A DNA stretch of 64,000 bases. Origin: Parafrankia discariae (GTDB lineage Bacteria; Actinomycetota; Actinomycetes; Frankiales; Frankiaceae). The stretch lies in assembly GCF_000373365.1 (NCBI RefSeq), contig NZ_KB891216.1, positions 1-64,000 on the forward strand, given 5' to 3'. The first letter of the stretch is position 1. Every line of letters begins with the position of its first letter. The position numbers and the translations under genes were made by a program. Below the pieces are notes generated by a model, which was not told where the DNA came from, ran no database searches, and saw only the letters and a program-made list of their open reading frames with translations. Shown here piece by piece: positions 1-64,000 of the stretch.

Positions 1-1
1 C

Positions 2-247
2 GATGGGCGGGTCGGGGTGTGGGCGGCGGCGAACAACGTCGAGATCGCCTACACCCCGACCAACAGTTCATGGCTGAACCGGATCGAGGCCCAGTTCACC
101 GCCCTGCGCTACTTCGCGCTCGACGGCACCGACCACCGCAACCACCGGGCCCAGGCATCGATGATCCGCCGCTACCTCGGCTGGCGGAACCGCCACGCCG
201 CGGACAAGAAACTCCGCACCATCGTCGCCAAGGCGAACGTTGCCTGA
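2..247 (+). mobile_element. IS630-type transposase, C-terminal fragment
   Basis: The reading frame enters from the left edge, so only about the last 80 residues are visible. They contain the typical IS630/Tc1 DDE end: an 'NSSWLNRIE' block with the catalytic Glu, then an Arg-rich tail 'RRYLGWRNRHA'. The frame stops at TGA 245-247, and recombinase coding sequence resumes within about 15 bases in the same frame. The likely reading is an IS copy inserted into the recombinase gene. Whether the transposase is whole upstream of the window cannot be seen. Confidence 0.75.
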
Positions 248-259
248 TGCGGCACTAGC

Positions 260-1264
260 CCGTCAGCCCACGATCCGGTTCGTAACCCCCATCGCACCGG
301 TATCGCATGGTCCAAAGCCGCGCTGCGTGTCATCCTGACCAACCCTCGGTACACCGGCCGGCAGGTCTGGAACCGCCAGCGCAAAGACGAAGTCCTCCTC
401 GACGTCGAGGACGTCGCCCTCGGCTATGAGACCCGGATGCGGTGGAACGCCCCGGACGTTTGGATCTACTCGACGGCCGTCGTCCACCAGCCGCTCATCG
501 ACGATGAGACCTTCGCCCAGGTCCAGGCCCGCCTCGCTGCCAAGAAGCTCGACCCCAGCGGCCCTCGCGAACCCAAACGCACTCGACATCCCTACCAGCT
601 GCGCGGCCGGATGCGCTGCGGAATCTGCCAGCGGCGGATGCAGGGCAGCTGGAACAACGGCAAGGCCCACTACCGCTGCGTCTACCCCGACCAGTACGCA
701 CTGGCCAACCACGTTGAACATCCCCGCAGCGTCTACGTCCGCGAGGAACTCATCGTCCCCCACCTCGACCGCTGGCTTGCCCGCGCCTTCACCCCACCCC
801 AACTCCCCACCACCATCGCCGCCCTTACCGCCGCCCAAGACGACGACGCCGACATCGGTCAGGACGCCGATCGCGTCCAGGCCCGGCGGACCATCACCGA
901 CTGCGACGCCAAACTTGAGCGCTACCGGCTCGCCCTCGAAGCCGGCACCGACCCCACCCTCGTCGCCCGCTGGACCGCCAAGGCCAACACCGAACGCGCC
1001 GCAGCCCAAGCCCGCCTACGCACTGCTATCGGCCGCAGACGCATGACCGAGCAGGAGATCAGCGACATGGTCGCCGCTGCCGGCGACATCGTGGCCGTCC
1101 TTGCCGACGTCGACCCAGCCGACAAGGCTGAGATCTACACTCAACTCGGACTGGAACTTACCTACGAGCCAGGAGGTAACAGAGTGATCGCCGAGGCCAA
1201 GCCGTCGACGATCATGTACGAAAGAGAGTGTCCGAGGGGGGACTTGAACCCCCACGCCCCGTAA
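260..1264 (+). pseudogene. Large serine recombinase remnant, 5' truncated by the IS
   Basis: From about position 260 the frame encodes the middle of a large serine recombinase. It begins in the recombinase domain ('DPVRNPHRTG', 'LTNPRYTGRQVWNRQ'). A zinc ribbon follows (CGIC near 617-628, then a Cys about 20 residues later), and then a charged coiled-coil region and C-terminal tail. The N-terminal catalytic resolvase domain with its nucleophilic Ser is missing, replaced by the transposase fragment, so the gene should be inactive. The last residues ('RGDLNPHAP') are translated from the 3' half of the adjacent tRNA-Leu, so the native stop was probably lost or lay nearby. An internal ATG at 437 gives the longest formal ORF but has no reason to be a true start. 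Confidence 0.75.
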
Positions 1265-1313
1265 AGGGCACTAGCACCTCAAGCTAGCGCGTCTACCATT
1301 CCGCCACCCGGAC
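1229..1313 (-). tRNA. tRNA-Leu (anticodon GAG)
   Basis: The minus strand folds as a class II tRNA. The 7-bp acceptor stem begins GTCCGGG and ends CTCGGAC (one G-U pair), with discriminator A. The anticodon stem CTAGC/GCTAG encloses loop TTGAGGT, so the anticodon is GAG. There is a long variable arm and a TTCAAGTC T loop. CCA is not encoded. The 3' end abuts the recombinase remnant, which fits use of this tRNA as an integration site. Confidence 0.93.
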
Positions 1314-1642
1314 AGGTGATGGTTCTGGGCTGCTCGCCCGCACCGGAGATGACTCTACACGGTCACGACGGCGACTGACGCTACGCCCGACCACCGGGCG
1401 ATCAAGTGGCGACGTCAGACCCTCCGGTCCGCTCCCGCCCGCCTGTCGACCCGAGACGATCATCCTCACGGGGCCTGGGACTCGGCGGCTCGTGTGCCCC
1501 GCTCGGGCCGTCCGGGAGCCGCTCGCCGGGCTCGGTGCGGGGTCGACACCGCGTAGCCCCGAGTTCCGCGAGTGGGTGAACCGTACCGGTCGTGCGCGTA
1601 CCCGCGGCCAGGAATCTCCCGTGGACGCAACCAGCACCCGCA
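1314..1642. other. Non-coding stretch between tRNA-Leu and the MFS gene
   Basis: About 330 bases lie between the tRNA 5' end and the stop of the minus-strand transporter. Short ORFs here are Arg/Pro/Ser-rich with no recognisable domain and look like frame shadows. The tRNA promoter should lie just right of 1313 on the minus strand, but I see no clear -35/-10 pair. No strong terminator hairpin was found. Confidence 0.5.
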
Positions 1643-3211
1643 CTATTCCCGGCGGATTGATCGCGAGTTCCGGAGAGTCGTGAAGACAAGAGTAATACAC
1701 ACTCCGCTCACGACCGCCGCTACAGTGAACGCCAGCCTGAATCCGTTCTCCGCGCCAGTCCCCGGATAGGCGGTCACGACCTCCGACACCGCATCTGCCG
1801 GGATATCGATAGCCGGGCGGGAGCCGGGCGGACTGCCCGTGCCACCGATTTTCGCGGACGTCCCGAGCGCGGCACCGAGGACGGCGACTCCGAGTGCCGC
1901 CCCTAACTGTCTGACCGAGTTACTGAAAGCTCCGGCGGCGCCCGCCCTCGATCCCGGAACCTCGCTGAGCGTCATATGGACCGCGCAGGCCATCGTGAAC
2001 CCGGTTCCCCAGCCGACGAGCAGAACGCCGACGCCCGTGACGAGATAACCCGAGGTCCAGGTACCGAGCAGGATTACCAGGAGGGCCGACCCCACCACCG
2101 AAAATCCGATGATCAGCGTGTCACGTTGGCCGATCAACAGGGCCGCGCGACGCGATGACACGCTGCCCAGTGTGAATCCCGCTCCCAGTGGGATTACCCG
2201 GAGTCCAGCCTGCAGCGGGCTGTAGCCCTCAAGTATCTGCAGGTACTGCGTGAGGACGAAGAGCAGCCCGTTGAACACGAACAACGAGGACGCGGTGACC
2301 ATCGAGCCCACGGTGAACGAGCGCACGCGCAGCAGTCCCGGGTCGACCAACGGGTGGGTCGCGCGATGTTCCCAGACGAGGAAAGCGGCCAGTGCCCCCA
2401 CGGCGGAACCGTAACAGGCGATTATGGTGCCCGAGAGCCATCCGAGGCGCGGGCCCTCGATGAGGCCGAATATCAGTGTCGCGGTTCCGAAGGTCGACAG
2501 GACTATACCGATGGGATCCCATCCACCCCTGTCACCGCCGGGCCTCCGGGGCCCGGGAGCCACCGCGTTGAGCAGGCCGGCCAGCAGCGAGGCGGCTCCA
2601 CCCACCAGGAAGACGGATCCCCACCAGAAATCCGCGAGGAGCCACCCGCCCAGCAGTGGTCCCAGCGGTAGGCTCAGTCCGATCGCGGCGGTCCAGTATC
2701 CCAGCGCCCTGGAATGCTCGGCGACGGGAAATACCGCCATGACCAGTGCCCTGGAGGTCGGGAGAACAGCCGCGGCGCTGATGCCCAGGGTCGCGCGGCA
2801 CACTACTACTTCCGTGAACGAGTCCGCGGAGGCGGCGGCGAACGAGGTCAGGGAGAACAGCAGGAGACCCGCCTCGAGTACCTTCCTGTGTCCGAAGCGG
2901 TCACCCAGCCGCCCCGCGACGAGCATGAAGCTCGCGAAGGAGAGAACGAAGGAGTCGACGATCCAGACCAGCTCGGCTGGATCGGCGTCGAGATCAGCCG
3001 CGATGGATGGGATCGCGACATTGAGAATACTCGCGTCGACCTCGACGACGACAAGTCCGAGACACAGGGCTGCCAGCGTCCACCAGCGCCGTGACCCCGC
3101 ATCCGTTATCCGTGCGACGTCTACGGGTATGTCGTCCACGGGTATGTCGTCCGCCGATGCGCCGTCATGTCCCGAGTCTTTCATTTCCGTGGCTGGTTGG
3201 CCGCCACGCAT
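1643..3211 (-). CDS. MFS drug:H+ antiporter, DHA2 (14-TM) family
   Basis: A 522-residue major facilitator. A hydrophilic N-terminal tail carries a short duplicated 'DIPVD' motif. Hydrophobic segments follow, with DHA2 signatures: 'LNVAIPSIAADL' in TM1 with 'WIVDSF' shortly after, 'GRLGDRFGHRKV' in the TM2-3 loop, and motif C in TM5 ('LGPLLGGWL'). Length and motifs match proton-driven multidrug exporters of the EmrB/QacA type, acting in the cytoplasmic membrane. It is the last gene of a minus-strand run SDR-dioxygenase-MFS, 118 bases after the dioxygenase, so it may export a product or toxic substrate of that pathway. Neither ATG 3211 nor ATG 3184 has a convincing Shine-Dalgarno. The substrate cannot be told. 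Confidence 0.85.
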   Translation of the reverse strand: MRGGQPATEMKDSGHDGASADDIPVDDIPVDVARITDAGSRRWWTLAALCLGLVVVEVDASILNVAIPSIAADLDADPAELVWIVDSFVLSFASFMLVAGRLGDRFGHRKVLEAGLLLFSLTSFAAASADSFTEVVVCRATLGISAAAVLPTSRALVMAVFPVAEHSRALGYWTAAIGLSLPLGPLLGGWLLADFWWGSVFLVGGAASLLAGLLNAVAPGPRRPGGDRGGWDPIGIVLSTFGTATLIFGLIEGPRLGWLSGTIIACYGSAVGALAAFLVWEHRATHPLVDPGLLRVRSFTVGSMVTASSLFVFNGLLFVLTQYLQILEGYSPLQAGLRVIPLGAGFTLGSVSSRRAALLIGQRDTLIIGFSVVGSALLVILLGTWTSGYLVTGVGVLLVGWGTGFTMACAVHMTLSEVPGSRAGAAGAFSNSVRQLGAALGVAVLGAALGTSAKIGGTGSPPGSRPAIDIPADAVSEVVTAYPGTGAENGFRLAFTVAAVVSGVCITLVFTTLRNSRSIRRE

Positions 3212-3329
3212 GGCGGTTCAGTCCGCGGGGCGGGTCGAGGGTTGCCCCCGACCCGCCGCGTCCGAAGTGGGGCGTCGGCGGGGTTCCGCCTCGACGGCAC
3301 CACGGGGAGCTGGTGTGGCAGAGCCTCTC

Positions 3330-4196
3330 CTACAGGTCGGCGTGGAGCGTTTCGTCGGCGATGAGGATGCGCTCCAACAGGCGCGGGAACGTTCCGTAGT
3401 TGCGTACCGCGTAGTGGACGGTGGCGCGGTTGTCCCAGAACGCGACCGAGCCCGGTCGCCACGAGAATCGCACCTGGTTCGCCGGCTTGCGGTACTGGTC
3501 GATGACCGCCGTCAGAAGTTCCTTGCTCTCGGCCCGGTCGAGCCCGAGGATCGTCGGCCGCTGGGTGAAGTTCACCCAGAGGATCTTCTCCCCGGTCTCC
3601 CGGTGCACGCGGACGACCGGATGGGCGACCACCGGATAGTCGTGTCCGGACTGGTGCAGCGCGGCACGGTAGTCATGGGCGACGTGCTGGCCCTCGAGCC
3701 GGGCCTTCACCTCGTCGGACAGGCCCTGGTAGGCGAGCGCGGCGTCGACCCAGATGGTGTCGCCGCCGACCTCGGGCAGGTGCACCGCCCGCAGCACCGC
3801 TCCCCAGGTCGGGACGAGCCGCCAGCTCGTGTCGGTGTGGTACGGGTCCCACGTGTCGTCGCCGGCCTGCGGGATGTGTGCCTTCTCGTACTTCTTGAAG
3901 TCCTCGCTGGCGATCCGGTGAATCGCCGGGGTGGGGCCGGAGTCGGGCCTCGAGGCACCCGGATGGGTGTAAAGGGGGCCGAACTGCCGGGCGAAGGCTT
4001 CGTGCTGCTCCTGGGTCAGCTCCTGGTCCCGGAAGAAGACGACCTTGTACTTCAGCAGGGTCACCCTGATCTCGTCACGGACCTCGGGCGTGAGCGGCTC
4101 CCGGAGGTCGACGCCGCTGATCTCCGCTCCGATGGTCGGTTGCAGCGGTTGGATGGCCAACGACGAGCGGACGGGCGGTTCGACGACAGTGGTCAC
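3330..4196 (-). CDS. TauD/TfdA-family Fe(II)/2-oxoglutarate dioxygenase
   Basis: A 288-residue protein of standard TauD length. The Fe(II) facial triad is readable: His120-x-Asp122 in 'YHTDTSW' and the distal His261 in 'RATVHYAVRNYG', with Arg272 placed to bind 2-oxoglutarate. The family hydroxylates carbon next to sulfonate, sulfate ester or phenoxy groups so that sulfite or a phenol leaves. With two SsuD-like monooxygenases in the neighbourhood, a sulfonate or alkyl sulfate substrate is the best inference, but the residues seen do not fix it. It lies 56 bases downstream of the SDR in the same direction and is probably co-transcribed. It is presumably cytoplasmic: no signal peptide is seen. 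Confidence 0.88.
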   Translation of the reverse strand: MTTVVEPPVRSSLAIQPLQPTIGAEISGVDLREPLTPEVRDEIRVTLLKYKVVFFRDQELTQEQHEAFARQFGPLYTHPGASRPDSGPTPAIHRIASEDFKKYEKAHIPQAGDDTWDPYHTDTSWRLVPTWGAVLRAVHLPEVGGDTIWVDAALAYQGLSDEVKARLEGQHVAHDYRAALHQSGHDYPVVAHPVVRVHRETGEKILWVNFTQRPTILGLDRAESKELLTAVIDQYRKPANQVRFSWRPGSVAFWDNRATVHYAVRNYGTFPRLLERILIADETLHADL

Positions 4197-4252
4197 TGGG
4201 TGTCCCTTCGATCGGTGCTGCCGGGTCGGGTGCTGCCGGTCAGCGGTGGATG

Positions 4253-5029
4253 TCAGTAGTGGATGGGGCCCTGGGTGCCGCCGCCGGCGGCGATCGACTC
4301 GCCGGTGATCGCGACCGCGAGCGGGGAGGCGAGGAAGGCCACGACCGAGGCCACCTCGTCGGCGGTGATGGCTCGCCCGATCGAGATGCGGGCGGCGGCG
4401 GCCTGGATGTACTCGTCGGCGAGAACGACTGTTCCGCCGTGGTCACCGGTGAGGGTCAGTCCGGGATGCACCACGTTCACCGTGACGCCGTGTGCCCCGA
4501 GCTCGTCGGCGAGGGTCTTGGTGAGGGCGGCGACCCCGACGTTGCGGATGGAGCCGGAGGCGAGGCCGACCTGACGGGCCGCCAGCCCGCCGATGTTGAT
4601 GATCCGTCCCCAGTCCTGGGCGATGAAGTGCGGGGCGACAGCCTGGGCGGTGCGCAGGTAGCCGAGCACCTTGACGTTGAAGTCGGCGGCGACGTCCGCG
4701 GTGGACAGCGCCCGCGCGCCGCCGGGCCCGCCGGCGCCACCGGGTCTGGCCGCGTTGTTGACCAGAATGTCGACGCCGCCGAGCTCGCTGACGGTGGTCT
4801 CGACCAGCTCCTGGACGGACGTGTCGCTGCCGGTGTCGGCGACCACCGGCAGCACCGTCCCGCCGGTCGCGGCCGTCAGGTCGGCCGCGGCCGCTTTCAG
4901 CACGTCGGCGTCACGCGCGGCGATGACGACCTGCACACCCTCGGCGAGCAGCGCCAGGGCGATCGCCCGCCCGATACCACGGCTGCCGCCGGTGACGATC
5001 GCCCGTCGGTCGGAAAGTCGGAGATCCAC
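4253..5029 (-). CDS. SDR-fold protein lacking the catalytic Tyr and Lys
   Basis: 258 residues with a clear short-chain dehydrogenase Rossmann fold: 'TGGSRGIG' at 13-20 for the dinucleotide, 'NNAA' at 91-94, and a 'HPG' segment after the active-site helix. The active site is not canonical. Where SDRs have Ser and then Tyr-x3-Lys, the protein reads 'NIGG' and 'SIRNVGVAALTK', so the Tyr position is Ile161 and the Lys position Gly165. It therefore cannot use the normal proton relay. It may be a different enzyme (for example a lyase or hydratase on the SDR fold) or a binding protein. It is the first gene of the SDR-TauD-MFS run and faces a long regulatory region. Confidence 0.8.
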   Translation of the reverse strand: MDLRLSDRRAIVTGGSRGIGRAIALALLAEGVQVVIAARDADVLKAAAADLTAATGGTVLPVVADTGSDTSVQELVETTVSELGGVDILVNNAARPGGAGGPGGARALSTADVAADFNVKVLGYLRTAQAVAPHFIAQDWGRIINIGGLAARQVGLASGSIRNVGVAALTKTLADELGAHGVTVNVVHPGLTLTGDHGGTVVLADEYIQAAAARISIGRAITADEVASVVAFLASPLAVAITGESIAAGGGTQGPIHY

Positions 5030-6174
5030 TCGTGCTCCCTGTCATCTGTCCGGTGCCCCGGCCGCTCCGCCCACGCGGCGGAGTTCGGGGACCGCCGCCG
5101 GCCGGAACACCGGGGGCGGTGAACGTTTCAGTACGGACGTTTCTGTGCGGACGGCCCGTCCGTCAGCTCTCGTCGGCGGTGGACGGGGCACCATCGGCTC
5201 GACCGGATCCGGTGGTGGGCGGCACCGCGGTTGGTGGAGCGGGGTGCGCACGCCGGGCGCAGGTGACCGTTCGGGACGCGACGACCGACGCCCTACCGGG
5301 CGCGCCGCGAATCAGCCGTTCCGCGGACCAGCTACGCCAGGCGCGCCAGACGTGATCAGATCATGGGCGCCGGGTGGCCCCTTGGGGTCGGCGCGCGAGG
5401 GCGCCGCGGCCCGGTGACCGCGCCAGGTCAGCGTGGCCACCACGACCGTCGCCTGTCGGGCCGTTCAGGCCCGGACGCTGGGCGTCAGCGCCCGCTGCGG
5501 TGGTCCGGACAGCTCGCGGAGGTCACTCGCAGCAGGTCGATGTGCTGTCGCGTGACCAGGTACGCAGTCCTCAACACGGACCCAACATGACCAAAGTTTG
5601 TCGATCGGTCAAGTGCGGATTTAAAGTGATCTACATCACACACCTAGGCCGCCGAGACGACGGCGCTCCCGAATCGATCGCGCGGCCGTTCGGGCGGTCC
5701 ACCCTTTCACCGCTATCTACACCGGAAAACTTGACAAGTGTCGAGGTCTGCCGCACTGTTGCTGCATGTACGTCCGCCCCGCGCTGACCCGCCGTCGGTG
5801 CGTGGACTTCGCGCGGGTGCGGTCCGGCCGCTGTCGCGGAACCTGACATCCCGCTGGCCGACCCACCCCGTTCGACGCGGGAAATCATTTTTTGTCTTTG
5901 CCGAATTCCCCGCCCCACAGCGGCTTTTCGCGTCCTCTCCTGCCCTTCGACCGGCTGAGGTGCCTGACGGCTCGGCCCACATTTCCCCGTTGACGGGCGG
6001 CGCGGTGGGCCGTGAGGCGCCGCCGGAGTGGCCGTGGACCCGCCACTCCGGCCGGGGCGCGCCGCCGGTGCGGCAGGAGACCGGCCCACGGTCGTCGGCC
6101 CGTCAATCCGCCAACCCGGTCCCGGCCGGCCGGAAATCCGGTCCCGGCCGGCCAGAAGTACTGAGGGAGATGAC
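5030..6174. other. Long divergent intergenic region (1.1 kb)
   Basis: The region separates the minus-strand SDR operon from the plus-strand SsuD-like operon. ORFs inside it are Arg/Pro/Gly-rich without domains, and I do not support any as genes. Around 5580-5640 the base composition drops towards A/T and holds a Crp-type palindrome. Another A/T-richer patch near 5880-5900 may contain promoter elements. A TTGACA hexamer lies at about 5731-5736, but no good -10 box follows at 17-18 bases. Confidence 0.5.
5625..5640. promoter_or_regulatory. Candidate Crp/GlxR-type operator
   Basis: The sequence AGTGATCTACATCACA matches the actinobacterial Crp/GlxR consensus TGTGA-N2-TA-N2-TCACA at all but the first fixed base. 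It sits in the divergent region, about 600 bases upstream of the SDR start and 535 upstream of the monooxygenase start, so which operon it controls is unclear. Function is inferred from the match only. Confidence 0.5.
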
Positions 6175-7317
6175 ATGCCGGTCGAGTTCATCGGTCTGAT
6201 CAGCACCACGGAGCAGTCGGAGATCCGGGACGGAGGTGGGCCGCTGATCGATCACCGGTATGTCCGCCGGTTCGCTCGAGCCCACGAGGACGCGGACTTC
6301 GACCGGGTGCTGATCGGCTACTCTTCGGGCTCGCCGGACGGAACACATGTCGCCGCCTACGCCGCGGCGCACACCGAGCGGTTGGGCTTCCTGGTCGCCC
6401 ACCGGCCCGGTTTCGTGTCTCCCACCGTGGCGGCCCGCACCTTCGCCACGCTGGACCAGTTCACCGGCGGCCGGATAGCGCTGCACACCATCACGGGGGG
6501 CAGCGACGGGGAGCAGCGACGGGACGGCGACTACCTCCTCAAGGAGGACCGTTACGCGCGCAGCGGCGAGTACCTGCGGATCCTGAAGGCGGCGTGGACC
6601 TCGACCGAGCCGTTCTCCTTCGAGGGCAGGTTCTACCGCTTCGAGGACCACCTGAGTCACGTCCGCCCCGTGCAGCAGCCGCACATCCCGCTGTACTTCG
6701 GCGGGTCGTCCCCGGAGGCCTACCGGGTCGGCGGTGCGGAGGCGGACGTCCACGCGCTGTTCGCCCAGCCGCTGGAGGAGATCGCGGAGGAGATCGCGCA
6801 GGTCAACGCGGCGGCCACCGCGGCCGGGCGGGCCACGCCGCCGCGGATCAGCGTCTCCTTCCGGCCCATCCTCGGGCCCACCGAGGAGCTGGCGTGGGAG
6901 CGGGCCGAGCGCATCCTCGCGACGACCAGGCAGCGGATCACCGACGGCGCGCCCCTGCGCGGCTGGCGGCCACTGGGTGGCCAGGCGTCGGTGGGTTCCA
7001 CCCGGCAGCTGGCGGCGGCGTCCCGCGGCGAGCGGCACGACCGTGCCCTGTGGACGGCGCTGGCGGCCGCGACGGGAGCCGGCGGCAACTCGACGGCTCT
7101 GGTCGGCACGCCCGAAACGGTGGCGCGGGCCCTGCTGGACTACGTCGACATCGGCGTCAGCACGCTGCTCATCCGCGGCTACGACCCCTATGACGACGCG
7201 GTGGACTACGGCCGGCAGCTCATTCCGCTGGTCCGGGACGAGGTGCGCCGACGCGACCTCGCCGCGGCGGCCGCCGGGCGAACCGAATCCCGGCAACCCG
7301 TACCGGCGACGGCGTAA
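6175..7317 (+). CDS. SsuD-like LLM flavin monooxygenase (alkanesulfonate type)
   Basis: 380 residues, a luciferase-like TIM barrel close to FMNH2-dependent alkanesulfonate monooxygenase SsuD in length and pattern. Typical blocks are 'EFIGLIST' at the N-terminus, 'HRPGFVSPTVAAR', 'LHTITGG', 'LYFGGSSPEA' and 'GNSTALVGTPE' near the C-terminus. SsuD enzymes cleave C-S bonds of sulfonates to aldehyde and sulfite, using reduced flavin from a separate reductase. The start at ATG 6175 follows GGGAG at good distance; a longer frame to 6028 has a non-homologous Pro/Arg-rich lead. First gene of a four-gene plus-strand operon. A paralogue lies at 12828-13907. No flavin reductase gene is visible nearby. 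Confidence 0.85.
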   Translation: MPVEFIGLISTTEQSEIRDGGGPLIDHRYVRRFARAHEDADFDRVLIGYSSGSPDGTHVAAYAAAHTERLGFLVAHRPGFVSPTVAARTFATLDQFTGGRIALHTITGGSDGEQRRDGDYLLKEDRYARSGEYLRILKAAWTSTEPFSFEGRFYRFEDHLSHVRPVQQPHIPLYFGGSSPEAYRVGGAEADVHALFAQPLEEIAEEIAQVNAAATAAGRATPPRISVSFRPILGPTEELAWERAERILATTRQRITDGAPLRGWRPLGGQASVGSTRQLAAASRGERHDRALWTALAAATGAGGNSTALVGTPETVARALLDYVDIGVSTLLIRGYDPYDDAVDYGRQLIPLVRDEVRRRDLAAAAAGRTESRQPVPATA

Positions 7318-7342
7318 AGCCCTGAAGAAGGAGAGCCCCCAG

Positions 7343-8023
7343 ATGAGCCAGACCGGAACGGCGCCGGTGACCGTGCAGGGTTTCCTGGACGAGCTGCAGG
7401 CCACCCGGGACGCGGAATGGGCGCCGGAACAGCTCCGGGCCCACGCGGACCTGCGGCGGTCCCTCGAGGAGAACGCGGACCGCGGGCGCTTCGTCAGACC
7501 AGGCGACGTGGTGGCGCCGTTCACTCTGGCCGAGGTCGGTGGCGGCACCGTCGTCCTCGACGCCCTGCTGGCCGACGGGCCGGTGGTGCTCGTCTTCTTC
7601 CGGTTCGAGGGCTGCCCCGCGTGCAACGCGGCTCTGCGCGGCTACCGGCTCACCCTCGCGCCGGCCCTGCGTGAGCTGGGTGCGCACCTCGTCATCGTCA
7701 GCCCCCAGATCGCCGAGAAGCTGGCGGCGGTCAAGGAACGGCACGGTTTCGAGTTCCTGGTCGCCAGCGACCCCGACCGGATCCTGATCGACTCGTTCGG
7801 TATCGGGTTCGCGCCGGCGGAGGCGGCCCGCGACGAGTCCCGGGGCAGAGGCGTGGATCTCGGTGCGATTCTCGGCACCGGGGACTGGGTGCTGCCGTAC
7901 CCGACGGTCGTCGTCATCGACCGTGACCGGACTGTCCGGTTCGCCGACGTCCATCCCGACTGGATGGTGCGCACCGAGGCCGCGGCCGTTCTCGCGGCGG
8001 TCCGGCCCCTCGTCGGTCAGTAG
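7343..8023 (+). CDS. Peroxiredoxin-like (AhpC/TSA) thiol oxidoreductase
   Basis: 226 residues. An N-terminal helical stretch of about 45 residues precedes a thioredoxin-fold peroxiredoxin domain: 'GDVVAPFTLAEV', then 'FFRFEGCPACNAALRGY', then a terminal 'YPTVVVIDRDRTVRFADVHPD'. The Cys-x2-Cys is a thioredoxin-like pair in place of the usual peroxiredoxin TxxC, a pattern seen in AhpC/TSA-like proteins of unknown substrate. The start at ATG 7343 has AAGGAG about 10 bases upstream, and the gene lies 25 bases after the SsuD-like gene. In an operon with a flavin monooxygenase it may remove peroxide from uncoupled flavin turnover; this is inference. Confidence 0.8.
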   Translation: MSQTGTAPVTVQGFLDELQATRDAEWAPEQLRAHADLRRSLEENADRGRFVRPGDVVAPFTLAEVGGGTVVLDALLADGPVVLVFFRFEGCPACNAALRGYRLTLAPALRELGAHLVIVSPQIAEKLAAVKERHGFEFLVASDPDRILIDSFGIGFAPAEAARDESRGRGVDLGAILGTGDWVLPYPTVVVIDRDRTVRFADVHPDWMVRTEAAAVLAAVRPLVGQ

Positions 8024-8160
8024 CCGCGGCCACGCCCGGTAGGCACGCTCGGTAGCCGCGGCGGTGCCCGCCGGGCAGGCTTCCCGTGAGGTCCGGCCCG
8101 TGTCCCCGTGTCACCGCCCGCGCCGGGAGTTCCCGGCGCCTGTTCATCGGGAGGTTCCGC

Positions 8161-9405
8161 ATGGCCGATCCGACCGCGCGGTCGGCGACCGACCCCGGGC
8201 CGGCACGCCCGCAACCGCAACCGCGACCCCAGCCCCGCCTGGACCTGTTGCCCGAGCTCACCGCCCAGTTCGCGGCCACCGCCGCCGAGCACGACCGGAC
8301 GGGCACCTTCCCGATCGCGAACATCCGGGCGCTGCACGCCGCCGGGCTGCTCTCGCTGACCATCCCGAGCCGGTACGGCGGGGCCGGGGCCGGGCTGACC
8401 ACGGTGACCGAGGTGCTGGGCGCGGTGGCCCGGGGCGAACCGGCCACCGCCCTGGTCCTGGCGATGAACCTGCTGTTCCACGCGCATGCCGGCGATCCCC
8501 CCGGCTGGCCGGCGGGGACCTACGAAGGGGTGGTGGCCAGCTGCCTGGACGACGGTGCGCTGATCAACGCGCTGCGGGTGGAGCCGGACCTCGGCACGCC
8601 CGCCCGCGGCGGGGTACCGGCCACCACCGCCCGCTGGACCGGCGACGGCTGGGAGATCACCGGTCGCAAGATCTACTCGACGGGTGCGCCGGTGCTGCGC
8701 TGGATGCTGGTCTGGGCGGCCACCGACCCCGCCACCGACCCGCGGCCGCCGTCCTCGGGAGCGGCCCGGGTCGGCTCGTTCCTGGTCCCGGCCGACACGC
8801 CCGGCGTCACGATCGTGCGGACCTGGGACCACCTGGGCATGCGGGCCACCGAGAGCCACGACGTGGTGTTCGACCGGGCGCGGGTGGGTGCCGACGCGGC
8901 CGTCGGGCTGCCGGCCGAGGAGGCGCCCCTTTCGCTCGCTCCGGCCGCGGCGGCCTGGAACGCGCTGGCGATCGCCTCGATCTATCTGGGGGTGGCCGAG
9001 GCCGCGCGCGACTGGCTGGTCGGCTACCTGCACGAACGCACCCCGACGAACCTGGGCGCGCCGCTGTCGAGCCTGCCCCGGTTCCAGAGCGCCGTCGGTG
9101 AGATCGAGGTGGCGCTGACGAACGCCCGCGGCCTCGTCCGGGCGTTCGCGCAGCGCTCCGACGCGGCCGACCCGGACGTCGCGGCGCAGGTCAACGGGGT
9201 GAAGACAGCGGTGACGGCCGCCGCGGTCAAGGCCGTCACGGACGCCGTCGCGCTGATCGGCAACCCGGGGCTGACCAGGGCCAATCCGCTGGAACGCCAC
9301 CTGCGCGACGTGCTGTGCAGCCGCGTTCACACCCCGCAGGACGACGTCGTCTACGCGACGGTCGGCCGGACGGCGCTCGGCCTGCCCACCGCCGGTCCGC
9401 GCTGA
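8161..9405 (+). CDS. Acyl-CoA-dehydrogenase-fold flavin enzyme (SfnC/DszC-like)
   Basis: 414 residues with the acyl-CoA dehydrogenase fold. The helical N-domain includes 'LLSLTIPSRYGGAGAGL', the beta-domain 'GWEITGRKIYSTGAP', then 'WDHLGMRATESHDVVFD' and a C-terminal helical bundle. The usual catalytic Glu of acyl-CoA dehydrogenases is not evident. The context with LLM monooxygenases suggests the flavin-dependent monooxygenase branch (DszC, SfnC), which uses FMNH2 to oxygenate sulfur or nitrogen compounds. The start at ATG 8161 follows GGGAGG. The N-terminus has a short Pro/Gln/Arg repeat. It sits 137 bases after the peroxiredoxin-like gene in the same operon. The substrate is unknown. Confidence 0.78.
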   Translation: MADPTARSATDPGPARPQPQPRPQPRLDLLPELTAQFAATAAEHDRTGTFPIANIRALHAAGLLSLTIPSRYGGAGAGLTTVTEVLGAVARGEPATALVLAMNLLFHAHAGDPPGWPAGTYEGVVASCLDDGALINALRVEPDLGTPARGGVPATTARWTGDGWEITGRKIYSTGAPVLRWMLVWAATDPATDPRPPSSGAARVGSFLVPADTPGVTIVRTWDHLGMRATESHDVVFDRARVGADAAVGLPAEEAPLSLAPAAAAWNALAIASIYLGVAEAARDWLVGYLHERTPTNLGAPLSSLPRFQSAVGEIEVALTNARGLVRAFAQRSDAADPDVAAQVNGVKTAVTAAAVKAVTDAVALIGNPGLTRANPLERHLRDVLCSRVHTPQDDVVYATVGRTALGLPTAGPR

Positions 9406-9449
9406 GGCCTGACGAGGCTGAGGCCCGATGAGGAAGGACAACCCCAGAC

Positions 9450-10349
9450 ATGACACTTTCCACCCATGACACCCCGGCCACCCATGACACCCCGGCACCG
9501 GCGATTCCGCCGGCGCCGACGCCGGACGTGGCCCCGGGAACGTCCGACGGTGAGCGGACGGGCCCGTGGGCCGGGCTGGTCGCGCCGGCCGAGGGCGGGC
9601 AGTGGCCTCGGCCGCTGCCCGTCCGGACGGTCGAGGAGGAGCGGCTGCACCGCAAGCGCAAGCTCGCCGCCTCCTACCGGCTGTTCGCCAAGTTCGGCAT
9701 CGCCGAGGGACTGGCCGGCCACATCAGCGCCCGTGACCCCGAGCTGACCGACCATTTCTGGGTGAACCGGCTCGGCCTCGACTTCAGCCGGATCAAGGTC
9801 TCCAACCTGCTGCTGGTCAACGGCAGCGGGGAGATCGTCGAGGGGCAGCCGCCGCTGAACCGGGCGGCGTTCGCCATCCATTCGCAGATCCACGCCGCCC
9901 GGCCGGACGTCGTCGGCGCCGCGCACACCCACGCGCTCTACGGCCGGGCGCTCGCCGCGATCGGCGAGCCGCTGCATCCGATCTCCCAGGACGCCCTCGC
10001 GTTCTACGAGGATCACGTGATCTTCGATGAGTACAACGGGGTCGTGCTGGACGAGGAGGAGGGCCGCAAGATCGCCGCCGCGCTCGGCTCGCGCAAGCTG
10101 GCGATCCTGCGCAACCACGGTCTGCTCACCGTCGGCACCAGCGTCGAGGCGGCGGCGTACTGGTACATCGCCGCGGAGCGGGCGGCGCGAACCCAGCTCG
10201 TCGCGGCGGCGGCGGGGACGCTGCGGATCCTGGGCCACGAGATCGCCAGCGCCACCGCCGGTCAGGCGCGGGGTGACGAGGGTGCCCGCTGGGCCTTCGA
10301 GGCCCTCTACGAGATCATCGTCGAGGAACAGCCCGACCTGCTCGACTAG
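9450..10349 (+). CDS. Class II aldolase/adducin family protein
   Basis: 299 residues. About 55 low-complexity N-terminal residues include two copies of 'THDTPA' encoded by an 18-bp tandem repeat. An AraD/FucA-type domain follows, with zinc ligands 'AHTHALYGRA' and later 'LRNHGLLTVG', and a 'HISARDP' segment near 92. Such metal-dependent enzymes cleave or epimerise sugar phosphates or decarboxylate beta-keto acids. In sulfur clusters they could handle the carbon skeleton left after C-S cleavage, but no substrate can be read here. The start at ATG 9450 follows AGGAAGG. Last gene of the plus-strand operon, ending 24 bases from the convergent molybdoenzyme stop. Confidence 0.8.
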   Translation: MTLSTHDTPATHDTPAPAIPPAPTPDVAPGTSDGERTGPWAGLVAPAEGGQWPRPLPVRTVEEERLHRKRKLAASYRLFAKFGIAEGLAGHISARDPELTDHFWVNRLGLDFSRIKVSNLLLVNGSGEIVEGQPPLNRAAFAIHSQIHAARPDVVGAAHTHALYGRALAAIGEPLHPISQDALAFYEDHVIFDEYNGVVLDEEEGRKIAAALGSRKLAILRNHGLLTVGTSVEAAAYWYIAAERAARTQLVAAAAGTLRILGHEIASATAGQARGDEGARWAFEALYEIIVEEQPDLLD

Positions 10350-10373
10350 CCCACCAGACAGCCCGTCAGACGG

Positions 10374-12773
10374 TCAGGCGGTGCCGCCCCGGCCCGGTCG
10401 GGAGACCAGCCGGGGGGGCGCGTCGACGGTGAGCCGCGGTGGCTCGCCCGTCCAGCGTTCGACCTCGACGAGGGCGTGCTGGCCGACGCAGCCCTGCGAC
10501 AGCCGGGAGGTCGGCACGTCGGCGGTGAGCACGTTCGGGTTCCCGTGCACGCACAGGCCCACTCCCGCCGCGGGCCCGTCCGCCGGATCCACACCGAAGG
10601 CCACCGGGTCCGCGTCGAGGGTCACCGGGTCCGCGTCGAGTGGGTCGAACCAGGCTCCGGTGGGCAGCTGGACGACCCCGGGGCGCACGTCGTCGGTCAG
10701 CACGGCGCCGGCGAGGCAGCCGCCGCGGTCGTTGAACACCCGGACGACGTCACCGGCGCTGATGCCGCGGGTGGCGGCGTCGGCGGGGTGCAGGCGCACC
10801 GCCTCCCGACCGGCGATCTTGGCGGCCTGGCTGACCGCGCCGCCGTCGAGCTGGCTGTGCAGTCGGGTGCTCGGCTGGTTGGCGATGAGGTGCAGCGGGT
10901 AGGCGGCGGCCCGGGGCGCGCCGGCCCACTCGGTCGGTTCCAGCCAGACCGCGTGGCCGGGGCAGTCCGGGTAGCCGAAGGACGCCACGGTCGCGGAGAA
11001 GAGCTCGATCCGGCCGCTGGGGGTGGCCAGCGGATGCGCGTCCGGGTCGGCGCGGAAGCGCGCGAACAGGGTGTGCCGGTCGGACCCGCCGGGCAGCCGG
11101 TACTCGCCGGCGGCCCAGAACTCCGCGAAGGCGGGCACGTCCGTCCCGCGCGCGACCAGGTCCGTCCGCCAGGCCGTGTAGAGGTGCTCGAGCCAGCCGC
11201 GGGCGTCCCGGCCGGCGGTGAAGGCGTCGGCGACACCGAGGCGGTCGGCCAGCCCGGCGAGGATGTCGTAGTCGTCGCGGGCCGCGCCGACCGGTGCCAC
11301 CGCCCGGTGCATGGCGTGCAGATGGGTGTCACGCCGGCCGCCGCCGATGTCCTCGCGTTCCAGGGTGGTGGTGACCGGCAGCACGATGTCGGCGTGCCGG
11401 GCGGTGGACGTCCAGTGCGGCTCGTGCACGATGATCGTGTCCGGTCGGGCGAAGGCGCGGCGCAGCCGGAACAGGTCCTGGTGGTGGTGGAAGGGGTTGC
11501 CTCCCGCCCAGTGGACGAGGCGGATGTCGGGGTAGGTGTACCGCTCTCCGTCGTAGTCGTACCGCGCGCCGGGACGCAGCAGCATGTCGGCGATACGGGC
11601 GACCGGGATGAAGGTGCTGACCGGGTTGCGGCCCTGCGGCAGATAGGGGATACGCCCGGTCGGGCCGGGGTCGCCGACGTCGCCCATCGAGCCGTAGCCG
11701 TGCCCGAAGCCGCCGCCGGGCAGGCCGATCTGGCCGAGCAGGGCGGCCAGCGTGAGCGCCGCCCAGACCGGCTGCTCGCCGTGCTCGACGCGCTGCAGCG
11801 ACCAGGTGACGGTGACCAGGGTGCGGCGGGTCGCCATCCGGCGGGCGAGCCCGACGATGTCGGCGGCCGGGATGCCGCAGATCGACGCCGCCCAGGCGGC
11901 GTCGCGGACGATCCCGTCGGCGCGGCCGAGCAGGTAGTTCTCGACCTCGCCGTAGCCGACCGTGTAGCGGTCGAGGAACGCCCGGTCGTGGCGGCCCTCG
12001 GCGACGAGGGTGTGGGCGAGCCCGAGCATGAGCGCGGTGTCGGTGGCCGGCACGACCGGGTACCAGCGGGTGTCGACGCCGGCCGGCAGGTCGTCCCGCA
12101 GCGGGCTGACCAGCGCCACCTCGACGCCGCGGGCCGCGAGCGCGTCGAGGTGGCCGGGCGTGCCGTGCCGGGTGACCCCGCCGGGGGTCACGAAGACGTT
12201 CTTCGCCGGGATGCCGCCGAAGGCGACGATCAGCTCGGTGTTCTCGACGATGGTCGGCCAGGTCGAGGCGGACCGCAGCACCTCGTCCGCGCTGCCGACG
12301 AGGTGCGGCAGCAGCACCAGCGACGTGCCCAGACTGTAGGAGTTCCGAGACGAGGTGAAGCCGCCGATGGTGTTCAGGAACCGGTGCAGCTGGCTCTGCG
12401 CGTGGTGGAAACGGCCGGCGCTCGCCCAGCCGTAGGAGCCGCCGAAGATCGCCTGGTTGCCGTGCTCGCGGCGGACCCGGTCCAGCTCGGCGGCGACCAG
12501 GTCGAGCGCCTCGTCCCAGTCGAGTTCGACGAACTCCTCCCGCCCGCGCGTGCCGGCCGGTCCCGGGCCGTGTTCCAGCCAGCCGCGGCGGACCGCGGGC
12601 CGCGCCACCCGGGTCGGATGGCGCAGCCCGCCGGGCACGTTGCCGAGCAGCGGTGACGGCGCGGGGTCGTCGGGATGCGGGATGACGGTGACCGCGCCGT
12701 CCGGGCCGACCCGGACACCGTAGGCACCCCAGTGCGACGTCGTCGGCCGCGGGTCGGTCACGGCACGGCCCAC
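10374..12773 (-). CDS. BisC/DMSO-reductase family molybdopterin oxidoreductase
   Basis: 799 residues, a single-subunit molybdoenzyme of the DMSO reductase family. Near the N-terminus 'TSHWGAYGVRV' has no Cys motif, so the [4Fe-4S] cluster of nitrate reductase-type enzymes is absent. 'GGSYGWASAGRFHHAQ' and 'NSYSLG' match the BisC/TorA group, whose Mo ligand is a Ser. No twin-Arg signal is seen, so it should be cytoplasmic like biotin sulfoxide reductase, reducing S- or N-oxides (biotin sulfoxide, methionine sulfoxide or another sulfoxide). It lies about 55 bases after the second SsuD-like gene in the same direction. The start region (GTG 12773) is built from a 23-bp tandem repeat, so the exact start is uncertain; an in-frame GTG four codons on is equally possible. 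Confidence 0.85.
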   Translation of the reverse strand: MGRAVTDPRPTTSHWGAYGVRVGPDGAVTVIPHPDDPAPSPLLGNVPGGLRHPTRVARPAVRRGWLEHGPGPAGTRGREEFVELDWDEALDLVAAELDRVRREHGNQAIFGGSYGWASAGRFHHAQSQLHRFLNTIGGFTSSRNSYSLGTSLVLLPHLVGSADEVLRSASTWPTIVENTELIVAFGGIPAKNVFVTPGGVTRHGTPGHLDALAARGVEVALVSPLRDDLPAGVDTRWYPVVPATDTALMLGLAHTLVAEGRHDRAFLDRYTVGYGEVENYLLGRADGIVRDAAWAASICGIPAADIVGLARRMATRRTLVTVTWSLQRVEHGEQPVWAALTLAALLGQIGLPGGGFGHGYGSMGDVGDPGPTGRIPYLPQGRNPVSTFIPVARIADMLLRPGARYDYDGERYTYPDIRLVHWAGGNPFHHHQDLFRLRRAFARPDTIIVHEPHWTSTARHADIVLPVTTTLEREDIGGGRRDTHLHAMHRAVAPVGAARDDYDILAGLADRLGVADAFTAGRDARGWLEHLYTAWRTDLVARGTDVPAFAEFWAAGEYRLPGGSDRHTLFARFRADPDAHPLATPSGRIELFSATVASFGYPDCPGHAVWLEPTEWAGAPRAAAYPLHLIANQPSTRLHSQLDGGAVSQAAKIAGREAVRLHPADAATRGISAGDVVRVFNDRGGCLAGAVLTDDVRPGVVQLPTGAWFDPLDADPVTLDADPVAFGVDPADGPAAGVGLCVHGNPNVLTADVPTSRLSQGCVGQHALVEVERWTGEPPRLTVDAPPRLVSRPGRGGTA

Positions 12774-12819
12774 GGGTCGGTCACGGCGCGATCCACGGGT
12801 CGGTCACGGCGCGGTCCGG
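12751..12819. repeat. 23-bp tandem repeat, three copies, at the molybdoenzyme start
   Basis: Units begin at 12751, 12774 and 12797, each starting GGGTCGGTCACGGC and differing at a few bases. On the minus strand each unit contains a GTG start-like codon followed by GTGACCGACCC, so the start region of the molybdoenzyme gene has been duplicated. Because 23 is not a multiple of 3, the extra copies are out of frame with the gene. Confidence 0.85.
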
Positions 12820-12827
12820 GCCCGTCG

Positions 12828-13907
12828 TCAGGCGGGGGCGCCGACGGTCTCGCGGTCGGCGGTCTGCTCGTGGACGAGGCGGATCAGGGTGCCGTAGTCC
12901 CGGGCGTCCTCCAGCGGCGCGAAGCCGCGGATGAGCAGGGTGGACACCCCGACGTTGACGTAGTCGACGAGTGACTCGGCGACCTGCTCGTAGCTGCCGA
13001 CCAGCGCGGTGGAGTTGCCGACGGCGCCGGTGGCCTTCGCGAGCGCGGTCCACAGCCGCTTGTCGTGCACCTCCGCCTGGTCGGCGTAGCGCAGCAGCCG
13101 CTGGCTGCCGACCTGGGCTGCCCCGTCGAGGTTGAACACCTTCTTCAGCTCGCCGATCTGCTGCTGGGTGACCTCCAGGATGTCCGCGGCGCGCTGCCAG
13201 GCGGCCTGTTCGGTGTCCGCGGCGATGGGGCGCAGGCTGACACTGAACCGGGGATCGCGGCCGTACGGCGCGGCGGCGGCCCGCACCTCGCGGATCCGCT
13301 CGACGATCCCGGCGATCGGCTCGCCCCAGAAGGCGTACACGTCGGCGTGCCTGCCACCGACCCGGACGGCGTCGGCGGACGCGCCACCGAAGTAGATCGG
13401 GATGCGGCCGTCGGGCCGGACCGACGAGCGGGCGCCGCGGACCGTGTAGAACTCACCGTCGTAGTCGAACGGCTCGGCCGACTCCCACTCGCGGCGCAGC
13501 ACGTCCAGGAACTCGTCGGTGCGCCGGTAGCGGGTCACCTTGTCGGTGAGGTCCCCGTCGCGGGCCTGGTCGGCGTCGTCGCCGCCGGTGATGACGTGCA
13601 GCGCCACCCGGCCCGGGTGGAAGGCGTCCAGCGTCGCGAACTGGCGGGCCGCGATCGTCGGCGCGGTGAAGCCGGGCCGGTGTGCCAGCAGCACCTTCAG
13701 CGTCGTCGTCCGGGACAGGATCTGGTCGGTGACGACGAAGCCGTCGGGCATGGCCGATGTGTGCGCGACGAGCACCCGGTCGAACCCGGCGTCCTCGTGC
13801 GTGCGCACCAGGCGCTCCAGGTAGTCCGGGTCGACGGCGGGACCGGACCACGCCTGCGACTCGCTGCCGGCGGAGGTGCTGGCGATGCCGATGAACTCGA
13901 TGCTCAC
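12828..13907 (-). CDS. Second SsuD-like LLM flavin monooxygenase
   Basis: 359 residues, paralogous to the enzyme at 6175. It shares 'IEFIGI' at the start, 'LLAHRPGFTAPTIAARQFATLD', 'LHVITGG', 'IPIYFGGAS' and 'GNSTALVGS', and ends in an equivalent 'VGVSTLLIRGF' strand. Expected role: FMNH2-dependent C-S bond cleavage of an imported organosulfur compound. The start is GTG 13907 with GGAG upstream; the GTGA overlaps the TGA of the preceding ABC ATPase gene, so translation is probably coupled and the enzyme is tied to the transporter's substrate. The two paralogues may have different chain-length or substrate ranges. Confidence 0.85.
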   Translation of the reverse strand: MSIEFIGIASTSAGSESQAWSGPAVDPDYLERLVRTHEDAGFDRVLVAHTSAMPDGFVVTDQILSRTTTLKVLLAHRPGFTAPTIAARQFATLDAFHPGRVALHVITGGDDADQARDGDLTDKVTRYRRTDEFLDVLRREWESAEPFDYDGEFYTVRGARSSVRPDGRIPIYFGGASADAVRVGGRHADVYAFWGEPIAGIVERIREVRAAAAPYGRDPRFSVSLRPIAADTEQAAWQRAADILEVTQQQIGELKKVFNLDGAAQVGSQRLLRYADQAEVHDKRLWTALAKATGAVGNSTALVGSYEQVAESLVDYVNVGVSTLLIRGFAPLEDARDYGTLIRLVHEQTADRETVGAPA

Positions 13908-15124
13908 GCTGGTGACTCCTTCGGGATGGCGGTGGAGCCGGTGACCTGGTCCCGCCAGGTCTCGACGTGGTGGCAGGCCGCGGTCCAGTCGCCGGCCGCC
14001 CGGCCGGGGACGGCCTGCCGCGGCGGGGTCTCGGCGCAGGCCTCGGTGGCGAAGCGGCACCGGTGGGCGAACACGCAGCCGCCCGCCGACCGCCGCGCGG
14101 CGCCGGTGCCGTCGCGGTCGCCGGTCGGCCGCAGCGACGCCGGGTCGATCCGTTCCTGGCGGCGGATGCTGGGCGCGGAGGCGATCAGCAGCGCGGTGTA
14201 CGGGTGCCGCGGCCGGCTGAACACGTCCGCGATCGGGCCGTCCTCGACCACCCTGCCGCGGTAGAGCACGACCACCCGGTCGGCGATGCCGGCGAGCGAG
14301 CTGAGATCGTGCGAGATCAGGACGATGCCGACCTCGAGCTGGCGGCGCAGCCCGTCGAGCAGCCGCAGGATGTGGTTGCGGTTGGAGGCGTCCAGCGCGC
14401 TGACCGGCTCGTCGCACAGCAGCAGCCGGGGACGTCCGATGATCGCGCGTGCGATCGAGGCGCGCTGGCGCTGGCCGCCGGAGATCTGCGCCGGGAGCCG
14501 GTCGGCGACGGCCGGGTCGAGGCCGACCTGGCGCAGCGCGTCACTCACCTGCTCGGTCCGGGACGCCCTGGTCCCGGTACCGGTGACCACCAGTCCCTCC
14601 GCGATGCTCGCCCCGACGGTGAGGTCCGGGTCGAGGGCGCGCAGCGGGTCCTGGAAGACGAACTGGAGCGCGCCGCCGCGCCGGAACTCCCGCCGGGCCC
14701 GGCCGCGTAGCCGGGAGATGTCCTGTCCGTCGAGGAGAACCCGGCCGGCGTCCGGGGAGCCCAGCCCGGCGATCGCCCGGGCCAGGGTCGTCTTGCCGGA
14801 GCCGGTCTCGCCGATGACACCGACGATCTCCCCGGCGCGCACGCTCAGGTCCACGTCGTCCAGCACGCGGACCCGACGGCCGCCGCCCGGCCGGGGGAAG
14901 GACAGCCCGAGGTCCTCGACCCGCAGCAGCTCCGCCTGCGGCGCCGCCCCGGTGTCGGTGTCGGCGTCGGCGGGGCCGGTGGCGGCGCGGCCGGTGCCCG
15001 CGGCGCCGTCACCGGGGCGGCCGGCGGCCACGCGATCGGCGGCCACGCGATCGGCGTCCGCGCGGCCGGTGGCGGCACGACCGCCGTCAGCCAGTTCGGT
15101 GTCGGCGAGATCGGTGTTGGTCAT
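13904..15124 (-). CDS. Peptide-type ABC transporter ATP-binding protein (DppF-like)
   Basis: 406 residues. An N-terminal tail of about 75 residues rich in Ala/Asp/Gly precedes the ATPase: Walker A 'GETGSGKTT', signature 'ISGGQRQR', Walker B 'LLLCDEP'. The C-terminal oligopeptide-transporter extension follows with its Cys-rich patch 'CVFAHRCRFATEAC'. It should pair with the ATPase encoded upstream to drive the two permeases. ATG 15124 overlaps the previous stop by 4 bases. The long repetitive N-terminal tail, with several 'ADRVA' and 'ATGRAD' near-repeats, is unusual for the family and is probably disordered. Confidence 0.88.
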   Translation of the reverse strand: MTNTDLADTELADGGRAATGRADADRVAADRVAAGRPGDGAAGTGRAATGPADADTDTGAAPQAELLRVEDLGLSFPRPGGGRRVRVLDDVDLSVRAGEIVGVIGETGSGKTTLARAIAGLGSPDAGRVLLDGQDISRLRGRARREFRRGGALQFVFQDPLRALDPDLTVGASIAEGLVVTGTGTRASRTEQVSDALRQVGLDPAVADRLPAQISGGQRQRASIARAIIGRPRLLLCDEPVSALDASNRNHILRLLDGLRRQLEVGIVLISHDLSSLAGIADRVVVLYRGRVVEDGPIADVFSRPRHPYTALLIASAPSIRRQERIDPASLRPTGDRDGTGAARRSAGGCVFAHRCRFATEACAETPPRQAVPGRAAGDWTAACHHVETWRDQVTGSTAIPKESPA

Positions 15125-16149
15125 ACGGCGGCTCCTGCTCCGGTAGCTCCTGCTCCGCTCAGCGCGATCTCGCCGGCCCGGACGCACCGGACGGCCCGCC
15201 CGGGCGCCTGCTCGGTCAGCGGCACCGGGCCGGAGCCGCACTCCGGGGCGGCGAAGGCGCACCGGTCCGCGAACCGGCAGCCGCGGATCTCGGCGCCGAC
15301 CGGCGGCGGCTCGCCGTCGATGACGTCGAGGGTGCGCCGGTCCCAGTCACCGACCGAGGCGACCCGCAGAAGCGCCTCGGTGTACGGGTGGCGCGGGCTG
15401 TCGAGCACCTCGGCGGTCGGGCCGGTCTCGACGAGCTCGCCGGCGTAGAACACCAGCACCCGGTCGCAGAGTTCGGCGATGACGGCGAGGTCGTGCGAGA
15501 CGGCCAGGACGGCCAGCCCGCGCTCGTCACGCAGCCGGGCCAGCAGTTCCAGCACCTCGGCCTGGATGGTGACGTCGAGGGCGGTCGTCGCCTCGTCGGC
15601 GACGAGGAGCTCCGGCTCGCCGGAGACCGCGATCGCCAGCACGACCCGCTGCAGCATGCCGCCGGACAGTTCGTGCGGGTACTGGTGGTAGACCCGCTCG
15701 GGCTCGTGCAGGCCCATCGCGTCGAACAGCGCCACCGCGGCGGTGCGGGCCTCCCGGCGCGGCTTGCCGACCTTCACCCGCAGCTGCTCGGCGAGCTGGT
15801 GGCCGACCGTCTGCGACGGGTTGAGGTAGGAGGCCGGGTCCTGGAACACCGCGGAGATCCGGGTGCCGCGCAGCTGCTCCCAGGCCCGCCGGGGCAGCCC
15901 GACCAGCGACGTGCCGGCGAAGTCGATCGTGCCGCCGGTCACCGAGCAGCCGGGCGCGAGCACCCCGAGTACCGACCGGCAGACCAGTGTCTTGCCGCTG
16001 CCGGACTCCCCGACGATCCCGACGGCCTCGCCGCGCCGCACCTCGAACGACACGCCGTGGACGGCCTCGGTCCGCCCGCCGCCGATGGAGACCCGGACGC
16101 CGTCGACCGTCAGCAGCTGGTCCCCCCGGCCGCTTCCCGACTCAGGCAT
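15121..16149 (-). CDS. Peptide-type ABC transporter ATP-binding protein (DppD-like)
   Basis: 342 residues: Walker A 'GESGSGKT', signature 'LSGGMLQR', Walker B 'LLVADEATTALD', and the C-terminal peptide/nickel-type extension with 'CRFADRCAFAAPEC'. Partner of the downstream ATPase; cytoplasmic face of the importer. ATG 16149 starts 4 bases after the permease stop; a longer frame upstream runs into the permease gene and was not chosen. The ATGA overlap with the next gene marks one translational unit. Confidence 0.88.
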   Translation of the reverse strand: MPESGSGRGDQLLTVDGVRVSIGGGRTEAVHGVSFEVRRGEAVGIVGESGSGKTLVCRSVLGVLAPGCSVTGGTIDFAGTSLVGLPRRAWEQLRGTRISAVFQDPASYLNPSQTVGHQLAEQLRVKVGKPRREARTAAVALFDAMGLHEPERVYHQYPHELSGGMLQRVVLAIAVSGEPELLVADEATTALDVTIQAEVLELLARLRDERGLAVLAVSHDLAVIAELCDRVLVFYAGELVETGPTAEVLDSPRHPYTEALLRVASVGDWDRRTLDVIDGEPPPVGAEIRGCRFADRCAFAAPECGSGPVPLTEQAPGRAVRCVRAGEIALSGAGATGAGAAV

Positions 16150-17110
16150 GGACCCTCTCCTCCTGCTCGGGGATGGCCGCGCCCGGCGCACCCGGGACGG
16201 CCGTGGCTCCCGTGCCGGCCGGCACGGCCTCCGGCCGGGGCGCGCGGCGGCCGATCGGATCCACCGCGATGCCCGTGGTGTCCCGGATCGCGTCGGCGAT
16301 GGCGTTCAGCGAACCGGCGGTCAGCATGATGGCCAGCGCCGGGAGCGCCGGCGCCCACGGCTGCTGGGCCAGGAACCCCAGGTCGCTGGAGAGCATCCCG
16401 CCCCAGGTCGGGGCCGGCGGCTTCACCCCGATCCCGAGGAACGACAGCGAGGACACGGCCAGCAGCGCGGCCGCGGACAGCTGCGCGGTGGTGACGGCGA
16501 CCGTCGGGAGGACCTTCGACCAGATGTGGGTCCGGATGATCCAGCCGCGGGACGCGCCGAGCAGCTCGGCGACCTCGACGTACTGGGCCCGGGTGAAGCC
16601 GAGCGCCGCCGCCCGGGTGACCCGGAAGAACAGCGGTGCCAGCAGCACCCCGATGGCGAGCATCGCCTGGTCGCGGCCGTTGCCGATGATCCCGGTCACG
16701 GCGATCGCGAAGATGATGTAGGGCAGGGTCATCACCGCGTCCACCAGGCGCTGCGCCACCCATTCGAAGACCCGGCCGAAGACGACCGAGCCCAGTCCCG
16801 TCGGCACGCCGAGCAGGAACGCCACCGCGACCGCCTCCGCGGCGCCGACGACCGACCGGCCGGTGGCGTCCATCAGCCGGCTGAGCACGTCCCGGCCGAG
16901 GTAGTCGGTGCCGAGCCAGTGCGCCCCGCTCGGGCCGGCCAGCAGGTTGGAGGTGTCCTGGGCGAGCGGGTCGGACGGGGCCAGCGCCCCGCCGGCGAAC
17001 CCGAGTACGACGACCACCCCGAGGATCGCCAGCGCGATCTTCGTGGACCGCAGCCGCACGGCCCGCCGCAACGGGCCCGCCGCCTTGCGCGTCGCTGCCT
17101 TGCGCGTCAT
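16142..17110 (-). CDS. ABC transporter permease, DppC-like
   Basis: 322 residues. A cytoplasmic Lys/Arg N-terminus is followed by TM1 and the family signatures 'HWLGTDYLGRDVLSR' and the EAA loop 'VEVAELLGASRGWI', with about six TM helices in total. The C-terminal 45 residues are polar. The second permease of dipeptide/nickel-type importers usually carries exactly this 'GTDxxGRD' motif. ATG 17110 overlaps the stop of the first permease (ATGA). Confidence 0.88.
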   Translation of the reverse strand: MTRKAATRKAAGPLRRAVRLRSTKIALAILGVVVVLGFAGGALAPSDPLAQDTSNLLAGPSGAHWLGTDYLGRDVLSRLMDATGRSVVGAAEAVAVAFLLGVPTGLGSVVFGRVFEWVAQRLVDAVMTLPYIIFAIAVTGIIGNGRDQAMLAIGVLLAPLFFRVTRAAALGFTRAQYVEVAELLGASRGWIIRTHIWSKVLPTVAVTTAQLSAAALLAVSSLSFLGIGVKPPAPTWGGMLSSDLGFLAQQPWAPALPALAIMLTAGSLNAIADAIRDTTGIAVDPIGRRAPRPEAVPAGTGATAVPGAPGAAIPEQEERVHA

Positions 17111-18147
17111 TGTTCCTGCCTCTTCGCGTGCGGTGTCAGGCGCAGCAGCGCGGCGTTCACCAGGAGGTTGCAGACCACGACGAGCCCGATCATGGTGATC
17201 AGCACGCCCTGGATCACCGGGATGTCGCCCCGGCTCGCCGCCTCCAGCCCGAGCTTGCCCAGGCCCGGCAGGTTGAAGACGGCCTCGGCGACGACCATGG
17301 CCCCGATGACCTGGGGGATGTAGTAGCCCAGCAGGGTCAGGGCCGGTCCGGCGGCGTTGCGCAGGGCGTGCCCGAAGACGACCCGCCGTCTCGTCAGGCC
17401 GCGGACGTCCGCCCCGATGACGTAGTTCGCCCGCAGCTCCCCGACGAGGGAGGTGCGCAGCTGGCGGGCCAGGCCCGCGGCGGCCTCCACCGAGAGCGCG
17501 AACCCCGGCAGGATGGCGAACCGCAACCACTGGCCCGGATCCTCGGTGAACGGCACGTAGCCACCGGAGGGCAGGATCGGGACCGTCACCGCGAACAGCA
17601 CGATCAGCCCGATGCCGATGACGAACGGCGGCACGGTGGCCACCGCCGAGCACAGCATGGTGACCGCCCGGTCGAACCAGCCGCCGGAGGACAGCGCCGC
17701 CCCGATGCCGAGCGCGCCGCCGATCAGGACGGCGAGCAGCACGGAGAGGAGGGCGATCGACACGTTCACCGGCAGCGCCTGGCTGATGCTGTCGGTGACC
17801 GGGAGCGTGGTGAAGTAGGACCGCCCGAGGTCGCCGGTGAGGGCGTGGCCGAGCCAGCTGACGTACTGGACGAGGAACGGCCGGTCGAGCCCGAAGTAGT
17901 GGTTCATCCGGTCGATGTCCGCCGGGGTCGCGGTCTCGCCGAGCACCTGGGCCGCCGGATTGGTGTCGCTGAGGGCCCCCATCGCGTAGGTGATGAAGGT
18001 GGAGAGCAGCACCACCGGGATGCCGACCGACAGCGCGCTGCGCAGCGGCCGGGCGAGCGCCCTGCCCCAACCGGCCCGCCGGCCGGCCGGCGGGTCAGCC
18101 GCCGCGCCGGCCGGCTCGACCGCCGGGCTGATCTCGAGTGTCGTCAT
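17107..18147 (-). CDS. ABC transporter permease, DppB-like
   Basis: 346 residues. After a 35-residue Ala/Pro-rich cytoplasmic tail come TM1 ('GIPVVLLSTFITYAMG') and the DppB hallmark periplasmic loop 'YFGLDRPFLVQYVSWLGHALTGDLG'. The EAA region 'YVIGADVRGLTRRRVVFGHALRNA' would contact the ATPase. It forms the membrane channel with the DppC-like partner. It follows the binding-protein gene by 28 bases, giving the usual order SBP-B-C-D-F, followed here by two catabolic enzymes. Confidence 0.88.
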   Translation of the reverse strand: MTTLEISPAVEPAGAAADPPAGRRAGWGRALARPLRSALSVGIPVVLLSTFITYAMGALSDTNPAAQVLGETATPADIDRMNHYFGLDRPFLVQYVSWLGHALTGDLGRSYFTTLPVTDSISQALPVNVSIALLSVLLAVLIGGALGIGAALSSGGWFDRAVTMLCSAVATVPPFVIGIGLIVLFAVTVPILPSGGYVPFTEDPGQWLRFAILPGFALSVEAAAGLARQLRTSLVGELRANYVIGADVRGLTRRRVVFGHALRNAAGPALTLLGYYIPQVIGAMVVAEAVFNLPGLGKLGLEAASRGDIPVIQGVLITMIGLVVVCNLLVNAALLRLTPHAKRQEQ

Positions 18148-18175
18148 CTGGAGCCCTCACCGTCGGTGGCTGGCA

Positions 18176-19738
18176 TTACCCGACCCGAACGCCCTCGAAA
18201 CGCTGCACCGCCAGGTAGCTGCCCAGCTCCGAGACGTTCTTCTTGCGGGCGAGAACGCGCGGCGTGGTGAAGAGGAAGATGTTCGGCATCTTCTCGACCG
18301 CGATCTTCGTGGCGGCCCGCAGCACCGTCGGGTACGACGGGTCGTCCAGCGGGGTCTCCCGCACCTTCTGCAGCGCCGCGGTCAGTTCCGGGGGCGTCTG
18401 CCGGCCGGGGTTCATCAGACCCTGGTCGCCGAACAGCACCTGGAACGCCTGGACGGCCGAGTCACGACCGGCGAAGCCGTCCGTGGCGAACGCCCGCGAG
18501 TGCTGGATGTACATGATCTGGGTGGCCTGCGCCGCCGGGATCGTCTCGATGGTGATCTTCACGCCGACCTTGGCGAGCTGGGCCTGCACCTGCTCGGCGA
18601 GCGCGGAGCTGGCGCCCGTGGTGGTCAGCGGCACCTCGACGCCGTCCGGGTGACCGGCCTCGGCGAGCAGCTTCTTCGCCTTCTCCGGGTCGTACGGGAA
18701 GGCGTTGTCCAGGCTCGGCTCGTGGCCGACGTAGCCCGGCGGGAACGGCTGGTAGTTGACCACACCGAGCCCGAAGGTCTGGGTGTCGGCGAGCGCCTTG
18801 CGGTCGAGGGCGTGCTTGAACGCCTCGACGACCTTCGGGTTGTCGAACGGCTTCATCGTGATGTTCACGTCGAGAACCGTCGTCACCAGCGAGGGGATGA
18901 CCTGCACCTCGAGGCCGGCGGCCTTCGCCGCCTCGACCTGGCTGCCCGGGATCTGGGCGACGTCGAGCCGCCCGGACTGCAGCGCCGGGACCGCCGTCGC
19001 CGCCTCCGGCGCCGGGTACAGCTCGAAGGCGTCGAGGTGGATGTTCGCCTTGTCCCAGTACTCGGGGAACCGGACGAGCTTCGCCGACTGGTTCGGCACG
19101 TACTCCGTGAGCCGGAACGGCCCGGCCCCGACCGGCTTGAGGGCCAGCCCCTTGGCGTCCTTCTCGAAGGCGGTCGGGCTGACGATCATGCCGGTCTTGC
19201 CGGCGAGCAGGCTCGGGATCTGGTAGTCGACGGAGGCCAGTCCGATGGTGACGGTCCGGGCGTCGTCGTCCGCGGCCAACGTCTTCACGTTGGCCAGCTG
19301 CGCGGCGACGAGCGACCCGGCGAAGTCCCGGCCCCGGGCGAGGCTCTTGCTGACCGCGGTGGCGTTGAGCGGCGTGCCGTCACTGAAGGTCAGGCCGGCC
19401 CGCAGGTTGAAGGTGACCTGGGTGCCGTCCTCGTTGTACTTCCACGACTCGGCCAGCGCCGGTACCGGGTTGCCCTTCTCGTCCAGCTTGGTGAGGGCGG
19501 CGTAGGCCAGCGAGAGCGCGTGCACGTCCCAGCCCGCGGACGAGGTCACCGGGTCCCAGGAGGTGACCTCCGACCAGCCCCAGCGCAACGTCCCGCCCTC
19601 CTTGCCGGCGGACGAGACCGAACCACTGTCACCGCCGCCGCAGGCGGCGAGCAGCAGGGAGGAGCCAGCGAGTGCGCCGAGACCCAGGAAGCCACGGCGG
19701 CCCATCAGCATCGAATCGGCTCGGAGAGGTGCGTTCAC
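18176..19738 (-). CDS. Family 5 extracellular substrate-binding lipoprotein
   Basis: 520 residues. A short lead with 'MGRRGFLGLGALAGSSLLL' and lipobox 'LAAC' indicates a lipoprotein; the double Arg suggests Tat export. The mature part has family 5 hallmarks: 'GTLRWGWSEVTSWDP', 'LAESWKYNEDGTQVTFNLR', and 'NPKVVEAFKHALDRKALAD' in the second lobe. It delivers the ligand to the DppBCDF-like importer. Family 5 proteins bind peptides, nickel, opines and some sulfur compounds such as glutathione. Downstream sulfur-type oxygenases suggest an organosulfur ligand, by inference. Start chosen at GTG 19738; an ATG at 19711 is an alternative. Confidence 0.88.
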   Translation of the reverse strand: MNAPLRADSMLMGRRGFLGLGALAGSSLLLAACGGGDSGSVSSAGKEGGTLRWGWSEVTSWDPVTSSAGWDVHALSLAYAALTKLDEKGNPVPALAESWKYNEDGTQVTFNLRAGLTFSDGTPLNATAVSKSLARGRDFAGSLVAAQLANVKTLAADDDARTVTIGLASVDYQIPSLLAGKTGMIVSPTAFEKDAKGLALKPVGAGPFRLTEYVPNQSAKLVRFPEYWDKANIHLDAFELYPAPEAATAVPALQSGRLDVAQIPGSQVEAAKAAGLEVQVIPSLVTTVLDVNITMKPFDNPKVVEAFKHALDRKALADTQTFGLGVVNYQPFPPGYVGHEPSLDNAFPYDPEKAKKLLAEAGHPDGVEVPLTTTGASSALAEQVQAQLAKVGVKITIETIPAAQATQIMYIQHSRAFATDGFAGRDSAVQAFQVLFGDQGLMNPGRQTPPELTAALQKVRETPLDDPSYPTVLRAATKIAVEKMPNIFLFTTPRVLARKKNVSELGSYLAVQRFEGVRVG

Positions 19739-20566
19739 GGGGGACGGTCGTCCTTTCACGGAAAACGTGGGCAGGCGGAATGACGGGCGTGGCCCGTCGT
19801 GACACGTGGGCAGGCCGCGATCAGCGGTCGCCGACGTGGTGAACTCAGGGCTCCGCCCGGGACATGTCTTCGGTAGACATGGACAGGAGGACGGAAGTGG
19901 AGAACGAGAGTGGGACACGTGGTCGGTGGCGCGGGGCACCGGAAAGTCGGCCGGGGCGGTCACGGTCACCTGGCACGGTCAGACTGCGGTCGGTATCTCC
20001 GGCTGGAGCCTTTCCGCCGAAGTGGTCGGTACGGAGGGGAGAATGTCAGCGACAGAGCGCGCTGGACGTCCGCCGGTAGTCCACGTAGCGACACGCCACG
20101 GGAAGGAATCTCGACCGCATAGGTGGACAATGCCCGATTGGCCGGGCCGGCGTCAACACCTGATCAGGGGCGATAGCCTTCGCCCGGACATCTCACATCC
20201 CAACTGTCTTGTATGTCCGAATCAAGAGTTTTCTTTTGGATGGCAGGCTTTCGGGCGCCCTCCGCGACCGCGACGGAGCGATCTCGGTGACTTCAACCGC
20301 CCTTCCGACTGCCATCCGTGACGAATTCGAACGACTGGACGTGACGAACGTCACCATTGCCGCGGGTGGTGTCGGCACCGTTCCGACCGACGCGTCCACC
20401 CCTGATCACCTGACGGTGTCCAGCGGGACCGAGCCACTACGATGTCGGGCGAAGGGTCGTGACTGGCGCGCTCGGGTGGAAGCAACCACCGGGAAGCGAC
20501 GAAGCTGCTGGCGGCGCCGTGCGCCTGGGTGCCTCCGAGTAGACGTCTGTCCGCGTGGAGGTCCAC
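19739..20566. other. Divergent intergenic region between the ABC operon and glyA
   Basis: About 830 bases with no supported gene. ORFs starting near 19806 and 20209 lack domains or are shadows. The region must hold the promoter of the minus-strand ABC operon and that of glyA. A hairpin-forming dyad lies at 19863-19881, and an A/T-richer patch at about 20205-20245 is a likely promoter area. I looked for SAM-, glycine- and THF-type riboswitch cores and did not find one. Confidence 0.5.
19863..19881. promoter_or_regulatory. Dyad with 7-bp arms upstream of the ABC operon
   Basis: CATGTCT and AGACATG are perfect inverted arms around TCGGT, 125 bases upstream of the binding-protein start. It could be a regulator site for the organosulfur operon, or a small hairpin in the leader RNA (the loop resembles a UUCG-type tetraloop). 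No regulator gene is adjacent, so its owner is unknown. Confidence 0.4.
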
Positions 20567-21829
20567 ATGCACGAGCCCGCGATGACCAACCTGTCCGCCG
20601 CCGACCCCGAGATCGGCGGCCTCGTCGAGGCCGAGGCCCGGCGCCAGTACGAGAAGATCCGCCTGATCGCGTCCGAGAACTACGTCTCCACCGCGGTGCT
20701 GGAGGCGTCCGGCTCGGTGCTGACGAACAAGTACTCCGAGGGCTACCCCGGCAAGCGCTACTACGAGGGTCAGCAGGTCATCGACCCGATCGAGACGCTG
20801 GCGATCGACCGGGCGAAGTCGCTGTTCGGCGTCGAGCACGCGAACGTCCAGCCGTACTCCGGGTCCCCCGCCAACCTCGCGGTCTACCTGGCCTTCCTGC
20901 AGCCCGGCGACCCGGTGATGGGCATGGGCCTGCCCTCGGGCGGCCACCTTACCCACGGCTGGACGGTGTCGGCGACCGGCCGCTGGTTCCGCGGGGTCCG
21001 CTACGGGGTCCGCCAGGACACCGGGCGGGTCGACCTGGACGAGGTCCGCGACCTCGCCCTCGAACACCGACCGAAGGTGATCTTCTGCGGTGGGACGGCG
21101 ATCCCCCGCACCATCGACTTCCCCGGGTTCGCGGCGATCGCCCGCGAGATCGACGCCGTGCTCGTCGCGGACATCTCCCACATCGCCGGGCTGATCGCCG
21201 GTGGCGCCCACCCGTCGCCGGTCGGGCACGCTCCCGTCATCACGACCACCACGCACAAGACGCTGCGCGGCCCGCGCGGCGCCATGATCATGTCGGACGG
21301 CACGCACGCCGCGGCGCTGGACAAGGCTGTTTTCCCCGGCCTCCAGGGCGGCCCGCACAACCACACCACCGCCGCCGTCGCGGTCGCTCTTCGGGAGGCC
21401 GCGACACCGGATTTCCGGGAGTACGCGCACCGGGTCGTCGCGAATGCGAAGGCGCTCGCCGAGGCGCTTTCCGGGCGCGGCTTCGACCTCATCACCGGCG
21501 GCACCGACAACCATCTCATTCTCATTGACCTGACGAGCCGCGGAGTCGCCGGAAAGCCGGCCGCGAAGGCGCTCGACCGGGCCGGTATCGAGCTGAACTA
21601 CAACACGGTTCCCTTCGACCCGCGCAAGCCGTTCGACCCGTCCGGGGTGCGCCTGGGAACCGCCGCGATCACGACCCGCGGGCTGCGCCCGGAGCAGATG
21701 CCCGCCCTCGCCGCCTGGATCGACGAGGCCGTCAAGGCCGCCGGTGACGCGGACGAGGCGACCATCGAGCGGATCTCGGGCGAGGTCAGGGACCTCATGT
21801 CGGCCTACCCGATGCCCGGCTGGGTCTGA
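20567..21829 (+). CDS. glyA: Serine hydroxymethyltransferase
   Basis: 420 residues. The PLP enzyme converts serine and tetrahydrofolate to glycine and 5,10-methylene-THF in the cytoplasm. Signatures: 'LIASENYVS', 'NKYSEGYPGKRYYEGQQ', and the PLP-Lys motif 'ITTTTHKTLRGPRG'. One part differs from common GlyA: 'YSGSPANLAVYLAFLQPGDPVMGMGLPSGGHLTHGW', read in pieces, matches the family with small substitutions. Start chosen at ATG 20567 because GGAGG ends five bases upstream; an in-frame GTG at 20555 would place that site inside the gene. It may be a second glyA copy; this cannot be told here. Confidence 0.93.
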   Translation: MHEPAMTNLSAADPEIGGLVEAEARRQYEKIRLIASENYVSTAVLEASGSVLTNKYSEGYPGKRYYEGQQVIDPIETLAIDRAKSLFGVEHANVQPYSGSPANLAVYLAFLQPGDPVMGMGLPSGGHLTHGWTVSATGRWFRGVRYGVRQDTGRVDLDEVRDLALEHRPKVIFCGGTAIPRTIDFPGFAAIAREIDAVLVADISHIAGLIAGGAHPSPVGHAPVITTTTHKTLRGPRGAMIMSDGTHAAALDKAVFPGLQGGPHNHTTAAVAVALREAATPDFREYAHRVVANAKALAEALSGRGFDLITGGTDNHLILIDLTSRGVAGKPAAKALDRAGIELNYNTVPFDPRKPFDPSGVRLGTAAITTRGLRPEQMPALAAWIDEAVKAAGDADEATIERISGEVRDLMSAYPMPGWV

Positions 21830-21854
21830 CCGACCGGCCGGTGGCACCGGTCGG
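21830..21854. terminator. Hairpin directly after the glyA stop
   Basis: CCGACCGG (21830-21837) pairs with CCGGTCGG (21847-21854) across a 9-base loop. It begins at the base after the TGA. No T-tract follows, as is common in high-GC actinobacteria. Confidence 0.5.
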
Positions 21855-21902
21855 CGGCACCGCCCACCGGCCCGCACCAGCACAGCAGACACACAGGCAC
21901 AT

Positions 21903-21940
21903 CCTCGGCCCGGGCGCCCACGCAGACGCCCGGGCCGAGG
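21903..21940. terminator. Perfect 14-bp stem, likely main glyA terminator
   Basis: CCTCGGCCCGGGCG at 21903-21916 is the exact reverse complement of 21927-21940, with a 10-base loop. The very stable GC stem without a T-run fits an actinobacterial intrinsic terminator. Confidence 0.65.
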
Positions 21941-21984
21941 CGTGCCCGGACCCGCTCCTCCCACTCCCCCACCGCCCCCACCGC

Positions 21985-22014
21985 GCCACTCCCCGCCGTG
22001 CCACTCCCCGCCGT
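21985..22014. repeat. 15-bp direct repeat, two copies
   Basis: GCCACTCCCCGCCGT occurs at 21985-21999 and again at 22000-22014, within a C-rich non-coding stretch between the glyA terminator and the riboswitch leader. No function seen. Confidence 0.7.
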
Positions 22015-22214
22015 GCCGGTCGCCGTCCGCGCCGGGTGCGACGACGTCCGGACGGAGACCCGCTCCGCAGCGTCGCCGGTTACTGAACGGAGTGTCTCAA
22101 TCTCGAATCTGTGTGCGCATCGTGACAAGGGTGCGCCGTCAGAACAGGAAAATTAGTACTTGCGACTACCCTTAGTAGTTCGTTACGGTGTCCTGGCTCG
22201 CAGCAAGCGACGGG

Positions 22215-22415
22215 CCGTACGCCGAGTTCTGCCCTAGGCCCGTCGTCCCCTCCTAGCGATCAACAGGGCAGAAGCGGGGGAACCACGTTCCTCCGGACGG
22301 CCACCCACGCACCGGCGGCCGTCCTCGGGGTGAAGTCGAACGCGCCGTGAACACGCTGGCGCGCCCGACCGGGCTTCCCGGCCCGAACCCGACAGCTAAC
22401 CTCGCAGGCGTACGG
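22215..22415 (+). ncRNA. c-di-AMP riboswitch (ydaO-yuaA class)
   Basis: Conserved ydaO cores appear in order: GGGGGAACC near 22276, GGGGTGAA near 22327, and the hallmark ACAGCTAACCTCGCAGGCG near 22392-22410. A closing helix forms between CCGTACGCC (22215-22223) and GGCGTACGG (22407-22415). A second stem pairs TTCTGCCCT (22227-22235) with AGGGCAGAA (22265-22273). In actinobacteria this class commonly precedes Rpf and NlpC/P60 wall hydrolase genes and shuts them off when c-di-AMP is high. Here it sits about 290 bases upstream of a secreted lysozyme-like gene. The expression platform is not obvious; an internal hairpin between 22416 and 22620 would be the place. Confidence 0.88.
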
Positions 22416-22628
22416 GAAGGATCACCGTCGTGTACGCACGCATGTCTGGATCATCCAGGCGGGCCTTTCACCCGTCCCTCGGGCAGCCGCCGTGGCCGCA
22501 CAGTGCCCGCATCCCGGGGTTGACGCAGGAAATCTAGACCCACCCAGGTCCGGAATACTTTTACGCCGACAGAACGCCGGCGCACTGAACCATGCTTCCC
22601 TCGCCGGGCGAATCGTTGCCGTAACTTT

Positions 22629-22648
22629 TTGATCCGTATACGGATCAA
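22629..22648. promoter_or_regulatory. Perfect 20-bp palindrome in the wall-hydrolase leader
   Basis: TTGATCCGTATACGGATCAA is a complete palindrome in an A/T-richer patch ending 56 bases before the start codon at 22705. Because the riboswitch is further upstream, this dyad is either an operator for a second promoter or a structured element in the mRNA leader. The four T's before it argue against a simple terminator, which would have T's after the stem. Confidence 0.5.
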
Positions 22649-22704
22649 TTCCCCATCCGGACATTCAGAAGCTCTGTTCTTCAAAGCAGAAACGAGATTC
22701 TTAG

Positions 22705-23472
22705 ATGTCGCATGGAAAGCACCGCCTGTCCAGCCGTCCGAACACCTCCGCACGGCGGCGCGGGCGTGGGCGCGCCGCCGTGGTCACCGCGGCGAGCGTC
22801 ATCGGCGCGTCAGCGGGCCTGATGTTCACCGCGGGACCGGCGAGCGCGGCCACCGTCTCCGACGTCACCATCGCGCAGGCGGCGCAGAACGCGGGCCTGC
22901 CCTCCTGCCGCGGGATTCCGCTGAGCACCTGGGTCGCGGTCGCGCTGGCCGAGTCGGGCGGCAACACGACGGCCCACGCGACGGTGGGTGAGGACTCCCG
23001 CGGCCTCTGGCAGATCAACATGCGCGCGCACGCGAGCTGGGTCGGCAGCCGCGACCTCTACGACCCGAACGTGAACGCCTGGGCCGCGCGGCAGGTGTGC
23101 GCCAGCCAGGGCATCGGCGCCTGGAGCGCCTACAAGAACGGCATGCACGTGAAGTACCTGTCCCGTGGCGCCGCGGCGGCCGCCGCGGTGAGCGGCGGCG
23201 CCGCCCGGACGATCTCGACCGTCGCGCCGGCCGCGGCGAGCGCGCCGGCACCGGCGACCGCCAGCTCGGGCTACATGCGGCTCGGGGTCGCCGGCGTCCG
23301 CTGGGACGTGGCGCTGGTGCAGAAGCGGCTCGCCGACATCGGCTACCCGATCACCATCGACGGCCGGTTCGGTCCGCAGACCAACCACATGGTCGTCGAC
23401 TTCCAGAAGAAGAACGGTCTCGTCCCGGACGGCGTCGTGGGCCCGCTGACCCACGACAAGCTGTTCGGCTGA
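22705..23472 (+). CDS. Secreted lysozyme/transglycosylase-like protein with peptidoglycan-binding domain
   Basis: 255 residues. An Arg-rich N-terminus and hydrophobic segment end in 'GPASA', a signal peptide cleaved near residue 48. A lysozyme-like fold follows: 'VALAESGGNTTAHA' carries the catalytic Glu, and 'SRGLWQINMRAH' matches SLT/Rpf-like enzymes. After an Ala/Pro linker, a PG_binding_1 domain ends the protein ('VQKRLADIGY', 'DGRFGPQTNHMVVDFQKKNGL'). It should cut or remodel peptidoglycan outside the cell. The c-di-AMP riboswitch in its leader is the expected control for this class. ATG 22705 is chosen; no strong Shine-Dalgarno is seen. Confidence 0.88.
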   Translation: MSHGKHRLSSRPNTSARRRGRGRAAVVTAASVIGASAGLMFTAGPASAATVSDVTIAQAAQNAGLPSCRGIPLSTWVAVALAESGGNTTAHATVGEDSRGLWQINMRAHASWVGSRDLYDPNVNAWAARQVCASQGIGAWSAYKNGMHVKYLSRGAAAAAAVSGGAARTISTVAPAAASAPAPATASSGYMRLGVAGVRWDVALVQKRLADIGYPITIDGRFGPQTNHMVVDFQKKNGLVPDGVVGPLTHDKLFG

Positions 23473-23617
23473 TCCGCGCCGGGCGTGGCCGACACGCCCG
23501 ACCGGACCGGCCCGGCGCTTCGGTGGACCGCCGGGCCGGTTCCGGGCAGGCTCGGAGGTTGGCCCACCAGGCAGGACGCGACCAGGGCCGACCGTCCACG
23601 ACGCAGGAGCGATTTTT

Positions 23618-24043
23618 GTGCTGACCAGGATCGACCATGTCGGAATCGCCGTCGCCTCGCTGGAGGAGGCCATCCCCCGGTATGAGGCGGCGTTCGGCCT
23701 GAAGGTCGCGCATCAGGAGACGAACGAGGCGCAGGGCGTGCGCGAGGCGATGCTGCTGGTGCACGACGGCGACACGGGCGGTTCCTACGTCCAGCTACTG
23801 GAACCGGTGCGCCCGGACAGCCCGGTCGGCAAGTTCCTGACGAAGAAGGGCCCCGGCATCCACCACATCGCCTACGGGGTGGCGGACATCGACGCGGCGC
23901 TGGCGGCGCTCACCGTCACCGGGTTCGACCTGGTCAACAAGACCCCGGTGCACGGGACGTCCGGCAGCCGGATCGCGTTCATGCACCCGAAGGGCCTCGG
24001 CGGGGTGCTCACCGAGCTGGTCGAGGCGGCCGAGGGCCACTGA
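23618..24043 (+). CDS. mce: Methylmalonyl-CoA epimerase
   Basis: 141 residues, two paired beta-alpha-beta modules of the glyoxalase/VOC fold. 'IDHVGIAVASLEEA' at the N-terminus supplies a metal His, 'GIHHIAYGV' the second and 'LTELVE' the Glu. It interconverts the (S) and (R) forms of methylmalonyl-CoA in propionate metabolism. Length and motifs match the family well. It starts with GTG 23618 preceded by AGGAG. It stands alone between the wall hydrolase and a convergent gene; the mutase is not in the window. Confidence 0.92.
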   Translation: MLTRIDHVGIAVASLEEAIPRYEAAFGLKVAHQETNEAQGVREAMLLVHDGDTGGSYVQLLEPVRPDSPVGKFLTKKGPGIHHIAYGVADIDAALAALTVTGFDLVNKTPVHGTSGSRIAFMHPKGLGGVLTELVEAAEGH

Positions 24044-24079
24044 TCCGCGGATCGGTGGCTCCGCCGGATCGGCGGGTGC

Positions 24080-24115
24080 GCCGATCCGGCGGGCGTGTGA
24101 ACCCGCCGGATCGGC
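24080..24115. terminator. Bidirectional hairpin between convergent genes
   Basis: GCCGATCCGGCGGG (24080-24093) is the exact reverse complement of 24102-24115, with an 8-base loop. It lies between the epimerase stop and the stop of the minus-strand lipoprotein-like gene, so it can serve both. A third partial copy of the CCGCCGGATCGGCGG element is at 24061-24075. Confidence 0.65.
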
Positions 24116-24170
24116 GGTGTGACCACCGCGGCCGGGTCCCGGGTTCAGCCCCGGGACCCGGCGTCGGTGG

Positions 24171-24743
24171 TCAGCGGCGGCTCTCGGCGGCGGACCACTG
24201 GCTGGTCGGGATCGGGTCGAGCGGCACGACCGCCGAGCCGTTCCACCGGAACCGTACGGTCGCCGCGCCCGCGCTCGGGCAGCACATCGGGTCCGCCGGA
24301 CGGTACAGGTCGTACTGCAGCGCCACCACCTCGCTGGTCGACCACACCCACCGCACGCCCGCGCCGGCGACGGCGTCCGTCCCGACGAACCGGCCGCGGT
24401 GGAAGAGGAACGCCTGCTGCGGATGGCCGTCCACCGAGGTGGCGAGCCGGCCGACGATCACGCTGAGATTGTGGGTGGGCTCGTAACCGTCGGTGGTGAT
24501 CGGTATGTAGCCACGGCCGCGGACCAGGCTCGCGGCCTCCGCCAGGCTCAGCGAACCGGCCGCGCCGGCCGAGCCCCCCGAACCGGCCGAGCCCCCCGAA
24601 CCGGCCGAGCTCACCGCGGCCCCCGATGTGGCGGGTGGGGACGATGGCACCGTGGTCGGCGCGGCGGACGCGGACAGCGACGACGCCACCCCGCCCAACA
24701 TGACCGCGGCGGCAAGCACGGAGATGAACACGACTCGACGCAT
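24171..24743 (-). CDS. Secreted LppP/LprE-like protein
   Basis: 190 residues. The N-terminus has a signal peptide ('MRRVVFISVLAAAVMLGG', cleavage near 'SASA'), then a Ser/Gly/Ala-rich linker with the direct repeat 'GSGGSA'. The C-terminal half, with 'DPMCCPSAGAATVRFRW', matches the mycobacterial LppP/LprE lipoprotein family. No lipobox Cys follows the signal here, so it is probably secreted and soluble. Function is unknown for the family. ATG 24743 is the first reasonable start. It shares the 24080 terminator with the epimerase gene. Confidence 0.7.
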   Translation of the reverse strand: MRRVVFISVLAAAVMLGGVASSLSASAAPTTVPSSPPATSGAAVSSAGSGGSAGSGGSAGAAGSLSLAEAASLVRGRGYIPITTDGYEPTHNLSVIVGRLATSVDGHPQQAFLFHRGRFVGTDAVAGAGVRWVWSTSEVVALQYDLYRPADPMCCPSAGAATVRFRWNGSAVVPLDPIPTSQWSAAESRR

Positions 24744-24892
24744 GGCGACCGCCCCCTCTTTGGGCCTCGTGTCTGCCGGCCGGATATCTGCCGACCGGCC
24801 GACCGTAGGCGCACTTCGGGCCCGCCGCCTGCTCCGTGAGCGGAATGCGCGGTTTCGGAGCAGGTCACCCCGGGGGGTACGGGAGCGGGAGA

Positions 24893-25546
24893 TCAGGTAC
24901 GGGCGAGGAGCATCAGGATCATTCCCCCCGACATGACGAGTCGGGAGCCACGCGGGACGACCGGCTCCGGGAAGATCCCGATCAGTCGGGCCGCCAGCTC
25001 ACGCACGGGCGGGCGGGCCGGCGGCGCGGCGAACCGGCGCGCCGGCAGGCCGGCCAGCGCCACCAGGGCCGCCCCGCCGAAGACGACGACGCACCAGACG
25101 CCGATCGCCCCGTCGGTGCGCAGCGGCCACCCGGCGACACTGGCCGCCCCGGACATGCACGCCATCGCGGCCGCCTCGACGACGAGAAGCGCACAGCAGG
25201 ACCACATGCCCGGCGCGCTGCACCGGGGGTGGGCGACGAGCCCGACCAGCAGGGCCACCGTCAGCGCCAGGTACAGGGCGAGGAACGGCCAGGAGCCGAC
25301 GAGCCGGCCGGGGCCGGTGAACATGACCGCCATCCCCGCCGCGACCAGCACGTGCCCGCCCTCGATCCAGCCGTCCACTGCGGACGCGTGCGTATGCGGC
25401 CCGCCCGCCGCCACCGGGCGACGGAACAGGGCCCGCATCCGCCACAGGTGGATCACCGCGACGAGGATGGAGGCCACGCCGGCGGCGAGGGCCAGCGGAC
25501 CGGCCAGCGGAACCAGGCCCGCGGCCACCGGGTGGCGGTGGGTCAC
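24893..25546 (-). CDS. Multi-pass membrane protein, DUF5134-like
   Basis: 217 residues with about six hydrophobic segments. His-rich spots on the N-terminal part include 'AVIHLWRMR', 'GGPHTHASAVDGWIEGGHVLVAAGMAVMF' (read in pieces) and 'VGLVAHPRCSAPGMW'. The pattern resembles the actinobacterial DUF5134 family, with His residues that could bind a metal. The GTG start at 25546 overlaps the stop of the small Cys-rich gene (GTGA), so the two are one translational unit. No function is known to me. Confidence 0.68.
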   Translation of the reverse strand: MTHRHPVAAGLVPLAGPLALAAGVASILVAVIHLWRMRALFRRPVAAGGPHTHASAVDGWIEGGHVLVAAGMAVMFTGPGRLVGSWPFLALYLALTVALLVGLVAHPRCSAPGMWSCCALLVVEAAAMACMSGAASVAGWPLRTDGAIGVWCVVVFGGAALVALAGLPARRFAAPPARPPVRELAARLIGIFPEPVVPRGSRLVMSGGMILMLLART

Positions 25547-25776
25547 CCCCCAGCGGCGAGCTCGGCGGCCACCAGGGAGCTGATGCGGCCCGCCCGGGCC
25601 TCGTCGACGATGACTTCCAGCTGTTCGATGCTCATCTGGATCCGCTGGCCGAAGTCGTCGGTGAGGACGACCCGGCGGTCGGCCGCGGCGTCATGGTCGA
25701 TGTAGAGCTCCGGGCAGCCGCAGCTGCACTTCCCGCAGAACGTGATGACGCGATTCAGGGCGTCCGACCCGCTCAT
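25543..25776 (-). CDS. Small Cys-rich protein of unknown function
   Basis: 77 residues starting 'MSGSDALNRVITFCGKCSCGCPELYID'. Four Cys lie within nine residues (C-x2-C-x-C-x-C), followed by an acidic region and a C-terminal helix; it is probably a zinc or Fe-S binding module. I do not recognise the family. ATG 25776 is chosen because the Cys motif follows closely; the upstream extension to 25890 is low complexity. It is translationally coupled to the DUF5134-like membrane protein, which suggests a joint metal- or redox-related role. Confidence 0.65.
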   Translation of the reverse strand: MSGSDALNRVITFCGKCSCGCPELYIDHDAAADRRVVLTDDFGQRIQMSIEQLEVIVDEARAGRISSLVAAELAAGG

Positions 25777-25910
25777 GGCACCTCGCACGACGACGGTAAG
25801 ATCATCTGAGTGTAAGCGGTCGAGCCCGCCGAGCCGACCGAATCCGCCCACCATCACGCCGCCGGCCGGGCGGCGCGGCGGAGCCGCCACGTCGCCCGGC
25901 CGGGGCCGGC

Positions 25911-26582
25911 TCAGCCGTGGCGCGCGGCGTCCGCCCAGGCCAGCACGGCGAGCACCCGGCGGTTCTCGGTGGGCTCCGGGCGCAGCTCCAGCTTGGCGAA
26001 GATGCTCGCGATGTGGGATTCGACCGTCTTCGGGCTCAGGTGCACCCGCTGGGCGATCCCACTGTTCGACAGGCCCTGGGCCATCAGTTCGAGGATGCGA
26101 CGCTCACGCTCCGACAGCCCGCTCAGGCGCTGCGACTGCGGGTAGCCGGCGAGCAGCCGCGCGGCGATGTGCGAGTCGATGACCGGCTGCCCCTCGCAGA
26201 GCCGCTCGAGGGTGTCCTTCAGGGCCTGCCGGTTGGTGATGTTGTCCTTGCGCATGTAGCCGATACCGGCGGCGCCGCCGGCGAACAGGTCGGCGGCGAA
26301 CGGGTCGTCGTCGTGCGCGGTGACCACCAGCACGCCCATCGACGGATGCGCCCGCCGCAGCGCACGGGCGGTCAGCAGCCCCTCGTTCGTCCTGGTGGGG
26401 GGCATCCGCATGTCGACGATCGCGACGTCGGGCGGGGCGTCCCGCACGACGGCGAGCAGTTCCGTCCCGGTCGGCACGGAGGCGGTGACCTCCACCCCGA
26501 TCGTCGCCAGCAGGACGCTGAGCGCCTCCCGGATGAGCCCACTGTCCTCGGCGATCGCAACACGCACACCGGATCTTCTCAC
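25911..26582 (-). CDS. NarL/FixJ-type response regulator (intact)
   Basis: 223 residues. The receiver domain has 'VAIAEDSG', phospho-Asp in 'VAIVDMRMPP', Thr in 'VLVVTAHDDD' and Lys in 'YMRKDN'. The C-terminal LuxR HTH has 'LSERERRILELMAQGLSNSGIAQRVHLSPKTVESHI' (in pieces), complete with recognition helix. It should bind DNA when phosphorylated. It starts with GTG 26582, divergent (96 bases) from the degenerate kinase gene at 26679. Those genes are its obvious partners by position, yet the kinase lacks its phospho-His, so its real phosphodonor is uncertain. Confidence 0.88.
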   Translation of the reverse strand: MRRSGVRVAIAEDSGLIREALSVLLATIGVEVTASVPTGTELLAVVRDAPPDVAIVDMRMPPTRTNEGLLTARALRRAHPSMGVLVVTAHDDDPFAADLFAGGAAGIGYMRKDNITNRQALKDTLERLCEGQPVIDSHIAARLLAGYPQSQRLSGLSERERRILELMAQGLSNSGIAQRVHLSPKTVESHIASIFAKLELRPEPTENRRVLAVLAWADAARHG

Positions 26583-26678
26583 GCTCCCCGGACGGCCCTG
26601 TCACACACCGGGATAACCCGCGCCAGTTCCGGGGGACATCCGGTAGGAACCGCGCGATCACTCGGGTAGACCTGACGG

Positions 26679-28508
26679 ATGCCGGTCGGCTCCGGGCGTT
26701 CCGCGACGGCGCGGCTCGCCGCCTCGACGACGGCCACGACGCTGCTCGTGGCCGCGGCGGCCGTTGCCGCCGGCTGGCCGTACTGGGCGGACCACCCCCT
26801 CGCCGCCGTCCCGAACGTCGGCGTGGCGGTGGCACTGGTCGTGGCCGGCCTGCTGCTGTGCGGTGACCCGGCGTCGTGGCGGTGCGGGGCGCTGCTGGCC
26901 CTCGGCGGCCTGTGCTGTCCGCTCACCTGGCTGATGAGCTGGGACACCGGGCCGCTGCCGCTGATCGCCGTCCTCGGTCAGTCCGCCTACTGGATGGTCT
27001 ACGCCTGGGGGCTGCTGCTCTACCCGGGGAACACCCTGCGCGGCCGGGCCGACCGGTGGTGGGTCACGGCCACGGCGGTGATCCTGCTGGGCGGGCAGGC
27101 GCTGACGGTCGTCATCTCCCGGCCGTCCTGGAACGGGTTCACCGACGGCGTGCTGTGGCCCGCGCCGCTGCTGGTCGGCCGGGGCCGTTTCGAGGCGGTG
27201 CTGGACGTCCTGCTGGTGCTCTACGTGCTGGTCCCGGCCGCGTTCGTGCTGCTGGCGGTCGTCCGGATCCGGGCGGCGCGCGGCCTGGAGCGGATGGTCG
27301 CCGGCCCGGTGCTGCTCTCGGCGGGCTTCGTGGCGCTGGTCGCCGCGGTGACCTACCCGGGCCTGATGGCCGAGCCGGAGCTGGGCCGCATCGAGGACGC
27401 GGTCGCGCTGCAGGGGGCCGCCTCGATCGTCGCCCCCGTCGTGCTGCTCGCCGTCGGCGCCCACCGCCGGCTGCTGCTGGCGACGACCGCCGACCGGCTC
27501 GGGCGGGAGATCGGGTCACCGACGCCGGCCTCGGTGCGGGCGGCGCTGCGGACCGTGCTGCGCGACCCGACCCTCGAGGTCTACTACCGACAGCCGGACA
27601 CGGAGGTGTTCGTGGATCTGCACGGCCGGGTGGTGGAGCTCCCCCCGGAGGACCACCGGGGGGAACGGGAGGACCGGGGGAGGCGGGAGGACCGGTCGGG
27701 CCCGGGGCGGCGCTGGTACGTCCCGGTGCGGCCGGTGGCCGGCGCCCCGGGGAGCGTCCCGGGCCCGGTCGCGGTCCTGAGCGTCGATCCCGTCCTGCGC
27801 CGCCACCGGCCGCAGGTGGCGGCGGCGGTGGTGGCGGCGGCCACGGTGCTGGAGCAGGCGCGGGCGCAGAGCCGCCTGCGCGCGCAGCTCGTCCGCCTGG
27901 GCGAGACGCGCCGGCGGGCCGCGCGCGTCCAGGCCCGCGAGTGGGCGCTCGTCGGGCGGGAGCTGGACGACGGCGTCCGCCGGCGCCTGGCCGAGCTCGC
28001 CGCGGCGGCGGGGGACGTCGCCCGGACGGTGTCCGAGCCGGCCACCGCGCGGGCCCTGGCGGAGATCGGCGCAGGGTTGCGCGCGGCGCACGGCGAGCTC
28101 GCGGACATCGTCCGGCCGGGGCATCCCGCCGTCCTGGAGCGGGACGGCCTGCTCCCGGCGCTGGAGAGTCTCGCCGCGGCGCTGGGGCTGTGCGGGCAGA
28201 ACCTGCTGTGGGTGCCCGCCGGCCGCTTCGACGTGACGGCCGAGCGGGCGATGTACGCGGCGCTCGCCGCGGCGTTGCGCACCATCGCCGCCGCGACCGC
28301 GACCGGGGCCGCGACCGGGGCCGGGGCCGCCCGGGTCGAGGTGCGTGCCGAGGGCGCGATGCTCGTCGGCGAGATCACCTCGGCGGTGCCGGTGGCCGGC
28401 GGGGTGCGGGCCGCCGCCGACCACGCCCGGGCGCTGGGCGGTTCGGTCGCCGTCCACGGTGTCGCCGGCGGCACCACGACGACCCGGGTGACGGTCCCGT
28501 GCGGGTAG
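26679..28508 (+). CDS. Degenerate NarX/DesK-type sensor kinase
   Basis: 609 residues. The N-terminal 260 residues hold about seven to eight TM helices and a linker follows. The HisKA_3-like helix reads 'EWALVGRELDDGVRRRLAEL': the ELHDG phospho-acceptor His is replaced by Asp430. In the ATPase part, the usual 'EALTN' N-box is replaced by 'AALAAALRTIAA' and no DxG box is visible, although the final 'ARALGGSVAVHGVAGGTTTTRV' keeps the fold's last strand. By sequence it is probably a pseudokinase that senses with its membrane domain and signals through binding. Its last bases overlap the next regulator by 10. Confidence 0.8.
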   Translation: MPVGSGRSATARLAASTTATTLLVAAAAVAAGWPYWADHPLAAVPNVGVAVALVVAGLLLCGDPASWRCGALLALGGLCCPLTWLMSWDTGPLPLIAVLGQSAYWMVYAWGLLLYPGNTLRGRADRWWVTATAVILLGGQALTVVISRPSWNGFTDGVLWPAPLLVGRGRFEAVLDVLLVLYVLVPAAFVLLAVVRIRAARGLERMVAGPVLLSAGFVALVAAVTYPGLMAEPELGRIEDAVALQGAASIVAPVVLLAVGAHRRLLLATTADRLGREIGSPTPASVRAALRTVLRDPTLEVYYRQPDTEVFVDLHGRVVELPPEDHRGEREDRGRREDRSGPGRRWYVPVRPVAGAPGSVPGPVAVLSVDPVLRRHRPQVAAAVVAAATVLEQARAQSRLRAQLVRLGETRRRAARVQAREWALVGRELDDGVRRRLAELAAAAGDVARTVSEPATARALAEIGAGLRAAHGELADIVRPGHPAVLERDGLLPALESLAAALGLCGQNLLWVPAGRFDVTAERAMYAALAAALRTIAAATATGAATGAGAARVEVRAEGAMLVGEITSAVPVAGGVRAAADHARALGGSVAVHGVAGGTTTTRVTVPCG

Positions 28509-29245
28509 CGGTCGCCGACGACAGCCCGCACTTCCGCACGGGCCTGCGGGCGCTGCTGACCAGCCTCGACGTGGACGTCGTCGCCGTGGTGGAGCGCGGC
28601 GCCGACCTGGTCTCGGTGGTGCTGGCCGCACCCGCCACCGCCCCGGTGGACGTCGCCCTGGTGGACATGCGGATGCCGCCCACCGGCACCGACGAGGGGC
28701 TGCGCACCGCGCGGCGGATCAAGGCGTTCCGCCCGGACACGGCGGTGCTGGTGTTCTCCGCCGACGACGAGGCCCCCTATGCCGCCGAACTGCTCGGTGC
28801 GGCGTTGCCGGGAACCGGCTACGCGCTCAAGTCCAACATCACCCGGCGCGACGTCCTGCGCTCGACGCTGAGCCGGCTGGTGCGGGGCGAGATCGTCGTC
28901 GACGGTGACGTCGCCCGCCGGCTGGCGACCCGGCCCGAGCGCGCGCCGGACCTGCTCCGGCTGGACGAGCGGGAACGCGCGGCGCTGGTGCTGGCGCTGC
29001 GCGGGCAGCCGGTCGAGGCCGCCGCGCTGGCGGGCCTGCGGGCGAAGCTGGGGCTGCCGGCCGGCCCCGACCTCACCCGCCGGCTGCTCACCTGGCTGCT
29101 CGCGCCAGTCGCCAGCCCAGCCCCAGTCCCGGCCCCCGGCCCTCGTCCGAGCCCCGGGGCTGGGCCGAGCCCCGGGGCTGGGCCCCAGCCCCGGGCTAGC
29201 TCTCCCCCGCCCCGTGACCCCCCGCGGCGTGCCGGAGCCGGATGA
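28499..29245 (+). CDS. Response regulator with degenerate DNA-binding domain
   Basis: 248 residues. The receiver is intact: 'VAVADDSP', phospho-Asp56 in 'LVDMRMPP', 'VLVFSADDE', and Lys111 in 'YALKSN'. The region after it begins like a LuxR HTH ('LDERERAALVLALRGQ') but lacks the 'GLSNxEIA...TVKTHV' recognition helices and passes into a Pro/Gly/Ala-rich tail encoded by 18-bp repeats. It is unlikely to bind DNA in the usual way. GTG 28499 overlaps the kinase stop. Its 3' end overlaps the 3' end of the convergent ALDH gene by 50 bases, so the tail may be a decayed end running into a terminator. Confidence 0.75.
   Translation: MRVAVADDSPHFRTGLRALLTSLDVDVVAVVERGADLVSVVLAAPATAPVDVALVDMRMPPTGTDEGLRTARRIKAFRPDTAVLVFSADDEAPYAAELLGAALPGTGYALKSNITRRDVLRSTLSRLVRGEIVVDGDVARRLATRPERAPDLLRLDERERAALVLALRGQPVEAAALAGLRAKLGLPAGPDLTRRLLTWLLAPVASPAPVPAPGPRPSPGAGPSPGAGPQPRASSPPPRDPPRRAGAG
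29149..29192. terminator. GC-rich repeat and hairpin at the convergent 3' ends
   Basis: Two tandem copies of an 18-base unit beginning GAGCCCCGGGGCTGG (29149-29166 and 29167-29184) each contain a 12-bp palindrome. A further hairpin GGGGCTGG/CCAGCCCC spans 29174-29192. It lies where the plus-strand regulator and the minus-strand ALDH end and can act in both directions. Confidence 0.5.
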
Positions 29246-30689
29246 GGCACCGCAGCACCGTGGACGTCCCCGGGGCGGGCCGGTACCGGGCCGCGTTGAC
29301 CCAGGGCAGGCCCACCCGCCGGATGGCCACCGAGCGCGGCCGGGCGAACTCGCGCAGGCCGGCGGCACCATGGACCCGGCCGAACCCGCTGTCGCCGCTC
29401 CCGCCGAACGGCAGCGCCGGGATCGCGGCGAACGACAGCACCGCGTTGACCGAGACCATCCCGGCGTCCAGGCGCGCGGCGATCCGTTCGCCGTGGGCCC
29501 GGGAGAACACAGCCGCGCCCAGGCCGTAGGCGGTGCCGTTCGCCAGGGCGACGGCCTCGTCGACGTCGGCGACGGTGCGCACGGTCATCGTCGGCCCGAA
29601 GGTCTCCTCGCGCACGGCCGCGCTGTCCTCGGGGACGTCCACGAGCACGATCGGGTCGATGTACCGCGGGCGCACCGACTCCGGGCCGCCGAGCAGCGCC
29701 GACCCGCCGCGGGCGAGCGCGTCGTCGACGTGGCGGCGGACCACCTCGCTCTGCCGGGACAGCGTCATCGGGCCGTAGGCGGCGCCGGCGTCCGACCCGG
29801 GCCGGACGTCGGCGAGGACCCGGCGCAGCTGGGTGAGGAAGGCGTCCCGGACGCCGGCGACGACGTAGACCCGCTCCACCCCGGCGCAGGTCTGGCCGGC
29901 GTTCGCCGTGGCCCCCCAGGCCACCGCGCGCGCCGCGGCGGCCAGGTCGGCGTCCGGCGCGACGATCGCCGCGTCCTTGCCGCCGCACTCGACGACGACG
30001 GGGGTCAGGGTCTCGGCGCAGGTGGCCATGACCCGCCGTGCCGTCGCCGCCGAACCGGTGAAGGCGATCTTGTCGACACCGGCCGCGCACAGCGCCGCTC
30101 CGGTCTCGGCGAGCCCGGTCACCGTGGTGAAAACACCGGGGGGCAGGTCCGGGTTCGCGGCGGCGAACGTCTCGGCCAGGCGCACACCGAGGGCGGGCGT
30201 GAGCTCGCTGGGTTTGAACACGACGGTGTTGCCCGCGGCCAGCGCGTAGGCGATGGACCCCATCGGGGTCAGGATCGGGTAGTTCCACGGCCCGATCACG
30301 CCGACCACGCCGTAGGGCAGGTGGTCGACACGGGCGTGGTGGTTGGCCAGCACGAGCCCGGTGCGGACCCGCCGGGTGCGCAGGACGCGGTGTGCGTTGC
30401 GCGCCGCCCAGCGCAGGTGTTCGCAGGTCAGCAGGAGCTCGAGCCGGCAGTCGGCCTCCGGTTTCCCGTTCTCCAGGCGCATGAGTTCGATCAGGTCGCG
30501 GTCATGGGCGGCGAGGTGGGCGTTCCAGCGCAGCAGGGCGGCGCGGCGGCCCGCGAAGCCCGCGGCCCGCCACGCCCCGGCGGCGGCCCGGGCCGCCCGC
30601 ACGCTCACCGCGACGTCGTCGGCGGACATGGCCAGGTAGGTCCCGATGACCTCGTCCGTCGCCGGATTGCGTGTCTCGAACTTCGTCAT
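29196..30689 (-). CDS. Aldehyde dehydrogenase family protein
   Basis: 497 residues. An NAD(P)-dependent aldehyde/semialdehyde dehydrogenase with 'VIGPWNYPI' (cofactor cradle), 'FKPSELTP', 'AFTGSAATAR', the general base in 'VVECGGKD' and the catalytic Cys in 'NAGQTCAGVERVYV'. 'REETFGPTM' and 'GLGAAVFSR' close the domain. The Pro-Trp-Asn-Tyr pattern is typical of the coniferyl-aldehyde/fatty-aldehyde branch. Start chosen at ATG 30689 (MTKFETRNP); an upstream frame adds ten unlikely residues. It lies 76 bases after the enoyl-CoA hydratase gene in the same direction, so an acyl or aldehyde catabolic operon is probable. Confidence 0.88.
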   Translation of the reverse strand: MTKFETRNPATDEVIGTYLAMSADDVAVSVRAARAAAGAWRAAGFAGRRAALLRWNAHLAAHDRDLIELMRLENGKPEADCRLELLLTCEHLRWAARNAHRVLRTRRVRTGLVLANHHARVDHLPYGVVGVIGPWNYPILTPMGSIAYALAAGNTVVFKPSELTPALGVRLAETFAAANPDLPPGVFTTVTGLAETGAALCAAGVDKIAFTGSAATARRVMATCAETLTPVVVECGGKDAAIVAPDADLAAAARAVAWGATANAGQTCAGVERVYVVAGVRDAFLTQLRRVLADVRPGSDAGAAYGPMTLSRQSEVVRRHVDDALARGGSALLGGPESVRPRYIDPIVLVDVPEDSAAVREETFGPTMTVRTVADVDEAVALANGTAYGLGAAVFSRAHGERIAARLDAGMVSVNAVLSFAAIPALPFGGSGDSGFGRVHGAAGLREFARPRSVAIRRVGLPWVNAARYRPAPGTSTVLRCLIRLRHAAGGHGAGES

Positions 30690-30765
30690 CCCAACCACCG
30701 TCCCGTCCCGCCTTCTCACCCGCCTGGCACCGGAACGACCCCGTCTGGCGCCGGCCGGCGTCCGG

Positions 30766-31542
30766 CTACTTGCCCTGGAAGACCGGCGCGCGCTTCTCGC
30801 TCCGGGCGCGGCGGCCCTCCTGGGCGTCCTCGCTGGTCCAGCATGCCTGGTAGGCGGCCATCACCTCACCGGGCCGCACCGCCTCGGGGTCGGCGGCCGC
30901 GTTGAACGCGCGCTTGGAGTAGGCGAGGGTCAGCGGTGCGAGGCCGGCGATCTCCCGGGCCCAGGCGAGGGCGGTGTCCAGCCCGCCGACCCGCTGGACC
31001 AGGCCCAGATCGAAGGCCCGGCGGGCCGGGACGCTCTCGCAGCCGAGCACGATCGCGCGGGCCGGGCCGCCGCCGGCCAGCTCGGCCAGCCGGCGCAGCG
31101 TCCACGGGTCCACCGACAGGCCCAGGCGCGCCGTCGGCACCGCGAACGAGGCCTCCTCGACGGCGACCCGCAGGTCGGCGGCGAGCGCGAGCTGCAGTCC
31201 GGCGCCGATCGCCGGGCCGTTGATGGCGGCGATCACCGGGACGGGCGCGCCGGTGAGGGCGTGCAGCGCCCCGTAGAGCGCGTCGGTGAAGGCCTCGCCG
31301 TAGACCTGGTCGAGATCCGCTCCGGCGCAGAAGCTCGTCCCGGAGCCGGTGAGGACCACGGCCCGGGCACCGGCGTCCAACGCCCGGCCGATGCCGGCGC
31401 GCAGGCCGAGGCAGTGCTCGGTGTCCAGCGCGTTGCGGCGCTCGGGCCGGTCGATCCGCACCACGGCGATCTGGGGGTCGGCGGGGCGCTCGTCAGCCCC
31501 GGGCTGGGAGTCGGACACGCCGCGGAGTTCAACGTCTATCAC
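30766..31542 (-). CDS. Enoyl-CoA hydratase/isomerase family protein
   Basis: 258 residues with the crotonase fold: 'IAVVRIDRPERRNALD', oxyanion hole segments 'GTSFCAGADLDQV' and 'INGPAIGAGLQLALAADLRVA', and a C-terminal helical part ('AYSKRAFNAAAD'). The second catalytic Glu position in 'SFAVPTARLGL' is not clearly present, so the reaction (hydration, isomerisation or other) is unsure. The GTG start at 31542 lies four bases after the E1-alpha stop. It belongs to the E1alpha-hydratase-ALDH run. Confidence 0.82.
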   Translation of the reverse strand: MIDVELRGVSDSQPGADERPADPQIAVVRIDRPERRNALDTEHCLGLRAGIGRALDAGARAVVLTGSGTSFCAGADLDQVYGEAFTDALYGALHALTGAPVPVIAAINGPAIGAGLQLALAADLRVAVEEASFAVPTARLGLSVDPWTLRRLAELAGGGPARAIVLGCESVPARRAFDLGLVQRVGGLDTALAWAREIAGLAPLTLAYSKRAFNAAADPEAVRPGEVMAAYQACWTSEDAQEGRRARSEKRAPVFQGK

Positions 31543-31546
31543 GGCG

Positions 31547-32629
31547 TCAACCCTCCCAGATCTCACCCCGCTGCTCCCGAAGTAGCGGGGAGCCACCCAC
31601 GAGCACGTGATCCAACAGGGTGCGCGGGGCCGGGTCGGGCAGGGCCAGGCACTCCCGGCGCAGGGTGGCCGCGGCCTCCTCCGCCTCCGCCCGCACCCCG
31701 TCGAACCAGGCCGCGTCGTGCGTGCGGCCGAGCAGCAGCGCGACCCGGTCGATCGGGTCGCGCTCCCGCCACGCCGCGACCTCGGCGGCCTCCTGGTACC
31801 TGCTGGCGTCGTCGGACGTGGTGTGCGGCGCCATCCGGTAGGTGTTCGCCTCGATCAGGACGGGCCCGCGCCCGGAGCGGGCGTGCTCCAGGGCCCAGCT
31901 GGTCACCGCGTGCACCGCGAGCACGTCGTTGCCGTCCACCCGCACGCCGGGGAAGCCGAAGCCCGCCGCGCGGTGGGCCAGCGGGACGGGCGACTGGCGC
32001 GCGCTGGGCGTGGAGATCGCCCACTGGTTGTTCTGGCAGAAGAACACCACCGGCGCGCCGAAGCTCGCCGCCCAGACGAACGCCTCGTTCGCGTCCCCCT
32101 GGCTCATCGCGCCGTCGCCGAGGTAGACCATCACCGCCTGGTCGGCCGCCCCGTCGAGGCGGACCCCCAGGGCGTAGCCCACCGCGTGCAGGGTCTGCGA
32201 CGCCAGCACCAGCACGTAGTTGGCCACGTTGTACGCCTCGGGATCCCAGCCACCGTGCGTGACGCCCCGCAGCAGGCGCAGCGCCTCGACCGGGGGGACG
32301 CCGCGGTGCCACACCACGGCGTGCTCGCGGTAGCTGGGGAAGAGGAAGTCGGCCCGGCCGGCGGCGGCCGCCGAGCCCACCTGCGCGGCCTCCTGGCCCC
32401 GCAGCGGAATCCACAGGACCAGCTCGCCCTGGCGCTGCAGCGCCGTGGCCTCCTCGTCGAGGCGGCGCGCCCGCACCATCTCCCGGTAGAACGACTCCGT
32501 CTGCCGGGAATCAGCACGCAGAGTGAAACGCGGGTCGTCGACGAGAGTGCCGTCCGGCGCAAGCAGCCGAACACCCGTGTCGAACGGCGCACCGTTCTCA
32601 CTGCGTTCCGCCATCAACGTCATCCGCAT
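31547..32629 (-). CDS. 2-oxo acid dehydrogenase E1 alpha subunit (PdhA/BkdA-like)
   Basis: 360 residues. It has the thiamine diphosphate motif 'GDGAMSQGDANEAF...NN', with 'FFCQNNQWAIST' completing it, 'FLFPSYREHAVVWHRGV' and a TPP/phosphorylation loop 'ANTYRMAPHTTSDDASRY'. It should decarboxylate pyruvate or a branched-chain 2-oxo acid together with an E1 beta subunit. No E1 beta, E2 or E3 gene is in the window; instead an enoyl-CoA hydratase follows at once. Either the partner is encoded elsewhere or this subunit works in an acetoin- or branched-chain-type variant. Confidence 0.85.
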   Translation of the reverse strand: MRMTLMAERSENGAPFDTGVRLLAPDGTLVDDPRFTLRADSRQTESFYREMVRARRLDEEATALQRQGELVLWIPLRGQEAAQVGSAAAAGRADFLFPSYREHAVVWHRGVPPVEALRLLRGVTHGGWDPEAYNVANYVLVLASQTLHAVGYALGVRLDGAADQAVMVYLGDGAMSQGDANEAFVWAASFGAPVVFFCQNNQWAISTPSARQSPVPLAHRAAGFGFPGVRVDGNDVLAVHAVTSWALEHARSGRGPVLIEANTYRMAPHTTSDDASRYQEAAEVAAWRERDPIDRVALLLGRTHDAAWFDGVRAEAEEAAATLRRECLALPDPAPRTLLDHVLVGGSPLLREQRGEIWEG

Positions 32630-32721
32630 GATTCCTGTCTGGTCGACGACACAGTTTGCGATGCCTGCGAGGAGGGGACACCCGAGGGGTAGTCATCACC
32701 CGACCCAGGGGGCAGTCCGTC

Positions 32722-33003
32722 GTGTTTCAAATTATTTGGATAGTGCTGGCAGGTCTAGTCATCGGTCTTCTCGCCCGGCTCATCCTGCGCGGGCGGCAGG
32801 ATATCCCGATCTGGCTCACCGTAGTCCTCGGTATAGTCGGCGCCCTGATTGGAAATGTGATCGCCAGCGCCATCGGTGTTCGTAACACATCGGGCATCGA
32901 CTGGATTCGACACGTTCTTCAGGTCGGTGTCGCCGTCGCCCTGGTCGCGCTCGTCGCACCGCTGTGGGCGAGCCGCCACCAGCATCACCCGGTCGGCCGG
33001 TAG
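32722..33003 (+). CDS. GlsB/YeaQ/YmgE-type small membrane protein
   Basis: 93 residues with three hydrophobic segments: 'IIWIVLAGLVIGLLARLIL', 'IWLTVVLGIVGALIGNVIA' and 'VGVAVALVALVAPL'. The G-rich pattern is that of the 'transglycosylase-associated protein' family (a misleading historical name; function unclear, often stress induced). GTG 32722 is chosen because TM1 begins immediately; the frame extends to 32656 without homology. Monocistronic, with terminator hairpins downstream. Confidence 0.8.
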   Translation: MFQIIWIVLAGLVIGLLARLILRGRQDIPIWLTVVLGIVGALIGNVIASAIGVRNTSGIDWIRHVLQVGVAVALVALVAPLWASRHQHHPVGR

Positions 33004-33028
33004 CCCCTCCGCGGGTCGGTGGTCCGGA

Positions 33029-33050
33029 CACCGGCGGGCGAGCGCCGGTG
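33029..33050. terminator. Hairpin after the small membrane protein gene
   Basis: CACCGGCG (33029-33036) pairs with CGCCGGTG (33043-33050) over a 6-base loop. An outer GCGGGTC/GACCCGC pairing can extend the structure. Confidence 0.55.
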
Positions 33051-33066
33051 ACCCGCTGTCCGCGGG

Positions 33067-33096
33067 CCGGGCCCGCTCCGCGAGGGGCGGGCCCGG
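33067..33096. terminator. Second hairpin between convergent genes
   Basis: CCGGGCCCG (33067-33075) pairs with CGGGCCCGG (33088-33096), loop 12 bases, just before the stop of the minus-strand UBP zinc-finger gene. Likely bidirectional. Confidence 0.55.
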
Positions 33097-33102
33097 AACT
33101 TC

Positions 33103-33381
33103 CTAGACATAGGCCTCGTCCACATAGCACCAGCGCCAGTCCTCGCCCGGTTCGTACGAGCGGACGATGGGGTGGTCGTGGGTGTGCGCGTGGGCCCGGG
33201 CGTGCCGCAACGGAGAGGAGTCGCAACACCCCACATTGCCACATGTGAGACACAGCCTCAGGTGCACCCATTGCGAACCGACCCGCAGACACTCGCCGCA
33301 GCCGTCCGGCGGGGTGGGCTCGACGGGTCGTACCGACGACAGATGCGGATCTTCCCCAGCGGCCATGAACCCATTGTCCAT
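33103..33381 (-). CDS. UBP-type zinc finger protein
   Basis: 92 residues. It has the Zf-UBP pattern: 'CGEC', then 'WVHLRLCLTCGNVGCCDSS', then 'RHARAHAHTHDHPIVRSYEPGEDWRWCY'. These Cys and His residues form the zinc sites of the eukaryotic ubiquitin-binding fold, found in small actinobacterial proteins of unknown role. ATG 33381 is preferred; ATG 33366 is also possible. It is a single gene convergent with the small membrane protein. Confidence 0.82.
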   Translation of the reverse strand: MDNGFMAAGEDPHLSSVRPVEPTPPDGCGECLRVGSQWVHLRLCLTCGNVGCCDSSPLRHARAHAHTHDHPIVRSYEPGEDWRWCYVDEAYV

Positions 33382-33511
33382 TGACCCAGGGCGGGCTGCC
33401 AAGCAGGCCACCATCCCGCCTCGAAATCTCAGTACGTCCTAAATTCTGTCGTACGAAGAACCCGTGACCGCGGACACTCCCACCCGGCCGGAAAATGAAT
33501 GGCCGCGCTTC

Positions 33512-34834
33512 TCAGAAGGCGGCGTGACGCTCCATCGCGCTGAGCCAGCCCTGCGGGTGGCTGGCCTGCGGGTTGTGATCGGCGCCGGCGATCACCGCGA
33601 GCCGGGACCCGTCGATCGCGCCGGCCAGATCCCGCGCGGCCCCGCGCAGCAGGACGTCCCGCTCGCCGACGATGATCGTCGTGGGGCAGCGGATCTCACC
33701 CAGCCGGTCGATCATCGAGGGGTAGCCGTTGAGCTCGTGGCCGAAGGCGGCGAGGGCGGCCGGGTCGACGTGGTCCCCGTGCCCCAGCAGCGCGGTCGCG
33801 GCGGCGATGCCCTCCATGAGCGCGCCCATGCCCACCCGGGCCAGCAGGTGGTCACCGCCCGCCGGCGCCGCCGCGGTGTCCATCAGGATCAGCGACCGGA
33901 CGGCCTCGGGATGGGCCAGGGCGTACCGGAGCGCGACCACACCGCCCATGGAATGCCCGAGCAGGTGCAGCGGCGCCAGTTCCAGCGTCGCGACGACCGT
34001 CTCCAGATCGCGCACGAGGTGGTCGAAGGTGTACTCCGAGCGGGCCGCACGCCCGCTGGTCCCGTGGCCGCGGTGGTCGTAGGCCACGACCCGGCTCGAC
34101 ACGACGCCGGCGAGCTGGCGGGACACCCCGGCCCAGTCCCGGGTGCTCCCGCCGATGCCGTGCAGGAGCAGCAGCGGGGTGGCCGTGGGCGCCTCACCCG
34201 TCCAGGTCTCCACGTGCAGCGCGAGGCCGCCGACGTCGACGCGGTGGCCGAGGTCCTTCTCCAGCACGGCGAAGGCCAGGTCGTCGCGCAGCGGCACACC
34301 GAACCGCGCGTCCCCGTAGGGGAAGGGCTCGTGGCGGTCCGTGCGCCGGTAGCCGCGCCGCTCGTACCAGGCGATCAGCTCGGCGCGCAGCGAGATGACG
34401 TACAGCTCCATCCGGGCCGCCGCCCACTCGTCGCGGGCGAACGCCTCCGCGGCGGTGAGCAGCCGGTCCCCGGTCCCCCGGCCCTGGAGGTCCGGCCGGA
34501 CGGCGAACATGCCGAAGTAGGCCCCGTCGGGACGCCGCTGGAGCTGGCAGCAGCCGACCGGCTCCCCGGTCGGGTCGAGCGCGAGCAGCATCCGGATGTC
34601 GGGCTGGGCGAGCGCGGCGGCGAGCATCTCCGGGTCGGTGCGCTGGCCGCCCAGCAGGTCGGCCTCGGTGGTCCAGCCGGCGCGGCTGCGCTCGCCCCGG
34701 TAGGCGGACTCGATCAGCCCGACGAGCGCGGCGACGTCGCCCGGCCCGGCGGCACGCAGGGCGCGGCCGACGTCCGCCGGCACGGCGGCGTGCTCAGCCG
34801 CGTGCTCGGGGGCGTGCTCGGCGCTGGTGGCCAT
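33512..34834 (-). CDS. GNAT acetyltransferase fused to an alpha/beta hydrolase
   Basis: 440 residues with two domains. Residues about 20-185 are a GNAT fold ('FGMFAVRPDLQGRGTGDRLL' is the acetyl-CoA loop, 'AWYERRGYRRTDRHEPFP' the last strand). Residues about 200-440 are an alpha/beta hydrolase: 'LLLLHGIGGSTRDW', nucleophile elbow 'LLGHSMGG', late Asp in 'IIVGERDVLL' and catalytic His in 'GADHNPQAS'. A His/Ala/Glu repeat forms the N-terminus. Both active sites look complete. ATG 34834 overlaps the stop of the sirtuin gene by 1 base (ATGA), so an acetyltransferase is coupled to a deacetylase. Substrates are unknown. Confidence 0.85.
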   Translation of the reverse strand: MATSAEHAPEHAAEHAAVPADVGRALRAAGPGDVAALVGLIESAYRGERSRAGWTTEADLLGGQRTDPEMLAAALAQPDIRMLLALDPTGEPVGCCQLQRRPDGAYFGMFAVRPDLQGRGTGDRLLTAAEAFARDEWAAARMELYVISLRAELIAWYERRGYRRTDRHEPFPYGDARFGVPLRDDLAFAVLEKDLGHRVDVGGLALHVETWTGEAPTATPLLLLHGIGGSTRDWAGVSRQLAGVVSSRVVAYDHRGHGTSGRAARSEYTFDHLVRDLETVVATLELAPLHLLGHSMGGVVALRYALAHPEAVRSLILMDTAAAPAGGDHLLARVGMGALMEGIAAATALLGHGDHVDPAALAAFGHELNGYPSMIDRLGEIRCPTTIIVGERDVLLRGAARDLAGAIDGSRLAVIAGADHNPQASHPQGWLSAMERHAAF

Positions 34835-35682
34835 CAGGCGGCCGCGCCGAGCAGTTCGGTGGCGAGGCGGGGCAGGACGGCGCCGAGCGGGGCGTCGACG
34901 GTGAACTCCGCCCGCGCGTCGCCACGGGTCGGGCCCTGGTTCACGATCCCGACCGGGAGGCCGAGCTCGCCCGCCCGCAGCACGAACCGGTAGCCCGACA
35001 TGACCATCAACGATGATCCGAGCACGAGCAGCCCCCGGGAGTTCTCGACCAGCCCGACCGCGGTCGCCAGCCGCGCCGGCGGGACCGTGGCACCGAAGAA
35101 GACCACGTCCGGTTCCAGGTCGCCGCCGCAGTCGGTGCACCCGACCACGACGAAGCCGTCGATCGCCTCGTCCGGGAGGGTGACGTCGCCGTCCGGGTTC
35201 ACCTCGGCGCCCAGCGGCGACGCGGCGGCCACCCCGGCGGCGAAGCCCGGGTTCGCCGCGCGCAGGCGGCGATCCAGCTCGGCGCGCGCGCTCAGCGCCC
35301 CGCAGGACCGGCAGCGGACCCGGGCGAGCTCGCCGTGCAGGTCGATGACCCGGCGCGACCCGGCGGCCCGGTGCAGCCCGTCGACGTTCTGGGTGATGAC
35401 GCCGTCGAGCAGGCCGGCGGCCTCCAGCTCCGCCAGGGCGCGGTGCCCGGCGTTGGGGCGCGCCCCGGCGACATGGCGCCAGCCGAGGTGGCTGCGCGCC
35501 CAGTACCGGCGCCGGGCCGCGGCGTCCCGGTTGAACTGCTGGTAGGTCATCGGCGTGTGCCGGCGCAGCGAGCCGTTCGGCCCCCGGTAGTCGGGAATCC
35601 CCGAGTCGGTCGACAGCCCCGCTCCGGTGAGCACCGCGACGCCACCGCCGGCGACAAGATCACGCAACCGGGCGAAGACCAT
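34834..35682 (-). CDS. NAD-dependent protein deacetylase, Sir2 family
   Basis: 282 residues. Sirtuin motifs in order: 'GAGLSTDSGIPDYRG', 'TQNVDGLH', catalytic His in 'DLHGE', zinc Cys pairs 'CRSC' and 'CTDC', 'PDVVFFG', 'GSSLMV' and 'IVNQGPT'. It removes acyl groups from Lys using NAD+, releasing nicotinamide and O-acyl-ADP-ribose. It is the first gene of a two-gene operon with the GNAT-hydrolase fusion. In actinobacteria such pairs regulate acetyl-CoA synthetase and similar enzymes, so reversible acetylation control is a fair inference. Confidence 0.93.
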   Translation of the reverse strand: MVFARLRDLVAGGGVAVLTGAGLSTDSGIPDYRGPNGSLRRHTPMTYQQFNRDAAARRRYWARSHLGWRHVAGARPNAGHRALAELEAAGLLDGVITQNVDGLHRAAGSRRVIDLHGELARVRCRSCGALSARAELDRRLRAANPGFAAGVAAASPLGAEVNPDGDVTLPDEAIDGFVVVGCTDCGGDLEPDVVFFGATVPPARLATAVGLVENSRGLLVLGSSLMVMSGYRFVLRAGELGLPVGIVNQGPTRGDARAEFTVDAPLGAVLPRLATELLGAAA

Positions 35683-35787
35683 GCCTCGAGGGTATGGCGC
35701 GCCGCCTCTCCGGGGTGGCCGGGAGGCCGGCGCGGAGCCCCGCGGCGCCCGGTGGTGCCGCTCACATCACAGACGTACCGTTAGGCT

Positions 35788-36081
35788 ATGAACACGCGCT
35801 GCAAGGACCCTGCTGAGGTATCTGGTCCGAGCGCCCCGCCTTGCCACCCGGCCGGCGAGCTGACCGATCTGACCGCCGGCCACCCGTCCGCCGCGCCGAC
35901 CGGCTCCTGCGTGACCTGTTCGGACGACGTGATCGAGATGGAGGTCGTCCGCCTGGAGGAGGGCGGGCTGGCCCTGGCACGGGCGTCGGCGGGCGTGACG
36001 GAGATCAGCATCGCGCTTGTGCAGGCGCGGGCCGGCGACACCGTCCTGGTGCACGCCGGGGAGGCGATCGCCGTCGTGTGA
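35788..36081 (+). CDS. HypC/HupF-like hydrogenase chaperone with N-terminal extension
   Basis: 97 residues. The C-terminal 57 residues follow the HypC pattern: a Cys pair 'CVTCSD', then a small beta-barrel ending 'ARAGDTVLVHAGEAIAVV'. True HypC starts with Met-Cys; here the Cys pair lies about 40 residues in, after a Pro/Ala-rich lead with two more Cys, so the metal-transfer Cys is not N-terminal. It is the first gene of the hydrogenase operon, 35 bases before the small subunit, and probably serves this hydrogenase alone. The canonical HypC is at 42875. Confidence 0.7.
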   Translation: MNTRCKDPAEVSGPSAPPCHPAGELTDLTAGHPSAAPTGSCVTCSDDVIEMEVVRLEEGGLALARASAGVTEISIALVQARAGDTVLVHAGEAIAVV

Positions 36082-36116
36082 GTGACCGGCGAGTGACCGG
36101 AAGGGGTGGGGGAACC

Positions 36117-37178
36117 GTGTCCACAGTCGAGGATCCGATCCACATTCTCTGGATCAACGCCGGACTCAGCTGCGACGGAGACTCGGTGGCGCTCACCGCC
36201 GCCACCCAGCCCAGCATCGAGGACATCGTTCTGGGCACCCTGCCGGGCCTGCCGAAGGTCAGCGTCCACTGGCCGCTCATCGACTTCGAGTCCGGGCCGG
36301 AGCAGGGCGCCGACACCTTCATCGAATGGTTCCGTAAGGCCGACCACGGCGAGCTCGACCCGTTCGTGCTGGTCGTCGAGGGCTCCATCCCGAACGAGGA
36401 CCTGATCACCGGCGACGGCTACTGGAGCGGTTTCGGGAACGACCCGGTGACCCGCCAGCCGGTGACCACGAGCACCTGGCTCGACCGCCTCGCGCCGAAG
36501 GCACTGGCGGTCCTCGCCGCGGGAACGTGCGCCACCTACGGCGGCATCCACGCGATGGCCGGGAATCCGACCGGGGCGATGGGGGTCCCCGACTATCTCG
36601 GCTGGGACTGGAAGTCGAAGGCGCGGATCCCGATCGTGTGCGTGCCGGGCTGCCCCGTCCAGCCGGACAACCTCTCGGAGACGATCACCTACCTGCTCTA
36701 CCAGGCGAGCGGGCAGGCGCCGATGATCCCCCTCGACGAGCAGCTCCGCCCCCGGTGGCTGTTCGGCGCCACCGTGCACCAGGGCTGCGACCGGGCCGGG
36801 TACTACGAGGAAGGCCAGTTCACCACGGAGTACGGCACCCCGCAGTGCCTGGTGAAGATCGGCTGCTGGGGGCCGGTGGTGAAGTGCAACGTCCCCAAGC
36901 GTGGCTGGATCAACGGGGTGGGGGGCTGCCCGAACGTCGGCGGGATCTGCATCGCGTGCACCATGCCGGGCTTCCCCGACCGGTTCATGCCGTTCATGGA
37001 CGAGCCACCCGGCGCCCACGTCTCGACCACCGCGAGCGGCCTGTACGGCGCGGTCATCCGCCGGCTGCGCGCCATCACGATGCGCAAGGCCGACACCGAG
37101 CCGCGCTGGCGGCACCGGGACGTCCACGCCGGTCACCCCGGCCAGACCGAGGATCAGCGGGAGAAGGTGCTGGCATGA
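36117..37178 (+). CDS. hhyS: Group 1h [NiFe] hydrogenase small subunit
   Basis: 353 residues; carries the Fe-S relay of an H2-oxidising enzyme. The N-terminus has no Tat signal. In place of the usual Cys-x-x-Cys at the proximal cluster it has Cys19-Asp-Gly-Asp22 ('SCDGDS'), which matches the Asp-ligated proximal cluster described for actinobacterial (group 1h/5) hydrogenase. Further ligands: 'GTCATYGG', 'VPGCPVQPDN', 'HQGCDRAGYYEEG', and Cys-rich 'IGCWGPVVKCNVPKRG', 'GGCPNVGGICIACTMPGFPD'. These enzymes oxidise H2 at low, even atmospheric, concentration and tolerate O2. GTG 36117; the stop overlaps the large subunit start (ATGA). Confidence 0.93.
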   Translation: MSTVEDPIHILWINAGLSCDGDSVALTAATQPSIEDIVLGTLPGLPKVSVHWPLIDFESGPEQGADTFIEWFRKADHGELDPFVLVVEGSIPNEDLITGDGYWSGFGNDPVTRQPVTTSTWLDRLAPKALAVLAAGTCATYGGIHAMAGNPTGAMGVPDYLGWDWKSKARIPIVCVPGCPVQPDNLSETITYLLYQASGQAPMIPLDEQLRPRWLFGATVHQGCDRAGYYEEGQFTTEYGTPQCLVKIGCWGPVVKCNVPKRGWINGVGGCPNVGGICIACTMPGFPDRFMPFMDEPPGAHVSTTASGLYGAVIRRLRAITMRKADTEPRWRHRDVHAGHPGQTEDQREKVLA

Positions 37179-38965
37179 CGACCGCCTCGGAGCACACGGC
37201 GACCGACGCCCGGGACGCCCGCCTGCTCGAGATGTCCTGGGATCCGATCACCCGCATCGTCGGGAGCCTCGGCATCTACACGAAGATCGACTGGCCTGCC
37301 CGCCGGGTGGTCGAATGCCACAGCACGTCGTCCATCTTCCGCGGCTACAGCATCTTCATGAAGGACAAGGACCCCCGCGACGCCCACTTCATCACCAGCC
37401 GCATCTGCGGCATCTGCGGGGACAACCACGCCACCTGCTCCGTGTACGCGCAGAACATGGCCTACGGCGTGCGGCCGCCGCCGCTCGCCGAATGGATCAT
37501 CAATCTGGGCGAGGCCGCCGAGTACATGTTCGACCACTGCATCTACCAGGAGAACCTGGTGGGAGTCGACTACTGCGAGAGGATGGTCGGCGAGACCAAT
37601 CCCGAGGTGCTCGAGCTGGCCCGGGCCACCGAGTCGCCGCACGCCGACGAGCACGGCTACCGGACCATCGGCGACATCATGCACGCCCTCAACCCGATCG
37701 AGGGCGAGTTCTACCGCGAGGCGCTGGGGATGAGCCGGCTCACCCGCGAGATGTTCTGCCTGATGGAGGGGCGCCACGTCCATCCGTCCACGCTCTACCC
37801 GGGCGGCGTGGGCACGGTGGCCTCCGTCCAGCTGTTCACCGACTACCTCACCCGGCTGATGCGCTACATCGAGTTCCTCAAGCGCGTCGTCCCCATGCAC
37901 GACGATCTCTTCGACTTCTTCTACAAGGCGCTGCCCGGCTACGAGGAGGTCGGCCGGCGGCGGATCCTGCTCGGCTGCTGGGGGGCGTTCAACGAGCCGG
38001 AACGCTGCGACTTCACCTACCGGAACATGGCCGACTGGGGCCGGAGCATGTTCGTCACCCCGGGCGTGGTCGTCGACGGTGAGCTGGTCACGAACAGCCT
38101 CGTCGACATCAACCTCGGCATCCGCGTCCTGCTCGGCAGTTCGTACTACGACGACTGGGACGACCAGCCGATGTTCGTCACCCGCGACCCGCTGGGGAAC
38201 CTGGTCGACCGGCGGCACCCGTGGAACCAGACCACGATCCCGCGCCCCGGCCGGCGGGACTTCGACGACAGGTACTCGTGGGTGATGTCGCCGCGCTGGT
38301 TCGACGGCACCGACCATCTGCCCCTCGACACCGGCGGCGGCCCGATCGCCCGGCTGTGGAGCACGGCGCTGTCCGGGCTGGTCGACATCGGCCACGTCCG
38401 CGCGACCGGGCACAGCGTGCGGATCACGCTGCCGAGGTCGGCGACGGTCGGCGAGCGGACCTACGAGTGGACGATCCCCCGCTTCAGCAACACCCTGGAG
38501 CGCAACCGCGCCCGCACCTACTTCCAGGCGTACGCGGCGGCCTGCGCGCTGTACTTCGCCGAGCGGGCGCTGGCCGAGGTCCGGGCCGGCCACTCGAAGA
38601 CGTGGGAGCCGTTCGACGTCCCCGACAACGCCGTGAGCTGCGGGTTCACCGAGGCCGTACGCGGGGTCCTGTCGCACCACATGGTCATCCGGGACGGCCG
38701 GATCGCGAACTACCACCCGTACCCGCCGACACCGTGGAACGCCAGCGTGCGCGACGTGTACGGCACCCCCGGCCCGTACGAGGACGCGGTGCAGAACACC
38801 CCGATCTTCGAGCGGAACCCGCCGGAGTCGTTCAAGGGGATCGACATCATGCGCACCGTCCGCAGCTTCGACCCGTGCCTGCCCTGCGGGGTGCACATGC
38901 ACACCGGCGCCGGGCGCACGTTGGACGTCGTCCACACCCCGCACGCCTTCACCCCCGCCGGGTGA
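37175..38965 (+). CDS. hhyL: Group 1h [NiFe] hydrogenase large subunit
   Basis: 596 residues. Ni-Fe ligands sit in 'RICGICGDNHATC' near residues 73-86 and in the C-terminal 'DPCLPCGVH'. The following 22 residues ('MHTGAGRTLDVV' and onward) are the peptide removed after His by the maturation protease. 'WDPITRIVGSLGIYTKIDW' opens the domain. Length fits the group 1 catalytic subunit. With the small subunit it splits H2 for electron supply to respiration. Because it lacks its own signal and the small subunit lacks one too, the enzyme should be cytoplasmic or on the inner membrane face. Confidence 0.94.
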   Translation: MTTASEHTATDARDARLLEMSWDPITRIVGSLGIYTKIDWPARRVVECHSTSSIFRGYSIFMKDKDPRDAHFITSRICGICGDNHATCSVYAQNMAYGVRPPPLAEWIINLGEAAEYMFDHCIYQENLVGVDYCERMVGETNPEVLELARATESPHADEHGYRTIGDIMHALNPIEGEFYREALGMSRLTREMFCLMEGRHVHPSTLYPGGVGTVASVQLFTDYLTRLMRYIEFLKRVVPMHDDLFDFFYKALPGYEEVGRRRILLGCWGAFNEPERCDFTYRNMADWGRSMFVTPGVVVDGELVTNSLVDINLGIRVLLGSSYYDDWDDQPMFVTRDPLGNLVDRRHPWNQTTIPRPGRRDFDDRYSWVMSPRWFDGTDHLPLDTGGGPIARLWSTALSGLVDIGHVRATGHSVRITLPRSATVGERTYEWTIPRFSNTLERNRARTYFQAYAAACALYFAERALAEVRAGHSKTWEPFDVPDNAVSCGFTEAVRGVLSHHMVIRDGRIANYHPYPPTPWNASVRDVYGTPGPYEDAVQNTPIFERNPPESFKGIDIMRTVRSFDPCLPCGVHMHTGAGRTLDVVHTPHAFTPAG

Positions 38966-38970
38966 TCACG

Positions 38971-39504
38971 ATGACGGTGGGAACGGAGGCCGTGAGCACC
39001 GACCCGCGGGCGGCGGCGGCCCGGGTGGACGATCTGCTCACCCGGCTGGAGCGGCTGGGCGACAGCCGGACCAGGGTGCTCGCCGAAGAGATCGTCCGGG
39101 CACTGATGGAGTTCTACGGGGCGGGCCTGGCCCAGCTGACGGCGATCGCGGGTCCGGAGAAGGTACGGGACTTCACGGCGCAGCCCCATCTCGGGGCGCT
39201 GCTGGCGATGCACGGCCTGCACCCGGTGAGCACCCGGCGCCGGGTCGAGGAGGCCGTCGAGCGGCTCGGCGGGAGGGCCCACGCCCTCCGCCTGGAGATC
39301 AGCGGACCGGAGGGCGGGCAGACCGTCACCGTCCGCTCGTCGGGCCGGCCGCCGGGCCCGGCGCTGGTCGCCGCGGTCGAGGACGCCGTCGAAGCGGCCG
39401 CCCCCGAGGTGACCGTGCTGGTCGAGGGGACCGGGGCCACCTCGCCCGGCGACCTCGCCGCGGGGCGGGCCCTGCTCCCGGTGGTGGCGGTGAGCGCGTC
39501 GTGA
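38971..39504 (+). CDS. NifU-like hydrogenase accessory protein
   Basis: 177 residues. The N-terminal half is helical ('ARVDDLLTRLERLGDSRTRVLAEEIVRALMEFYGAGL', read in pieces). The C-terminal half resembles the NifU C-terminal scaffold fold but the CxxC is not present in the visible sequence. Similar genes follow the large subunit in group 1h operons. It may help build or protect the unusual Asp-ligated cluster; this is inference. ATG 38971 is chosen; a GTG at 38962 overlapping the large subunit stop is equally possible. The stop overlaps the next start. Confidence 0.65.
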   Translation: MTVGTEAVSTDPRAAAARVDDLLTRLERLGDSRTRVLAEEIVRALMEFYGAGLAQLTAIAGPEKVRDFTAQPHLGALLAMHGLHPVSTRRRVEEAVERLGGRAHALRLEISGPEGGQTVTVRSSGRPPGPALVAAVEDAVEAAAPEVTVLVEGTGATSPGDLAAGRALLPVVAVSAS

Positions 39505-40187
39505 CCGCGACACTGCGCCGCTATCTCACGCCCGGCCCCGCCACCGCCGGCACCGGCACCGGCACCGCCGCGGCGCGCTGCGAGCTCTGCGGCGAGCGGA
39601 TCACCGAGGGGCACGGGCACGTCGCGGACCTGGACGGCCGGTCCATCCTCTGCTCGTGTCCCGGCTGCCGGCTGCTGTTCACCCGCGCCGGCGCCGGCGG
39701 CGGCCGTTACCGGGCGGTGCCGACGAGATACCTGTTCGCCGCGACGTTCCCCGCCGGGGCCGAGCTGCTCGCGGCCGCGGGCATCCCCGTCGGGCTGGCC
39801 TTCTTCGTGATCCACGACGGGGCGGTGGGCGCGTTCTACCCGAGCCCGGCCGGAGCGACGCACTGCGAGCTGCCCGCCACCACGACGGCCGGCGGCTTCG
39901 GCGCCGACCTGGCCGCCGCGGTCGGCTGGCAGCTCACCCCCGAGGTCGAGGGCCTGCTCGTGCACACGACCCGGGACGGCCAGAGCGGCTACCTGCTGCC
40001 GATCGACGCCTGCTACCGGCTCGTCGGCGAGCTGCGGCTGCACTGGCACGGCTTCGACGGCGGCGCCCAGGCCCGGCAGCGCCTCGCCGACTTCCTCGCC
40101 GACGCCCGCCGCCGGGCCGGTTCGCCCGACGGCACTGGGTCACCCGCGCGTCCACGCGGCGGCAGTGCGGGGGCCCGCGATGGCTGA
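39501..40187 (+). CDS. DUF5947-like hydrogenase-cluster protein
   Basis: 228 residues. Near the N-terminus 'ARCELCGERITEGHGHVAD' and 'SILCSCPGCRLLFT' hold two Cys pairs that should bind zinc or a cluster. A mixed alpha/beta body follows with 'RYLFAATFPAGAELLAAAG' and 'FFVIHDGAVGAFYPSPAGATHCEL' in pieces. It matches the DUF5947 family, which in actinobacteria is found beside hydrogenase genes. GTG 39501 overlaps the preceding stop by 4 bases and the reading frame runs into the next gene. Role unknown; a redox or assembly role is plausible. Confidence 0.75.
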   Translation: MTATLRRYLTPGPATAGTGTGTAAARCELCGERITEGHGHVADLDGRSILCSCPGCRLLFTRAGAGGGRYRAVPTRYLFAATFPAGAELLAAAGIPVGLAFFVIHDGAVGAFYPSPAGATHCELPATTTAGGFGADLAAAVGWQLTPEVEGLLVHTTRDGQSGYLLPIDACYRLVGELRLHWHGFDGGAQARQRLADFLADARRRAGSPDGTGSPARPRGGSAGARDG

Positions 40188-40821
40188 CCTGAGCTTCGAC
40201 TGCCTCGACGTCGCACCGCAGCGCCACGCGGCGGCCCCGACGCTGCTGTTCCGGCTCCGTGTCGGCGAACACGGCGGCGAACGGCTGCACGCGCTGGCGC
40301 TGCGCTGCCAGATCCGCATCGAGCCGGGAGCCCGGCGTTACGACCCCGCCGAGTCCCGCGCGCTCACCCACCTGTTCGGGACGGGCCCGGGGCCGCCGCA
40401 CCCGATCCAGTTCGCCACGGTCTCCACGGTGGTCCCCGGCTTCACCGGCGCCACCGAGACCGACCTCGCCGTGCCCTGCGGTTACGACCTCGAGGTCGCC
40501 GCCGGCCGCTACTTCGGCTCGCTGCGCGACGGGGTGATCCCGCTGCGGCTGATGTTCAGCGGGACGGTGTTCGGGATCGGCCCGAACGGCCTGCGGGTCG
40601 AGCCGGTGCCCTGGCATCTGGAGGCCGGCTACCGGCTGCCGGTCGCGACCTGGCGGGAGCTGATCGACATGTACTTCCCCGGCGAGGCCTGGCTGCGACT
40701 GGACCGGCGCACCGTCGACGCGCTCGCGCGGTACCGGCTCGACCACGCGATCCCGACCGCGGACGCCGCGATCACCTCCCTGCTGTCCCAGGCGGCCCCG
40801 CTGTCCGGAGCGGCACGATGA
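40180..40821 (+). CDS. DUF6084-like hydrogenase-cluster protein
   Basis: 213 residues. 'APTLLFRLRVGE', 'ALRCQIRIEP', 'VVPGFTGATETDLAVPCGYDLEVAAGRYF' (in pieces) and 'IPLRLMFSGTVFG' match the DUF6084 family, again confined to hydrogenase neighbourhoods as far as I recall. It looks like an all-beta domain (about 130 residues) with a helical C-terminus. There is no metal motif. It begins eight bases before the stop of the DUF5947 gene and ends overlapping the next gene by 4, so it is part of a tight co-translated block. Confidence 0.75.
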   Translation: MADLSFDCLDVAPQRHAAAPTLLFRLRVGEHGGERLHALALRCQIRIEPGARRYDPAESRALTHLFGTGPGPPHPIQFATVSTVVPGFTGATETDLAVPCGYDLEVAAGRYFGSLRDGVIPLRLMFSGTVFGIGPNGLRVEPVPWHLEAGYRLPVATWRELIDMYFPGEAWLRLDRRTVDALARYRLDHAIPTADAAITSLLSQAAPLSGAAR

Positions 40822-42212
40822 GCCCGCACATCGCCGACGTCACCCACGGCACGGCCGGCAGCCCCGGTCAGGCCGACCCAGTCGGCTTCCTCGACGACGC
40901 GGCGCGCGCGGTGTCGGACACCGTCCTCTACGAGGGTTACCTCCTCTACCCCTACCGGGACGACGCGCTGAAGAACCGGCACCACTGGCAGTTCGGCGTG
41001 CTGATGCCCCCGGCGTTCGCCGCGTCCGGCGCCGGCGAGCACTCCACCGCCCGCACCGAGTTCCTCCTGGACGGCGGCCCGGGCACGACGCTTCGGATCG
41101 GTGCCCGATGGCTGTGGGAGGGCGGCGGTGCCCGCGGCAACGCGGCGGCCGCGCTGTCCGTGCGGGTCGGCGAGCTGACCGGCGCGCCCGTCCGGCGGGG
41201 TCTGGTGCTCGGCGGGCCGGGACCGGGACGCGGCGAGCTGCTGCTCGGCGCGCGGGCGCTGCCCGGCCCCTACGGCGGGTTCCGGATCCGCGCCACCATC
41301 CGCAACGTCTCCGCCTGGCCCTGCCAGCCACCCGCCGACCGCGGCAGCGAGCCCGGGCGGGACGGGCGGGACGGCCCGCTCCGGCCGGACCCGGCGGCCG
41401 ACCGGGACGCGGCGCTGGGCCGGGCGTTCATCGCCGCCCAGGTGGTGGCCCGGGCGTACGGCGGGTGCTTCCTCTCGTTGTCCGACCCGCCGGAGTGGGC
41501 GGCGGACGCCGCGCGGGCCTGCGTCAACGAGCGGCTGTGGCCCACGCTCCTCGACCACCCGCACGGCTCGGGCCGCTCGGGCCGTCCGGACATGCTGCTC
41601 GCCGCGCCGATCATCCTGCCCGACCATCCCGAGATCGCGGCGGAGAGCCCGGCCACGTTCTGCGACGCCACCGAGATCGACGAGATGCTCGCGCTGCGGA
41701 CGTCCACGCTCACCGACGCGGAGAAGCTGGCGGCGCGCGCGGGCGACCCACGGGCCGCCGAGCTGCTCGCGTCGGTCGCGGAGCTCGCCCCGGCGATGGC
41801 CGGGAAGCTGCACGGCCGCGGCCGGGTCGCCCCACCGCCCGACCCCCCGCCGCCCGGCGCACGGTCACCAGGCCCGCCGCCGTGGTTGGCGTCGGGCACG
41901 CCGGCGGCCACGGCCGACACGACGGCGGGCACGGCGCCGGAGGTGGGCAGCGCGGTGTGGCTGCGGCCCCGGCCCGGACGGATGCTTACCGGCCCCCTGA
42001 CCGGTCTGGCGAGCGCGGGTACCGCCGCGAGCGGCAGCGACGCGCAGGACATGTTCGTCGACGGCCGCGCCGCCACCGTCGCCGCCGTCCTGCATGACGT
42101 GGACGGCCGGACCCACGTGGCGGTCACCCTGGACGACGACCCCGGCGCGGACCTGCGCCGCGAGTTCGGCCGGTTCCTGTACTTCACCCCCGACGAGCTG
42201 GAGCGACGATGA
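40818..42212 (+). CDS. 464-residue hydrogenase-cluster protein of unknown function
   Basis: The N-terminal part reads 'TVLYEGYLLYPYRDDALKNRHHWQFGVLMPP', shown in two pieces because of length, and a beta-rich body follows. The central part has 'YGGCFLSLSDPPEWAADAARACVNERLWPTLL' in pieces, with a 'DPPEWA' loop and isolated Cys. The C-terminus after a Pro-rich hinge (residues about 340-380) is a small domain with 'TVAAVLHDVDGRTHVAVTLDDDPGADL'. I do not recognise a named family, though similar proteins accompany group 1h hydrogenase clusters. ATG 40818 overlaps the previous stop. Conserved position suggests a role in assembly or electron transfer. Confidence 0.72.
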   Translation: MSPHIADVTHGTAGSPGQADPVGFLDDAARAVSDTVLYEGYLLYPYRDDALKNRHHWQFGVLMPPAFAASGAGEHSTARTEFLLDGGPGTTLRIGARWLWEGGGARGNAAAALSVRVGELTGAPVRRGLVLGGPGPGRGELLLGARALPGPYGGFRIRATIRNVSAWPCQPPADRGSEPGRDGRDGPLRPDPAADRDAALGRAFIAAQVVARAYGGCFLSLSDPPEWAADAARACVNERLWPTLLDHPHGSGRSGRPDMLLAAPIILPDHPEIAAESPATFCDATEIDEMLALRTSTLTDAEKLAARAGDPRAAELLASVAELAPAMAGKLHGRGRVAPPPDPPPPGARSPGPPPWLASGTPAATADTTAGTAPEVGSAVWLRPRPGRMLTGPLTGLASAGTAASGSDAQDMFVDGRAATVAAVLHDVDGRTHVAVTLDDDPGADLRREFGRFLYFTPDELERR

Positions 42213-42228
42213 GCTGGATGGTGGACCG

Positions 42229-42765
42229 GTGAGCACGCTGGTGGCCGGCGTCGGCAACATCCTGCTCGGTGACGACGGCTTCGGCGTGCAGGTCGCCCGT
42301 CATCTGCGGCGCACCGGCCCACCGCCGCGGGTGACCGTCGCCGACTACGGGACCAGCGGGCTGCACCTCGCCTTCGACCTGTGCTCCGGCGGTTACTCGG
42401 CGGTGGTGCTCGTCGACACGCTCGGGCGCGGGTACGAACCGGGAACGGTGTCCCTCGTGGACCTGACCGACGTGCGGGCGCCGTCCGACGTCGACGCGCA
42501 CGGGATGCGCCCGGACGCCGTCCTCGACCTGGTCGGCACGCTCGGCGGGCATCTCGACCGAGTGCTGCTGGTCGGTTGCGAGCCGGCCTCGGTGGATCAC
42601 CGGGTCGGGCTCTCGCCGCCGGTGGCGGCGGCCGTCGAGCCGGCGGCGCGCCTCGTCCGGTCGGTCGTCTCCGGTCACCCGCCGACGGGCGCCGGCGACC
42701 GGCCCGGACCTGACGGCCCGCCCGAGATCGCGGTCGGGCGGATCGAAACCCGACGGGAGGAATGA
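42229..42765 (+). CDS. Hydrogenase maturation protease (HycI/HyaD family)
   Basis: 178 residues. 'VAGVGNILLGDDGFGVQVA' gives the first metal-binding acidic residue; 'DYGTSGLHLAFDL' and 'AVVLVDTLGRG' give the second. A later 'LLVGCEP' closes the fold. These proteases cut the C-terminal peptide of the large subunit after nickel insertion, here after His in 'CGVH'. The start is GTG 42229. The gene has a 20-residue Pro/Gly/Arg tail beyond the usual end. It sits between the unknown 464-residue gene and the small peptide gene. Confidence 0.9.
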   Translation: MSTLVAGVGNILLGDDGFGVQVARHLRRTGPPPRVTVADYGTSGLHLAFDLCSGGYSAVVLVDTLGRGYEPGTVSLVDLTDVRAPSDVDAHGMRPDAVLDLVGTLGGHLDRVLLVGCEPASVDHRVGLSPPVAAAVEPAARLVRSVVSGHPPTGAGDRPGPDGPPEIAVGRIETRREE

Positions 42766-42767
42766 TC

Positions 42768-42869
42768 ATGTCGCACTGGATGGTGTTCACAGCGGTCGTG
42801 CTGGGAGCCGGCGCCGCCGCCGTCATCGCCCCCGATCTCCGCCGGTATCTCGAGTTCAGCAGGATGTGA
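42768..42869 (+). CDS. 33-residue membrane peptide in the hydrogenase operon
   Basis: ATG 42768 has a strong GGGAGG 9 bases upstream (42755-42760), and the frame runs 33 codons to TGA 42867. The peptide 'MSHWMVFTAVVLGAGAAAV' continues 'IAPDLRRYLEFSRM': one TM-length hydrophobic segment followed by a short basic/amphipathic tail. It is too short for usual gene calls. It ends 5 bases before the HypC start (42875), between the protease gene and hypC. The sequence and Shine-Dalgarno support translation. It might anchor the hydrogenase or an electron acceptor to the membrane; this is inference. Confidence 0.72.
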   Translation: MSHWMVFTAVVLGAGAAAVIAPDLRRYLEFSRM

Positions 42870-42874
42870 TCGGA

Positions 42875-43147
42875 GTGTGTCTCGGCATTCCGGGTGAGGT
42901 CGTGGAGATCCGACCGGACCGCCCGGACATCGCGACGGTGGACGTCAGCGGGGTGCGACGGGCGATCAACATCGGGCTGCTCGACGAGCGTCCGCCGCAC
43001 CCCGGGGACTGGGTCCTCATCCACGTCGGGTTCGCCCTCTCCCTGATCGACGAGGCCGAGGCGCGCGCGGCGCTGGACTTCCTCACCGGAATCGGGCGCG
43101 CCTACGACGACGAGCTGGCCGCGCTGCGCGCCTCATCCATCGACTAG
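42875..43147 (+). CDS. hypC: HypC hydrogenase maturation chaperone
   Basis: 90 residues starting Met-Cys-Leu-Gly-Ile-Pro-Gly, the HypC signature whose N-terminal Cys carries the Fe(CN)2CO unit with HypD. Start chosen at GTG 42875 because it gives Met-Cys; a GTG three codons upstream would bury the Cys. 'HPGDWVLIHVGFALSLIDEAEA' matches the family barrel and helix. It is an early gene of the hyp block, followed after 69 bases by HypD. Confidence 0.9.
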   Translation: MCLGIPGEVVEIRPDRPDIATVDVSGVRRAINIGLLDERPPHPGDWVLIHVGFALSLIDEAEARAALDFLTGIGRAYDDELAALRASSID

Positions 43148-43216
43148 CACGGTCCATCGGCCGGCACGGGCGACGGGCCACGCGGGGCGGCGATCGACCA
43201 CGGAGAGGCGGAGGAG

Positions 43217-44353
43217 ATGCGCTTCGTCGACGAGTACCGGGACGCGGGCACCGCACGGGCGCTGTCCGCCCGGATCGCCGGGCTCTGCGAGCCGGGCCGG
43301 GCCTACGCGTTCATGGAGGTGTGCGGCGGGCACACGCACACGATCTACAAGCACGGACTGGAGGACCACCTGCCACCGGCGGTCTCGCTGGTGCACGGGC
43401 CGGGCTGCCCGGTGTGCGTCATCCCGATGGGACGGGTCGACGACGCCATGCACATCGCCCGCCAGGACGGCGTCATCATGACCTCGTTCGGCGACATGAT
43501 GCGGGTGCCCGGCAGCCACGGCTCGTTCTTCGACGCCAACGCCGAGGGCACCGACATCCGGATGGTCTACTCGCCGCTGGACTCGCTGAAGATCGCGCGG
43601 GCGAACCCGGACCGGCGGGTCGTGTTCATGGCGATCGGCTTCGAGACGACGACGCCGTCCACCGCGCTGACGGTGCGGCGGGCGGCGGCCGAGGGGCTGC
43701 GGAACTTCTCGGTCTTCTGCAACCACATCACGATCGTGCCGGCGCTGCGGGCGATCCTGGACTCCCCCGACGTGCGCATCGACGGGTTCGTCGGCCCGGG
43801 ACACGTCTCGACGGTGATCGGCTGCCGGCCGTACGACTTCATCCCCCGCGACTACGGCCGGCCGCTGGTGGTCTCCGGGTTCGAGCCGCTGGACATCCTG
43901 CAGTCCATCCACCAGCTGCTGCGGCAGCTGCGCGACGGGCGTTGCGAGGTGGAGAACCAGTACACCCGGGTGGTGGCGGCCGCGGGCAACCCGGTCGCGC
44001 TCGCCGTGATCGACGAGGTGCTGGAGCCACGGCCGGACTTCGAGTGGCGCGGGCTGGGACGCATCCCGTGGTCGGCGATGCGGGTGCGGGAGCGGTACGC
44101 CGCCTTCGACGCCGAGCGGATCTTCGCCCCGCCGGGCGCCCGGGTCGAGGACCCGAAGGCCTGCCAGTGCGGCGAGGTGCTGACCGGGGTCATCAAGCCA
44201 TGGGAGTGCAAGGTCTTCGGCACCGGCTGCACCCCGGAGACGCCGATCGGCGCCTGCATGGTCTCCCCGGAGGGCGCCTGCGCGGCCTACTACAACTTCG
44301 GCCGCGCCCGGCACCGCGCCACCGGGCCCGCGAAGGAGCTGAGTCGCTCATGA
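43217..44353 (+). CDS. hypD: HypD hydrogenase maturation protein
   Basis: 378 residues. Visible motifs: 'MEVCGGHTHTIYKHG', 'HGPGCPVCV', 'SFGDMMRVPGS', 'GFETTTPSTA' and 'GPGHVSTVIG'. The cluster-binding C-terminal Cys set is in 'CQCGEVLTGVIKPWECKVFGTGCTP', given in pieces, followed by 'PIGACMVSPEGACAAYY'. HypD carries the [4Fe-4S] cluster and redox Cys that assemble the Fe(CN)2CO group with HypC. Start ATG 43217 with GGAGGCGGAGGAG upstream. It overlaps hypE by ATGA. Confidence 0.95.
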   Translation: MRFVDEYRDAGTARALSARIAGLCEPGRAYAFMEVCGGHTHTIYKHGLEDHLPPAVSLVHGPGCPVCVIPMGRVDDAMHIARQDGVIMTSFGDMMRVPGSHGSFFDANAEGTDIRMVYSPLDSLKIARANPDRRVVFMAIGFETTTPSTALTVRRAAAEGLRNFSVFCNHITIVPALRAILDSPDVRIDGFVGPGHVSTVIGCRPYDFIPRDYGRPLVVSGFEPLDILQSIHQLLRQLRDGRCEVENQYTRVVAAAGNPVALAVIDEVLEPRPDFEWRGLGRIPWSAMRVRERYAAFDAERIFAPPGARVEDPKACQCGEVLTGVIKPWECKVFGTGCTPETPIGACMVSPEGACAAYYNFGRARHRATGPAKELSRS

Positions 44354-45480
44354 CCACGACGAGGACGGCGGCCGGGACGAGAACCGCGGCCGATCGGAGC
44401 GAGAGCGGTGTCCTGGGCCGGGTCGAGGCCGCGCGGCGGCGCCGGCCGAAGCTGCGCGACACCCACATCACCTCGGCGCACGGCGCCGGCGGCAAGGCCA
44501 CCGCGACCCTCGTCGACGCCGTGTTCCTGGAAGAGCTGCGCAACCCGCTGCTGGAGCCGCTCGAGGACGCGGCGGTGTTCAGCGCCGACGGGACGCGCCT
44601 GGCGCTGACGACCGACTCGTTCGTCGTGACCCCGCTGTTCTTCCCCGGTGGTGACATCGGTGACCTCGCCGTGAACGGCACGGTCAACGACCTGGCGGTC
44701 GCCGGGGCGTGTCCGCTGCACCTGGCCTGCGCGGTCATCCTCGAGGAGGGGCTGGCCGTCGACGACCTGCGCCGGATCGTGGCGTCGATGGCCCGCGCGG
44801 CCACCGACGCGGGGGTGTCGATCGTCACCGGGGACACGAAGGTCGTCCAGCGCGGGCGCGCCGACGGCTGCTACGTCACGACCACCGGGGTCGGGCTCGT
44901 GCCGGCGGACGTCCACCTGGGAGCCGCGCGGGCCCGACCGGGCGACACCGTCCTGGTCACCGGGCCGATCGGCGACCACGGGATCACGGTGCTGCTGGCC
45001 CGCGGTGAGCTCGACATCAGCGCGGACGTCACCTCCGACACCGCCTCGCTGGCCGGGCTGACGTCCCGGCTGCTGACCGCGGTCGGCGCGCCGGCGGACG
45101 GTCCGGGGGTGCGGGCGATGCGCGACGCGACCCGCGGCGGGGTGGCGACGATCCTCAACGAGGTCGCGACCGCCGCCGGTGTCGGGGTGATCGTCGACGA
45201 GGACGCGGTGCCGGTGCGGCCCACCGTGCGCGGCGCCTGCGAGCTGCTCGGTCTCGACCCGCTGTACGTGGCCTGCGAGGGCCGGATGGTGGTCGTCGTC
45301 GCCGCGGAGGCGACGGAGGCGGCGCTGGCGGCGCTGCGCTCGCACCCGCTGGGCGTGGACGCGGCGGTGATCGGGCGGATCGCCGACGACCCACCGGGCA
45401 TGGTGCTGCTCAACACCGCGTTCGGCGGGACCCGCATCGTCGACCTGCTGGTCGGCGACCCGCTGCCGCGGATCTGCTGA
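44350..45480 (+). CDS. hypE: HypE carbamoyl dehydratase
   Basis: 376 residues: an N-terminal tail of about 35 residues, then the PurM-like ATPase body ('HGAGGKATATLVD', 'LALTTDSFVVTPLFFPGGDIG', 'VTGDTKVV', 'DATRGGVATILNE') and the C-terminal 'PRIC'. The terminal Cys is the carbamoyl/cyanide carrier, converting carbamoyl transferred by HypF into thiocyanate. The Arg-rich N-terminal extension is longer than in E. coli HypE. Translationally coupled to HypD. Confidence 0.95.
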   Translation: MTTTRTAAGTRTAADRSESGVLGRVEAARRRRPKLRDTHITSAHGAGGKATATLVDAVFLEELRNPLLEPLEDAAVFSADGTRLALTTDSFVVTPLFFPGGDIGDLAVNGTVNDLAVAGACPLHLACAVILEEGLAVDDLRRIVASMARAATDAGVSIVTGDTKVVQRGRADGCYVTTTGVGLVPADVHLGAARARPGDTVLVTGPIGDHGITVLLARGELDISADVTSDTASLAGLTSRLLTAVGAPADGPGVRAMRDATRGGVATILNEVATAAGVGVIVDEDAVPVRPTVRGACELLGLDPLYVACEGRMVVVVAAEATEAALAALRSHPLGVDAAVIGRIADDPPGMVLLNTAFGGTRIVDLLVGDPLPRIC

Positions 45481-45497
45481 CCGGGCCGGCGGCAGCG

Positions 45498-45830
45498 GTG
45501 CACGAGCTCTCGGTCACCGTCGAACTGGTCGACATGGTCGCCCGGCGGGTCCCGGACGACGTCCGGGTGACCCGGGTGGCCCTCGAGGTCGGGCGGCTGT
45601 CCGGGGTGATGACCTCGCCGCTGCGCTTCTGCTTCGACCTGGTCGCCGCCGGGACGTCGCTCGACGGCGCCCGGCTCGACATCGCCGAGCCGCCCGGGCG
45701 GGGCCACTGCCGGCGGTGCGGGGCGGACGTCGACCTGCCGGACCTGCTCACGCCGTGTGGCTGCGGGAGCCGCGAGATCGAGCTGACCGGCGGTGAGCAG
45801 GTCCGGATCACCGCCGTCGAGGTGCGCTGA
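45498..45830 (+). CDS. hypA: HypA nickel chaperone
   Basis: 110 residues starting 'MHELSVTVELV', where His2 and Glu3 are nickel ligands. The zinc site is formed by 'HCRRCGADVDL' and 'CGCGSREIEL'. HypA delivers nickel to the large subunit with HypB. GTG 45498 is the start that gives Met-His-Glu. 17 bases after hypE and 93 before HypB. Confidence 0.93.
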   Translation: MHELSVTVELVDMVARRVPDDVRVTRVALEVGRLSGVMTSPLRFCFDLVAAGTSLDGARLDIAEPPGRGHCRRCGADVDLPDLLTPCGCGSREIELTGGEQVRITAVEVR

Positions 45831-45923
45831 CGCCCGGTGGCAGCGGTGGCCGAGCGGGTCGGACGGGAGCCGCTGGCGGGAGCCCTGATCGAGCGGGAGG
45901 ACTGTGGGAGCGGAGGTGGCCTG

Positions 45924-46682
45924 ATGTGCGGTACCTGCGGCTGTGGCAGCCAGGAGGCGACCGTCTCCTCGGCGACGGCGGCACCGGCGAGAACCACGGA
46001 GCCGGCCGGAACGCGGACGCTGCGGCTGGAGCTGGACGTGCTGGCGCGCAACACTGAGTCAGCGGAGGACAACCGGGCATGGCTGGCGGCCCGGCGGGTG
46101 TCGGCCGTCAACCTGATGAGCTCGCCGGGCGCGGGCAAGACGACGCTGCTGGAGCACACGATCCGCGCCGTCGCGGGGACTGTCACCTGCGCCGTCATCG
46201 AAGGCGACCAGGAGACACCGCTGGACGCCGAGCGCATCCGCGCCACCGGTGCCCGCGCCGTCCAGGTGAACACCGGCACCGGCTGTCATCTGGAGGCGGC
46301 GACGGTCGGGCGGGCCCTGCGGGAGCTGGACCCGCCGCCCGGGGCGGTGGTGCTGATCGAGAACGTCGGCAACCTGGTCTGCCCGGGGCTGTTCGACCTC
46401 GGGGAGTCCGCCCGGGTGGTGCTCGCCTCGGTCACCGAGGGCGAGGACAAGCCCAGCAAGTACCCGCACATGTACCGGGTCGCCGACCTGGTCCTGCTCA
46501 CCAAGGTCGACCTGCTGCCCTACCTGGCCTTCGACGGCGACCTGTTCGCCGGGTCCGTACGGCTGGTCAACCCGTCCGCCCCGGTGCTGCCGGTGTCGGC
46601 GACCGCCGGCACCGGGCTCACCGACTGGTACGACTGGCTGCGCGCGCGATCAGGCCCGCCGGCCACCGGCGGCCCGTCCTGA
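45924..46682 (+). CDS. hypB: HypB nickel-inserting GTPase
   Basis: 252 residues. The N-terminus 'MCGTCGCG' carries the high-affinity nickel motif; there is no His-rich stretch. G-domain motifs: P-loop 'SSPGAGKTTLLE', 'EGDQETPLDAERI', 'NTGTGCHLEA', 'LIENVGNLVCPGLFDLGE' and 'LLTKVDLLPY'. Start ATG 45924 chosen because GGAGG ends seven bases upstream and the Cys motif must be at the N-terminus; a longer frame from 45837 does not fit. Last plus-strand gene of the operon. Confidence 0.93.
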   Translation: MCGTCGCGSQEATVSSATAAPARTTEPAGTRTLRLELDVLARNTESAEDNRAWLAARRVSAVNLMSSPGAGKTTLLEHTIRAVAGTVTCAVIEGDQETPLDAERIRATGARAVQVNTGTGCHLEAATVGRALRELDPPPGAVVLIENVGNLVCPGLFDLGESARVVLASVTEGEDKPSKYPHMYRVADLVLLTKVDLLPYLAFDGDLFAGSVRLVNPSAPVLPVSATAGTGLTDWYDWLRARSGPPATGGPS

Positions 46683-46763
46683 TTCACCCCGCTCCCTGTT
46701 CTCGCCGCCCAGCCCTGGAGCCCGCCGCTTCTGGAGCTCGGCTCCTCGCCGTTTGATTTCCTT

Positions 46764-46813
46764 CTCGCCGTTTCAGGCAGAGTTTCCCGCCAATTTCGCC
46801 CAGAAACGGCGAG
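46764..46813. terminator. Possible long-loop inverted repeat after hypB
   Basis: CTCGCCGTTT (46764-46773) is the reverse complement of AAACGGCGAG (46804-46813) across 30 bases. A further copy of CTCGCCGTTT lies at 46745-46754. The region separates hypB from the convergent hypF and could be a weak terminator. Confidence 0.35.
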
Positions 46814-46922
46814 CAGGATGCCAAATGGCGAGTAGACCGGCCCGGCGCGCGGGACTTTTGTTCCGGTGCGCACGGCTTTGTTCGGTGCGGTTTCGTCCGG
46901 TTCCGTGCGCACCGCCGGTCGG

Positions 46923-49446
46923 TCAGGTGCGCCGCTGGCCGCGGGCGTTCGCGACCACCGCCTGACCGAGGCTGATCCCGCCGTCGTTGCAGGGCACCCG
47001 GGAGTGGGTCAGGACGGTGAAGCCCCGGTCGACCAGCCCGTCCACGATCTCACCGAGCAGCCGCAGGTTGCCGAAGACCCCGCCGGAGAGCGCCACCGTT
47101 CCCGCCGTTCCCGCCGTTCCCGCCGGGAGCCCCGGAATGCCCGGGCCGCTCGGCGCCGCGGGGAGTCGGTCGTACAGGGCGACGCAGGTGTCGACGGTGA
47201 GCCCGGCCAGCGTGCTGTGGAAGCGGGCGGCGATCACCGCGGGGTCGACGCGCTCACGCAGGTCGTCCACGACGCCACGGATGAGATCGGCCCCCGGCAG
47301 TCGCAGCCCGCCCCCTGACGGCCCAGCACCACCCTCGGACGGCATGGCACCACCCTCGGACGGCGGCCCGGCACCACCGCCTGGCGGCACAGCACCGCCG
47401 CCCGGCGACAGAAGGCCGGCGCCCGGCGCCGGGATGCTCGCCGGGTAGCGGCCGTAGTCGCCGGGGGCGGCGATCCGCTCCAGCTCGACGGCGGCCTGGC
47501 CCTCGTAAGTGATCGTGTCCCGGACGCCGACGAGGGCGGCGACCGCGTCGAAGAGCCGTCCGACGCTGCTGGTCAGCGGGGCGCCCACCGGGGACGGGGC
47601 GGTACCGGCGCCGGCCAGGGCGGTGACCGCGGCCCAGCGGTCGGCGTTGCGGCGGGCGACCGCGAGGCGCTCCTGGTCGTCGACGCCGGCGGCGAGCAGG
47701 TGGGCGGCGGCCATCCGCCACGGGGCCCGGACCGCGGCCGCGCCCCCGGGCATCGGGACGGGCGCGAGATGCGCGAGCCGGGTGAAGCCGGCCAGGTCGG
47801 CCCACAGGAACTCGCCGCCCCACAGGGTGCCGTCCGGGCCGTAGCCGAGGCCGTCGAAGGCGACACCGAGCACCGGGCCGGGCTGGCCGTTGTCCGCCAG
47901 GCAGGAGGCGATGTGCGCGTGGTGGTGCTGCACGCCGACGACCGGCAGGTCCTGCTCCAGCGCCCACTTCGTGGACAGGTACTCCGGGTGCAGGTCGTGC
48001 GCGACCAACTCGGGCGAGATGTCGAACAGCCGGCGCAGATGGTCGATCCCGCCGACGAACGACCGCAGCGTCTCGTGGTTCTCCAGGTCCCCGATGTGGC
48101 CGGACAGGTACGCCCGCCGCCCCGCCGCCAGGCACACGGTGTTCTTCAGCTCGGCCCCGCAGGCCAGCACCGGCCGGTGGACGTCCCAGGGCAGCGCCAG
48201 CGGTTCCGGGGCGTAGCCGCGGGAGCGGCGCACGAGGGTCTCCCGGCCGCGCACCGACCGGGCCACCGAGTCGTCGAGCCTGGTGTGGATGGCGCGGTCG
48301 TGGGTGAGGAAGCCGTCCGCGACCGGGCGCAGCGCGGCGAACGCCTCGTCGTCGCGGTACACGATCGGCTCGTCGGAGATGTTGCCGCTGGTCAGCACGA
48401 TCGGACCGGGCAGCAGGCCGAGCAGGAGGTGATGCAGCGGCGTGTAGGGCAGCATCAGGCCGAGCGTCTCGGTGCCCGGTGCCACCGACGGGGCGACCCG
48501 CCCGGCGCGCCGACAGCGCTCGACCAGGACGATCGGCCGGCGCCGTCCGGTGAGCAGGACGCGGGCGGTGGGGTCGAGGCAGCACATCTCCTCGACGGTC
48601 GCCAGGTCGCGCACCATGACGGCGAACGGCTTGGCGTCCCGGTGCTTGCGCCGGCGCAGGGCCGCCACCGCGGACTCGTCCGCGGCGAGCACGGCCAGGT
48701 GGTAGCCGCCCAGTCCCTTCACCGCGAGGATCCCGCCGGCCCGCAGCAGCCCCGCGGCCCGCTCCAGCGGCCCGGCGGACGCCGGCGCCGCGGCGCCGGG
48801 GGGCTCGAACACGGCGGACTCGAACACGGTGGGCGCGCAGGCGGTGGGCTGGAAGCTGAGGGTGGGGCCGCAGTCCGGGCAGCACACCGGCTGGGCGTGG
48901 AAGCGGCGGTCGGCCGGGTCCTCGTACTCCGCCCGGCAGCGCGCGCACATCCGGAACCCCGCCATCGTCGTGGCCGGCCGGTCGTAGGGGACGTCCCGGA
49001 TGATCGTGAACCGGGGGCCGCAGTTGGTGCAGTTGATGAACGGGTAGCGGTAGCGCCGGTCGGCCGGGTCGGCGAGCTCGGCCAGGCAGTCCGCGCAGGT
49101 GGCGCTGTCCGCGCAGACCCGCGTCCGCGGCCCGGCTCCGCCGCGGGCCGGGTCGCTGGGGGCGATCCGGAACCCCGGCGCCACCGGCCCGGCTCCGGGC
49201 GGCGCGGGACCGCCGGAGACGTCCACGCTGTCGATCTGGGCGAGCAGCGGCGCCTCCTCGCGCAGCGCGGCCAGGAACGCGGCGATGTCCGGGGCGGCGC
49301 CGTCCAGCGCGATGTGGACGCCCTCAGCGTCGTTGGCGACCTGGCCGCTCAGACCGAGCCGGGTGGCCAGCCCGTAGACGAAAGGGCCGGAAACCGACGC
49401 CCTGCACGATTCCGGTCACCTCGACCTCGACCTGCTCTCGCGTCAT
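46923..49446 (-). CDS. hypF: HypF carbamoyltransferase, frameshifted in the acylphosphatase domain
   Basis: The intact reading frame 46923-49226 and onward gives the zinc fingers ('CADCLAEL', 'CTNCGPRF', 'CARCRAEY', 'CCPDCGPTLSF'), the YrdC domain ('GGILAVKGLGGYHLA') and the Kae1-like domain ('VQHHHAHIASCL', 'VALSGGVFGN'). The acylphosphatase domain starts at ATG 49446 and reads 'VTGIVQGVGFRPF' but then leaves frame: 'GGCCCTTTCGTC' contains one T too many for 'PFVYGLATRLGLSGQ', which is perfect in the +1 frame. Residues after the shift run into the rest of HypF. So either HypF lost function, a sequencing error exists at the A-run 49381-49383, or an N-truncated HypF is made from GTG 49226. Genes hypA-E read normally. 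Confidence 0.85.
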
Positions 49447-49464
49447 CCATCCAGTCTCGTCTAT

Positions 49465-51192
49465 TCAGCCGGACTCGCCCACTCGTCCGGTCTCACCCAC
49501 GGTCTCGCCCAGCGGACGGCCGAAGGCGTCCCCGAAGACGAGTTCCTCGACCGGACGGCGCCGCAGGCTGCTCGGGAAACCACGCTCGGGATAGCCCACC
49601 GCGAGGTGCGCGGCGGTGGCGTAGCCGTCCGGGATGTCGAGCAGCTCGGCGATCTTCGGCTCGTCGGCGACCAGCAGCGTCGTCAGCGCGGTGGCCACCC
49701 CGGCGCCGCGCAGCGCGAGGCAGAGGTTCTGCACGATCGGGTAGACCGACGCCCCGCCGACGATGCTCAGCCGGTCGAGCTCGGTGTCGGTGGGATGCAG
49801 CGCCGTGAGCTTCGCGCACACCACGACCAGCACCGGGACGTCCGCCAGGGTGCGCGCGAAATGGTCGGCCTCGGTCGGCGTACCGATCCCGCGCTCGTCG
49901 AGGTAGGGCTGCCAGCGGGCCAGGTAGAGGTCGGCGAGCACCCGCCGGCGCTCCGGGTCGCGGACCACCACGAACCGGACCGGCTGCCGGTTCCCGCCCT
50001 GCGGGCCGAACCGGGCCGCGTCGAACGCGGCGACGAGGACGTCGTCGGGCACCGGGTCGGGCCGGAACCGCCGGCAGGTGCCCGTCGTGCGCATCGCGTG
50101 TGTCAGCTCCATGGGTCGATCCTGGTCGACGGCGCCGCCGGCGGCAGCGCCGTCAGCGGCGGTGGCGGGACCATCGCCGGCGGGATCGGCGGGATCGGCG
50201 GGATCGGCGGGATCGGCGGGGGCGGCGTCGAAGGAGACGTCGACCTGCTGGAAGCTCTTGAACTGCTCCGCCTGGGCGTACGCGGTGTACACCCGCCGGT
50301 CGGAGTCGGTGAGGACGACATCGTCCACGAACGGGGTGAGCAGCGCCCGGGGGTAGAGCCGACCGGCGCGCACCGTGTTGATCTCCATCGCGAACACGAT
50401 CACCGCGGAGAGGAGATACAACCAGGTGACGAGGCCCAGCACCAACGCGAACAGGCCGTACACCTGCGTACGTCCCTGCAGCTGGTACTGGAGGAGGTAG
50501 GTGCCGGCCGACTGGAGCAGCTGCCAGCCCAGGGCGGCGAGCGTGGCCCCGGGCAGGATCTGGCCGAACGACACCGACTTGACCGTCAGCAGCCGGAAGG
50601 CGACCAGGATCAGCCCGGTGTTCCCGGCGATACCCAGCACCACCGCGAGGATCTGCGCCCCGATGCCGAGGCCGGTACCCAGGTCGCCGGCCCGGGTGGT
50701 GATGGCCGACAGCAGCGTCGTCAGCACCACACCGAGCCCGAGCAGGCCGATGAGGCCGAAGCTGCGCACCCGGGCGAAGAACGGGTTCGGCCGGGAGCGC
50801 CGCGGCACCGCCCAGACCGTGTCCAGCGCGTTCCCGATCGCGCGGGCCACCCCCAGGCTGCCCCAGATGCTGCCGGCCACCCCGATCGCCACCGCCGCGG
50901 CGCTCCCGCGCAGCGCCTGGACGTCGCTGCGAAGCTGGTCACCGATGATCGGGAACTGGCTGAGCGCGGAGCTGACCACCTGCTCCTGGAGGTCGGGGTG
51001 CCCGGCGAGGACGAACCCGAGGCCGGTCGTGAGCAGCAGGAGCAGCGGGAACAGGGAGAGGAATCCGTAGAACGCGATCAGTGCGGCCAAGTAGCCGCCC
51101 TGGTCCTCCGCGAACTTGTAGATCACCGCGAGCGGGAACGCGATCCTCGGCCTGCTCTGCTGCGCCCGGTCCAGCCGAGCGCCGAGCGCCAT
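49465..51192 (-). CDS. BrkB/YihY-like membrane domain fused to a nitroreductase
   Basis: 575 residues. Residues about 15-300 form the BrkB/YihY fold (six TM; 'IYKFAEDQGGYLAALIAFYGFLSLFPLLLLL' in pieces, 'WGSLGVARAIGNALDTVW'). A linker of Asp-Pro-Ala repeats (9-bp DNA repeats) follows. Residues about 361-560 form a nitroreductase-like FMN domain ('MRTTGTCRRFRPDPVPDDVL', 'AARFGPQGGNRQPVRFVVV', 'LALRGAGVATALTT'). Start ATG 51192 has AGGAGG well placed. The nitroreductase could also start alone at ATG 50112 (AGGA upstream), so fusion versus two overlapping products is open. It starts a minus-strand gene next to hypF. Confidence 0.78.
   Translation of the reverse strand: MALGARLDRAQQSRPRIAFPLAVIYKFAEDQGGYLAALIAFYGFLSLFPLLLLLTTGLGFVLAGHPDLQEQVVSSALSQFPIIGDQLRSDVQALRGSAAAVAIGVAGSIWGSLGVARAIGNALDTVWAVPRRSRPNPFFARVRSFGLIGLLGLGVVLTTLLSAITTRAGDLGTGLGIGAQILAVVLGIAGNTGLILVAFRLLTVKSVSFGQILPGATLAALGWQLLQSAGTYLLQYQLQGRTQVYGLFALVLGLVTWLYLLSAVIVFAMEINTVRAGRLYPRALLTPFVDDVVLTDSDRRVYTAYAQAEQFKSFQQVDVSFDAAPADPADPADPADPAGDGPATAADGAAAGGAVDQDRPMELTHAMRTTGTCRRFRPDPVPDDVLVAAFDAARFGPQGGNRQPVRFVVVRDPERRRVLADLYLARWQPYLDERGIGTPTEADHFARTLADVPVLVVVCAKLTALHPTDTELDRLSIVGGASVYPIVQNLCLALRGAGVATALTTLLVADEPKIAELLDIPDGYATAAHLAVGYPERGFPSSLRRRPVEELVFGDAFGRPLGETVGETGRVGESG
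50182..50217. repeat. 9-bp tandem repeat in the membrane-nitroreductase linker
   Basis: GGGATCGGC occurs four times without gaps (50182-50190, 50191-50199, 50200-50208, 50209-50217). On the coding strand it makes a run of Asp-Pro-Ala. The repeat length is a multiple of 3, so slippage would change linker length without shifting frame. Confidence 0.85.
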
Positions 51193-51333
51193 CCCGCGCC
51201 TCCTCGTCTCGGCGCGCCGCGCCTCGCGACACACCGGTAAGAACACGACCTACTTCCGCGATCGTAGGGATGTATTCCACCGAAGCGGCGCGACGCACTC
51301 TGGATCTCCGGCCGGCGGCGGCCCGGCGGCCTG

Positions 51334-52722
51334 TCAGCGTGTGGGCTGGTAGATCCGGGTGTGCTCCGACGTGGCGATCTCCGCCCGTTCCGGGACGGAC
51401 GCGTCGAAGTGGGTGATCTCCGGACCCAGCACGCCGTTGAGCACCCAGTCGGTCGCCACCCTGACCCGGTTCGCGCCCGCGGGGAGCGCGGCCAGGTGGT
51501 ACGCCCGGGTCAGCAGGGCCGCCGGCGGCCCGCTCAGAGTGAGGCCGAACGGGTTCGCCACCGCGGCCCGGCCGCCGAGATCCACCACGAAGCCCAGGTC
51601 ACGGTGCCGGTACCGGCGCGGCGAGCCGTACCCGAGCGAGGCGGCCACGTTGCGGGCCGCCACCCGGCCCTGGCGGATCGCGTGCTGCGCGGTCTGCCCG
51701 GCCGGCGCTCCCCCACGCGTCACGTCGGGGACGGCGGCGGCGTCCCCGAGCGCGAACACCCCGTCCACGGAGGGGACGCGGAAGAACTCGTCCACGATCA
51801 GCCGGCCGTGCGCGGTGGGCAGCCCGAGCGCGCCGACGAGCGGGCTGGGGCTCACCCCGGCGCACCAGACGACGGTGTGGGTCGGCACGCTCGTCCGGGT
51901 GCGCAACGTCGGCCTGCCGGCGCTGAGCGTGACCGACTCGGCGCCGATCTCCACCACCGAGGTGCTCAGGTGGACTTCGACCCCGCGCCCGGCGAGTACC
52001 CGGGCCGCCCGGATCCCCAGCGCCGGTGACAGCTCGTGCAGCACCCGCGGCGCGTGGTCGACCAGCAGCCAGCGCACGTCGGACGGCCGCAGCCGCTGGT
52101 AGGCCGCGGCGGCGTGCCGGGTGAACCCGACCATCTGCGCGGCGAGCTCCGTCCCGGTGTAGCCGCCGCCGACCACGACGAACGTGCACAGCGCGGCGCG
52201 GCGGCGCGGGTCGTCGGCGGCGTCGGCCAGCTCCAGCCGGCGCAGGACGTGGTCGCGCAGCGCCACGGCCTCGTCGAGGTTCTTCAGCCCGAGGGCGTGC
52301 TCGTCGAGGCCGGGCACGTCCAGGGTGCGGGTGACCGAGCCGGGCGCGAGGACCAATCTGTCCCAGCCGGCGGTCCTGGTCGCGGCGTCCGCGGAGCGCA
52401 CCGTGACCGTGCGCGCGGCCAGGTCGGCGGCGACGACGTCACCGAGCCGCAGCAGCGTGCGGCGCAGCACGGCGCGCAGCGCCACGGCCAGGTGGCGCGG
52501 CTCCACCGTGCTGGCGCAGACCTGCGGCACCAGCGAGGTGTACAGCAGGTGGTCGACCGGCGAGACCACGGCGAGTTCCGCGCGGGCGGCCGGCAGCGCG
52601 GATTCCAACCGCCGCAGCAGACTCACCCCGGCGAAGCCGCCGCCGACGACCACCACCCGGGACACCCCCGGCCGGTCGCCGCCCGCCGACCTCCACGGCA
52701 CGTCCGGGACCGACCCGACCAC
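51334..52722 (-). CDS. NDH-2-type NAD(P)H dehydrogenase (FAD)
   Basis: 462 residues. Two Rossmann motifs: FAD site 'VVVVGGGFAGVSLLRRL' near the N-terminus and NAD(P)H site 'FVVVGGGYTGTELAAQM'. C-terminally 'VDGVFALGDAAAV' binds the flavin, followed by 'QTAQHAIRQGRVAARN'. The pattern is of type II NADH dehydrogenases, with a short C-terminal membrane-contacting region. It passes electrons from NADH to quinone without proton pumping. Start GTG 52722 is favoured by GGGGGAG just upstream; longer frames run into the divergent gene. 18 bases separate the two start codons. Confidence 0.85.
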   Translation of the reverse strand: MVGSVPDVPWRSAGGDRPGVSRVVVVGGGFAGVSLLRRLESALPAARAELAVVSPVDHLLYTSLVPQVCASTVEPRHLAVALRAVLRRTLLRLGDVVAADLAARTVTVRSADAATRTAGWDRLVLAPGSVTRTLDVPGLDEHALGLKNLDEAVALRDHVLRRLELADAADDPRRRAALCTFVVVGGGYTGTELAAQMVGFTRHAAAAYQRLRPSDVRWLLVDHAPRVLHELSPALGIRAARVLAGRGVEVHLSTSVVEIGAESVTLSAGRPTLRTRTSVPTHTVVWCAGVSPSPLVGALGLPTAHGRLIVDEFFRVPSVDGVFALGDAAAVPDVTRGGAPAGQTAQHAIRQGRVAARNVAASLGYGSPRRYRHRDLGFVVDLGGRAAVANPFGLTLSGPPAALLTRAYHLAALPAGANRVRVATDWVLNGVLGPEITHFDASVPERAEIATSEHTRIYQPTR

Positions 52723-52740
52723 GGCAACTCCCCCGATGAT

Positions 52741-54528
52741 ATGAATGTCAACATGACCGGCGAAAAATCCTCGACGGACGAGTCCTTGGCCGGTAAGGCC
52801 CCGATGGACAACGCCGCCGCCTATGTCGCCGGCTACGGTGTGCGTTCCCGCCCACTGCGCGAAATTCTCGCGCTGTTGACCCGCGGCAGCCAGCCGATCG
52901 AGGTTCTGATAACACGGACCGCGACACCGCGGCGGGCGGTCGAGGAGCTTCTGCGCAGCCTTGGCCCGGATCTCACCGAAAACAACTACGGTCATCGCCT
53001 ACGGCCGGAGGTCATCGCCGAATATCGCACCCGATTCGCCCTGGACTCCCTGGGTGGCATGGATGCCTTGGGCGGCCCGGAGCCGGCCGGCACCGCGGGC
53101 GACGACCGCGACGGCGACGAGCTCGGCACCCTGGCCCTGCTGATCAAGGACGCCCCCGCGCCCCGCCGGGATCTCGACCACGTGGCCGCGACAGCCGGAA
53201 CGCTCGCCCGCCGCGCGGCCTGGCTCGACACCAGCTACGACCTGGCCGGCCGGCGGGTGCTGTTCGTCGGCGACCACGACCTGACCTCGGTGGCGCTGGC
53301 CCGCCGGCAGCCCGGCGCCGAGATCACCGTGGTCGACCTGGACGAGCGGACGCTGGACTACATCGACGCCACGGCGCGGGCCGAGGGGCTGGCGATCCGC
53401 ACGCTGTTCGGCGACCTGCGATTCACGCTGCCTCCCGCGGCACGGGAGTGGGCGGATCTCGTCCTCACCGATCCGCCGTACACCCCCGAAGGGGTCGGCC
53501 TTTTCCTGGGGCGGGCACTCGCCGGGCTGCGAGACCGGAAGAACGGGGTGGTGGCGGTGGCTTACGGCCACAGTCACCTTCATCCCACACTGGGATTTCA
53601 GGTACAGCAGTCCATGCAGCAGTTCGGTGTCGTCTTCGAGGCCATCCTGCCGGCATTCAACCGCTATGACGGCGCGCAGGCGGTGGGCAGCGCGAGCGAT
53701 CTGTACGTGTGCGCGCCGACCACCCGCACCTGGAAGGTCCTCGACCGGCTGGTCGAGAACTTCGGCCTGCGTATCTACACGCACGGGTCGCAGTCTTTGG
53801 AGAGTAAGGCCGAACTCGGGCTCGAACTCGGGCCGGCCACGACCGTGGTCGGCGACGCCATCTCGACCAGGTCCCCAGACGCACGCAGGCTGGGGCTGCG
53901 CGCGCTGTTCACCGGTTCGGACTACCTTCGGGCCCTCGACGACGACGCGAACGTCGTCGTCGATCTCACCGCCGACCCGGGGCCGCTGCTGCTACGCGGC
54001 CTGCTCGCCGTGACAGCGCGGACGGTCCGATTTGTCGTGCCGGTCGACCATCCCGATGTGTCGACCCCCGGCGCCAGGGCCGCTCTCGCAAGCCTGATCG
54101 CCCCGAAGTACCGCCTCACGTTCCCACCGACCTCGGTAGGAGGTCCCCGCGGGGCGAGCGGGAACGAGAGCGGCGGGCATGCGGTCGTCCGTGCGGACCT
54201 GGTCGCCACCGGGATGGGCACCGGTGCCGAGGAAGACGCCGAAGGGGCAACCGAAGGTCAGACCCGGCCGGCCGCTGCGGATTTCACCGCGCGCTGGCTG
54301 CTCGAGCGGGCCCACGGCCGGCTCGGGAACGTGCTACGCGAGGGCGTGATCCGCGGGGCCGCCCGGGACGGACGGACACTGTCCAAGAACGACGCCCGCG
54401 TGCTCGTCCGAGCCCAGGTGGGCACAGCCGATCTCGACATGCTGGACCTGACCGCGATCGAGGTCCCCCGCGCCCGCTTGCAGCGGATACTCCAGGCCGT
54501 CCGCATGTCAGAGGAAATCCGACCGTGA
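52741..54528 (+). CDS. BpsA-type branched-polyamine synthase family protein
   Basis: 595 residues, of which the central part matches the N4-bis(aminopropyl)spermidine synthase family: 'RVLFVGDHDLTSVALARR', 'ITVVDLDERTLDYI', 'LFGDLRF' and 'VLTDPPYTPEGVGLFL' form the methyltransferase-like fold with the DPPYT loop. An N-terminal winged-helix-like part ('YGVRSRPLREILALL', 'ATPRRAVEELLRSLGPDL') precedes it. The extra C-terminal 250 residues form a second alpha/beta region and a helical end. BpsA makes branched polyamines in thermophiles; in actinobacteria its product is not known to me. The start is ATG 52741, or 52804 with a better AAGG site. Confidence 0.68.
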   Translation: MNVNMTGEKSSTDESLAGKAPMDNAAAYVAGYGVRSRPLREILALLTRGSQPIEVLITRTATPRRAVEELLRSLGPDLTENNYGHRLRPEVIAEYRTRFALDSLGGMDALGGPEPAGTAGDDRDGDELGTLALLIKDAPAPRRDLDHVAATAGTLARRAAWLDTSYDLAGRRVLFVGDHDLTSVALARRQPGAEITVVDLDERTLDYIDATARAEGLAIRTLFGDLRFTLPPAAREWADLVLTDPPYTPEGVGLFLGRALAGLRDRKNGVVAVAYGHSHLHPTLGFQVQQSMQQFGVVFEAILPAFNRYDGAQAVGSASDLYVCAPTTRTWKVLDRLVENFGLRIYTHGSQSLESKAELGLELGPATTVVGDAISTRSPDARRLGLRALFTGSDYLRALDDDANVVVDLTADPGPLLLRGLLAVTARTVRFVVPVDHPDVSTPGARAALASLIAPKYRLTFPPTSVGGPRGASGNESGGHAVVRADLVATGMGTGAEEDAEGATEGQTRPAAADFTARWLLERAHGRLGNVLREGVIRGAARDGRTLSKNDARVLVRAQVGTADLDMLDLTAIEVPRARLQRILQAVRMSEEIRP

Positions 54529-54906
54529 TCTCGCGGATCTTCGGCCGTAAAAATTGATCATTTCTGGACGCGAAAGTAAGACCGGATTCGGGGGTTCCAG
54601 CCACGCTCACCTCGTCCTCGTCCTCGTCCTGAGCCAGGACATCATTCGTCCCGCGGCAGCGCCCTGGCCAGCCCGTGGGTCGGCCATCGATCACCGGTCG
54701 ATGACCGCGCAGCCGAGTCGGCGTTGATCCGGCCTCGAACGTTGCCCGCCCGGATTAACCCAGAAACGTACCCTGGGCTCGCCGACAGCATCACCCGACC
54801 TAATCCGAATTTCGAAGGCAGCAAGCTGAGGACGGCTCACACGGCTCGTCACGGTTGACTGTCGCACCCGCCGACCCACCTATCGTCGGCGACCTTGCCG
54901 TACTCG
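54529..54906. other. Convergent intergenic region after the BpsA-type gene
   Basis: About 380 bases. A short repeat of CCTCGT/CGTCCT lies at about 54606-54632. No hairpin strong enough to call a terminator was found, and no ORF with a domain. It lies between convergent genes (BpsA-type, plus; LLM oxidoreductase, minus), so a terminator is expected but not seen. Confidence 0.45.
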
Positions 54907-55785
54907 TCACGACAGGTTGAGCGCCGCCGCGACCGTGGCGAGGAAGTCGACGTGGCCGTCGGCGGAGTCCAGGCCGCGGCCCATCGTGGCGATGGAGACG
55001 TGGGTTCCGCCGGCCGCGCGCCAGGCGTCGATCTCCGCCGTCAGGTCGCCTGTTCCGCCACTGGCGATGACCACGTAGTTGCCGCCGAACTCCTCGACCG
55101 GGCGGCCGAGGCCGTGCACCTTCTCGCGGAGCCGCTTCCAGCCGTCCAGGGCCTGCTCGACACCGTGACTGCCGGAGAAGATGAAGCCGTCCGCGAGCCG
55201 GGCCGCCCGGTCGAAGGCCTTCTCACCGGACCCGCCGAGCCAGATCGGGACGGGCCGGGACGGCTTCGGCACGAGCGCGGCCCGGTCGATCCGGTCGAAG
55301 CGGCCGGAGAAGTCGACGACGGGCTCGGTGAACAACCGGCGGAGCAGCGTGATCTGCTCTTCCTCTCGGGCACCCCGGGTGCGGAAATCCTGACCGAGGG
55401 CCTCGTACTCGACGTGGTTCCAGCCGATGCCCACACCGAGGCGCAGCCGGCCGCCGGACAGGAGATCGACGTCGGCGGCCTGCCGGGCCACCAGTGCGGT
55501 CTGGCGCTGCGGAAGGATCAGGATGCCGGTCGCGAAGCCGATGCGCTCGGTGATGCCGGCCAGGTAACCGAACATGACGAACGGGTCGTGGAACGGGTCG
55601 CGTTCGGTGTACGGGCCGGTCAGCGCGGGCGTCCTGTCGACGTGCACGGCGCCTAGCACATGGTCGTAGGCGAGCAGGTGGTCGAAGCCCAGCTCCTCGA
55701 CGGCGGTCCCGATCCGCCGGACGGCCGCCGGGTCGCCGCGAAGCTCGATCTGCGGGTACACGACACCGATCTGCATGGATGTCAT
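54907..55785 (-). CDS. LLM-class F420/flavin-dependent oxidoreductase
   Basis: 292 residues, a luciferase-like barrel of the actinobacterial F420-dependent branch: 'IGVVYPQIELRGDP' at the start, 'HLLAYDHV', 'VMFGYLAGITERIGFATGILILPQRQTALVARQAADVDLLSGGRLRLGVGIGWN' (in pieces), 'PIWLGGSGEKA' and 'GGTHVSI'. It is distinct from the SsuD-like enzymes by length and signature. It may reduce or oxidise an unknown substrate with F420 or FMN. ATG 55785 is preferred; a second Met lies three codons on. Divergent from the CopC gene with 174 bases between. Confidence 0.83.
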   Translation of the reverse strand: MTSMQIGVVYPQIELRGDPAAVRRIGTAVEELGFDHLLAYDHVLGAVHVDRTPALTGPYTERDPFHDPFVMFGYLAGITERIGFATGILILPQRQTALVARQAADVDLLSGGRLRLGVGIGWNHVEYEALGQDFRTRGAREEEQITLLRRLFTEPVVDFSGRFDRIDRAALVPKPSRPVPIWLGGSGEKAFDRAARLADGFIFSGSHGVEQALDGWKRLREKVHGLGRPVEEFGGNYVVIASGGTGDLTAEIDAWRAAGGTHVSIATMGRGLDSADGHVDFLATVAAALNLS

Positions 55786-55927
55786 TGTGCGCCAACGATC
55801 TTGCGGATGTTGACCGCCACCTCCGGACACGCCGGCCGGGGCCGCCCGACCGGCCCGGGGCGCTCGACCGGTCCGGGCCACTCGAACGGTCCAGGCCGCT
55901 CGGGCGGGACCACACCGCGGCCGATTC

Positions 55928-55944
55928 TTCTACGGTGCGTAGAA
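55928..55944. promoter_or_regulatory. Dyad just upstream of copC (candidate copper or BlaI/CopY-type operator)
   Basis: TTCTACG (55928-55934) and CGTAGAA (55938-55944) form a 7-bp perfect inverted repeat around GTG, ending 15 bases before the copC start at 55960. Position and shape fit a repressor operator over the promoter or leader of the copC-copD operon. CopY/BlaI-like and CsoR-like repressors use dyads of similar type, but the sequence alone does not name the regulator. Confidence 0.45.
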
Positions 55945-55959
55945 AGTAGACTGGACCCG

Positions 55960-56586
55960 GTGCAACGAAGATCGCTCGCCGCGACGTCGACCGCCGCGCT
56001 CACGACCCTGACCGCAGTCGTCGTGATGATGCTGGCCGTCATATTCGTCACGCCCCGTCCCGCATGGGCGCACTCAACGCTACGCGGCACCGACCCGGCG
56101 GACGGGTCGACCCTGGACGCGCCACCGTCCCGGATCTCGCTGGTGTTCAGCGAGGCCGTCTGGGCGGACTACGCGACGGTCGCGGTCACCCGCGACGGCG
56201 GCGGCCAGATCCCGGCCGATCCGCCGCAGGTCACCGACACGACTCTCTCGGTCGCGGTACGGGACGTCACCGCTGGTGACTACCACGTGGCCTGGCGGGT
56301 GGTCTCGGCCGACGGGCATCCGATCAGCGGCGAGTTCTCCTTCACGGTGGCCGCGCCCCCCGCCACCGTCGCCACGACGGCACCGGCGGCACCGGCCGGC
56401 GGCACCAGCACCGCCCCGAGCACGGCGACGACCGCCGCGCCGCGGCCCACGGACCCCGCTCCGACGCCGCCGGCCACCTCGGAACCCGCCGAGGGCGGCG
56501 GCAACGGCTGGGTCATCGGGGTGGTCATCGCCGGGCTGGCCGTCCTCGGCGGCACGGTACTGCTGATCCGACGGAACCGGGAGTAG
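55960..56586 (+). CDS. copC: CopC-type periplasmic copper protein
   Basis: 208 residues. The signal peptide ends at 'PAWA', so the mature protein begins His-Ser-Thr; that N-terminal His is the expected Cu ligand of CopC. The beta-barrel has 'GTDPADGSTLDAPPSRISLVFSEAV' (in pieces) and 'YHVAWRVVSADGHPISGEFSFTV', with 'DGHP' His as a second ligand. A Pro/Thr/Ala-rich linker follows, then a C-terminal TM ('VIGVVIAGLAVLGGTVLLI') that tethers it outside the membrane. GTG 55960 is the start. It is followed by CopD-CtaG after six bases. Confidence 0.9.
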   Translation: MQRRSLAATSTAALTTLTAVVVMMLAVIFVTPRPAWAHSTLRGTDPADGSTLDAPPSRISLVFSEAVWADYATVAVTRDGGGQIPADPPQVTDTTLSVAVRDVTAGDYHVAWRVVSADGHPISGEFSFTVAAPPATVATTAPAAPAGGTSTAPSTATTAAPRPTDPAPTPPATSEPAEGGGNGWVIGVVIAGLAVLGGTVLLIRRNRE

Positions 56587-56592
56587 AAAGCC

Positions 56593-58758
56593 ATGGCCGT
56601 TCCCGTTGTCGCGCTCGCCGCACTGCTGGCGCTGCTGGCACTGGTGGCTGTCGTCGCCACCGGCCCCGCGGCGGTGGCCCTGCCGGGGCTGCCCGACCCC
56701 GGCTCGCTCACCCACTGGGGGCTGCCGGTGGCCCGGGTGGTCAGCGAGGTGGCCGCCGTCGGGACGGTCGGCTGGCTGCTCGCCGCCGCCGTGCTCATCC
56801 CGACCCAGAAGGGCCGGCTCGGCGCGGCGGCCCGCCGCCACGGACGGGCCGCCGCGGCCTCGGCGGCGGTGTGGGCGGTGGCGGCGCTCGCCGAACTGGT
56901 CTTCACGGCCTCCGACATCACCGCGCGCCCACCCGGCGAGGTGCTGGACCCGACGGCGCTGCGTTCCTTCGTCTCCGCCGCCCCGCAGGGCCGGGCCCTG
57001 CTCGTCGTGGCCGGCGCCGCGCTGGTCGTCGCGCTGGTCGGCGCGACGCTGATGTCGACCGTGGCCGCCGGCTGGCTGCTCGCGCTCGCCTGCGCGGCGC
57101 TGCTCCCCCCGGTGGTCACCGGGCACGCGGCCGGGTCGTCCCAGCACGCGCTCGCCGTGATCGCGCTCGGTCTGCACATCATGGCGGCCGTGGTCTGGAT
57201 GGGCGGCCTGCTCGCCCTGCTGACCATGCGGGCGCTGCCGGACGCCACCTTCTCCGCCGCGTTGCGCCGCTACTCGCGGCTGGCGGCCTGGGCCGCGGGC
57301 GCGACCGCGGTCGGGGGTGTGGCCAGCGCCGCCGTCCGGCTCGGCGGGTTCGGCCCGCTGTTCGAGGACCGGTACGGCCTGCTGGTCCTCGGCAAGGCCG
57401 CCGGCCTGCTCACCGCCGTCGCGCTCGGCGGACTGGTACGCCGCCGAGTGATCTCCACCGCCGCGGCTCACGACCGCGCGGGCACGGGCGCGAGCACGGG
57501 TGCAGCCAGCGCCGCGGGCGCGGAAGCGGGGACCGGCACGGTCGCCGCCACGGACGTGCCGTCCCGGCTGAACACGGACGTGCCATCCCGGCTGGGCGCG
57601 TTCCGACGGCTCGCCGTCGTCGAGATCTGCGTCCTGGCGGCGACGTTCGGCCTGGCCGCGGGCCTGTCGCAGACGGCGCCGCCGGTGAACGACTCGGCGC
57701 TGCCGACCGACCCCACCGAGGCCCTGCTCGGCTACCCGATGCCCCCGGCGATCACCCCCGGGCGGCTCCTCTCCTCCTGGCGCCCCGACTGGGTGTTCCT
57801 CGGCCTGGTCGCCCTCGCCGCCGGCCTGTACCTGGCCGGGATCATCCGGCTGGCGCGCCGCGGCGACAGCTGGCCGGTCGGCCGCACGATCGGGTTCCTC
57901 ACCGGGCTCGCCCTGGTCGCCGTCGTGACGTCCGGCGGGCTCGGGGTCTACGGGCCGGTGCTGCTCAGCGTGCACATGACCCAGCACATGATCCTCACGA
58001 TGCTGGCGCCGATCCCGCTGGTGCTCGGCGCGCCGATCACCCTCGCGCTGCGCGCGCTGCGGCCGGCGTCCGCGCCGTACCGCGCCGGGCCGCGCGAGTG
58101 GCTGCTCGCCGGCCTGCACTCCTGGCCCGCCCGGGTGGTCACCCATCCGCTGTTCGTCACCGCGAACTTCGCCGGCAGCCTGTACGTGCTGTACCTGAGC
58201 GACCTGCTCGGCTACCTGATGAACAGCCACCTCGGCCACTTCGCGATGAACGCCCACTTCCTGATGACGGGCTTCTACTTCTTCGAGGTCCTCATCGGCA
58301 TCGACCCGCTGCCGAAGCGGCCGCCGCACCCCGGGCGGGTGCTGATGCTGATGGCCGTGGTTCCGTTCCACGCCTTCCTCGGGCTCACGATCATGAGCAC
58401 GTCCACGGTGCTGGGCAGCAGCTGGTACGACCACCTCGTCCGTCCCTGGGGCGTCAGCCCGCTGCACGACCAGGGCACGGCCGGGGGCATCACCTGGTCG
58501 TTCGGGGAGGTCCCGACGCTGGTGGTGCTGCTCGTGCTGGCCGTGCAGTGGGCCCGCACCGACGAGCGCCGTGCCCGCACCCGCGAGCGCCGCGTCGACG
58601 CCTCCGGGGTGGACGCGCAGCTCGACGCCTACAACGCCTACCTCGCCCGCCTCAACGGCGAACGACCCGCACCGGCGAAACAGGCCACACCGACCGTCCC
58701 GCCGGTACCGGCCCAGCGCGGCGACACCGGCTCCCCCACCGGCGGACCGGGCTCCTGA
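56593..58758 (+). CDS. CopD-like copper transport domain fused to CtaG
   Basis: 721 residues with about fourteen to fifteen TM helices. The N-terminal 340 residues are CopD-like ('LHIMAAVVWMGGLLALL' is the His-containing signature helix). The C-terminal 300 residues are CtaG/Caa3-type ('VHMTQHMILTMLAPIPLVLGAPITLALR' in pieces, 'NAHFLMTGFYFFEVLIGIDPLP'). Together they move Cu across the membrane and help load cytochrome c oxidase. A variable hinge at about 295-345 contains the duplicated 'TDVPSRL'. The fusion is known in actinobacteria. The C-terminal 70 residues are polar. Confidence 0.88.
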   Translation: MAVPVVALAALLALLALVAVVATGPAAVALPGLPDPGSLTHWGLPVARVVSEVAAVGTVGWLLAAAVLIPTQKGRLGAAARRHGRAAAASAAVWAVAALAELVFTASDITARPPGEVLDPTALRSFVSAAPQGRALLVVAGAALVVALVGATLMSTVAAGWLLALACAALLPPVVTGHAAGSSQHALAVIALGLHIMAAVVWMGGLLALLTMRALPDATFSAALRRYSRLAAWAAGATAVGGVASAAVRLGGFGPLFEDRYGLLVLGKAAGLLTAVALGGLVRRRVISTAAAHDRAGTGASTGAASAAGAEAGTGTVAATDVPSRLNTDVPSRLGAFRRLAVVEICVLAATFGLAAGLSQTAPPVNDSALPTDPTEALLGYPMPPAITPGRLLSSWRPDWVFLGLVALAAGLYLAGIIRLARRGDSWPVGRTIGFLTGLALVAVVTSGGLGVYGPVLLSVHMTQHMILTMLAPIPLVLGAPITLALRALRPASAPYRAGPREWLLAGLHSWPARVVTHPLFVTANFAGSLYVLYLSDLLGYLMNSHLGHFAMNAHFLMTGFYFFEVLIGIDPLPKRPPHPGRVLMLMAVVPFHAFLGLTIMSTSTVLGSSWYDHLVRPWGVSPLHDQGTAGGITWSFGEVPTLVVLLVLAVQWARTDERRARTRERRVDASGVDAQLDAYNAYLARLNGERPAPAKQATPTVPPVPAQRGDTGSPTGGPGS

Positions 58759-59106
58759 CCGTCACACTGACCCAGGTTCCGGTGGTGCCCGGCTCGCCGC
58801 TGTCCCGAATCCGCCTCCCCGGCGCTCGGGTCGCCGCGAAGCTGACCCCGTCAACCGCGGCCGATATCGTGACCTGCGGGGCATTCAATCCCGGCGCAGC
58901 GCGCATGGTTGACCGATAGTGGGTCGGTCTGCAAAGAGGAGGCGTCGAAACCTCGTCGGGCCTAGGAGCTCGCGGTAAATCTCCGCCGGTGTTCGGGACC
59001 CCTCCCGACTCACGCCCTGGAGAATGGGCACCATGGTAGCAATGCCGGCAGGCGGTGCCGTTCCACGCAGGACGTCGACGTGGCGGCAATCCGTCGAGGA
59101 GCGGCC
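58759..59106. other. Intergenic region before the ClpP-like fusion gene
   Basis: About 350 bases without a supported ORF. It contains a small dyad GACCGA/TCGGTC (58911-58916 and 58924-58929) at a TTGACC-like hexamer (58909-58914), a possible promoter with poor -10. The sequence near 59000-59100 has the leader with a GAGGAG ribosome site. Confidence 0.45.
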
Positions 59107-60582
59107 GTGGTGACAAGGTGGACGCAGGAACGGCTCGACCGGGCGCGGTCGCTGTGGCAGGCGAAGAGGTACCGTTCGGCCTTGCAACAGCTGTCCGTCA
59201 TCTTCGACGTCTACCCGGATCAGCCGGAGGCGCAGGAGATGGCCAGCGCGATCGCCCGCGCCGGGTCGGCACGCACCACAGACGCAGGCCCTGACGAGAC
59301 GATCGAGCGCCGACATCTGTTTGACAGCCGACTCGACCCTATCTTCTCCTCCTGTGACACGCCAGGCTGTCGAACTTCCTGGATCAGTCCCCATTACATG
59401 AAAAGGATGTTCGACAACCTTACAGTCACCAATCCGCTCGGTGCGGGCTGCGCGGGATGCGGCGTCGCCCTGTGCCGGAAGCACCTGTGGACCGACCGGA
59501 ACGGGCTTCTGCTCCGCTGCCCCCGATGCAGCCAGAAGATGGATCCCACATCACGTCCGAACGGGCGATCTCAATCCGTCCAGACTCCACGCCTAAACCG
59601 TCCGCTGGTTCACATCGCCGTACTCACCGAAGGGCGGAATACACCCTCTCCCGAATTCATGACAGAACTTCTCCAAGAGGTCTCCCCAGATACTTTCGAG
59701 GAAAATCCAAGGGTCTCCGCCTTCAACGGAGCGAGTTTCTCGGGTGACAGCACCGGTCTCGCCGACGCCCTGGCGTTCAAACTCACGGACGACTATCCAG
59801 CCAAGACCCACGAGATTCATGTCTACCCCGGCCGACAGGCCGGACGGAGGGGTCGACAATGGGTGATCATCAAGGTCTTCGAGAACCGACCCAAGCACGT
59901 GGACCCGGACAACCCCGAGATCGCCACCGCCTCCTCGCCAAGCACGGTAGTCGCACCGCCTGGTGAGCCAGGCCCAGCCGTCGACCCGGTGCCTCGCGGG
60001 GGGCCGGTCGAACAAGCCTCCCCGGCCAGGCCGGAGCAGGAAGAATCACTGTTGCGGAAGCGGATCATCTACCTGGGCGCTTCGGTGGAGGAGGACCTGG
60101 CGAACCGGATCTGCACCCGTTTACTCCTGTTGGACGCGGAAGACCCGCACCGTGACATCTTCCTCTACATCAACTCGCCGGGCGGCAGCGTCAGCGCCGG
60201 CATGGCGATTCACGACATGATGCAGTACGTGACGGCCGATGTGGTGACGGTCGCCCTCGGCCTGGCTGCGGGCACCGCGCAGTTCGTGCTGTGCGCGGGA
60301 GCCCCGGGCAAACGTTACGCACTGGCGCAAGCCAGAATTCTCATGCGCTCGCCGTCAAGCGGCACGGTCGACGCGGCCTCCGACACAGAGTCCGACAATG
60401 CTGTTCAAGCAGAACAGCTACTGTTTACCAGACAGATTGTGCACGGCCTGACCGCTTCCCATACCGGTCAGTCCCTCGAGGTGATCGAGCGGGACGCCGA
60501 CCGGAACCGGTGGTACACCGCCCAGGAGGCAAAAGAGTACGGAATGGTCGATCATGTGGGCGTGCGACCGCCTTATGACTGA
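59107..60582 (+). CDS. ClpP-like pseudoprotease fused to a Cys-rich N-terminal half
   Basis: 491 residues. Residues 5-55 are TPR-like ('LDRARSLWQAKRYRSALQQL', then 'VYPDQPEAQEMASAIARA'). Residues 80-142 hold Cys at 83, 88, 115, 118, 123, 138 and 141, probably two zinc sites. Residues 165-260 are an unrecognised alpha/beta region; a Pro-rich hinge follows. Residues 318-491 are ClpP-like ('FLYINSPGGSVSAGMAIHDMM' in pieces, 'AGAPGKRYALAQAR', 'AQEAKEYGMVDHVG'). The catalytic Ser is Gly389 ('GLAAGTA' for the usual GQAASMG) and the His position is Arg414 ('LMRSP'); the Asp in 'IERDAD' stays. It is probably a proteolytically inactive ClpP partner. GTG 59107 follows GAGGAG. Confidence 0.82.
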   Translation: MVTRWTQERLDRARSLWQAKRYRSALQQLSVIFDVYPDQPEAQEMASAIARAGSARTTDAGPDETIERRHLFDSRLDPIFSSCDTPGCRTSWISPHYMKRMFDNLTVTNPLGAGCAGCGVALCRKHLWTDRNGLLLRCPRCSQKMDPTSRPNGRSQSVQTPRLNRPLVHIAVLTEGRNTPSPEFMTELLQEVSPDTFEENPRVSAFNGASFSGDSTGLADALAFKLTDDYPAKTHEIHVYPGRQAGRRGRQWVIIKVFENRPKHVDPDNPEIATASSPSTVVAPPGEPGPAVDPVPRGGPVEQASPARPEQEESLLRKRIIYLGASVEEDLANRICTRLLLLDAEDPHRDIFLYINSPGGSVSAGMAIHDMMQYVTADVVTVALGLAAGTAQFVLCAGAPGKRYALAQARILMRSPSSGTVDAASDTESDNAVQAEQLLFTRQIVHGLTASHTGQSLEVIERDADRNRWYTAQEAKEYGMVDHVGVRPPYD

Positions 60583-60632
60583 GGTACCCGGTGTGGCCGC
60601 GCCGCTCGGTGACGATCGGCGGCGGCGACCGG

Positions 60633-63248
60633 CTACTCGGCCGCGCCGGCGCCGTGGGCCGGGTGGCGGGCGGAGTGGGCATCGAGGTGGCGGCGGGTGA
60701 AGACCCAGCTGATCTCCAGTACGACGCCGCCGGCCAGGGCGACCGCCGCCCCCGTCCACGGGCCGGTGGTGCCGACGAGCGAGAGCTGGAAGAACTCCTG
60801 CCCGTACGGGACGGCCAGCACGACCGCGAACGCGACCGCCATCGTCGCGACGAGCAGGATCCGCCACCAGGTGTAGGGCCGGGCGACGATCGCCAGTGCC
60901 CACAGGGCGACGAGGAACAGGGTGAGCGTCGCCATCGACGTCTCGGCGTCGAGATCGCCGTCGTAGATCGAGCGGGCCAGGAAGTAGGAGGCCAGGGTCG
61001 CGGCGGCGGCGAGCACCCCGGCCGGCAGCGCGAAGCGCAGGACCCGGCCGACGAAGTCGGGGCGGGCCCGTTCGGCGTTCGGGGCCAGGGCCAGGAAGAA
61101 GGCGGGGATCCCGATCGTCAGGGAGCCGATCAGGGTCAGGTGGCGGGGCAGGAACGGGTAGGGCACCTGGGTGATCACCACGACGATGGCGAGCAGCACC
61201 GAGTAGACCGTCTTGGTCAGGAACAGGTTCGCGACCCGCTCGATGTTGCCGATCACCCGCCGCCCCTCGCCGACCACCGAGGGCAGGGTGGCGAAGCTGT
61301 TGTTCAGCAGAACGATCTGGGCGACCGCCCGGGTGGCCTGGCTCCCGGAGCCCATCGAGACGCCGATGTCGGCGTCCTTGAGGGCGAGCACGTCGTTGAC
61401 GCCGTCGCCGGTCATCGCGACGGCGTGCCCGCGGGACTGCAGGGCGGCGACCATCTCGCGCTTCTGCCGCGGGGTGACCCGCCCGAAGACCGAATTCGCC
61501 TCCAGGACGTCGGCGAGGGCCTCCGGGTCGGTGGGGAGTGTGCGGGCGTCCACCGGGGTCTCGGCCCCGGGCAGGCCGAGGGTGCGGGCGACGGCGCCGA
61601 CCGACAGGGCGTTGTCTCCGGAGATGATCTTGGCGGCGACCCCCTGGTCGGCGAAGTAGCGCAGGGTGTCCGCGGCGTCGGCGCGCAGCCGCTGCGCGAT
61701 GACGACCAGGGCGACCGGGGTGGTCAGCCCGGGGACCTCGGCGGGGGCGGCCACGGCCTCGGCGAGGGTCGCGCCGTAGGTGGCGAGGAGCAGGACACGC
61801 AGGCCCCGCTCGCCGAACCGGTCGGCCTCGACGAGCGCCGGGTGGCTCTCCGGGAGGAGCACGTCCGGTGCGCCGAGCAGCCAGGTGGCCGCCGGGCCGG
61901 TCGGGTCGGCCGGGCCGGTGATCTCGGCGCCGCTCCACTTGCGTGCCGAGGAGAACGGCATGTCGGCCCGGATGGTCCAGCCGGCGGGCGCCGGCCAGGC
62001 GTCGATGATCGCCTGCATGCTGGGGTTGGGACGTCTGTCCGCGGCACCGAGGGTGCCGAGCACCGCCTCGGCGGTCGCCCGGCTCCCGCCGGTCCCGGTG
62101 CCGGCACCGAGCAGGCGCAGTTCGACGACGTCCATCGCGGCTTCGGTGAGGGTGCCGGTCTTGTCCAGGCAGACGACGTCGACCCGGGCCAGCCCCTCGA
62201 TGGCCGGCAGTTCCTGGACGAGGCACTCGCGGCGGCCGAGCCGGACCACGCCGACCGCGAAGGCCACCGAGGTGAGCAGGACCAGGCCCTCGGGCACCAT
62301 CGGGACGAGGCCGGCGACCATCCGGCGGACGCCCTCCGGCAGGTCGTCGTCGTTCACCAGGATCTGGCTGATGATCAGCGCCACCCCGGCCGGGATGATC
62401 ATCCAGGTGACGACCCGCAGGATGGTGTTGATGCCGTTGCGGAGCTGGGAGTGGACCAGGGTGAAGCGGCTCGCCTCCTCGGCGAGCTGGGCGGCGTAGG
62501 CGGCCCGGCCGACGCGGTTCGCGCGGAACGCGCCGGAGCCGGCGACCACGAAGCTGCCCGACATGACCGTGTCGCCGGGACGTTTGTGCATCGGGTCGGC
62601 CTCGCCGGTGAGCAGCGACTCGTCGACCTCGAGGTTCTCCGCCTCGAGGACGAGACCGTCCACGACGATCTTGTCGCCCGAGCCGAGCTCGACGACGTCG
62701 TCGAGAACGATCTCGGACGCCGCCAGCTCGGCGGCGACACCGTCGCGCCGGACCACGGGACGGGCCTCGCCGACGACGGCGAGCCGGTCGAGGGTCCGCT
62801 TGGCGCGGATCTCCTGGATGACGCCGATCAGGGTGTTGGCGATGATCACACCGCCGAACAGGGCGTCCTGGACCGGGCCGACGATCACGATGAGGGCGAA
62901 GAGCACGCCGATGATCGCGTTGATCCGGGTGAGGACGTTCGCCTGGACGATCTCGCCGACCGAGCGGCTGGAGCGGACCGGGACGTCGTTCACCCGGCCG
63001 TCGGCGACCCGCTCCGCGACCTCGGCGGTGCTCAGGCCTTGCGCGTCGGCACCGAGGTCCGCGACGGGGGCCGGCTCCGGGTCGGGGGCCGGCTCCGGGT
63101 CGGGGGCCGGCTCCGGGTCGGGGGCCGGCTCCGGGTCGGGGGCCGGCTCCGGGTCGGGGGCCGGCTCCGGGTCGGTCGCCGTGCGGGGCCGGCCCCGAGG
63201 GTCGTCCTGGTCGGTGGACGCGGACGTCGCGACCGGTGGCCGGTCCAT
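60633..63248 (-). CDS. P-type cation ATPase, CtpE-like
   Basis: 871 residues. The N-terminal tail has six DPEPAP repeats, then the cytosolic and TM domains: 'VDESLLTGEADP' (TGE-type loop), 'VPMVPEGLVLLTS', phosphorylation motif 'DKTGTLTE', 'KIISGDNALSVGAVARTLG' and 'VAMTGDGVNDVLALKDADIGVSMGSG'. 'MVPEGL' and the overall length match the mycobacterial CtpE type, reported as a Ca2+ transporter. ATG 63248 is preferred over GTG 63254; GGGAG lies 9 bases before the ATG. Minus strand, followed by the convergent ClpP-like gene. Confidence 0.87.
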   Translation of the reverse strand: MDRPPVATSASTDQDDPRGRPRTATDPEPAPDPEPAPDPEPAPDPEPAPDPEPAPDPEPAPVADLGADAQGLSTAEVAERVADGRVNDVPVRSSRSVGEIVQANVLTRINAIIGVLFALIVIVGPVQDALFGGVIIANTLIGVIQEIRAKRTLDRLAVVGEARPVVRRDGVAAELAASEIVLDDVVELGSGDKIVVDGLVLEAENLEVDESLLTGEADPMHKRPGDTVMSGSFVVAGSGAFRANRVGRAAYAAQLAEEASRFTLVHSQLRNGINTILRVVTWMIIPAGVALIISQILVNDDDLPEGVRRMVAGLVPMVPEGLVLLTSVAFAVGVVRLGRRECLVQELPAIEGLARVDVVCLDKTGTLTEAAMDVVELRLLGAGTGTGGSRATAEAVLGTLGAADRRPNPSMQAIIDAWPAPAGWTIRADMPFSSARKWSGAEITGPADPTGPAATWLLGAPDVLLPESHPALVEADRFGERGLRVLLLATYGATLAEAVAAPAEVPGLTTPVALVVIAQRLRADAADTLRYFADQGVAAKIISGDNALSVGAVARTLGLPGAETPVDARTLPTDPEALADVLEANSVFGRVTPRQKREMVAALQSRGHAVAMTGDGVNDVLALKDADIGVSMGSGSQATRAVAQIVLLNNSFATLPSVVGEGRRVIGNIERVANLFLTKTVYSVLLAIVVVITQVPYPFLPRHLTLIGSLTIGIPAFFLALAPNAERARPDFVGRVLRFALPAGVLAAAATLASYFLARSIYDGDLDAETSMATLTLFLVALWALAIVARPYTWWRILLVATMAVAFAVVLAVPYGQEFFQLSLVGTTGPWTGAAVALAGGVVLEISWVFTRRHLDAHSARHPAHGAGAAE
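63066..63173. repeat. Six copies of an 18-bp repeat in the ATPase N-terminus
   Basis: GGGGGCCGGCTCCGGGTC is repeated at 63066, 63084, 63102, 63120, 63138 and 63156 without spacers. On the coding strand it gives Asp-Pro-Glu-Pro-Ala-Pro six times. The copies are identical, so expansion is recent or maintained by gene conversion. Confidence 0.9.
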
Positions 63249-63356
63249 CGTCACTCACTCCCGTTCGTCGGTCCTCGCAGCCCTGGTGTCCCCCGCGCGC
63301 CAACGGTATTTGACACCCCACCCGCCGACAGTCCGGGCCTCCCGGCCCTGGGCGGC

Positions 63357-64000
63357 TCAGGCCGGAATCGCCGGGACCCTGCCGCCGAGCACGAGCGCGA
63401 GCAGCAGCAGCCCGAGGCCGATCCGGTACACGACGAACGGCGCGAAGCCGTGCGCGGAGACGTACCGGAGGAACCAGGCGATCGCCGCGTACCCGACGAC
63501 GAACGCCACCACGCTCGCGCCGGCCAGCGGGCCCCAGGCCGGCGCGACCGCCCGCTCACCGGCCTGCGCGGTCTCGCCGATCTCGCCGGTCGCGCTGGTC
63601 GCGGCGTGCGGCCGGACCTCGCGGTAAAGGCGGTGGAGCCCGAAGGTTCCCGACACCAGGACGGCCGGAACGGCCAGCAGGAACGAGTACCGCGCGGCCG
63701 CCTCCCGGGAGTAGCGCAGCAGCAGGCCGCCACCGATGGTCGCCCCGGAGCGGGACACCCCCGGCACCAGCGCGGCGGCCTGCGCGAGCCCGATCAGCAG
63801 CCCGTCCCGCACCGACAGGTCCGTCAGCGGCCGGCCGCCGCGCGCCGCGCGGCGGGCCGTCAGGGTGTCGGCGGCGCCGAGCAGCGCGCCGACCCCGGCC
63901 AGCGCGCCCGCGGTCAGCCGCAGATCACGGAACCGGCCCTTGATGACGTCTTCGAAGACGTAGCCGACGGCTCCGATCGGCACGGTCCCGAACATGACCA
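63357..64000 (-). CDS. uppP: Undecaprenyl-diphosphate phosphatase UppP, C-terminal part
   Basis: At least 214 residues are seen; the N-terminus lies beyond the right edge. Motif 'ALVPGVSRSGATI' is the conserved UppP/BacA signature with the Arg-Ser pair, and 'SRYSFLLAVPAVL'-like sequence follows ('ARYSFLLAVPAVL'). About six TM segments are visible. It recycles the carrier lipid for peptidoglycan synthesis and gives bacitracin resistance. It extends past the right edge of the window; the visible Met at 63995 is internal. Confidence 0.9.
   Translation of the reverse strand, partial: VMFGTVPIGAVGYVFEDVIKGRFRDLRLTAGALAGVGALLGAADTLTARRAARGGRPLTDLSVRDGLLIGLAQAAALVPGVSRSGATIGGGLLLRYSREAAARYSFLLAVPAVLVSGTFGLHRLYREVRPHAATSATGEIGETAQAGERAVAPAWGPLAGASVVAFVVGYAAIAWFLRYVSAHGFAPFVVYRIGLGLLLLALVLGGRVPAIPA

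Follow-up and report, generated by a model that had tools for sequence, protein, structure and literature searches.

The window, a stretch of 64,000 nucleotides whose source genome stands close to that of Parafrankia soli NRRL B-16219, carries a kinase-like gene, here called PK (26679..28508, forward strand), followed by PRR, a response regulator without a helix-turn-helix (HTH; 28499..29245, forward strand). PK codes for a pseudokinase of 609 aa with eight predicted membrane helices, a small linker domain, a DHp-like two-helix region and a CA-like remnant. PRR starts with GTG at 28499, and its first 10 nt are the last 10 nt of PK, stop codon included. Divergent from both genes lies an intact NarL-type response regulator (25911..26582, reverse strand; hereafter NarL), in which Pfam recognizes REC and GerE domains, in agreement with the first-pass annotation of this DNA. 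The two transcription units are separated by a shared divergent promoter region (26583..26678, forward strand). It contains a candidate promoter or operator element, CCGGGATAACCC (26608..26619, forward strand), conserved in this intergenic region of 6/6 genomes, with two mismatches in G005. Since the element has a single exact copy in the window genome, a search for a regulon was uninformative.

The locus was compared in six Parafrankia genomes, namely the window genome and five others, including P. soli, G001, G002, G004 and G005. All six keep the gene order LTG-VOC-lipoprotein-DUF5134-Cys-NarL-(PK)-PRR-ALDH-ECH-PDHA. Beyond NarL, where they had been described before, are a small Cys-rich protein and a DUF5134 membrane protein (24893..25546, reverse strand; 55.7 bits in Pfam). 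The Cys-rich gene, whose conserved part spans about 25543..25776 on the reverse strand, is located upstream of the DUF5134 gene and overlaps it. Its open reading frame is conserved only from about Met39, and the protein gave no lead in Pfam, NCBIfam or PDB. Because this pair also occurs without the regulator module in other Frankiaceae, we regard it as a neighbour of the module and not as a dedicated part of it. The two genes are paired across several Frankiaceae genera (25543-25776 in the window; L096-L107). In genus g5 an aldehyde dehydrogenase gene lies just upstream of the pair, and in Parafrankia one that is only distantly similar lies beyond the regulator module.

PK has lost every catalytic motif of a histidine kinase. 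Residues 428-432 read ELDDG, so that Asp430 (codon 27966..27968, forward strand, within ELDDGVRR) replaces the phospho-His of [ED]LHDG. The alignment places D, G and D at this position in the three PK orthologues, and none of the four Parafrankia PKs has the His. The surroundings of the pseudo-His change with lineage: ELDDG in the window and P. soli, DLGDR in G002 and ELDSR in G005. The CA-like remnant (28122..28505, forward strand) lacks the N, G1 and G2 boxes according to the motif table and the alignment; neither an E..N..KH box, nor a D-x-G-x-G box, nor a G2 box was found. A Pfam search up to E=1 returned no family for PK, neither HisKA_3 nor HATPase, and intact relatives score 46-58 bits with HisKA_3 and 30-33 bits with HATPase_c. 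The motif table and the Pfam search thus bear out what the first-pass annotation had read from the letters, an Asp for the His and no clear N and G boxes. In HisKA_3 kinases the Gln of the DxxxQ motif has a phosphatase role. It is missing from PK in 4/4 genomes, being replaced by Arg in the window (DDGVRR versus HDGxQQ), and PK is for this reason disfavoured as a dedicated phosphatase. Common descent with HisKA_3 kinases and their overall fold are retained, as indicated by the tree, the structure model and PDB matches to DesK, and the DHp region keeps the positions R427, L429, L437 and L440, which are invariant in the kinase family.

Whole-protein dN/dS for PK was 0.46-0.56, with upper bounds below 0.7, in a counting method where saturation and GC bias leave absolute values rough and where the pairs, having branches in common, are not independent. 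This argues that PK still does something where it is kept, and we read the values as a constraint on its sequence, a loose one. The constraint is uneven along the protein: dN/dS was 0.29-0.41 in the DHp region versus 0.55-0.84 in the CA region, and the point estimate for CA was the higher one in 4/4 pairs (permutation p 0.009-0.22, with 0.009 and 0.043 in two of the four).

PK is present, without its motifs, in four of the six Parafrankia genomes and deleted in G001 and G004. In G001 it is reduced to an in-frame scar of 25 codons joining its first and last codons (MPFGLKRCRVSASGATTSWMTVRCG, then the stop). In G004 it is wholly deleted, and the start codon of PRR occupies the PK start site. Both deletions are internal to their contigs, and from their geometry PRR remains on the original promoter side of the operon. 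A search of G001 and G004 gave no PK orthologue at another place. A relocation of the gene was rejected, since the best matches to PK in these genomes share only 38 percent identity with it and are members of the separate tandem kinase pair described below. Both genomes retain the two regulators together with the Cys-rich and DUF5134 genes. The set proposed at first, with the kinase among its conserved members, does therefore not hold for the kinase.

PRR is present in 6/6 genomes with an intact open reading frame and a complete phospho-acceptor site. In the window its receiver scores 51 bits in Pfam and retains the acidic pair, the phospho-Asp (codon 28664..28666, forward strand, in VDMRMPP), the Ser and the Lys. 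The phospho-Asp and the Lys had been noted at first reading, and the site is now seen to be whole. The same reading described a LuxR domain reduced and replaced by a Pro-rich tail. The loss of the HTH stands, as Pfam finds no GerE domain in the window PRR or its five orthologues; the replacement does not. Aligned with NarL, PRR misses 13 internal residues of the HTH (IAQRVHLSPKTVE; junction at 29009..29020, forward strand), and this deletion is common to all six orthologues. If the helices are assigned as is usual for GerE domains, the missing residues cover the tail of the second HTH helix, the turn and the recognition helix as far as its middle. The Pro-rich extension (29111..29242, forward strand), which overlaps the end of the convergent ALDH gene, is a separate matter: of the six proteins, just those of the window and P. 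soli have it, the other four ending at or just after WLLxx, and it is a later addition. An AlphaFold model of PRR (mean pLDDT 88) shows the receiver, one or two short linker helices and three C-terminal helices, and in PDB it is matched best by NarL-type regulators, RcsB, NarL and VraR among them. As modelled, the three-helix part appears to be a remnant of the old DNA-binding domain.

Selection has acted differently on the two halves of PRR. On the same rough scale, receiver dN/dS was 0.24-0.42 (upper bounds 0.40-0.67) in six diverged pairs and 0.57, with a wide interval, for the window against P. soli. The C-terminal remnant gave 0.44-0.81 over seven pairs (0.45-0.81 in the six diverged ones), and its excess over the receiver had permutation p 0.003-0.098 in the diverged pairs, below 0.05 in four. 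NarL gave 0.09-0.24 in all pairs except G001-G004, which are too close. These values indicate purifying selection on the PRR receiver, relaxation of the old DNA-binding part and a far stronger constraint on NarL. A profile of the PRR C-terminal domain had no full-length match in 29 other genomes of the family; among 296 genomes sampled from the class, four of them of the genus, strong matches were confined to the genus and those elsewhere were weak and mostly partial. As to the surfaces of the receiver, the alpha1 face of PRR shares an identity of 0.32 with NarL, against 0.49 over the whole receiver, and alpha5 is nearer to NarL (0.45) than to other regulators (0.24). Such identities are compatible with a new partner and equally with pairing to NarL, and they neither prove nor exclude the latter.

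Since the His is absent from the kinase in 4/4 genomes and the HTH from the regulator in 6/6, the losses are old and shared. Their recurrence in independent genomes excludes chance or sequencing error, and with it a decay restricted to one strain. Comparison of homologous loci, which the first reading had called for, showed that the loss is shared; homologues with an intact His in the same lineage, which would have pointed to a recent decay in a single strain, were looked for and not found.

The origin of PK can be traced outside the genus. In two other Frankiaceae, G014 and G025, an orthologue of the window NarL adjoins two tandem kinases with complementary domains: Pfam recognizes HisKA_3 but not HATPase_c in K1, and HATPase_c but not HisKA_3 in K2, and the state of their motifs agrees (G014, L043 6746-10677; G025, L044 6279-9292). 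The kinases are divergent from NarL in G014, and in G025 all three genes, NarL, K1 and K2, point the same way with little space between them. A third complementary pair, by Pfam and motifs, flanks a regulator in G008 (L054 5467-10543). These pairs look like split kinases whose halves would work jointly. In the tree PK is sister to K1 of G014 and G025 (100/99), and K2 of the same genomes is the next branch (95/89). Beside PK, neither K2 nor another partner with an intact ATPase is present in the four PK-bearing genomes. Elsewhere in Parafrankia no clear K2 orthologue was found, the search returning PK, the separate tandem pair and more distant kinases. In the simplest history, K2 would have disappeared from this locus in the window lineage, and K1, presumably later, would have been stripped of its catalytic residues. 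The receiver tree groups PRR and NarL in one clade with the regulators of G014 and G025 (99/94), and a duplication of PRR inside Parafrankia had an AU p of 0.27. G014 also codes for a free-standing GerE protein of 119 aa without a receiver (L058 7167-7526), directly after a kinase and facing a convergent kinase without His.

A related tandem kinase pair occurs at the locus G000:C3, with orthologues, and has no regulator within several kilobases (L049 6909-10135; orthologues L045-L048). Its K1 is complete and its K2 lacks the CA domain. K2 of this orphan pair is mostly without the His (N, G or E instead), which is retained in G002. No NarL-like BLAST match was found in the orthologous stretches, nor any regulator gene within several kilobases of the pair in L049. 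In P. soli the corresponding K1 (L051 6500-8990) lacks the N-terminal part and the greater portion of the CA region, by decay or misassembly. One might suggest this pair as phosphoryl donor to NarL and PRR; the broken look of its K1 in P. soli weakens it as a universal donor.

It is tempting to propose that NarL and PRR form the functional core of the locus, with PRR restraining NarL and PK being a dispensable relic of a split kinase, a reading to which we give a probability of about 0.5. From one divergent promoter region, two paralogous NarL-type regulators would be expressed, a DNA-binding NarL and a phosphorylatable, DNA-blind PRR. PRR would most likely restrain NarL by receiver-receiver pairing, leaving the pair one DNA-binding arm short, or otherwise as a phosphate sink that draws off phosphoryl groups meant for NarL. 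PK, which precedes PRR in their common operon, would descend from K1, that half of a split kinase which carried the His and served the NarL orthologue; K2 is absent from the locus, and PK has lost the His, the ATP site and the phosphatase residue. What is left would be a membrane protein that the cell can dispense with, perhaps sensing a signal or tethering the regulators by binding them, and one sublineage has deleted it. Because neither gene of the locus can make phospho-His, phosphoryl groups for NarL and PRR would have to come from elsewhere, for example from the orphan kinase pair, or the regulators would work without phosphorylation. By analogy with eukaryotic Id proteins, PRR without its recognition helix might form with NarL heterodimers unable to bind DNA, as an antagonist fixed in the genus and outlasting the deletion of PK; this more specific picture is doubtful.

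A rather unlikely alternative is that PK is the working part, reading the phosphorylation of PRR (or of NarL) through its retained DHp face and signalling to another kinase or to a membrane process. It would explain the family-invariant R427, L429, L437 and L440, a DHp region with the lowest dN/dS point estimate among the compared parts of PK in 3/4 pairs (0.29-0.40) and the 10-nt overlap with PRR, which suggests coupled translation, and it has a precedent in DivL, a kinase homologue without the His that binds a receiver-only regulator (PMC4211667). It sits badly with the two genomes that deleted PK yet keep PRR, and with the variation around the pseudo-His (ELDDG, DLGDR, ELDSR). Less likely still, PRR would give its output as a receiver-only protein, by acting not on NarL but on something else, such as an enzyme or a membrane complex. 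Strict divergent pairing with NarL in 6/6 genomes and the common origin in the NarL clade argue against such a role, and no conserved target gene was identified; an intact phospho-acceptor site without a DNA-binding domain and the diverged alpha1 surface would fit it, and Rv3143, which acts on NADH dehydrogenase, and EpsW are precedents.

A slow, functionless decay, with PK and PRR both relics on the way to being lost, is improbable and disfavoured for PRR in particular. PK was indeed lost in two genomes, its CA region is weakly constrained (0.55-0.84) and the C-terminal part of PRR is relaxed in most pairs. PRR is, however, open in 6/6 genomes with its phospho-acceptor site complete, its receiver is constrained in the six diverged pairs (0.24-0.42, upper bounds 0.40-0.67), and it was kept through the very deletion that removed PK. 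Restraint of NarL by PRR remains our preferred reading. The first-pass annotation had proposed that the two degenerate proteins modulate the intact regulator: this fits the HTH-less regulator and is retained for it as the best interpretation; the kinase is no constant member of the set. Taken as a whole, that earlier reading is partly supported.

These Frankiaceae loci appear to display a stepwise loss of a two-component system, from a split kinase to a motif-less kinase and to a deleted one, with a DNA-blind regulator in every Parafrankia genome. If PRR does restrain NarL, they would show how a regulator duplicate that is broken can come to be fixed as an antagonist of the intact copy. Strains with and without the pseudokinase are also a natural set for testing which roles remain for dead kinases.

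Several known systems resemble parts of this locus. In DesK-DesR of Bacillus the kinase is catalytically complete and the regulator has an HTH. Its structures (PDB 3ehj, 3gif, 5iuk) are the nearest solved folds of the cytoplasmic part of PK and among the nearest of the PRR receiver. DivL-DivK of Caulobacter combines a kinase-like protein without phospho-His and a receiver-only regulator (PMC4211667), much as PK without phospho-His lies beside a phosphorylatable receiver without a DNA-binding domain. Unlike PK, DivL keeps the N, G1, F and G2 boxes, and its DHp-CA part tends to persist where DivK does; in our case no box is left, the proteins are of the HisKA_3/NarL-type family, the PK and PRR genes overlap in an operon and PK can be deleted. 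Rv0600c-Rv0601c divides phospho-His and ATPase between two proteins. That pair, with TcrA, is named in PMC9274095, and CheA3-CheA4 is likewise a split histidine kinase (PMC3591291). G014, G025 and G008 seem to preserve a similar, ancestral-like state, with phospho-His and ATPase on separate proteins; the locus of the window lineage differs in having no ATPase half and a His half without its His. In BldM-WhiI and RcsB-RcsA both partners carry a DNA-binding domain. These NarL/LuxR-type regulators pair with a second regulator and their output changes (PMC4125116), whereas PRR, in its putative pairing with NarL, would bring no such domain. DifD is a receiver-only phosphate sink (PMC12802240). Like DifD, PRR is a phosphorylatable receiver without an output domain, and sinks of this kind can leave another regulator less phosphorylated; unlike it, PRR derives from a NarL-type protein, retains part of its former C-terminal domain and is encoded at a locus without a working kinase. 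Each of these kinds is known by itself, be it split kinases, pseudokinase-receiver pairs, heterodimerising NarL-type regulators or receiver-only sinks. Leaving room for an earlier description beyond open-licence PMC papers, a split kinase apparently dismantled while a DNA-blind regulator became fixed seems to be a variant of them.
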